From contig JAICNG010000036.1 of assembly GCA_025931335.1 (NCBI GenBank), positions 1-32,185 of the forward strand: a stretch of DNA of 32,185 nucleotides. The letters run 5' to 3'. Under the pieces are notes generated by a model that was not told the DNA's origin, searched no databases, and saw nothing but the letters and a program-made list of their open reading frames with translations. Position numbers and translations under genes: made by a program. The DNA comes from Gemmatimonadaceae bacterium (GTDB lineage: Bacteria; Gemmatimonadota; Gemmatimonadetes; Gemmatimonadales; Gemmatimonadaceae). Positions 1 through 32,185 of this stretch are shown piece after piece. The stretch's first letter is position 1. The number at the start of each line of letters is the position of its first letter.

Positions 1-2192
1 TCGGCAACGCGGAGCCGCTGACGTGGGACTTCGCGGCCCTCGAGCCCGGCTCCCGGTTCGAGCTCACCGATCCGAATCGCGACGGGATCTACACGGTGAC
101 GCTGCCGTTCGAGACCATCTATACGCGTCCCGCGGACGACAGCGGTCGCGCGGTGTGGGTGCGAAAGCGCGACATCGCCCGCTTTCCGGAGCTCGTGTCG
201 TCACAGCGATTGATCGATGCGCTCTACCGGATGTCGCTCGAAGAGCTCGTCGCGCTGCGACGTGATGACGGGGCGCTCATGGGTGGCGCGAAGTGGGAGG
301 GCATCTGGACGCGCGACGTGTCATGGGGCGCCATCCTCGGGATGGCGGCGGTGGCGCCTGACGAGGTGCGACGGAGCCTCCTGGTCAAGGTCGATTCGAG
401 CGGACGCATCATCCAGGACACCGGAACGGGTGGGTCGTGGCCGGTGTCGACTGACCGCATGGCGTGGGCGCTCGCGGCGTGGGAGCTGTTCGCCGTCACC
501 GGTGATCGCGCCTGGCTGAAGCAGGCATACGACATCATCCGTCGCTCGGCCGAAGCCGATCTCGCGGTGGCGTTCGACGAGGAGACCGGTTTGTTCCGCG
601 GGGAGTCCTCGTTCCTCGACTGGCGCGAGCAGAGCTACCCGTCGTGGATGGATCCGAAGGACATCTACCAGTCCGAGAACCTCGGCACCAACGCGCTGCA
701 TTACGCGACATATCGTACGCTCAGCCGGATGGCCGTGGCGTTAGGCGAGCCTCCGGGACCCTGGGATTCCGTGGCCGCCCGCGTACGCCAGGGAATGAAC
801 ACGCATCTGTGGCTCGCCGAGCGTGGGTACTATGGCCAGTTCCGGTACGGTCGGTCGTACGCGTCAGTGTCGCCGCGCGCCGAGGGGCTCGGCGAAGCAC
901 TCGCCGTCATCTATGGCGTCGCCAGTGACGAGCAGCGGGGAGTCCTCGCGCGCAGCATGCCACTCGTCCCGTTCGGCGTCCCGAGCTTCTGGCCGTACAT
1001 CGGCGATCAGCCCCCGTATCACAACGCGGGCATCTGGCCCCAGGTGGTGGGATTCTGGACCTGGGCGGCGGCCGAGGCGGGGAATGGCGCGGCGGTGGAG
1101 CACGGGCTTGGCTCGATCTATCGGGCGGCGGCGCTTTTTCTCACCAACAAGGAGAACATGGTCGCATCGACGGGGCACTTCGAGGGGACGGAGCTGAATT
1201 CCGACCGGCTGATCGGGAGCGTCGGGGCGAATCTCGCGACGGTATATCGCGTGTTGTTCGGGCTGCGCTTCGAGCATGACCGGCTCTCGTTTCGCCCGTT
1301 CGTCCCCCGCGCCTACGACGGCGAGCGGACGCTGCGGAATCTCCGCTACCGCGGCTCCACACTGACGATCACCGTCCGAGGATTTGGCGACGCCGTCGCA
1401 TCGGCGACGCTCGACGGGCGTCCGCTTCCGAATCCGGAGATTCCGGCCGGCCTAACGGGTGCGCACACGATCGACCTCACGATGAATGGCGACGTCGCCC
1501 CATCGACCATCACGACCGTCGAGGGCCGTGCCGCACCCGCCACGCCGCTGGTGTCGCTGCGCGCGGGGCGGCTCAGCTGGCGCCCGGTGCGCGGCGCGGT
1601 GAGCTACGTCGTTCGGCGGAACGGTCGCCGCGCGTCAGTGACGGCGTCGACACAAACGCGTATCGAGCAGGGCGATGGCCTGGCGGAGTACCAGGTGATG
1701 GCGATCGACGCGCGGGGAGTGGAGTCATTTCTGAGCGAGCCGGTTCGCGTCGTGCCGGAGGGCGCCGTGATCATTACCCAGCCCACCGCTGCGGTGATCG
1801 ACACGATCCACGCCGGTGCGGACGGTGATGGCTACGTCGAGCTGACGGTCGAATCGAACACCGAGGTGCGATTCACGATCGAGGTGCCCACGGCAGGCAC
1901 GTACGCGATCGACGCGCGGTACGCGAACGGGAGCGGACCCATCAACAGCGGAGACAAGGCCGCGATTCGATCGCTATTCGTGGACGGCACGCGCGTCGGC
2001 TCACTCGTCATGCCGCAGCGTGGCGCGGACCTCTGGACCGATTGGGGGTACAGCAGCGCGCTCACGATTCCCCTGAGTGCCGGCACGCACACACTCACGC
2101 TGTCGTACACGCCGGCGGACCGCAACATGAGCGGTACGGTCAACACGGCGCTGGTCGACCATCTGCGGCTCACTCGGCTGAATGTCAGGTAA
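1..2192 (+). CDS. Six-hairpin glycosidase with FN3 and CBM35-like domains (5' partial)
   Basis: The reading frame is open from the window edge (first full codon at base 3) through a GTG at 96, so the true start lies upstream. Numbering from that GTG, residues about 30-400 resemble an (alpha/alpha)6 six-hairpin glycosidase of the debranching or trehalase-like superfamily, with a WTRDVSW stretch and a later FLDWREQ stretch that may supply the acidic catalytic residues. A beta-sandwich follows, then an FN3-like segment (about 480-550) and a C-terminal CBM6/35-like sugar-binding sandwich (about 552-698, with ARYANGSG and DHLRLTRL). The residues before the GTG (DPNRDGIYTVTL) look like the end of another beta domain. 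It probably acts outside the cytoplasm on an oligo- or polysaccharide; export cannot be seen because the N-terminus is missing. The exact GH family and substrate are not resolved. A short inverted repeat spans the stop codon. Confidence 0.85.
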   Translation, partial: GNAEPLTWDFAALEPGSRFELTDPNRDGIYTVTLPFETIYTRPADDSGRAVWVRKRDIARFPELVSSQRLIDALYRMSLEELVALRRDDGALMGGAKWEGIWTRDVSWGAILGMAAVAPDEVRRSLLVKVDSSGRIIQDTGTGGSWPVSTDRMAWALAAWELFAVTGDRAWLKQAYDIIRRSAEADLAVAFDEETGLFRGESSFLDWREQSYPSWMDPKDIYQSENLGTNALHYATYRTLSRMAVALGEPPGPWDSVAARVRQGMNTHLWLAERGYYGQFRYGRSYASVSPRAEGLGEALAVIYGVASDEQRGVLARSMPLVPFGVPSFWPYIGDQPPYHNAGIWPQVVGFWTWAAAEAGNGAAVEHGLGSIYRAAALFLTNKENMVASTGHFEGTELNSDRLIGSVGANLATVYRVLFGLRFEHDRLSFRPFVPRAYDGERTLRNLRYRGSTLTITVRGFGDAVASATLDGRPLPNPEIPAGLTGAHTIDLTMNGDVAPSTITTVEGRAAPATPLVSLRAGRLSWRPVRGAVSYVVRRNGRRASVTASTQTRIEQGDGLAEYQVMAIDARGVESFLSEPVRVVPEGAVIITQPTAAVIDTIHAGADGDGYVELTVESNTEVRFTIEVPTAGTYAIDARYANGSGPINSGDKAAIRSLFVDGTRVGSLVMPQRGADLWTDWGYSSALTIPLSAGTHTLTLSYTPADRNMSGTVNTALVDHLRLTRLNVR

Positions 2193-2200
2193 TGCCTGAC
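2184..2200 (+). terminator. Possible hairpin over the glycosidase stop codon
   Basis: GTCAGG at 2184-2189 and CCTGAC at 2195-2200 form a perfect 6-bp stem with a 5-base loop containing the TAA. A run of five T lies downstream at 2214-2218, too far for a standard intrinsic terminator. A second weak pairing (GGTGT 2210-2214 with ACACC 2222-2226) surrounds that T run. Terminator function is a guess. Confidence 0.3.
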
Positions 2201-2508
2201 GAGCGTGCAGGTGTTTTTCCGACACCCGTGCAGGTGATGTCCTGACGTCGCGGTCATACCACGTTGCGCTGCCGCGCTGCTGGTGTCGCACGTGCGCCTC
2301 GATGCGGGCGGTGCGTCACGTCGTGCGGCCTAACGCGTCAACGCGTGCGCCGGCTCATGCAGGCCGTTCGGGTCACGCACCTTATGGCCTGGGCGTCTCG
2401 TCGCGTGCGCGCGCCGCGTTGGCGTCGTCATCGGTGGCGTGGGGGTTGCCGAGCACCGGGGGTGCCGCCCCCAACTCATTTCCTCCGTCGCCAACGGACG
2501 AGGCCTCG
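2193..2508. other. Non-coding gap upstream of the radical SAM gene
   Basis: No convincing gene is seen in these 316 bases. The stretch holds a repeated TGCAGGTG (2206-2213 and 2229-2236), one CCTAACG heptamer (2329-2335) and a small GGGGG/CCCCC hairpin (2458-2472). A frame in phase with the downstream gene is open from 2302, but its predicted sequence is low-complexity and unlike any radical SAM N-terminus, so I treat it as non-coding. No clear promoter could be picked by eye. Confidence 0.6.
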
Positions 2509-3432
2509 ATGCGCGCCACCAACCTGCCGCAGATCGCCCAGACACTCAGCAACATTCCCTTTCCAAAGAAGTTCGCGGTAGAGCTCTGCGCCGAGTGCAA
2601 TCTCCGCTGCGCCATGTGTCATCATCCCAACATGCGCCGCCCGAAGGGGACAATGCCGTTCGCCCTGTGGAAGCGATGCGCGGACGAGGTGGCGTCAATC
2701 TCCCCGAGCACCGAATGCTGGTTCTCCTTCTGCGGCGAGCCCTTGCTCGAGCCCGACCTGCTCGTGCGAATGATCGTCTACGGCAAGGCCATCGGTCTCG
2801 AGTCGGTGAACGTCAATACAAACGGAATGCTGCTCACGCCGGAGATCGCCGAGCGGCTCGTCGATTCCGGCGTCGACCTGGTGGTCATCGGTATCGACGG
2901 CTTCTCGAAGCCGACCTACGAAGCCATTCGGATCGGAGGCGATCGCGACACGCTCTACGCGAACGTCGAGCACCTGATCCAGGGAGCGCGAGCGCGTGAG
3001 AATAGGCCTGAGATCCAGGTGCAGTTCATTGAAATGCCGCAGAACGCACACGAGCTCAAGACGTTCTCTCAGTACTGGCTCGAGCGTGGCGCCACGGTGA
3101 AGGTGCGCAACCAGTTGAGCTGGGGCGGAACCTTCGCGACGCCGCTCTGCATTCCACGAGAAGACCGCATCGCGTGCCCGTGGGCAGTCACGATGATGCA
3201 CGTGTTCTGGGATGGGCGGGTGCCCCGGTGCCCGGGGGACACGGAGGGGCAGGAGGGCAGCGGGAACGCCTGGCATGAACCGCTGGCGGTCCTCTGGGCT
3301 CGGCTCGGCACGTACCGCAACCTGCACCTCGAGCATCGGTTCGACGAGCTGCCCGCCCGGTGCCACACGTGCCAGGACTGGATGACCGGCGCGGCCGAGC
3401 GCATTCGGCCGAATTCGAAGCGCCTCGCCTAA
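2509..3432 (+). CDS. Radical SAM/SPASM domain protein
   Basis: This 307-residue protein carries the radical SAM [4Fe-4S] motif CX3CX2C as C30-NLR-C34-AM-C37, in the usual ELCAECNLRCAMC context. Its C-terminal half has a SPASM-type auxiliary cluster region with CPW, RCPGD and CHTC motifs. SPASM enzymes modify peptides or small molecules through a 5'-deoxyadenosyl radical; the substrate here is unknown. The ATG at 2509 is chosen because conserved sequence begins soon after it and a purine-rich GGACGAGG lies just upstream; the frame is open further back but the extra residues look non-coding. The stop lies 5 bases before the next start, so it is very likely cotranscribed with the acyltransferase-carrier gene. 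That pairing suggests both act on one small-molecule or glycan product. No precursor-peptide gene is recognisable nearby, which argues against, but does not exclude, a RiPP role. Confidence 0.87.
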   Translation: MRATNLPQIAQTLSNIPFPKKFAVELCAECNLRCAMCHHPNMRRPKGTMPFALWKRCADEVASISPSTECWFSFCGEPLLEPDLLVRMIVYGKAIGLESVNVNTNGMLLTPEIAERLVDSGVDLVVIGIDGFSKPTYEAIRIGGDRDTLYANVEHLIQGARARENRPEIQVQFIEMPQNAHELKTFSQYWLERGATVKVRNQLSWGGTFATPLCIPREDRIACPWAVTMMHVFWDGRVPRCPGDTEGQEGSGNAWHEPLAVLWARLGTYRNLHLEHRFDELPARCHTCQDWMTGAAERIRPNSKRLA

Positions 3433-3437
3433 CGCGC

Positions 3438-4454
3438 GTGTCGACGCTCCACCTCTGCGGCTCCGGGAATCCCGACGGCGTGCGGCTCGCGCTGGCGCTC
3501 ATGGGCCGCGAATCCCGGTGGGATCGCCTCGTCCTGCTCGACGACGACCCGGCGACGCATGGCGTGAAGCATCTCGGCGTGCCGGTGGTTGGTGGCTTCG
3601 CGCAGCTCGAGGGGCTCGATGCTGCCGACGCCGAGGCGGTGAACCTCGTCGCGCGGACGACGGCGCGCCGGCGGGCCGCTGGGCGCCGCATCGCGTCGTA
3701 CGGTATCCCGTTCGCTCGACTCGTAAGCCCGGATGTCGACACCGACGGTGTGGAGCTGGCCGACGACGTCATCATCTATCGGCACGTCACGCTCGGGGCC
3801 GAGGCGCGCGTGGGAGCGGAGACGGTCGCGTTCAGCGGCGCGGTCATCGGCCACGAGTGTCGCGTTGAGTCCGGGTGTGTCATCGGATCGAACGCCGTCC
3901 TCAATGCGCGTGTCGGGTTGGGCGAGGGCGTCTACGTGGGGACGAACGCGACGGTTCTGCCGGAAATCTCCATCGGGGCATGGGCCACGGTCGGGGCCGG
4001 CTCGGTGGTCGTGGAGGATGTCCCCGCGGGTGCGACGGTCATGGGGGTGCCGGCGGAGCTCGTGCACTGTCGCGTGCCGGGGGCGCACGTCCCTCCCGCC
4101 AGTGATGCGTTACCCTCGATTGGTGCACCTGCCCAGCTCGGGATGTCCGCGGATGAGATCGAGGGGACGATCGCCACGATCTGGTGCGAGCTGCTTCGGG
4201 TTCCGCGCGTGGACCGGGAGGGCAACTTCTTCGAGCTTGGCGGCGATTCGCTCCTCGCCCTGCGGGCGCGCGAACACATTCGGCACGCCGTCGGCGCCGA
4301 GATCGCGGTGACGGACGTCTTCAGGTTCCCGAGCATTCGATCGCTCGCCGCACACCTCGCCGGCGCTGGTGAGGGCAGCAGGCCCGATGACGTAGGGCGG
4401 CGGGCATCCGCACGGCGCGCCGCGATGCGAACGGCGTTGCGGCACGGGAACTAG
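3438..4454 (+). CDS. NeuD-like hexapeptide acyltransferase fused to a carrier (PCP) domain
   Basis: This 338-residue protein combines two families. Residues 1-95 resemble the N-terminal domain of the NeuD/PglD sugar O- or N-acetyltransferases. Residues about 100-215 are a left-handed beta-helix of hexapeptide repeats (IGHEC, VIGSNAVL, VYVGTNATVL, VGAGSVV) ending in the family's GVPAELV. Residues about 235-312 are a phosphopantetheine carrier domain of NRPS type, with FFELGGDSLLAL placing the attachment serine at S271. A basic tail follows. The likely start is GTG 3438, 5 bases after the radical SAM stop; residues encoded upstream of it are antisense-like. Inference: the carrier domain holds an acyl or aminoacyl thioester that the fused transferase moves to a sugar or amine. 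The adenylating enzyme that would load it is not in this window. NeuD relatives normally use acetyl-CoA and lack a carrier domain. Confidence 0.85.
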   Translation: MSTLHLCGSGNPDGVRLALALMGRESRWDRLVLLDDDPATHGVKHLGVPVVGGFAQLEGLDAADAEAVNLVARTTARRRAAGRRIASYGIPFARLVSPDVDTDGVELADDVIIYRHVTLGAEARVGAETVAFSGAVIGHECRVESGCVIGSNAVLNARVGLGEGVYVGTNATVLPEISIGAWATVGAGSVVVEDVPAGATVMGVPAELVHCRVPGAHVPPASDALPSIGAPAQLGMSADEIEGTIATIWCELLRVPRVDREGNFFELGGDSLLALRAREHIRHAVGAEIAVTDVFRFPSIRSLAAHLAGAGEGSRPDDVGRRASARRAAMRTALRHGN

Positions 4455-4525
4455 TGAGCTGCGCCCGAATCAGTGAGTGTAGGAGGAACCGCAGACGGCC
4501 GTGAACGCGACGCGCCTTACCGCGA

Positions 4526-4930
4526 TCACCGGGTCGTGGTCGACGGGGCCGCGGTCGCGGCGACCGGGCTGCCGCCGCGCAGCGCCGCGACGACGCCCAT
4601 CGAGAAGAGCGCGATCTCGACCCATCCGCGCGGCTCGCGCCACTCGTTGAGCACCGAGTAGGCGACGGCAATCACCAGGCCCGCCACGTTCGCCGCGACG
4701 GCCGCCCAGCGCTCCATCGATCCCGCCGGCGCGTTGCGCGCCAACAGGGTAACGACGCCGATCAGCACGATGGCGACGCCGGTGCCGGCGAACCAGACGG
4801 CGGTGAGCTTGAATACGGGCCGGTAGGCGAACGGGGTAATCGCGAGGTGCAGGGCGCCGACGGCGATCGTGAGGTATCCCGCGATAGTGAGCGCGCGGTG
4901 GCCGGTGTAGGTAGCCGTAGTCGGGGGCAC
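4526..4930 (-). CDS. Four-helix membrane protein, unknown function
   Basis: The gene encodes 134 residues with four hydrophobic segments (about 11-32, 42-63, 73-93 and 102-118 by eye) and a short polar tail rich in Ala and Thr. I do not recognise the family with certainty; it resembles small uncharacterised inner-membrane proteins. It starts at GTG 4930, with a good Shine-Dalgarno AGGAGAG seven or so bases upstream on the minus strand. It is convergent with the carrier-fusion gene (71 bases between stops) and divergent from ettA. Confidence 0.7.
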   Translation of the reverse strand: MPPTTATYTGHRALTIAGYLTIAVGALHLAITPFAYRPVFKLTAVWFAGTGVAIVLIGVVTLLARNAPAGSMERWAAVAANVAGLVIAVAYSVLNEWREPRGWVEIALFSMGVVAALRGGSPVAATAAPSTTTR

Positions 4931-5049
4931 GACTCTCTCCTCTCAGTAGGTGGGGAGAAGCTACTCCATTCGGCTCACCCGCGCACTGCCGCCGGACTGG
5001 AACGAGGACGGCCCAGTAGGCAAGTTTACAGGCTCGATTCCGCACGAGT

Positions 5050-5070
5050 CATTCCTCGTTCCTCATTCCT
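5050..5070 (+). repeat. Three tandem 7-base repeats before ettA
   Basis: CATTCCT, CGTTCCT and CATTCCT follow one another without gaps at 5050-5056, 5057-5063 and 5064-5070. The array ends 8 bases before the ettA GTG, so it should lie in the 5' leader of that mRNA and fills the place where a Shine-Dalgarno would be. Its unit is pyrimidine-rich and cannot itself act as one. Confidence 0.75.
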
Positions 5071-5078
5071 GTCTCAAC

Positions 5079-6755
5079 GTGGCTCCCCAGTTCATCTACG
5101 TCATGAAGGCCCTGCGCAAGGTGGTTCCACCTTCGCGCGTGATCCTCGACGACATCTGGCTCTCGTTCTATCCCGGCGCGAAGATCGGCGTCCTCGGCCC
5201 CAACGGCGCCGGAAAGTCGTCGCTGCTTCGCATCATGGCGGGCATCGACCAGGACATTCAGGGCGAAGCCTGGGCCGCCAAGGGCACGAAGATCGGCTTC
5301 CTCTCCCAGGAACCCCAGCTCGACGCATCGAAGGACGTCCGCGGCAACGTCGAGGAGGCGCTCAAGGACCAGCGCCAGGCGCTCGAGCGCTTCAACGACA
5401 TCGCGATGAAGTTCGCCGAGCCGATGGACGACGACGCGATGACCAAGCTGCTCGAGGAGCAGGGGCGCCTCCAGGAGTACATCGACGCGCACGACCTCTG
5501 GAATCTCGACAACAAGATCGAGGTCGCGATGGACGCGCTGCGGCTGCCCCCGGCGGATGCCGATGTCAGCAAGCTCAGCGGGGGTGAAAAGCGGCGCGTC
5601 GCCCTCTGCCGAGTGCTGCTCGAGGAGCCGGACCTCCTGCTGCTCGACGAGCCGACGAACCACCTCGACGCCGAGAGCGTGGCGTGGCTCGAGAAGCACC
5701 TCGAGCAGTTCCCGGGAACCGTCGTCGCCATCACGCACGACCGGTACTTCCTCGACAACGTGGCGAAGTGGATCCTCGAGCTCGATCGCGGCCGCGGCAT
5801 TCCGTACGAGGGAAACTACTCCGCGTGGCTGGAGCAGAAGCGCACGCGGCTCGCGCAGGAGGAGAAGTCGGTCAGCGCCCGGCAGCGTACCCTCGAGCGC
5901 GAGCTGGAGTGGGTGCGTCTCGCGCCGCGCGCTCGTCAGGCCAAGTCGAAGGCGCGTATCCAGCAGTACGAAGAGCTGGCGAGCGAGAAGCAGCTCGAGC
6001 GGATCGCGCAGAACGAGATCGTGATTCCCCCCGCGCCGCGCCTGGGGAACGACGTCGTGATCGCCAACGATCTGCGCAAGGCGTATGGGGACAATCTCCT
6101 CTTCGACGGGTTGTCGTTCGCGTTGCCGCGCGGCGGCATCGTCGGCGTGATCGGGCCGAACGGAGCGGGAAAGACGACGCTGTTTCGCATGATCGTCGGC
6201 AAGGAGACGCCCGACGCCGGCACGCTCAAGGTTGGCGAGACGGTGCAGTTGGCCTACGCCGACCAGACCCGCACGCTCGATGGCAAGAAAACCGTGTGGG
6301 ACGAGATCTCCGGCGGCCTCGAGCAGATCATGGTCGGCAAGAAGGAGATCAACTCGCGCGCGTATCTCGCGAGCTTCAACTTTCGAGGGGCCGATCAGCA
6401 GAAGCGAGTCGGCGATCTTGCGGGAGGTGAGCGCAACCGTCTGCACCTGGCGAAGACGCTCATGTCCGGCGGAAACCTGCTCCTGCTCGACGAGCCGACG
6501 AACGATCTCGACGTCGACACGCTGCGCGCGCTCGAGGACGCGCTCGTCGATTTCGCGGGGTGCGCCGTCGTCATCTCCCACGATCGCTGGTTCCTCGACC
6601 GCATCGCGACGCACATCCTCGCGTTCGAGGGGAACTCCGAGGTGGTGTGGTTCGAGGGAAACTACGAGACGTACAAGGAAGATCTGCGCAAGCGGAAGGG
6701 GATCGACGCCGATCAGCCGCACCGGGTCGCGTACCGGAAGCTGGTGCGCGCATAG
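5079..6755 (+). CDS. ettA: Energy-dependent translational throttle protein EttA (ABC-F)
   Basis: This 558-residue protein has two ABC ATPase domains and no membrane segments, as in the ABC-F family. Walker A motifs are GPNGAGKS (residues 40-47) and GPNGAGKT in the second half; signatures are LSGGEKRR and LAGGERNR; both Walker B segments read LLLLDEPTN. The N-terminus [19 protein letters not shown] is the hallmark of EttA, which binds the ribosomal E site and gates entry into elongation according to the ATP/ADP ratio. Length matches E. coli EttA (about 555). GTG 5079 is chosen because it gives exactly the conserved N-terminus; the frame is open to 4950 but the added residues are not conserved. 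No Shine-Dalgarno is visible; a three-unit 7-base repeat lies just upstream. It stands alone between unrelated genes. Confidence 0.96.
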
Positions 6756-6855
6756 CGAGGTGAAGGCCAACGCTCGACTACCCGTCGGTCAGCATTCGTG
6801 GCAAGTTGATGGCGTGCCCGTACAACGATGACCGGAGCAACGGGAGCCGAAGACC

Positions 6856-9800
6856 ATGGCCAAGCCGAATGGGATGTTCCGATACCTCGCTCTCGCCGTG
6901 CTCCTCGTCGCGGTTGCGGGCACGGCCGCCGCGCAACGACCGGAGCCCCGCGTCCTCGTCTTTTCCAAGACCGCCGGCTACCGGCACAGCTCCATTGAGG
7001 CCGGGATTGCCGCGGTGCAAAGGCTCGGCCGCGAAAATGGCTTCGCCGTCGAAGCGACGGAGGATGCCGGCGCGTTCTCCGAGCGGAACCTGAAGCGCTT
7101 CAGCGCGGTCGTCTTCCTCAACACCACCGGCGACGTTCTCGACGCGCGACAGCAGGATGCGTTCGAGCGCTTCATCCAGGCGGGCGGTGGCTGGGTCGGC
7201 GTCCATGCCGCGACCGACACCGAGTACGAGTGGCCATGGTACGGACGACTCGCCGGCGCGTACTTCGAGAGCCACCCCAACAACCCGAACGTCCGCACCG
7301 GCACCTTCCGCGTGCTCGACAAGAGCCATCCCTCGACCGAGGGACTGCCCGACCGATGGGAGCGGGAAGACGAATTCTACAACTTCAAGGCGATCGACCG
7401 CGACATCCGGGTGCTCGTCGACATCGATGAGACGAGCTATGAGGGCGGCACCAACGGTGCCCGCCACCCGATGAGCTGGTACCACGCGTACGACGGTGGC
7501 CGCGCGTTCTACACGAACATGGGGCACACCGAGGCAACCTTCTCCGAGCCGCTGTTCCTCCGGCACCTCCTCGGCGGGCTGCGCTACGCGATCGGCACGG
7601 CGCCGTTGAACTACGGACGGGTGCGTCCGGAGGAGAATCGGTTCTCGAAGGTCGTCCTCGCTGACAAGCTGAACGAGCCGGTCGAGCTCGCGGTGCTGCC
7701 TGACGAGCGAGTGCTCTTCATCGAGCGCCGGGGCGCCGTCAACCTGTATCGCCCGGCGACCGGGCAGTACACCAGGCTCGCGACGATTCCCGTCAGCACG
7801 CAGTACACCAAGGGCCAGCAGGGGGAGGATGGGCTCCTCGGACTGGCAGCGGATCCAGACTTCGCGAGCAACGGCTGGATCTACCTCTACTATTCTCCCG
7901 CGGGGCCCGAACCGAAGAACGTGCTCGCGCGGTACACGATGAAGGGGGACTCGCTCGATCTCGCATCGGGCGTGATTCTCCTGGAGGTCGCGGTTCAGCG
8001 AGACGAGTGCTGCCACACCGGCGGCTCGATCGCGTTCGACCGGCATGGCAACCTGTACGTCTCCACGGGCGACAACACCAACCCGTTCGCCACCGGCTAC
8101 GCCCCCATCGACGAGCGACCAGGCCGGTCGCCCTGGGACGCGCAGAAGTCATCGGCGAACACGAACGATCTTCGGGGCAAGATTCTCCGTATCCATCCGG
8201 AGCCGAACGGCACGTACACGATCCCCGAAGGCAACCTCTTTCCGCAGGGCACGCCGCAGACCCGCCCGGAGATCTACACGATGGGTCACCGGAACCCGTA
8301 TCGGATCGCGGTCGACAGGCGGACCGGCTTCGTGTACTGGGGCGACGTCGGCCCCGATGCGCCCACGGATTCCGCGGGGCGTGGGCCAGCGGGCCACGAT
8401 GAGATCGGGCAGGCTCGTCGCGCCGGAAACTTCGGCTGGCCGCACTTCGTGGCGGACAACAAGGCGTATTTCGATGTCGATTTCGCGACGATGACGGCCG
8501 GGCCCCCGTTCGACCAGGCGCGCCCGAGGAATGCCTCGCCTAACAACACCGGCCGCGCCGAGCTGCCGCCGGCCGAGAAAGCATTCATCTGGTATCCGTA
8601 CGGCCCGTCAGCGGAGTTTCCGCTCGTCGGCACCGGCGGTCGTACCGCGATGGCGGGTCCAGTCTACCATCGCGACGAGCTCCCCAACGCAGCGCGGCCC
8701 TTCCCCGCGTATTACGACGGCAAGCTCCTCATCTACGAGTGGATGCGCGGATGGATCATCGCCGTCACCATGGACGAACAGGGGAATTTCGTGTCGATGG
8801 AGCGCTTCATGGCGAGCCACAAGTTCAGCAACCCCATGGACATGGCGTTTGGTCCCAACGGCGACCTGTATATCCTCGAGTACGGGACCAGGTGGTTCCA
8901 GGGCAACGATGATGCGCGACTCGTCCGCATCGAGTACACCGCGGGGAATCGGAAGCCACTCGTCGCGGTCGGCGTCGACAAACCCGCCGGGGCGACACCG
9001 CTGACCGTGGCGCTCTCTTCCGCGGGCACCACGGATCTCGACGATGACGAGCTGCGATACGAGTGGCGTATCTCGCGCGCGAACGGGACCGCCGTGCGCA
9101 CGCTCACCGGTCCCAATCCGACGTTCACCTTCGCGACGCCGGGCCTCTACACGGCGTCGCTCGTCGTCACCGACCCGGTGGGCGCCCGCGATTCGGCGAA
9201 GGTGCAGATCGCGGCTGGCAACGAGCCGCCGAGCGTGGACATCGATGTGGTCGAAGGCAACAAGACGTTCTTCTTTCCCCGCGTCCCCATCCGCTACGCC
9301 GTGCGTGTGACCGACCGTGAAGACGGCTCACTCCGGAACGGTCGGATTCCAGCGAGTCGCGTGGTCGTCACGGCGGCGTACCACACGCAGGGGCTCGTGA
9401 TGAGCCAGGGCGGACAACAGGTGGCGGTTGTGCCGACGTCGCACGACGCGGGTCGGCGACTGATCGAGGGCGGTACCTGTCTTTCGTGCCATCAGGTCGA
9501 CAAGACGTCCGTGGGTCCCTCGTACACGGCTGTGGCGCGCCGGTATCGCGGAGACACGGGCGCGACGGCGCGGCTCGTTAGGAAGGTCCGCGCCGGAGGA
9601 TCGGGCGTGTGGGGCCAGGTGATGATGCCGGCGCACCCGCAGCTCTCCGAAGCGCAGGCGTCGGCGATGGTCGCATACATCCTGAGTCTCGGCCAGCCGC
9701 GCCCGCCCTCGCTTCCCGTGCGCGGCTCGTACGTGCCCGGCGCCGCGACGGACAGCTCGCCGCAGGGCGTCGTCGTACTGCGAGCCGCGTACACCGATCG

Positions 9801-10296
9801 CGGAGCGAACGGGATTCGCAGCGCGTCGGCGGAGAAGGCGGTCGTCCTCCGCGCACCGGTGGTCGTCGTTGCCCGCGGCGAACTGTCGGACGGCGTGGAG
9901 AAGTACAGTGGGCCGGAGGTGCCAGTCGAAGTGACGATCGGAAACCGGTCGGGCGCATTCGTTGGCTTCAGGCAGCTCGACCTCAGCGGGGTGTCCGCGA
10001 TCGTCTTCTCGGCCGCGGCGCCGGTGCCTAACGTCAACAGCGCGGGCGGGAAGGTCGAGGTTCGGCTGGACTCGGCGACCGGCACCCTGGTGGGCGAAAC
10101 GGAGCCCCTGCAGCCGCAGCCCGCGATGGCGGCGCCGGCGCGCTTCCGCGCAGCCCTCAGACCGACGGCGGGCGTGCACGACGTCTTTTTCGTCTTTCGA
10201 AACGAACAGGCCAGGGAAGGCCAGAATCTCTTTGTGTTGTTCACGGCGGCCTTCGTGAGAGACGAGGGGCGCGCCGCCGCGGGCGCAAGGCGATGA
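6856..10296 (+). CDS. Exported ThuA / PQQ sugar dehydrogenase / PKD / cytochrome c protein
   Basis: The 1146-residue product starts with a signal peptide (hydrophobic residues about 9-24, likely cleavage after TAAA). Domains in order: ThuA-like (about 30-255, with GYRHSS, GWVGVHAATD and a W-Y-HAYDGGR stretch), a beta-propeller of the PQQ-dependent glucose/sorbosone dehydrogenase family (about 262-690, with GLLGLAADPDF, CCHTGGS, TGDN and GHRNPYR), a PKD-type immunoglobulin fold (about 700-785), a class I cytochrome c with CLSCH haem motif at C875-H879 and MMP as likely distal ligand, and a C-terminal sandwich (about 1000-1135) resembling CBM6-type domains. Such fusions are known in sugar-degrading Bacteroidota and related groups. 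The reading is a periplasmic sugar oxidoreductase that passes electrons to its own haem. The substrate is unknown. A GGGAG lies about ten bases before the ATG. It converges on the tetR gene with 24 bases between stops. Confidence 0.92.
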   Translation: MAKPNGMFRYLALAVLLVAVAGTAAAQRPEPRVLVFSKTAGYRHSSIEAGIAAVQRLGRENGFAVEATEDAGAFSERNLKRFSAVVFLNTTGDVLDARQQDAFERFIQAGGGWVGVHAATDTEYEWPWYGRLAGAYFESHPNNPNVRTGTFRVLDKSHPSTEGLPDRWEREDEFYNFKAIDRDIRVLVDIDETSYEGGTNGARHPMSWYHAYDGGRAFYTNMGHTEATFSEPLFLRHLLGGLRYAIGTAPLNYGRVRPEENRFSKVVLADKLNEPVELAVLPDERVLFIERRGAVNLYRPATGQYTRLATIPVSTQYTKGQQGEDGLLGLAADPDFASNGWIYLYYSPAGPEPKNVLARYTMKGDSLDLASGVILLEVAVQRDECCHTGGSIAFDRHGNLYVSTGDNTNPFATGYAPIDERPGRSPWDAQKSSANTNDLRGKILRIHPEPNGTYTIPEGNLFPQGTPQTRPEIYTMGHRNPYRIAVDRRTGFVYWGDVGPDAPTDSAGRGPAGHDEIGQARRAGNFGWPHFVADNKAYFDVDFATMTAGPPFDQARPRNASPNNTGRAELPPAEKAFIWYPYGPSAEFPLVGTGGRTAMAGPVYHRDELPNAARPFPAYYDGKLLIYEWMRGWIIAVTMDEQGNFVSMERFMASHKFSNPMDMAFGPNGDLYILEYGTRWFQGNDDARLVRIEYTAGNRKPLVAVGVDKPAGATPLTVALSSAGTTDLDDDELRYEWRISRANGTAVRTLTGPNPTFTFATPGLYTASLVVTDPVGARDSAKVQIAAGNEPPSVDIDVVEGNKTFFFPRVPIRYAVRVTDREDGSLRNGRIPASRVVVTAAYHTQGLVMSQGGQQVAVVPTSHDAGRRLIEGGTCLSCHQVDKTSVGPSYTAVARRYRGDTGATARLVRKVRAGGSGVWGQVMMPAHPQLSEAQASAMVAYILSLGQPRPPSLPVRGSYVPGAATDSSPQGVVVLRAAYTDRGANGIRSASAEKAVVLRAPVVVVARGELSDGVEKYSGPEVPVEVTIGNRSGAFVGFRQLDLSGVSAIVFSAAAPVPNVNSAGGKVEVRLDSATGTLVGETEPLQPQPAMAAPARFRAALRPTAGVHDVFFVFRNEQAREGQNLFVLFTAAFVRDEGRAAAGARR

Positions 10297-10299
10297 CGC

Positions 10300-10316
10300 C
10301 GGCGGGCCGCCCGCCG
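10300..10316. terminator. GC palindrome between convergent genes
   Basis: CGGCGGGC and GCCCGCCG flank a single C, a perfect 8-bp-arm palindrome in the 24-base gap between two convergent stops. As RNA it would form a tight GC stem on either strand, but there is no T tract, so bidirectional termination is only a possibility. Confidence 0.35.
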
Positions 10317-10320
10317 CACG

Positions 10321-10968
10321 TCAACGCTTGGCGCGCGGTCCCGGAGGCTCGGCCAGGATTCCGGTCCTCATCCGCTTGAATGAGTAGCGCAGCAACTCAT
10401 CGACGCCGATCGGCTCCGGGAGCTGGCCATCGATGGCGAGCATGGCGATGCCGTGCACGAGTGTCCAGGAGTACGTAGCCATGTGCACGGGGTCATCCTT
10501 GAGGAACACACCATCCCGCTGTAGCGCGGCGACGGCGTCCACGAGCGCCTGAAAGGCGCCCTGCGCTTCGATCGCCAGCTCCGGCTCCTTCGCGCGCGGA
10601 TCGACGAACCCGCCGAAGATCACGCGATAGTGCGCCGGGTTGTCGACCGCGAAGCGAACGTAGGCGACGCCCATCGCATGGAAGGCCGCGTCTCCCCGGC
10701 CGCCTTCCTCCCACGCGGCTACGAGTCGCTGACGCAGCATGCCGAACCCTTCGGTGGCAACGGCCGCCAGGAGCGCGCGCTTGTCAGCGAAGTGTCGATA
10801 GAGCGCCGTACGCGAGACGCCGAGGCGAGCTCCGATGTCGCGAAGGGTCACGCCCTCGACGCCCTCGGTGCGGATGGTGGCGAGCGCCTCGTCGAGAAGG
10901 GCGCGGCGCAGGTTGCCGTGATGGTAGGAACGGGGCGACTTGCGCGCTGCCCGGGTAGGTGGAGGCAT
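10321..10968 (-). CDS. TetR/AcrR family transcriptional regulator (WHG-type C-terminus)
   Basis: The 215-residue protein has an N-terminal TetR helix-turn-helix (about residues 16-62: YHHGNLRRALLDEA then VTLRDIGARLGVSRTALYRHFADKRALLAAV). Its C-terminal ligand domain contains the ATYSWTLVHGIAMLAIDG region typical of the WHG subgroup. It would act as a homodimeric repressor released by a small ligand that is not identifiable here. It is divergent from the membrane-protein pair at 11055-12481. The 86-base gap contains two matching palindromes that are the obvious operators, so autoregulation and control of the divergent pair are likely. The minus-strand promoter TTGACA-18-TAACTT ends 8 bases before the ATG with no Shine-Dalgarno, suggesting a leaderless or nearly leaderless mRNA. 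Confidence 0.93.
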   Translation of the reverse strand: MPPPTRAARKSPRSYHHGNLRRALLDEALATIRTEGVEGVTLRDIGARLGVSRTALYRHFADKRALLAAVATEGFGMLRQRLVAAWEEGGRGDAAFHAMGVAYVRFAVDNPAHYRVIFGGFVDPRAKEPELAIEAQGAFQALVDAVAALQRDGVFLKDDPVHMATYSWTLVHGIAMLAIDGQLPEPIGVDELLRYSFKRMRTGILAEPPGPRAKR

Positions 10969-10976
10969 GGGAGCTC

Positions 10977-11006
10977 AAGTTACGCCGGGGGTGTTGACAA
11001 TGTCAA
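10977..11006 (-). promoter_or_regulatory. Putative tetR promoter
   Basis: On the minus strand a perfect -35 TTGACA (11006 to 11001) is followed after 18 bases by TAACTT (10982 to 10977), a partial -10 match. The tetR ATG begins 8 bases downstream. The -35 lies inside operator palindrome 1, so bound regulator would block it. Confidence 0.5.
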
Positions 11007-11008
11007 CA
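10992..11008. promoter_or_regulatory. TetR operator site 1
   Basis: TGTTGACA-A-TGTCAACA is a perfect palindrome with 8-base arms around one central base, the usual shape of a TetR dimer site. It contains TTGACA -35 elements on both strands, so one bound dimer could silence both divergent promoters. Confidence 0.8.
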
Positions 11009-11022
11009 TCGCATCGTAACCT
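10994..11022 (+). promoter_or_regulatory. Putative promoter of the membrane-protein pair
   Basis: TTGACA at 10994-10999 is followed after 17 bases by TAACCT at 11017-11022. The downstream gene has a GGGAG at 11043-11047, seven bases before its ATG, so this transcript should have a normal short leader. The -35 overlaps operator 1 and the start site would fall in operator 2. Confidence 0.5.
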
Positions 11023-11041
11023 ATGTTGACACTGGCAACAT
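11023..11041. promoter_or_regulatory. TetR operator site 2
   Basis: ATGTTGACA-C-TGGCAACAT is a 9-base-arm palindrome with one mismatched pair, clearly the same motif as site 1 (TGTTGACA half-sites). Site centres are 32 bases apart, about three helical turns, which would put two dimers on the same DNA face. Confidence 0.75.
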
Positions 11042-11054
11042 TGGGAGCTCATTC

Positions 11055-12047
11055 ATGAATTCGATGTCACGCACCGCTCCACCACACTCTCGCGCCGTCG
11101 CCTTCCTCGGTAGCCTCTGGCGCGGAAGTCCGCCGCTCACGTCGGTCGGCCTGGTGATGCTCGCGGTCGCCGTCCCTTCGCTGATCGGCGTGTTCGTCGA
11201 CTCGCGAATCATTACCGGCGCCCCTGCCTGGCTCAAGCCATTCAAGTTCGCGATCTCGACCGCCGTCTACAGCCTGACCCTCGCGTGGATCTTCCAGTGG
11301 CTCACCGCGTGGCCGCGCGTCCGGCGCATCGTTGGCTGGACGACCGCGATCGTCTTCGTGCTGGAGGTGGCGATCATCGATCTGCAGGCGTGGCGCGGAA
11401 CGACCAGCCACTTCAACGCGGCGACGACGCTCGATCGCACGCTCTTCTTCGTGATGGGCGGCGCCATCCTCCTCCAGACCCTCATCAGCGTGGCGGTCGC
11501 CGTCGCCCTCTGGCGCCAGCGGTTCGCCGATCGAGCGCTGGGATGGGCGCTGCGCCTCGGAATGACGCTGACCATTGCTGGCGCGATGACCGGATCGCTC
11601 ATGACTCGCCCGACCGATGCTCAGCTGGCGGATCTTCGCGCGGGAAACCCGATGACAATCGTGGGCGCACATTCCGTCGGCGGCGTCGACGGCGGCCCCG
11701 GAGTTCCGGTGACCGGTTGGAGCCGAGAGCACGGCGATGTGCGCGTGCCGCACTTCGTTGGGCTGCACGCCATTCAGGTGCTGGCGCTGATCGCGGTCGG
11801 CCTCAGGCGCTGGCGCCGTCCCGAGGACGTTCGCGTTAGGGTCGTCGTTGCCGCCGCGGCCAGCTATGCATCGCTGTTTCTCTTGCTGCTGTGGGAGGCG
11901 CTGCGGGGACGGAGCATCGTCGCACCCGATGCGCTGGGAGTCGGATCGATGGCCATCTGGGCCGCGGTCACCATGCTCGGCCTCGGCTGGATCGCTCGGC
12001 GCTCCCGAAGTGCCTCGAACCATGGTCTGGATCGGATGGCGGTATGA
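11055..12047 (+). CDS. Multi-pass membrane protein, unknown function
   Basis: The 330-residue protein has about seven or eight hydrophobic segments. Between membrane segments, a polar loop near residues 195-235 holds a notable cluster: GAHSVGG, DGGPG, TGWSREHGDVRVPHFVGLHA, with several His and Asp that look conserved and possibly functional. I do not recognise a named family. The gene has a GGGAG seven bases before its ATG and overlaps the next gene by ATGA (12044-12047), so the two are translationally coupled. The operator palindromes upstream suggest derepression by whatever ligand the divergent TetR senses. Transport or a membrane-bound enzymatic role are both open. Confidence 0.85.
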   Translation: MNSMSRTAPPHSRAVAFLGSLWRGSPPLTSVGLVMLAVAVPSLIGVFVDSRIITGAPAWLKPFKFAISTAVYSLTLAWIFQWLTAWPRVRRIVGWTTAIVFVLEVAIIDLQAWRGTTSHFNAATTLDRTLFFVMGGAILLQTLISVAVAVALWRQRFADRALGWALRLGMTLTIAGAMTGSLMTRPTDAQLADLRAGNPMTIVGAHSVGGVDGGPGVPVTGWSREHGDVRVPHFVGLHAIQVLALIAVGLRRWRRPEDVRVRVVVAAAASYASLFLLLLWEALRGRSIVAPDALGVGSMAIWAAVTMLGLGWIARRSRSASNHGLDRMAV

Positions 12048-12481
12048 CGCCCGAACAGCTCTTTTCCGTTCTCAACACGATGACCGTGGCAGCGTGGCTT
12101 CCGCTCGTGTTCCTGCCGCGGAAGCGCTGGGCGACAACGGTCGTCCCGCTGGCATGGCCCTCCACGCTCGCGCTCATCTACGCCGTGGTGGTGGTTGCGA
12201 CGGTGATGCAAAGCGAGGGCGGATTCTCATCGCTGGCAGCCGTGCGCGCACTGTTCGCCAACGATTGGGCGTTGCTCGCCGGCTGGACGCACTACCTGGC
12301 ATTCGACCTGTTCGTCGGCGGATGGGAGGCTCGCGATGCACAGCGACGGGGCGTGCGCCATCTGCTGATAGTGCCTGCGCTGGTTCTGACCTTCCTCGTT
12401 GGACCGGGCGGCTTCCTGCTCTACCTCGCGCTTCGACGGTTCGCGCCTAACAGGGCGGCGCCCATTTTGGCCGTTGAATGA
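12044..12481 (+). CDS. ABA4-like family membrane protein (DUF4281)
   Basis: The 145-residue protein matches the ABA4-like family: MTPEQLFSVLNT start, a GGFSSLAAVRALFAN segment, then AGWTHYLAFDLFVGGWEARDAQRRG and LTFLVGPGGFLLYLALR, with four membrane helices. Plant ABA4 is needed for neoxanthin synthesis, but bacterial members have no settled function, so a carotenoid role must not be assumed. No carotenoid gene is visible nearby. ATG 12044 is chosen because it starts the conserved N-terminus and gives an ATGA overlap with the preceding gene; the frame is open upstream only as antisense of that gene's sequence. It is presumably controlled by the upstream TetR operators. Confidence 0.9.
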   Translation: MTPEQLFSVLNTMTVAAWLPLVFLPRKRWATTVVPLAWPSTLALIYAVVVVATVMQSEGGFSSLAAVRALFANDWALLAGWTHYLAFDLFVGGWEARDAQRRGVRHLLIVPALVLTFLVGPGGFLLYLALRRFAPNRAAPILAVE

Positions 12482-12649
12482 GGCTGGCGCGGTGCACCGC
12501 CCGGCCGAAGCAGGGCGCGTTGTTGGGCGAACCTAACCTGTGAAGATGCAATGGTTTGCGCGCGATGTCGATTTTGTCGCGTCTCGTTCGACGTCTAGGC
12601 AAGGCAAGCATCGGCCAGTGCCCCCACGGTAACCCACGAGGAGAATGCA

Positions 12650-13111
12650 ATGAGCACGACGGAGACCGCCGCACCCACGATCAGAAACGCGGCCACCAAG
12701 CCCACGACGCCCCGCAAGCTTTTCGTCAACATTCCCGTCCGCGATCTTCAGCGATCGATTCAATTCTTCGAGACACTCGGCTTCGCTTTCAACACGCAGT
12801 TCACGGACGCCACCGCGACCTGCATGCTGGTCGGGGAGGACGCGTACTTCATGCTGCTCACGACCGAACGATTCCGGGATTTCAGCAAGCGGCCAGTCGG
12901 CGACGCGCGGAAGGAAACGAGCGCGCTCTTCGCGATCAGTGTGAATAGCCGAGAGGAGGTCGACACACTGGTTGGGAAGGCGGTCGGCGCTGGAGGAGCA
13001 CGCGCGGCAGATCCTCAGGATCACGGATTCATGTATGCGTGGAGCTTCTACGACCTCGACGGCCACCATTGGGAGGTGTTCTGGATGGATCCCAGTGCAA
13101 TCCAGAGCTGA
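12650..13111 (+). CDS. VOC family (glyoxalase/bleomycin resistance-like) protein
   Basis: The 153-residue protein has a disordered Thr/Ala-rich N-terminus (about 1-22) and a vicinal-oxygen-chelate fold: KLFVNIPVRDLQRSIQFFETLGF opens the first beta-alpha-beta module and DGHHWEVFWMDPS closes the second. The first strand has Asn where metal-binding VOC enzymes often have His, while the last strand keeps a Glu, so the metal site may be incomplete. Family members include lyases, dioxygenases and binding proteins; the reaction here is unknown. A strong GAGGAGA five bases before the ATG supports the start. The next gene follows after 19 bases in the same direction, probably one operon. Confidence 0.9.
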   Translation: MSTTETAAPTIRNAATKPTTPRKLFVNIPVRDLQRSIQFFETLGFAFNTQFTDATATCMLVGEDAYFMLLTTERFRDFSKRPVGDARKETSALFAISVNSREEVDTLVGKAVGAGGARAADPQDHGFMYAWSFYDLDGHHWEVFWMDPSAIQS

Positions 13112-13130
13112 CACACACGGAGACCCGCAA

Positions 13131-14093
13131 ATGTTCAACATTCGAATAAGGCCGCTGGGCCTCGTCCTATCGAGTGCGGCGCTGCTAATGGCGCCGTCGG
13201 TCGGCCATACGCAGGGCGCGAAGGCCGACGCGCGCACCACGCCCGCAGCGACGTCCACGCCCTCGAAGAAGGGCTACGTCCTCGCGAACGGCGTGAGCTA
13301 CTACTACGAGATCCACGGTCGCGGCGAGCCGCTTCTCCTCCTGCACGGGGGACTCGGATCGATCGACATGTTCCGACCCGTCCTCCCGACATTCGTCAAG
13401 GAAAGGCAGGTCATTGTCGTCGATCTGCACGGACACGGGCGCACCGCGCTCGGTGAGCGTCCCATCGACCTCATCGACATCGGGAACGATCTGGCGATCG
13501 TGCTCACCCAGCTTGGGTACGAGAAGGTCGATGTGCTTGGCTACTCGTTTGGCGGGGGTGCCGCGTTCCGGCTCGCCGTTCAGCATCCCTCGCTGGTACG
13601 CCGACTGGTGGTTGCCTCGGCTCCGTACGCGCAGGACGGGTTCCATCCCGAGATGCTTCCGCAGCAGGCAGCGGTTGGCGCGGCGATGGCTGAGCAGATG
13701 AAGCAGACGCCGATGTACATCTCGTACGCCGCCGTCGCACCGAGGCCGCAGGATTTTCCCAGACTGCTCGACCGCATGGGTGAGCTGATGCGGAGGCCCT
13801 ATGACTGGTCAGAAGACGTGAAAAAGCTCCAGATGCCGGTGATGCTCATTTACGGCGACGCCGACATGATCCGTCCCGACCATATCGTGCGCTTCTATCA
13901 GCTTCTAGGCGGCGGGCTGCGCGACGCGGGCTGGATGCGCGAGCACATGTCGAAGAACCGTCTCGCAATTCTCCCCGACCTCACGCACTACGAGGTGTTC
14001 ATGTCGCCGCTGCTCGTGACGACCGCATTGCCCTTTCTCAACGGACAGAGCAATGCTCCTTCGTGGGCCAACCAGGTCAAGGACCAACGGTGA
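13131..14093 (+). CDS. Exported alpha/beta hydrolase
   Basis: The 320-residue protein begins with a signal peptide (MFNIRIRPLGLVLSSAALLM, likely cleavage near GHTQG). The body is an alpha/beta-hydrolase fold: LLLLHGGLG oxyanion loop, nucleophile elbow GYSFGG with S139, YGDADMI with D243 or D245 as the acid, and DLTHYE with H286. All three catalytic positions are present, so an active secreted esterase or related hydrolase is likely; substrate unknown. ATG 13131 is preferred over an in-frame upstream opening because it starts the signal peptide and follows the VOC stop by 19 bases. The two genes are probably cotranscribed. Confidence 0.9.
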   Translation: MFNIRIRPLGLVLSSAALLMAPSVGHTQGAKADARTTPAATSTPSKKGYVLANGVSYYYEIHGRGEPLLLLHGGLGSIDMFRPVLPTFVKERQVIVVDLHGHGRTALGERPIDLIDIGNDLAIVLTQLGYEKVDVLGYSFGGGAAFRLAVQHPSLVRRLVVASAPYAQDGFHPEMLPQQAAVGAAMAEQMKQTPMYISYAAVAPRPQDFPRLLDRMGELMRRPYDWSEDVKKLQMPVMLIYGDADMIRPDHIVRFYQLLGGGLRDAGWMREHMSKNRLAILPDLTHYEVFMSPLLVTTALPFLNGQSNAPSWANQVKDQR

Positions 14094-14211
14094 TCGGTGC
14101 CCTCGTTAGGAGGTAACCCCTTCGCTTGACGGCCTTTGCGAACGTCCGTGCCTCGCGGCGCACTATGGTGTGGTTCATGCGATGGTCGCCGGAGCATTTT
14201 CTGGAGGTCTC

Positions 14212-14718
14212 ATGCTCGGTACACGGACGTTCGCGAGGCTCGCGCTCGCCGCAAGCCTCACTGCCGTACTCGGTTGCGACGACGACCCCACCGGCCCAGG
14301 CACGGTTACGTTCCCGGAACTGCCGGCGGCGGTCGTCACCGGGTTCTGCGTGCGGGGGACCGCGCTCGTCGGTGACACGAAGTCCGGGATCATTGCGGAC
14401 ACGGACTGCGACGTCGCGGACATCAATCCCGGGGACGTGGGGTATTACGAGATCTGGCGCGTGCGCGTCGCGACCGCGCAAGATGTCACCTTCGATGCGA
14501 ATTCGACGTTCGACAACTTCCTTGCGGTGCTGCGAGTCAACTCCGTCTCCGCAACGGATATCGACGCCACGGTCATCGGACAGAACGACGATCGCTCGCC
14601 AGGCAGCAATACCAACGCGCTCGTGACGGTGAGGCTGCAGCCCAACATCGACTACGCCGTCATCGTGTCGGGCTTCGACTACGAAGAGACGGGATCGTAT
14701 TCGCTTGCCATTCGGTAG
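14212..14718 (+). CDS. Small lipoprotein, unknown function
   Basis: The 168-residue protein starts with a lipoprotein signal (LALAASLTAVLGC, lipobox cysteine at residue 22) followed by DDDPTGP, a mature N-terminus I associate with Gemmatimonadota lipoproteins. The rest is a beta-rich extracytoplasmic domain with features of pre-peptidase-like jelly rolls: VGYYEIWRVRV, FDANSTFDNFLAVLRV, GQNDDRSPGSNTNALVTV and a closing DYEETGSYSLAI. Function is unknown. GGAGGT lies four bases before the ATG. It precedes the histidine operon in the same direction, but a separate promoter for that operon is visible. Confidence 0.85.
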   Translation: MLGTRTFARLALAASLTAVLGCDDDPTGPGTVTFPELPAAVVTGFCVRGTALVGDTKSGIIADTDCDVADINPGDVGYYEIWRVRVATAQDVTFDANSTFDNFLAVLRVNSVSATDIDATVIGQNDDRSPGSNTNALVTVRLQPNIDYAVIVSGFDYEETGSYSLAIR

Positions 14719-14757
14719 TATTGTAAAGTCGGTGGACCGGCGGCCGCCAACGCGTAG

Positions 14758-14786
14758 TTGACGATCCCGGCCATTTCTCCTAGCTT
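14758..14786 (+). promoter_or_regulatory. Putative his operon promoter
   Basis: TTGACG at 14758-14763 is followed after 17 bases by TAGCTT at 14781-14786. Transcription would start about seven bases later, at or next to the leader peptide's ATG at 14794. No Shine-Dalgarno precedes that ATG, which fits a leaderless transcript. Confidence 0.5.
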
Positions 14787-14793
14787 GCGATCC

Positions 14794-14874
14794 ATGAGCA
14801 CGACCATTCGCCATCATCGCGCGCACCACCTCCACGGCCCGACGGGTCGGGGCGACGCGCGCGCATGCGGATGA
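14794..14874 (+). CDS. hisL: Histidine operon leader peptide (HisL-like)
   Basis: This short frame encodes 26 residues beginning MSTTIRHHRAHHLHG, so five of residues 7-14 are histidine (codons 7, 8, 11, 12 and 14). It ends at a TGA 80 bases before hisG, with a strong intrinsic terminator between. A His-rich leader followed by a terminator upstream of hisG is the textbook layout of ribosome-mediated attenuation: stalling at His codons when charged tRNA-His is scarce favours antitermination. It differs from the enterobacterial leader, which has seven consecutive His codons, by interrupting them with Arg, Ala and Leu. There is no Shine-Dalgarno, and the predicted promoter would start transcription at about the ATG. 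Translation is not proven, but the His density next to hisG is very unlikely by chance. Confidence 0.85.
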   Translation: MSTTIRHHRAHHLHGPTGRGDARACG

Positions 14875-14944
14875 CCGTGTAACGGCTCCTGAGCGCACCG
14901 TACGCTGCGGCCCGTCCCTCCCGGACGGGCCGTTTTTCTTTTTC
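14836..14944 (+). promoter_or_regulatory. his attenuator region
   Basis: Three mutually exclusive pairings are visible. CCCGA (14838-14842) pairs with TCGGG (14847-14851) just after the His codons. GACGGG (14841-14846) can instead pair with CCCGTC (14911-14916), which is the left arm of the terminator. The terminator itself pairs 14908-14917 with 14923-14932. These match the 1:2, 2:3 and 3:4 pairings of a classical attenuator. The terminator is clear by eye; the antiterminator is my inference and has only six pairs in its core. Confidence 0.65.
14908..14944 (+). terminator. Intrinsic terminator of the his attenuator
   Basis: CGGCCCGTCC (14908-14917) and GGACGGGCCG (14923-14932) form a perfect 10-bp stem with a 5-base loop, directly followed by a T-rich tract TTTTTCTTTTTC. 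It is the best-formed intrinsic terminator in the window, and it lies 10 bases before hisG, where it can only serve regulation. Confidence 0.92.
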
Positions 14945-14954
14945 GGTCACCCCC

Positions 14955-15851
14955 ATGCTCGAACGACGAACGACTTCGCGACTGCGCATCGCGCTCCCCA
15001 ACAAGGGACGCCTGACCGATGACGTGCGCGCACTCTTTTCCGACGCGGGGCTCGAGCTTCGCGCCGCCGGCGAGCGCGCGCTCGTCGCATCGCTCGGCGG
15101 CGACTTCGAGGCGATCTTCGTCCGGGCCCAGGACATCCCCGAATTCGTTGCCGATGGCGCGGCGGATGTGGGCGTCACGGGGTGGGATCTGGTGCGGGAG
15201 TCGGAGCGCGACCTCGAGTCGGTGCTCGACCTCGAATGCGGCCGCTGCCGGCTCGTCGTCGCCGCGCGCGAGGAGAGCGGAATCACCACCCTCGACGATA
15301 TCGCCGGCAACGGGAACGGCGGTCCTCGCGTCGCCACGGCCTTTCCACGCATCACCGAGCGCTACTTCGCCGACGCATGCCTTCCGATCACGATCGTGCC
15401 GGTGAGTGGGGCGGCCGAAATCGCTCCTCACCTCGGGATCGCCGACATCGTGACCGATCTCGTCTCCACCGGCTCCACCCTTCGCGTCAATCAGCTTCGC
15501 GAGATCGCGACCATCCTCGAGTCCACCGCCCGGCTCATCACGGCGCCGAACGTCGCGGAGTCACCGCGTCGGCGGGCGATCGAGGAGCTCGTCACCGCCC
15601 TCGAATCGGTGCTTCGCGCGCGCGGCAAGCGATACGTCATGGCGAACATGCCACGCGCCGCGCTCGATCAGGTGCGACGCGTGCTGCCGGGGCTCAACGG
15701 GCCGACGGTGATCGACATCCTGAACGGGGGCGATTTCGTCGCGGTGCACGCCGTCGTGGCGCAGGACGCGATCTATCGCACCATCGCCGACCTCAAGGCA
15801 CTGGGCGGGCAGGGTATTCTGGTCACGCGCATCGAGCGGGTGATGCCATGA
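14955..15851 (+). CDS. hisG: ATP phosphoribosyltransferase, long form (HisG)
   Basis: HisG catalyses the first and committed step of histidine synthesis, joining ATP and PRPP. The 298-residue length and a C-terminal ACT-like regulatory domain (about 220-298, with KRYVMANMPRAALDQVRRVLPGLNGPTV) mark the long homohexameric form, which is feedback-inhibited by histidine and needs no HisZ. Catalytic-domain landmarks are LRIALPNKGRL, VGVTGWDLV and the PRPP loop DLVSTGSTLRVNQL. No Shine-Dalgarno is visible before ATG 14955; the preceding bases are the terminator tail. It is the first structural gene after the attenuator and overlaps hisD by ATGA. Both transcriptional attenuation and enzyme feedback are therefore expected. 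Confidence 0.97.
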   Translation: MLERRTTSRLRIALPNKGRLTDDVRALFSDAGLELRAAGERALVASLGGDFEAIFVRAQDIPEFVADGAADVGVTGWDLVRESERDLESVLDLECGRCRLVVAAREESGITTLDDIAGNGNGGPRVATAFPRITERYFADACLPITIVPVSGAAEIAPHLGIADIVTDLVSTGSTLRVNQLREIATILESTARLITAPNVAESPRRRAIEELVTALESVLRARGKRYVMANMPRAALDQVRRVLPGLNGPTVIDILNGGDFVAVHAVVAQDAIYRTIADLKALGGQGILVTRIERVMP

Positions 15852-17185
15852 AGGCGCCTACGCGGAAACCGCTCTTCGCGGTGCGCGGCGCGGTTGCGGA
15901 TCTCGACACGCGCGAGGCGAGGAATCTGCTCGACCGCGGATTCACCACCGATCCAATGGTCCGTGACCGCGTCTCGACGATTCTCGCACGTGTCTGGGAA
16001 GAACGCGACGCGGCTCTGCGCGGGCTCGCCCGCGAGCTCGACGGCGTGGACCTCGACGAGCTCGAGGTGCCTCGCGAGCGATGCACCCGCGCACTCGCGG
16101 CCCTCGACCCGGAGCTGCGCCGGGTGTTACAGCGCGCAGCCGAAAACATCACCCGCGTTCACCGCGCAATCCCGGTGGCTGCGATGGAGGTCGAGCCGGA
16201 GCCCGGGATCATCATCGGCCGGCGCCCCGATCCGCTGCACCGGGTTGGCGTCTACGCACCGGGCGGGCGTGCGGCGTATCCGAGCTCCGTCCTCATGGGC
16301 GCGATTCCCGCGCGCGTCGCGGGCGTGCGGGAGATTACGCTCTGTTCGCCGCCGTCGCGCGGTACTGGTCTCCCGTCGGAGATCGTCCTGGCCGCTGCGG
16401 CGCTTGCCAGTGTAGACCGCGTGTTCGCCCTGGGCGGTGCCGGCGCGATCGGCGCGATGGCGTACGGGACCGAGAGTGTCGAGCGCGTCGACCGCATCGT
16501 CGGTCCTGGTAACGCCTACGTCGCCGAAGCGAAGCTCCAGGTCAGAAACACCGTCGCCACCGATTCTCCGGCGGGGCCGAGCGAGCTGCTGATCATCGCG
16601 GACAGGAGTGCCGATCCCGAGCTCGTTGCCCGCGAGATGCTCGCGCAGGCGGAGCACGATACCGACGCGTGCGTGGTCTGCATCATGATCGATGGGGCCG
16701 CGCCAGACCTCGTCGAGGGCGCGGTGCGCTCACGGCTCGTCGATCAGCCGCGCGCGATGATCATCGCGTCCGCGCTGGCGACTCGCGGCGCGCTTCTCAC
16801 GGCACCGACCGCCGACGAAGCGCTTGCGTTCGCTGAGCGATATGCGCCGGAGCATCTGCTTCTCGCGGTGCGCGACGCCGAGGCGCTCGCGCGCCGCGTT
16901 CGCAACGCCGGCACCATCTTCGTCGGTGCCTCGTCATCCGTGACGTTCGGAGACTACATGACCGGCGCCAATCACGTGCTGCCCACCGGCGGGCTTGCCC
17001 GCTGCTACTCGGGGCTGTCGACGCTGGACTTCGTGCGCTGGACGACGTACCAGCGCGTGACGCCCGCCGCCGCCGCACGGCTCGCCGACGACGTCGCACG
17101 ATTCGCTGAATCGGAGCGGCTCACCGCTCACGCAGACGCCGCCCGAATGTGGTCCACCCCAGCGAACGTCGAGGTGATGCAATGA
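15848..17185 (+). CDS. hisD: Histidinol dehydrogenase (HisD)
   Basis: HisD carries out the last two steps, oxidising L-histidinol to histidine with two NAD+ and zinc. The 445-residue protein has the family landmarks RVGVYAPGGRAAYPSS, ALGGAGAIGAMAYGTE, VDRIVGPGNAYVAEAK, SPAGPSELLIIAD, the catalytic AEHDTDA, YAPEHL and VTFGDYMTGANHVLPTGG. The start at 15848 gives an ATGA overlap with hisG and the usual length; the same frame is open much further upstream but only as out-of-frame hisG sequence. The active-site segments I can see are intact. Confidence 0.97.
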   Translation: MKAPTRKPLFAVRGAVADLDTREARNLLDRGFTTDPMVRDRVSTILARVWEERDAALRGLARELDGVDLDELEVPRERCTRALAALDPELRRVLQRAAENITRVHRAIPVAAMEVEPEPGIIIGRRPDPLHRVGVYAPGGRAAYPSSVLMGAIPARVAGVREITLCSPPSRGTGLPSEIVLAAAALASVDRVFALGGAGAIGAMAYGTESVERVDRIVGPGNAYVAEAKLQVRNTVATDSPAGPSELLIIADRSADPELVAREMLAQAEHDTDACVVCIMIDGAAPDLVEGAVRSRLVDQPRAMIIASALATRGALLTAPTADEALAFAERYAPEHLLLAVRDAEALARRVRNAGTIFVGASSSVTFGDYMTGANHVLPTGGLARCYSGLSTLDFVRWTTYQRVTPAAAARLADDVARFAESERLTAHADAARMWSTPANVEVMQ

Positions 17186-18237
17186 CGACGTCCCTCGAGC
17201 TCGCGCGCGCGGCATACCGCGAGGTCTCGCTCTACACGGTCGAGTCCGATCCCTGCGCCGTCGATGTGAGCGACAACACCAACCTGTGGGGCTCGCCTCC
17301 AGCGGCGCGGCGGGCGTTGACCGAGGTGACCGATGACGGCTTTGCACGCTACCCGTCGGCCTATGCATCGAAGCTGAAGGATGCGCTGGCCCGGTACGCG
17401 GGGGTGGGCGCCTCGTGCATCGCCACGGGGTGCGGATCCGACGACATCCTCGACTCGGCGATCCGCGCCTTCGCCGAGCCGGGCGATCGAATCGCGTTCT
17501 GCGTGCCCACGTTCGCGATGATCCCGATCTTCGCTCGCCTGAACGGCGTAGAACCGGTGACGGTGCCGATGACGGGGGCATGGGACATCGATCCGGATGC
17601 CCTGGCCGGAACGGGCGCGCGCGTCATCTACGTGTGCTCGCCGAACAATCCCACGGGCACGATGGCCTCGCGAGACGCGATCGAACGACTCGTTGCCCGC
17701 GCGTCCGGCATCGTCATCCTCGACGAGGCCTATGCGGAGTTTGCGCGGAGCAGCTGTCTCGATCTCGCGATGGTGAACGATCGCGTGCTCGTCGTCCGCA
17801 CCCTGTCGAAGGCATTCGGCCTGGCGGGACTTCGTGTGGGATACGCCGTCGGCGCGCCGGCGCTGGTGGCCGAGGTGGAGAAGTCACGCGGCCCGTACAA
17901 GGTGAGCGTGATGGCGGAGCGCGCCGCGGTCGTGGCGCTGGAGCACGATCAGGGATGGATCGCCGACCGGGTGGTCGACGCCTGTGAGAGCCGGGAGCGG
18001 CTTGCAGAACGCTTGCGGGCGCTTGGTCTCACGCCGCTGCCGTCTCGAGCGAACTTCGTGCTGGTTCCGGTCGTGAACGCGCCGGGCGTCGCGAGCGACA
18101 TGCGCGCGCGGGGCGTTGCCGTCAGGGCATTTCAGGGGTTGGCGCTCGTCGGCGATGCGTTGCGCATCACCGCCGGTCCAGCACCCATGATGGACCAGGC
18201 GCTCGTCGCGCTCGAGGAGGCGCTCCGATGCGCGTGA
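17182..18237 (+). CDS. hisC: Histidinol-phosphate aminotransferase (HisC)
   Basis: HisC is a PLP enzyme of fold type I that transfers the amino group of glutamate to imidazole acetol phosphate. The 351-residue protein has NTNLWGSPP near the N-terminus, YPSAYASKLKDAL, the SPNNPTGT substrate loop, VILDEAYAEF with the PLP-binding Asp and Tyr, and LSKAFGLAGLRVGY with the Schiff-base lysine K210. ATG 17182 overlaps the hisD stop as ATGA. HisC-like enzymes can act on other aromatic or phosphorylated substrates, but the operon position makes the histidine role secure. Confidence 0.96.
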   Translation: MTTSLELARAAYREVSLYTVESDPCAVDVSDNTNLWGSPPAARRALTEVTDDGFARYPSAYASKLKDALARYAGVGASCIATGCGSDDILDSAIRAFAEPGDRIAFCVPTFAMIPIFARLNGVEPVTVPMTGAWDIDPDALAGTGARVIYVCSPNNPTGTMASRDAIERLVARASGIVILDEAYAEFARSSCLDLAMVNDRVLVVRTLSKAFGLAGLRVGYAVGAPALVAEVEKSRGPYKVSVMAERAAVVALEHDQGWIADRVVDACESRERLAERLRALGLTPLPSRANFVLVPVVNAPGVASDMRARGVAVRAFQGLALVGDALRITAGPAPMMDQALVALEEALRCA

Positions 18238-18824
18238 CCATTCTGGACTACGGCGCGGGAAACCTGCACTCTCTTGCCAAGGCGCTCGACGATGGCACGT
18301 CGGCGGTGCGGGTCGACGCCGATCCGATCGGGGCGCTGAGTACCGATGTGCTCGTTCTTCCCGGAGTCGGTGCCTTCGGCCACGCTGCCTCACGACTGGC
18401 ACCTGCGCGGGCGGCGATTCGCGACGCGATTCAGGAGGGACTCCCGTGTGTTGGGATCTGCCTCGGCATGCAGCTGCTCTTCAGTGAGAGCGATGAGGGC
18501 GACGGCGCCGGCCTGGATGTCATCGACGGACGCGTCACGCGCCTTCGCGCTCGCCGCGTCCCCCACATTGGCTGGGCGATGATCGACGAGTCGAGCGATT
18601 CCGCCTTCACACGCGCGCCGCTGGACGTCGCCTACTACGCGAACGGATTCGCATGCCGGCCCACGCGGCCCGACGTCGTGCGCGCCTGGAGCGTGCACGA
18701 GAACGACCGCTTTCCGGCGATGGTGCGCGCGGGAAGCGCCGTCGGAGTGCAGTTTCATCCGGAGAAGAGCTCGCGTGCAGGGGTGGCATTTCTACGGGCA
18801 TTGGTTCGGGACGCTGGGGCATGA
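18228..18824 (+). CDS. hisH: Imidazole glycerol phosphate synthase subunit HisH
   Basis: HisH is the glutaminase partner of HisF and channels ammonia to it. The 198-residue class I amidotransferase starts MRVTILDYGAGNLHS and has the triad C78 (GICLGMQ), H177 and E179 (FHPEKS). PGVGAF and HIGWAM, typical of HisH, are also present. It overlaps hisC by 10 bases and hisA by ATGA. Its partner hisF lies three genes downstream in the same operon. Confidence 0.97.
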   Translation: MRVTILDYGAGNLHSLAKALDDGTSAVRVDADPIGALSTDVLVLPGVGAFGHAASRLAPARAAIRDAIQEGLPCVGICLGMQLLFSESDEGDGAGLDVIDGRVTRLRARRVPHIGWAMIDESSDSAFTRAPLDVAYYANGFACRPTRPDVVRAWSVHENDRFPAMVRAGSAVGVQFHPEKSSRAGVAFLRALVRDAGA

Positions 18825-19546
18825 TCGCGATTCCGGCAGTGGACCTGCGCGGTGGCGCCTGCGTGCAGCTGGTGGGAGGCTCGTATGACCACGAGCGGCT
18901 CCGCTTCGACGATCCGATCGGTGTCGCGCGCGGCTGGGCACGAATCGGCTTCTCGCGGCTGCACCTCGTCGATCTCGACGCGGCAACGGGGCGTGGATCG
19001 AACGAGGATCTGGTCGCCGAGCTGCTGCGTGATCGTGAGGCGAGCATTCAGGTGGGCGGCGGCGTGCGGAGTGGAGACGATATCGAGCGCCTGCTCACGC
19101 AGGGCGCCGACCGGGTGGTGGTGGGGACGCGCGCCATCGAAGAGCCCGGGTGGATCGACGCGATGTCGTCGCTCTTCCCCGGTGAGCTCGTCGTCGCCGC
19201 CGATGTGCGCGATCGCCGCGTCGTCACGCGCGGATGGGAGCGCACGCTCGCCCGCAACGTGATCGACGTCGTGGAGGAGCTGAATGCCCTCCCGCTCGCC
19301 GCCATCATGGTGACGGCGGTGCATCGCGAGGGGCAGCTCGCGGGGACCGACCTTTTTCTCATGGAAGATGTGGCGGACGCCAGTGAGCACCCCGTATACG
19401 CCTCGGGGGGCATCACGACGTACGCTGATCTGCGTGCGCTCGAGGATCGCGGGCTTGCTGGCGCCATTGTCGGCATGGCGCTGTATACGGGCGTACTCGA
19501 CGCCCGGCTCATCGCCGAAGAGTTCGCGGAGGAGTTCGTCGAATGA
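18821..19546 (+). CDS. hisA: ProFAR isomerase (HisA)
   Basis: HisA isomerises ProFAR to PRFAR by an Amadori rearrangement. The 241-residue (beta/alpha)8 barrel keeps the two catalytic acids, D8 in IPAVDLRGG and D128 in VVAADVRDR, and the phosphate-binding VGGGVRS and ASGGI loops. One segment is slightly unusual: where many HisA proteins read T-D-I-x-R-D-G, this one has TAVHREGQLAG. I expect normal activity, since the same Arg and Gly are kept. The start at 18821 overlaps the hisH stop (ATGA); the stop overlaps hisB (ATGA). Confidence 0.95.
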   Translation: MIAIPAVDLRGGACVQLVGGSYDHERLRFDDPIGVARGWARIGFSRLHLVDLDAATGRGSNEDLVAELLRDREASIQVGGGVRSGDDIERLLTQGADRVVVGTRAIEEPGWIDAMSSLFPGELVVAADVRDRRVVTRGWERTLARNVIDVVEELNALPLAAIMVTAVHREGQLAGTDLFLMEDVADASEHPVYASGGITTYADLRALEDRGLAGAIVGMALYTGVLDARLIAEEFAEEFVE

Positions 19547-20100
19547 CCGTCCTCACGAGGGAGACGCGGGAGACCCGCGTGCGCGTCGAGATCAGGCCGG
19601 GGCCGGGGGAAGGCACGATCGATACGAGCGTGCGCTTTCTCGATCACATGCTCGCCACGCTCGCGCGTTACTCCGGGCTGGAGCTGTCGGTCAGTGCGCG
19701 GGGAGATCTCCCCCATCATCTCATCGAGGACACGGCCATCGCTCTTGGCGCCGCGCTCGAGCAGTTTCGGCCCGCGCGCATTGCGCGATATGGTGACAGA
19801 ACGATTCCCATGGACGACGCACTGGTGCACGCGTGCATCGACCTCGGGGGTCGGCCCTTCTATCGCGGCCCGCTGCCGAGCACGCTCTACGATCACTGGA
19901 TGCGCTCCTTCGCCGACCATGCGCGCGCGACGGTGCACCTGCGCGTGCTGCGTGGACGCGACCGCCATCATGTGATCGAGGCCGCGTTCAAGGCGCTCGG
20001 TCTCGCGTTGCGCGACGCGCTCGTCGTGAACGAGGGTGGCATGAGCACGAAGGGAGATGTCTCGTGGAAGGATCAGCTCCTGCAAACGCCGGAGTCGTAA
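19543..20100 (+). CDS. hisB: Imidazoleglycerol-phosphate dehydratase (HisB, monofunctional)
   Basis: The 185-residue protein dehydrates imidazole glycerol phosphate using two manganese ions. Metal-binding His motifs are present: [18 protein letters not shown], the [15 protein letters not shown] segment and [17 protein letters not shown]. There is no fused histidinol-phosphatase domain, unlike enterobacterial HisB; that activity is supplied by the separate hisN three genes on. It overlaps hisA by ATGA and hisF by one base (TAATG). The N-terminus is a few residues shorter than many relatives, which may begin with a longer R-x-T-x-E-T-x-I segment. Confidence 0.96.
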
Positions 20101-20858
20101 TGCTCACCCGACTCATTGTCTGCCTGGACATGCGTGATGGGCGCGTCGTGAAGGGCGTTCAGTTCGAGGGATTGCGTGACGTCGGTGATCCGGTCGAGTT
20201 GGCGGCGCGCTATGAGATCGAGGGGGCAGATGAAGTGGTCTTCCTCGACATTTCGGCGAGCGTCGAGGGGCGGGCGACCCTTCTCGGGACGGTGCGTCGC
20301 GCCGCCGACGTGTTGTTCGTGCCGTTGACGGTGGGCGGAGGTGTGCGGAGCGTCGACGACGTGGCCCAGGTGCTTCGCGCCGGGGCGGACAAGGTGAGCA
20401 TCAACACGGCCGCGATCGCACGTCCGGCCCTGATCACCGAATGTGCCGAGCGTTTCGGCTCACAGTGCGTCGTGGCGAGCATCGATGCGCGAAAAGCGGG
20501 TGACCGGTGGCGGGTCTGGACGCACGGCGGCAGCGTCCGCACCGAGCTCGACGCGATCGAATGGGCGCGAGAGTGTGTCGCCCGCGGGGCAGGGGAGATT
20601 CTGCTCACGAGCATCGATCGCGACGGCGCGCGGCGGGGCTACGATCTCGCGCTGACCCGCGCGGTGGTGGACCACGTGTCGGTTCCGGTGATTGCGTCAG
20701 GGGGTGCCGGCTCCGCGGAGCATGTGCGCGATGCGGTCCTCGAGGGTGGTGCCGACGCGGTGCTGGTCGCCGGCATCCTGCACGACGGGCTGACGACGGT
20801 GCGCGAGCTCAAGGATGTCCTCGTGCGCGCACACATTCCCGTGCGGGCGGTCGCATGA
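20100..20858 (+). CDS. hisF: Imidazole glycerol phosphate synthase subunit HisF
   Basis: HisF is the cyclase subunit that converts PRFAR plus ammonia from HisH to imidazole glycerol phosphate and AICAR. The 252-residue barrel has catalytic D10 ([17 protein letters not shown]) and D129 ([10 protein letters not shown]), the VGGGVRS and [14 protein letters not shown] loops, and ASGGAGS near the C-terminus. Several substitutions relative to common HisF are mild, such as the Met after the catalytic Asp and the FLDISAS strand. ATG 20100 shares one base with the hisB TAA, and the stop overlaps hisN by ATGA. Confidence 0.97.
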
Positions 20859-21634
20859 CGCACGTGACGACACAGCGGGCGCTGCTCGACGCGGTGCACG
20901 AGGCGGCGCGCGTCGCGGGCGACGTCGCGATGCGGCACTATCGGACGTCGCTGGCGATCGAATCGAAGTCGGATGGGTCCCCGGTCACGATCGCCGATCG
21001 TGAAGCGGAGGCCGCGGTGCGCGAGTGGATCACTCGTCGCTTCCCCGAGGACGGGATCGAGGGTGAAGAGCTGGGGGTGCTGCGGCCCGACGCGCAGCGT
21101 CGCTGGGTCATTGATCCCATCGATGGGACGAAGACGTTCGTGCGCGGCGTGCCGCTGTGGGGAACGCTGGTGGCGATCGTCGAGGGAATGGACGTGCTGG
21201 CCGGCGCCGCGTTTTTTCCGGCGGTCGATGAGATGGTCGTCGCCGCGCGCGGGGAGGGGATGTGGTGGAACGACGCCCGGTGCTGCGTGTCGCGCATCGA
21301 TCGGCTGGAACGGGCGACCATCCTCACGACCGATGAGCGGTTCCGCGATGACGACGCCAAGCGCAGCGCATGGCGGCGCTTGACTGATCGCGCGCTGGTG
21401 AGCCGCACGTGGGGCGACTGTTACGGCTACCTGCTCGTGGCGACTGGCCGCGCCGAGGTGATGGTCGATGGCTCGATGCGGGCGTGGGATGCGGCGGCGC
21501 TCGCACCGATCATCGAGGAGGCAGGTGGCGTCTTCACCGATTGGACGGGCGCCCGCACCGCGTTCGGTGGCAATGCGATCGCGACCAATGCGGCGCTCGC
21601 GGTCGAGACGCGAGGGCTGCTGCTCCGTTCATGA
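20855..21634 (+). CDS. hisN: Histidinol-phosphatase, inositol-monophosphatase type (HisN)
   Basis: The 259-residue protein belongs to the Mg-dependent, Li-sensitive inositol monophosphatase family. Metal ligands are seen in GEELG (about 70-74), [15 protein letters not shown] (D87, D90) and [15 protein letters not shown]. Family members hydrolyse various sugar or inositol phosphates, but the position inside the his operon, between hisF and hisIE with ATGA overlaps on both sides, identifies it as the histidinol-phosphatase that monofunctional HisB lacks. No other histidinol-phosphatase (PHP or HAD type) is seen in the window. Confidence 0.93.
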
Positions 21635-22248
21635 CGCTGACCCTTCCGGTGCTCGACTTCTCCAAGGGCGACGGCGTCGTCATCGTGGTGACGCAGGACG
21701 CCCGAACCGGTGCCGTTCTCATGGTCGCGCAGGCCGACCGTGAAGCGCTCGAGCGCACGGTCGCGACCGGGGAGATGCACTACCGCTCGCGCACGCGCGG
21801 GCTGTGGCACAAGGGGGCGACGAGCGGGAACGTGCAACGCGTCGTCTCGCTTCACGCTGACTGCGATGGCGATGCCGTGCTTGCGCGTGTCGTCCCCGCG
21901 GGCCCTGCGTGTCACACGGGCGCCGGAACGTGCTTCGGGGTGAATGAGGCGCCGAGATCCGGCAGCACCGTGCTCGACCGTCTCGACCGAACGATCGCGG
22001 CTCGCGCCGCCATGACCGACGACGACCGAGAGAGCTACACCCGTCGGCTTCTCGTCGATCGCAACCTGCGACTCAAGAAGCTCGGTGAAGAGTGCGCCGA
22101 GCTGCTGACGGCGTGCGCCGACGGGGACCGCGACCGCGCCGTCGAAGAAGGGGCGGATCTCGTCTATCACACGCTCGTCGCGCTTCGTGCCCTGGGCGCC
22201 TCGCTCGACGATGTGTGCTCGGAACTGGCGCGACGGGAGCGACCCTGA
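21631..22248 (+). CDS. hisI: Bifunctional PRA-CH / PRA-PH (HisIE)
   Basis: This 205-residue fusion performs steps two and three. Residues about 1-108 are the PR-AMP cyclohydrolase HisI, with [21 protein letters not shown], the metal site DCDGDAVL and CHTGAGTCF. Residues about 113-205 are the PR-ATP pyrophosphohydrolase HisE, with [11 protein letters not shown] and a [10 protein letters not shown] helix. It overlaps hisN by ATGA and is the last his gene. With it, the operon encodes every enzyme of the pathway. Confidence 0.97.
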
Positions 22249-23450
22249 CCCGGGCGCGGCCTCGTGCAGGCCACCGCCGGCCCCTGTCGCGCGGCGGCTC
22301 CTTTTTCGGCCGGCTTCTCGCTGTCCTCCTGACCTGTTGGCTGGTCGTCGCCGCGATCATTGCTCCCGCCATTCCGGGAGGATGGACGGCGATGGCGCTC
22401 GCGATGCTCGTGCTCACCGGGCTTCCGCTCGCGGCGTTCCTCCGGCGCCAGCGGCGGCGTGAGACTCCGGGAGTGCTCGTCAGGCTCTTCGTCTACCGTC
22501 CGTTCTGGTACGCGCAGCTTCTCGTGCTGCTGGCTGGCGCGGCAGGCCTCGCCGGACTCGTGCTCGGCGCGCCCTTCGACGCCAGCGGAGCCCTGGCGCG
22601 ATGGATGGTGGCAGGGGCTGGCGTGGTGTACGCGTTGGGGGTGTTTGCCGGATGGATCGGATCGCGCTGGCTGCACGTACGGCGGCTCACCGCGAGCTTC
22701 CCCCGCCTGCCATCCGCGCTCGAAGGTTTGAGGATCGTTCAGCTCTCCGACCTCCACATCGGGCCGCAGACCTCGCGCCGCTTTCTCGAGCGCGTGCGCT
22801 CGGCGGTGGCGGCCGCGGGCGGCGACCTCATCGCGGTCACCGGCGATCTCGTGGATGATCACGCGCTGGACAGCGCGCATTATGCCAGCGCGTTAGGTGA
22901 GCTCGCCGCCCCGCTCGGTGTCTTTGTCGTGCCCGGCAATCATGACGTCTACGCCAACTGGCCGGCTGTGCGTGCCGAGCTGGCACGTCTGCCGGTGACG
23001 ATTCTCGTGAACGAGTCGCGCGTGGTGCAGCGCGGCGACGCATCGTTCGCGGTCGCCGGAACGGGCGATCCGGCCGGCCGCTGGATCCCCGCGTCGGACG
23101 CCGCGCCCGACATCGACGCCGCCCTTCGCGATGTCGCCCCCGCCACCTTCACCATCGCGCTTGCCCACAACCCCTCGCTCTGGCCCGCGCTCGCCGACCG
23201 CGGCGTCGACCTCACGCTGAGTGGGCACACCCACTGGGGCCAGCTCGCGCTCCCCGCCTTCAAGTGGAGCCTGGCCGGTCTCTTCGTCGATCATGCCATG
23301 GGGGTGGTTACGCGCGACGCCTCGCTGCTGTACATCCACCCGGGCACGGGATTCTGGGGAATTCCGTTCCGAATCGGCGCGCGTCCGGAGGTCACCATCA
23401 TCGAGCTCAGACGCGGCGCGCACGTGGAGCTTGGTCCCGTCAGCGGATGA
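22215..23450 (+). CDS. Membrane-anchored metallophosphoesterase
   Basis: The protein has four N-terminal membrane helices followed by a calcineurin-like metallophosphoesterase domain with all metal motifs: [26 protein letters not shown] and [10 protein letters not shown]. It resembles the YkuE/YaeI group, some of which hydrolyse lipid-linked phosphates such as UDP-diacylglucosamine, but the substrate here is unknown. The start is uncertain. GTG 22215 is the nearest standard start before the first helix, giving a 34-base overlap with hisIE. A CTG at 22245 would give a CTGA overlap like the ATGA junctions elsewhere in the operon and has GGGAG upstream. The stop overlaps the next gene by ATGA, so this gene is probably carried on the his transcript. 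Confidence 0.85.
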
Positions 23451-24478
23451 CGACACCCGGTCCAACACGCTACGATCGTATGACGTACCGCCGGTGCGGC
23501 CGCAGCGGCCTCGAGCTGCCGGCGGTCTCACTCGGCCTGTGGCACAATTTCGGGAGCGTCGATCCGCCTGACGAGGCGCGCGCCATGATCCGGCGAGCGT
23601 TCGACCTCGGGATCACCCATTTCGACCTCGCCAACAACTACGGGCCAGACCCGGGCACGGCCGAGGAGACGTTCGGCCGCGTCCTGCGCCGCGACCTCGC
23701 GAATCACCGTGATGAGCTCATCATCTCGACCAAGGCTGGCTGGCGCATGTGGCCCGGGCCGTATGGCGATCACGGCTCGCGAAAGTATCTGCTTGCCAGT
23801 CTCGACCAGAGCCTCGCGCGAATGCAGCTCGACTACGTCGACATCTTCTACCATCACCGTCCCGATCCCGAGACGCCGGTGGAAGAAAGCATGCTCGCGC
23901 TCGACCAGGCGGTGCGACTGGGCAAGGCGCTGTACGTGGGCATCTCGGCGTACGATCCGCAGCAGACGCGGGATGCGATGAAGATTCTTCGCGAGCTGCG
24001 CACGCCGTGCATCATCCATCAGCCGCGCTACAGCATGCTCGACCGCCGCATCGAGGACGGCCTGCTCGAGGTCCTCGCCGACGAGGGACTGGGCTGCATC
24101 GTCTTTTCCCCGCTGGCGCAGGGGCTGTTGACGAACCGATATCTGCGCGACATTCCCGCCGGCTCGCGGGCGAGCAAGGAGCACGGAGCACTCAGGCCGG
24201 GTGCGATCACCGATGAGCGTCGCGCGCAGCTCGTGAAGCTTACCGAGGTGGCCACCGCTCGAGGCCAGAGCCTTGCACAGCTCGCCATCGCATGGGTGCT
24301 GCGCCACGACACCGTGACGTCGGCGCTCATCGGAGCCAGCCGGGTGTCGCAGATCGACGACGGGGTGGCAGCGCTCGACCAGCTGGCGTGGTCGGACGAC
24401 GAGCTGCGCGCGATAGATCAAATACTCGCCGCGAAGGAACCAGGTCCTGCTTCCAGGAGCGTTGCACAACGTGCCTAG
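23447..24478 (+). CDS. gpr: Aldo/keto reductase, L-glyceraldehyde 3-phosphate reductase type (YghZ-like)
   Basis: The 343-residue protein is very close to E. coli YghZ/Gpr: YRRCGRSGLELPAVSLGLWHNFG, ITHFDLANNYGP, a GGW/WPGPYGDHGSRKYLLASLDQSL stretch, PLAQGLL and VTSALIGASR. The catalytic tetrad is visible in D60, Y65, K96 and the His of FYHHR. Such enzymes reduce L-glyceraldehyde 3-phosphate and methylglyoxal with NADPH, serving aldehyde detoxification. ATG 23447 overlaps the metallophosphoesterase stop as ATGA. A role in histidine synthesis is not expected; the overlap suggests cotranscription rather than shared chemistry. Confidence 0.93.
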   Translation: MTTPGPTRYDRMTYRRCGRSGLELPAVSLGLWHNFGSVDPPDEARAMIRRAFDLGITHFDLANNYGPDPGTAEETFGRVLRRDLANHRDELIISTKAGWRMWPGPYGDHGSRKYLLASLDQSLARMQLDYVDIFYHHRPDPETPVEESMLALDQAVRLGKALYVGISAYDPQQTRDAMKILRELRTPCIIHQPRYSMLDRRIEDGLLEVLADEGLGCIVFSPLAQGLLTNRYLRDIPAGSRASKEHGALRPGAITDERRAQLVKLTEVATARGQSLAQLAIAWVLRHDTVTSALIGASRVSQIDDGVAALDQLAWSDDELRAIDQILAAKEPGPASRSVAQRA

Positions 24479-24496
24479 ACAAGGAGCGCGTACGAC

Positions 24497-24964
24497 GTGA
24501 CCGACCCGTCTGATTCCGGGCTACGACCATGGTCCGCGGGGCCGAGCGCGAAGGCGAGGAACGCCGTTCAGCGCTCCGTCACTGCGTTGCTGGACGAGCT
24601 GGCGCCTGAGCGGGTCCTGACGCGCGGGGAGCGCATACGCCTGCCCGTCGAGCAGCACCGGACTCCCACCGGATGCGTGCTTCAGGCCGCGACGGTGGCG
24701 GTGAGCGTCTCCTGGTTCGCGGAGGCGTCGCCGGACGCTGCACTCGGCGAGCTGCGCGTCATCGTCTGGCGCGGAACGGTGTCACGCCGCGGGTCCAAAC
24801 GTGAAAGCGCGACGATGGTCAGAGAAGTCGTCCTGCATCCCCTGGAGCGGCCGTTGGAGGATTGCCTGTGGCGGGCGACGGACGGCACCGAATACGACAC
24901 CGCCGCCCTGGCTGCGTACTGCATTGCATTGCTGGAGGACCAGATGCGCGCCGACCATGGCTGA
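24497..24964 (+). CDS. Hypothetical soluble protein
   Basis: The 155-residue product has no signal or membrane segment and no family I recognise. The middle region (CVLQAATVAVSVSWFAEAS to ELRVIVWRGTVSR) alternates hydrophobic residues as in a beta-sheet, and the C-terminal part (DTAALAAYCIALLEDQM) is likely a helix. Start GTG 24497 is supported by AAGGAG at 24481-24486. It follows the aldo/keto reductase by 18 bases and overlaps the next small gene by eight, so it belongs to the same transcription unit. Confidence 0.72.
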   Translation: MTDPSDSGLRPWSAGPSAKARNAVQRSVTALLDELAPERVLTRGERIRLPVEQHRTPTGCVLQAATVAVSVSWFAEASPDAALGELRVIVWRGTVSRRGSKRESATMVREVVLHPLERPLEDCLWRATDGTEYDTAALAAYCIALLEDQMRADHG

Positions 24965-25187
24965 GTTCACGAACCGCGACCGTGCGGTCGGTCAGTGGGT
25001 GCTCGCGACGCTGTTTGCGATTGCCGCCATCGCCGCCGCGGCGTGGAGCTGGCGGCTGATTCGCGCGGAAGGCTTTACGGTGAGGTCCGCGATCTGGCTG
25101 CTCGCGCTCCTCGGCTTCATCTCCCTGGCCTGGCGAAGCGCGCGCGCCGCCAGCCTCGCCGGTCGAGGAGCGCCGCCGCGACCCTAA
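24957..25187 (+). CDS. Small two-helix membrane protein
   Basis: The 76-residue product has two hydrophobic segments (about 14-30 and 41-57) and a basic, Ala-rich tail. It is not recognised. It starts at ATG 24957, overlapping the end of the preceding gene by eight bases, and its stop TAA lies inside a CCTAACG heptamer. It is the last gene of the run that begins with the his operon and converges on the M14 peptidase gene, with 12 bases between stops. Confidence 0.68.
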   Translation: MAEFTNRDRAVGQWVLATLFAIAAIAAAAWSWRLIRAEGFTVRSAIWLLALLGFISLAWRSARAASLAGRGAPPRP

Positions 25188-25199
25188 CGAGACGCGCCG

Positions 25200-26531
25200 T
25201 CAGCGCTCGCCCGACGCGACAATCGAGCGGACCAGCTCACTCGCGGCATCCGCGCCCCGACGGATGTCGATCGCGGCCGGAGCGCCAAGGCGCAGCCACA
25301 CGCCCCCGCTGCCGGTGGTGAGCGCGGGGGGTTGCGGATGCAGGAACAGTCCCGAGGCGTCGATCGTGTCGATGGCCACGACCTCGCGCAGGTCGCCGAC
25401 ATCGCGCACTCGTGGCCCCGTGCGGGCCAATGCATCCTCGTAGGTGAGGGCGATGTCGGCGCGCAGAGGCGACATGCCAGGAAGGACCACCTGTCCGCCG
25501 ACGATGAGGACGTCGCTGGCGCCACCGCGGTTGCCCGGGAGCGATTCGTACGCATTCGGATTGACGCTGGCATAGCTGCCGGTTGCGATCGCATCGAGGG
25601 CGGCGAGCAGAGCCGCGACGTTGAGTGCGCGCAGCCGCTGCTTCTCCGGATCGTCAGGCAGCGCGCCGCTCTCGATGAGCACGGTACTCGTTCCCCACTG
25701 CTGCATCAGATCGCCAAAGGCGCGCGGATTGAAGGTGTCGTCGTATCGCGCGATACGCCCGGAAATCTCATCACCGAGGGTGTGCGCGATCACCGCGGCC
25801 ACCAGCCGGGCTCGGGCTCGCACGTCATCATAGCGGCGATCGTTGGAGAAGGGAGGCGCGAGGAGCGCGATGCCAACCTGTCTGCCGCGCGGTCCCGCGA
25901 GAACACGCGCGCCCTGATCGTGGAGGTTGAATCCAAAGTCCGGCCGAATGCGATCGCGCAGACCCTTCAGCGCCCGCCCCTCAGGCGTCGCCAGCTGCCG
26001 CGCATCACGATTGATGTCGATGCCGGCCGCGTTCTCCCGCTGAAAGAGCTCGGCCCCGTCCGGATTGAGCATCGGGACGAAGACGATCGTCAGTCGCTCC
26101 CGCAGCCGCTCCCGCAAGGGATCGCTTGTCGCCTCGGCGAGAAAACGAAAGATGTCCCCAAGGGCCATCGTCGCCGTGGCCTCGTCCCCGTGCATCTGAG
26201 ACCAGAGCAGCACGGTCGTAGATCCCGTGCCGAACGTGACCGACCGGATGGGTCGTCCCTGGAGCGACCGTCCCACCTCGTCGGTGCGTAATCCGCCCGA
26301 GGAGATGGAGGGCTGAATGGCCCGCCAATACACCTCCTGGCTGAAGCGCCGGCCGGTGATGGCGGCAACGCGATACTGCTCGGCGACTCGCAAGCCGTGC
26401 GACACCGGCAGCAGCGCGGCCGCGGGCGATGGAGCCCCGTTTGTGGCTGGTGCAGCGTTCGTCGCACAGGCGGCGATACCGGCGAGGAACAGGGTCGCGG
26501 GCCGAGATCGGAGAGATTGAAATCTTTTCAC
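25200..26531 (-). CDS. M14-type zinc carboxypeptidase-like lipoprotein
   Basis: The 443-residue protein has a lipoprotein signal with lipobox IAAC (C22) and an M14 metallocarboxypeptidase domain. Zinc ligands are H114 and E117 (MHGDE) and H204 (NLHDQG), the catalytic Glu is E287 (VLIESG), and NPDG and INRDAR fit the family. After about residue 320 a separate C-terminal region resembles an amidohydrolase-like beta part or an added sandwich; I cannot name it. It probably trims peptides or peptidoglycan fragments outside the cytoplasm. The start is GTG 26531, without a visible Shine-Dalgarno. It is divergent from the kinase gene (138 bases apart). Confidence 0.9.
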   Translation of the reverse strand: MKRFQSLRSRPATLFLAGIAACATNAAPATNGAPSPAAALLPVSHGLRVAEQYRVAAITGRRFSQEVYWRAIQPSISSGGLRTDEVGRSLQGRPIRSVTFGTGSTTVLLWSQMHGDEATATMALGDIFRFLAEATSDPLRERLRERLTIVFVPMLNPDGAELFQRENAAGIDINRDARQLATPEGRALKGLRDRIRPDFGFNLHDQGARVLAGPRGRQVGIALLAPPFSNDRRYDDVRARARLVAAVIAHTLGDEISGRIARYDDTFNPRAFGDLMQQWGTSTVLIESGALPDDPEKQRLRALNVAALLAALDAIATGSYASVNPNAYESLPGNRGGASDVLIVGGQVVLPGMSPLRADIALTYEDALARTGPRVRDVGDLREVVAIDTIDASGLFLHPQPPALTTGSGGVWLRLGAPAAIDIRRGADAASELVRSIVASGER

Positions 26532-26669
26532 AGGCGAGGGTTGACGACCTCATAAGTGTGCGTGGCGCCAAGCCGTTGCACCAGCACCGGCGACCGTATC
26601 CCCGCTGTGGGGTCATGCGTCCTCTATCGAGGCGGATTCGCCACCTCCTCGCCACCCATTCGCTCGCAA

Positions 26670-28093
<1,424 letters not shown>

Positions 28094-28097
<4 letters not shown>

Positions 28098-28843
28098 GCG
28101 ATCTGCAGTCCGAGGTGGAAAGTCCCGCTGTACCCCTCACCCACTTCCGCGACGTCCAGCATCAGCTGGTTGCCGTTGCGCCGGAAGATGCCGTCGCCCT
28201 CGTTTCGCACCGTACGCTGACCCTTGCTCACATACGGCTCACGCGCATGCACCCGATCCGTGAGCGCGTCGTCGAAGTAGAGCTGTGACGTGAACTCGTG
28301 GCCACGCGGTGCGGACGGCTCCGTCCGCACCTTGAAGTGCGTGTGGACGGTTCGCCCGCGGTACCAGCCCGGATAGATCGTCATGAAGCGTGCGGTCCCC
28401 GTGGCGTCGGTCACCTGATACCCGCGGAGAAAGAGCTGGCCGGTCGTGTCGAACGATGGGTCTCGCACTCCCGAGTACACGCCATCCGCATCGCACTGCC
28501 ACAGATCGACGCGCGCGCCGGGCAGCGGCGTGCACGCGCCGCCGGTTCCGATGCGTGACACCACGATCGCGATCTGCAGAGGCGCACCCCCCTTGATGGT
28601 GCCGTTCTCGGGATCGGATCGAATGTCGGAGCGATCGAGGCGGCCATCCACGAAGTACGGGCCCTCGGTTTGCTCCGGGCGAACGACGCACGACGGCAGC
28701 ACACTCCCGGCCGCCGCTCCGCCCTGTGCGACTTCGCGAGAAGGCCTGCATCCCGCGAGTGCCGCGATGCCCGAGGCGCCGAGGAGCGCGAGAATCTCCC
28801 GGCGTGAGAGCAGCCTGCCGACCTGAATGTCGTCGCGGTCCAT
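28094..28843 (-). CDS. Intradiol ring-cleavage dioxygenase, Tat-type lipoprotein
   Basis: The 249-residue protein has a twin-arginine-like signal (LSRREILALLG) followed by a lipobox LAGC (C32), so it is probably exported folded and lipid-anchored. The catalytic domain matches intradiol dioxygenases: EGPYFVDG, the beta-sandwich TPLPGARVDLWQCDADGVYSG and the iron ligands, likely Y123, Y161 (PGWYRGR), H167 and H169 (HTHF). These cleave catechols between the hydroxyls using Fe(III). Secreted members may attack aromatic compounds outside the cell; the substrate is unknown. The start at 28843 has a strong AGGAGG upstream. Divergent from the P450 by 60 bases, which suggests a shared control region. 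Confidence 0.93.
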
Positions 28844-28903
28844 GGTCCTCCTGGCAAAGGCGGTCGTTCGGGCACAAACTGTGGTCGTCGCCGCGAATCC
28901 GCC

Positions 28904-30250
28904 ATGCCAGCCCTGCGCCGCCCGCCCGGCCCCAAAGGCCACTTCCTCCTCGGCAACCTGCCCGAGCTGGGCAGCGACATCCTCGAGCTCTTCGCGTCAT
29001 GCGCGCGCGAGCATGGGGAGGTCGCCTTCCTGAGCCTCGCGGGATGGCCGGCGTTCGTGCTCAGCAATCCCGAGCACATCGAGCAGGTCCTGGTGACCGA
29101 CCACAAGAACTTCATCAAGCACACGTTCTTCTGGCGACACGTCCGGGGGATCTTCGGCAATGGGCTGCTCACCAGTGAGGGCGACTTCTGGCTTCGTCAG
29201 CGCCGTCTCGCGCAGCCGTCGTTCCACCGGGATCGCATCGCGGCCTATGGCGACGTGATGGTGAGCTACACCGAGCACGCCCTCGACCAGTGGCGAGACG
29301 GCGACACGCTCGACGTGCATCACGAGCTCATGCGTCTCACGCTGCTGATCGTCGCGAAGGTGCTCTTCGATGCCGACGTCGCGCAGGAAGTGGAAACGAT
29401 CGGCGGCGCGCTCGACGATGCGACGAAGGAGATCGCCTCTCGATTTCGCCGGCCCTTTCGCATTCCCGACGCGATTCCGATTCCCGGGAATCTCCGGTAC
29501 AAGCGGGCCGTTCGCCGGCTCGACGGCGTGGTCCATCGCATCATCGACCAGCATCGCGACCACGATGGGCGTGGGGACCTGCTCGGGATGCTCATGCAGG
29601 CGCGCGATGACGAGGGTCGTCCCATGACCACCGAGAAGCTCCGCGACGAGGCGATCACCATCCTTCTCGCCGGCCACGAGACGACGGCGATCGCACTGTC
29701 GTGGACGTGCTATCTGCTCTCGAAGCACCCGGCGGTGGCGGAGAACATCCACACGGAGCTCACCGAGGTTTTGGGGAGCACGCGGGCGCCGGCCGTCGCC
29801 GATCTGCCACGCCTGCGATTCACCGAGATGGTGGTCATGGAGGCGATGCGGCTCTATCCCCCGGCGTACGCGTTAGGCCGCGAAGCGGTGAACGATTGCC
29901 GCATCGCCGGCTACGAAGTCGCTGCGGGGACATCGATCTTCATCAGTCCCTGGGTCGTGCATCGCGATGCGCGCTGGTTCGATCGTCCCGAGGAATTCCT
30001 TCCGGAGCGGTGGGCGGGAAACGCGGCGCAGCGGTTGCCCAGGTTCGCCTATTTCCCCTTCGGCGGCGGTCCGCGCATCTGCATCGGGAACCGATTCGCG
30101 ATGATGGAAGCGGTGTTGCTCCTCGCCTGCATCGTGCGGCGATTCCGGCTGGTGCTGGATGACGAAAAGGGCGTAGCGCTGTTTCCGACGATCACGCTAC
30201 GCCCCGCGAACGGGATCAGGATGACGGTTCGTCGCCGACGCTCAGTCTGA
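28904..30250 (+). CDS. Cytochrome P450
   Basis: The 448-residue protein begins with a proline-rich PPGPKG segment and has no membrane anchor. Hallmarks are AGHETT in the I helix (256-261), the ExxR pair E313/R316, an FDRPEEFLPERW stretch and the haem loop FPFGGGPRICIG (384-395) with C393 as haem thiolate. It resembles bacterial P450s of the CYP4/CYP110-like clan that oxidise fatty acids or terpenoids; the substrate is not inferable. No redox partner gene is adjacent. Its end overlaps the convergent small basic protein by nine bases. Confidence 0.95.
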   Translation: MPALRRPPGPKGHFLLGNLPELGSDILELFASCAREHGEVAFLSLAGWPAFVLSNPEHIEQVLVTDHKNFIKHTFFWRHVRGIFGNGLLTSEGDFWLRQRRLAQPSFHRDRIAAYGDVMVSYTEHALDQWRDGDTLDVHHELMRLTLLIVAKVLFDADVAQEVETIGGALDDATKEIASRFRRPFRIPDAIPIPGNLRYKRAVRRLDGVVHRIIDQHRDHDGRGDLLGMLMQARDDEGRPMTTEKLRDEAITILLAGHETTAIALSWTCYLLSKHPAVAENIHTELTEVLGSTRAPAVADLPRLRFTEMVVMEAMRLYPPAYALGREAVNDCRIAGYEVAAGTSIFISPWVVHRDARWFDRPEEFLPERWAGNAAQRLPRFAYFPFGGGPRICIGNRFAMMEAVLLLACIVRRFRLVLDDEKGVALFPTITLRPANGIRMTVRRRRSV

Positions 30251-30613
30251 GCGTTTCTTTCGCGGCAGACCGCCCCGTCCTCTCGTCGTGTTGTCCGCGC
30301 GGTGCGAGCGGCTTCCGGTGACGCCGTGAAGGTTGCCGGTGTTGTCACTCGGTCCATCGCCGGTCTTCCCGTGCTGATGGTCCTTCGCGAACCGTGTGCG
30401 CTCGCTGTTCTTTTCCCCTTCATCATGCTGTTGACGATCTTCGACGAGGCGGCGCTTGCCTTCTCGCGCGGCCCGTACGCGTTTGCGCTCGACGATTTCC
30501 TTGACTGGCTCTGCCGGTGGCGCCTCGTGCAGCTGCTCGACGAAGCGCGCGTGCGTACGCGGCCCGTGTTGCCCTTCGGCGTGCATCGATCGCGGGTCTC
30601 TACGCTTGCCCAT
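30242..30613 (-). CDS. Small basic hydrophilic protein, unknown
   Basis: The 123-residue product starts MGKRRDPRSMHAEGQ and is very rich in Arg, Lys, His, Glu and Gln, with no hydrophobic core, so it is probably disordered or nucleic-acid binding. It contains QLHEAPPAEPVKEIVERKR and ends LPRKKRSD. A GGGAGGACAT lies just upstream: it fits ATG 30613 with 10 bases spacing, or GTG 30619 with four. I favour a real gene because of this Shine-Dalgarno and the coherent charge pattern, which differs from the antisense reading of the same bases. It lies 183 bases downstream of the phosphofructokinase on the same strand. Confidence 0.55.
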   Translation of the reverse strand: MGKRRDPRSMHAEGQHGPRTHARFVEQLHEAPPAEPVKEIVERKRVRAAREGKRRLVEDRQQHDEGEKNSERTRFAKDHQHGKTGDGPSDNTGNLHGVTGSRSHRADNTTRGRGGLPRKKRSD

Positions 30614-30705
30614 GTCCACATGTCCTCCCGATGGTGCGTCAGATGAGGACGACACCTTCAACATCGGGGCCACGGACTGCCGGAATGGCCCAATGAAGAA
30701 ACACG

Positions 30706-30792
30706 GGCGCTGGAATAGCGCTGGGAAAAGCGCTGGAGAAGCGCTAACAAATCCCAGCGCGTTTCCAGCGCTCTCAGCGCTTGTTCAGCGCC
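30706..30792. repeat. AGCGCT-based long imperfect palindrome
   Basis: About eight AGCGC/GGCGC units spaced 9-16 bases apart fill this stretch. Units in the left half read GCGCTGG with AA-rich spacers; units in the right half are the reverse complement. The left half and the reverse complement of the right half align over about 40 bases as GGCGCTGRAYARGCGCTGRG with a small gap, around a loop near AACAAAT. It lies immediately downstream of the minus-strand phosphofructokinase stop, so it could end or protect that mRNA. Confidence 0.8.
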
Positions 30793-30796
30793 GCCG

Positions 30797-31984
30797 CTAG
30801 TCGCTCGTCATGATGAATAGCGGCGCCCCGTCGAACTCGTAGATCGGCCGCAATCGCTCGGTGTTGTAGTACTTCTTGACGTCGACCACTTTCTTCTCCG
30901 ACGTCACGCTCGTGATCGGCACGCTGTCGTAGACGCCGCGGTGGATGCTGACGAGACGGCCGTATTGCTTCTTCAGCACCAGCTGCAGGGCGAGATTGCC
31001 GAAGGCCATCGGCACGATCGAGTCGAGCGCGTCGGGATCGCCGGAGCGAACGAGGTAGCCGAGTCGCTGGTTGACGACGTCGATGCGCCGGCCCCTGTTG
31101 TATTTCGGTGAGTACTCCTTGAGCGCCGCGGCGATCTTATCCCCCACGCCACCGAGCTTCTTGTGACCGAACATGTCGGTCTCTTCGCTCTCGAAGCTCA
31201 TTCCCTCGTGCGCGCTGAGACTCGCGCCCTCGGATACCAGCGCCACCGAATACTTGCTCGTGTGCCGGTTGTGGTCATAGACCATGAGCTCGGTGAGCTG
31301 CTCGACGTCGGCCGCGTACTCGGGGATGAGACAGCGATCGGCCGCGCCGGCCATCGTTGGGAGTAGTGCGGTGAACCCGGCATATCGGCCAAAGACTTCG
31401 ATTACCAGAAAGCGCTCGTGCGACCCCGCCGACGTCCGCAGCCGGTGCGTGAGCTCGATCGTCCGGGTGACGCAGGTGCTGAACCCGATGCAGTAGTCGG
31501 TGCCGTAGACGTCGTTGTCCATCGTCTTCGGGATCGCGACGACGTGCATCCCTTCGTCGTGCAGGCGCTTGCCGTAGCTGAGCGTGTCGTCGCCGCCGAT
31601 GGGGATGAGCGCGTCCACGCCGATGTGCTCGAGATTCTTGAGCACGTCGGGCGTCACGTCGTTGACGTCGGCGTCATAACCGCTCAGGTGTGCGGGCACG
31701 CGGGCGCGCGGCAGGTGGCTCGGCCGGGTGCGCGACGTGTGGAGGAACGTGCCGCCGGTGCGACCGGCGCGATTCACGATCGCCTCCGAGAGCTCTTGTA
31801 CGCTCTCGCTATTGTCCACGCCCTTCTCCCGACTGTAGTCGACGAGACCCGCCCATCCGCGGCGAATGCCGACGACGCGGTATCCTTCCCGCAGCGCGCG
31901 GATGGTGATCGCCCGGATCGCGGGGTTCAAACCGGGGACGTCACCGCCGCCGGTGAGGATCGCGATGGTTCCCTTGGCAGGCAT
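30797..31984 (-). CDS. pfp: 6-phosphofructokinase, predicted pyrophosphate-dependent
   Basis: The 395-residue protein phosphorylates fructose 6-phosphate. The first nucleotide/phosphate loop is LTGGGDVPGLN. Two residues that decide the phosphoryl donor point to pyrophosphate: GGDDTL has D133 where ATP-dependent enzymes have Gly (GGDGS), and IPKTMDND has K153 where they have Gly, with catalytic D156 kept. The Asp blocks the ATP alpha-phosphate and the Lys binds pyrophosphate in the family. The reaction would then be reversible and energy-saving. No Shine-Dalgarno is visible before the ATG at 31984. Both flanks hold GCGCT repeat structures. Confidence 0.92.
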   Translation of the reverse strand: MPAKGTIAILTGGGDVPGLNPAIRAITIRALREGYRVVGIRRGWAGLVDYSREKGVDNSESVQELSEAIVNRAGRTGGTFLHTSRTRPSHLPRARVPAHLSGYDADVNDVTPDVLKNLEHIGVDALIPIGGDDTLSYGKRLHDEGMHVVAIPKTMDNDVYGTDYCIGFSTCVTRTIELTHRLRTSAGSHERFLVIEVFGRYAGFTALLPTMAGAADRCLIPEYAADVEQLTELMVYDHNRHTSKYSVALVSEGASLSAHEGMSFESEETDMFGHKKLGGVGDKIAAALKEYSPKYNRGRRIDVVNQRLGYLVRSGDPDALDSIVPMAFGNLALQLVLKKQYGRLVSIHRGVYDSVPITSVTSEKKVVDVKKYYNTERLRPIYEFDGAPLFIMTSD

Positions 31985-31997
31985 GGGAGCTAAAAAA

Positions 31998-32033
31998 GGC
32001 GATAAGGGCGCTTACGGCGCTAGGGGCGCTGAA
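31998..32033 (+). repeat. Four 9-base tandem repeats upstream of the phosphofructokinase
   Basis: GGCGATAAG, GGCGCTTAC, GGCGCTAGG and GGCGCTGAA follow without gaps at 31998, 32007, 32016 and 32025. The array begins 13 bases before the minus-strand ATG, so it is in the promoter or 5' leader of that gene. Its GGCGCT core is also the unit of the palindrome at 30706-30792. Confidence 0.75.
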
Positions 32034-32040
32034 GGAGGGG

Positions 32041-32068
32041 TCAGGAGTCAGGAGTCAGGGGTCAGGGG
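32041..32068 (+). repeat. Four 7-base tandem repeats TCAGGRG
   Basis: TCAGGAG, TCAGGAG, TCAGGGG and TCAGGGG lie end to end. They resemble the heptanucleotide short tandem repeats known from cyanobacteria in length and composition. Confidence 0.85.
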
Positions 32069-32075
32069 TGGAAAG

Positions 32076-32144
32076 GGGCCGCCGCGCGTCGCGCGGCCGG
32101 CCCGCAACAGATGTGCGGGGCAGCATCGCTGCCGCGCCGTTGCG
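32076..32144. repeat. Series of GC-rich hairpins between inverted heptamer arrays
   Basis: The first hairpin pairs GGGCC-GCCGCGCG (32076-32088) with CGCGCGGC-c-GGCCC (32090-32103): 13 pairs with one bulge and a one-base centre, so a cruciform or very tight RNA stem. The second has an outer stem CGCAAC (32104-32109) with GTTGCG (32139-32144) and an inner GGCAGC/GCTGCC stem around ATC. No gene is seen in 31985-32185. Confidence 0.7.
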
Positions 32145-32153
32145 TCCCTGAAT

Positions 32154-32181
32154 CCAGACACCAGACCCCAGACTCCTGACA
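32154..32181 (-). repeat. Inverted 7-base repeat array, partner of 32041-32068
   Basis: CCAGACA, CCAGACC, CCAGACT and CCTGACA lie end to end. Read on the minus strand they begin TGTCAGG and continue TCTGGGG, TCTGGTG, TCTGG, i.e. the same TCNGGNG pattern as the array at 32041-32068 in opposite orientation. Confidence 0.75.
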
Positions 32182-32185
32182 CCAA

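Follow-up and report, generated by a model that had tools for sequence, protein, structure and literature searches.

A predicted ribosome-mediated transcription attenuator on a probably leaderless mRNA precedes the his operon of Gemmatimonadota, Myxococcota and Eisenbacteria

The histidine operon in the stretch of DNA analysed here (32,185 nt, hereafter the window), from a soil bacterium of the Gemmatimonadaceae, is preceded by a short His-rich reading frame, alternative RNA pairings and an intrinsic terminator, which we hold with high confidence to form a ribosome-mediated transcription attenuator of the operon built on a leaderless mRNA. Leader-peptide attenuation is a classical mechanism. 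An earlier note on this DNA had proposed such an attenuator; given the frame, the terminator and the exclusive pairings found in relatives, no other reading fits nearly as well, and sequence comparison makes it very likely that the attenuator is real. A promoter and a leaderless layout had escaped the earlier note.

The features of the locus are listed in Table 1. hisG opens a hisG-D-C-H-A-F-N run, and its product is identical to the HisG of MAG OFX_bin.8. The short frame (hisL) carries tandem codons for the operon's own amino acid, with His at codons 7, 8, 11, 12 and 14, where the earlier note had placed them. The GC-rich stem of 10 bp reported in the same note was likewise recovered, with one extra pair: it consists of 10 Watson-Crick pairs plus a closing G-U (14907-14917 with 14923-14933), is followed by TTTTCTTTTT, and lies before the first structural gene, its T tract ending with the T at 14943, 11 nt upstream of the hisG start (14955). 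The alternative pairings in that account also proved real, namely a hairpin of 14835-14840 with 14844-14849 and a helix of 14841-14846 with 14911-14916; the latter extends to nine pairs (14841-14849 with 14908-14916), including one G-U. The predicted fold of the window leader was better than those of 200/200 shuffled sequences (z = -3.6). Only one terminator-like site was observed in 1.5 kb against a shuffle mean of 0.8, and the case is therefore made by comparison with relatives. Two further observations concern the locus itself. hisG has no visible Shine-Dalgarno site, in the window (14944-14955) as in relatives, and starts directly after the T tract. The window's own assembly also contains another his leader with a hisG (about 90% identical; L111, G000:C161), reflecting either a second operon or the inclusion in the bin of contigs from a related species.

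Table 1. Elements of the his leader region and first structural gene, in window coordinates.
Feature	Position	Strand	Basis
-35 element, TTGACG	14758..14763	+	read from sequence; TTGAC conserved in relatives
-10 element, TAGCTT; spaced 17 nt from the -35 and 7 nt from the start codon	14781..14786	+	conserved pattern in relatives
hisL leader peptide frame, 26 codons, MSTTIRHHRAHHLHGPTGRGDARACG	14794..14874	+	sequence and relatives
Arm A (CGCGCGC), within the His codon region; partner 14857-14863	14818..14824	+	MFE fold
Segment 1 (CGGCCC); partner 14844-14849	14835..14840	+	fold and alignment scan, RNAalifold, covariation
Segment 2 (GACGGGTCG), antiterminator 5' strand, in the PTGR codons of GPTGRG	14841..14849	+	frame comparison, helix 62-69:144-151, permutation test
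Arm B (GCGCGCG), partner of arm A	14857..14863	+	MFE fold
Segment 3, 5' arm of the terminator; alternative partner of segment 2 through 14908-14916	14907..14917	+	terminator scan and alignment
Segment 4, terminator 3' arm	14923..14933	+	terminator scan and alignment
T tract, TTTTCTTTTT	14934..14943	+	sequence and terminator scan
hisG, ATP phosphoribosyltransferase	14955..15851	+	NCBIfam TIGR00070 (4.9e-61); his genes downstream

We gathered hisG and its upstream DNA from related genomes and, after removal of duplicates, obtained 109 distinct leaders from Gemmatimonadota, Myxococcota and Eisenbacteria in which a His-rich frame lies upstream of a homologous hisG. A terminator accompanies the frame in all of them (109/109), with the core GGCCCGTCC..GGACGGGCC in most. 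Relatives devoid of both elements, which had been named as evidence against an attenuator, thus proved the exception: a single locus with the same hisG type and enough upstream DNA (L029) has neither. Another apparent His leader, broken by Ns (L003), comes on top of the 109.

Codon usage in these leaders follows the reading frame, with 665 CAY codons in frame versus 11 and 79 in the two alternative frames. Among in-frame CAN codons, 339 end in T, 326 in C and 34 in a purine; this even use of T and C, together with the in-frame excess of CAY, indicates that selection acts on the codon or amino acid and not on the bases. The peptide consensus of the family is HHH-A-HH-x-H-GPTGRG. The split HHRAHHLH pattern that the earlier note had singled out is therefore present, but it is the norm across the family. 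In 55 of 67 cases the codon that splits HH-x-HH is GCG, GTG or ACG, a bias that we read as a constraint imposed by arm A and that would explain the split His run.

An RNA model of the leader matched the window at 14794-14940 (9.4e-29), with no other comparable match there. It also matched 195 of 395 Gemmatimonadota genomes (E≤0.01), 72 of 195 Myxococcota genomes, almost always once per genome (E≤1e-4), and 7 of 47 Eisenbacteria genomes (E≤1e-4), counts in which the genomes that supplied the model match by construction and matches weaker than about 1e-3 are unsafe. Among the carriers is a strain of Myxococcus xanthus (L099). Where hisG is distant (about 35-40% identical), leaderless His leaders with other terminator sequences occur at roughly half of the loci examined. 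In the HisG tree the Myxococcota and most Eisenbacteria are nested inside the Gemmatimonadota with weak support, so that transfer between phyla is only suggested. Two records labelled Comamonas and Candidatus Kuenenia (L057 and L061) have HisG sequences that group with those of Myxococcota and Gemmatimonadota, and are probably mislabelled or contaminated. One genome has a second His leader on the contig that also carries the hisG leader (L133, G144:C210:21788-21941), located before a hisC-like aminotransferase gene.

The alternative pairings are conserved along with the frame. A scan of all column pairs in an alignment of 85 leaders returned as its top three helices 3:4, the terminator (columns 145-153:163-171, 98% paired), 2:3, the antiterminator (columns 62-69:144-151, 89% paired), and 1:2 (columns 54-59:64-69, 90% paired). 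These helices are mutually exclusive, as an attenuator demands. RNAalifold recovered 1:2 and 3:4 without any hint, and the two show covariation at nine pairs, with 42 cells changed on both sides, a level reached by 0/500 shuffles. Covariation of 2:3 within the main alignment was marginal (two measures: 96/500 and 17/500 shuffles), as both of its strands also take part in another helix, and from in-family covariation alone the antiterminator would be a marginal case. Two independent facts offset this. The bases of segment 2 (xCGGG[T/C]C) persist whichever of the three reading frames they fall in (71, 25 and 7 leaders), and they follow the last His codon at a nearly constant distance, mostly 5-6 nt in Gemmatimonadota and 13 nt in many Myxococcota. 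In addition, for 26 leaders with differing terminators, a set that includes Tyr, Thr and branched-chain amino acid (BCAA) leaders as well as leaders from a different hisG type, the cognate pairing of segment 2 with the terminator arm was beaten by 0/5000 permutations. In the main his family, duplex energies of segment 2 with swapped terminator arms did not separate cognate from non-cognate partners; the arms there are almost identical, which makes the swap informative only for divergent terminators. The His-codon region, too, pairs better with the 3' part of its own leader than with the corresponding part from other species (Wilcoxon p 1e-8).

The hairpin might instead control translation of hisG by sequestering its start, or simply end the transcript of the upstream gene, and not be a regulated terminator at all; the nearness of its T tract to hisG, and the overlap of this tract in some relatives with the region where hisG is inferred to start, would suit such a role. 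We judge this very improbable, since a T-rich tract follows the stem in 109/109 leaders and there is covariation between the antiterminator strand and the terminator arm; moreover, the promoter sits between the upstream gene and the hairpin, and hisG offers no visible Shine-Dalgarno site to sequester. Less probable still, to the point of being hardly credible, is that the His-rich peptide is itself the product, acting as a metal-binding molecule or a trans-acting regulator, with the RNA fold incidental. The peptide is conserved and His-rich, it carries the GPTGRG motif, and there is a precedent in the leader peptide peTrpL, which acts in trans (PMC7298713). Nevertheless, the bases encoding GPTGRG persist where the frame and the peptide change (SRAG, LRVG, DGT), and the regulatory residue becomes Tyr, Thr or a BCAA to match the downstream pathway.

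Upstream of the leader, about 94 of the 109 relatives have TTGAC at a distance of 34-40 nt from the start codon. The complete pattern TTGAC-N17/18-TANNNT is found in 74/109 leaders, at 5-10 nt from the start codon in 70 of these 74, and is practically confined to leaders, with 73 occurrences in 490 kb of loci; TANNNT is absent from its expected place in 28/109. Normal promoter geometry puts the transcription start here at the AUG or within a few bases of it. Shine-Dalgarno-like motifs in the -16..-5 interval occur at the level of chance (6/109 versus 3.2 expected). With this spacing, which leaves no room for a Shine-Dalgarno site, the predicted RNA start falls on the A of the leader ATG or no more than a few bases from it, and the leader RNA is probably leaderless. 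It would be possible for the attenuator to operate as proposed from an RNA that starts further upstream and has an ordinary 5' UTR, the TTGAC/TANNNT pattern being coincidental or a second promoter: a standard sigma-70 scan passed no promoter, a blank that we attribute to the weak -10 element TAGCTT, and the start at the leader ATG is a prediction from conserved spacing. An upstream start nonetheless appears quite unlikely, given that the pattern keeps a near-fixed distance to the leader in those 74 cases and is found practically nowhere else, that the -16..-5 interval has no Shine-Dalgarno signal, and that Tyr, Thr and BCAA leaders, as well as those of other hisG types, show this spacing again.

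From these elements we infer the following course of events. RNA polymerase would start at or a few bases from the leader AUG, so that a ribosome would have to load at the 5' end of the RNA itself. If no ribosome loads, arm A would pair with arm B, segment 1 would hold segment 2, and the terminator 3:4 would form. When His-tRNA is scarce, a ribosome would stall at the His codons, opening A:B and covering part of segment 1; the freed segment 2 could then capture segment 3 (14841-14849 with 14908-14916) while segment 4 is still to be transcribed, and with 2:3 formed the polymerase would continue into hisG. With ample histidine the ribosome would reach the stop codon and depart, 1:2 and A:B would re-form, and transcription would terminate at 14934-14943.

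We folded the 85 leaders with a ribosome masked at each codon. The mean probability of 2:3 was 0.37 both without a ribosome and with the ribosome at the stop codon, and rose to 0.85 at the most favourable His stall; the difference exceeded 0.2 in the expected direction in 54/85 leaders and in the opposite direction in none. In the window, the corresponding probability was 0.00 without a ribosome and 1.0 with the ribosome at His 7, 8, 11 or 12; it was 0.62 for a stall at His 14 and 0.82 for a ribosome at the stop codon. As 2:3 is still favoured in this last position, the off state of the window leader would need either release of the ribosome or kinetic folding, in which 1:2 closes once the ribosome has passed and segment 3 has yet to be transcribed.

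At gathering thresholds no Rfam model, the His_leader (RF00514) and T-box models included, matched the window or 16 loci. The search with the histidine leader model that the earlier note had suggested returned no RF00514 match in 14600-15100 even at E≤10. The Rfam matches seen at E≤10 were sub-threshold chance matches to unrelated sRNAs only. The element would therefore work like the enterobacterial his leader, with which it shares a His-rich peptide, alternative RNA pairings, an intrinsic terminator and hisG as first gene, but it is not a member of RF00514: its sequence is unrelated, its His run is split, its layout is a simple 1:2/2:3/3:4 plus A:B, it has no Shine-Dalgarno site and is probably leaderless, and segment 2 is coded within the leader peptide frame.

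A parallel in layout is the trpL attenuator RNA of Sinorhizobium meliloti (rnTrpL/peTrpL), which is leaderless, its 5' end being the ATG of its leader frame (PMC7298713), as is predicted here; that leader senses Trp and not His, belongs to the Alphaproteobacteria and has no known sequence relation to the present one. Leaderless poly-Cys short-ORF attenuators in mycobacteria (Canestrari et al. 2020, by its title as cited in PMC13236596) similarly appear to combine a leaderless short ORF, regulatory codons and control of a downstream operon, in Actinobacteria and with Cys. Candidate his attenuators of Firmicutes have three to five His codons with a terminator and an antiterminator upstream of his genes (PMC9413887); they belong to another phylum and are given per small clade, and the passages of that source describing them do not mention a leaderless layout. 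A 2010 survey, which predates these his attenuators of Firmicutes, stated that leader-peptide systems were known only in Proteobacteria and Actinobacteria, and added the Firmicutes (PMC2965389). A search of the open-access literature found no description of attenuators or leaderless RNAs in Gemmatimonadota or Gemmatimonas, or of histidine attenuation in Myxococcus. The present leaders would add Gemmatimonadota, Myxococcota and Eisenbacteria to the phyla with leader-peptide attenuation, in a compact layout in which the promoter fixes the start codon near +1 and the antiterminator strand lies within the leader frame. They should help to annotate hundreds of short genes that lack an annotation, predict the amino acid sensed for each operon, can be tested in a laboratory species, M. 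xanthus, and provide a natural readout for the translation of leaderless mRNAs in these phyla.

Weak matches of the RNA model in Gemmatimonadota represent the same architecture with different regulatory codons. Tyr-rich leaders precede genes for DAHP synthase and for a biopterin-dependent aromatic amino acid hydroxylase (PF00351), probably phenylalanine hydroxylase. When the neighbourhoods of the trpE, DAHP synthase, ilvB and aspartokinase genes were scanned strictly, six short frames had this promoter, 6/6 of them with a terminator; five are aromatic and one, before ilvB, is rich in Leu/Ile/Val. No leaderless Trp leader was found before trpE in 30 loci. The tally of non-His leaders is small (eight Tyr/aromatic, one Thr and one BCAA). 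We think it likely that a single design shared across Gemmatimonadota, a leaderless leader whose frame overlaps the antiterminator strand, serves as a general control for His, Tyr, Thr and branched-chain pathways, including attenuation of phenylalanine hydroxylase through Tyr codons, and that its his version passed between phyla together with hisG.

Individual loci illustrate this range. Tyr- or Tyr/Phe/Trp-rich leaderless leaders with terminators lie upstream of DAHP synthase genes (L134, L136/L182, L185, L190, L195 and L196). A leader rich in Leu/Ile/Val, with a terminator, precedes ilvB (L215, G069:C3), and the leader TTGTTTTTTT, with a Thr run, precedes a gene for an aspartokinase-type amino acid kinase (L138, G325:C92:51744-51898). 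Directly upstream of the aromatic amino acid hydroxylase gene, two Tyr-rich leaders with terminators contain YYAYSYAY (L131, G016:C6:596636-596797) and YRYY (L135, G034:C3:11154-11295); attenuation of the formation of Tyr from Phe, as these two suggest, would be unusual.
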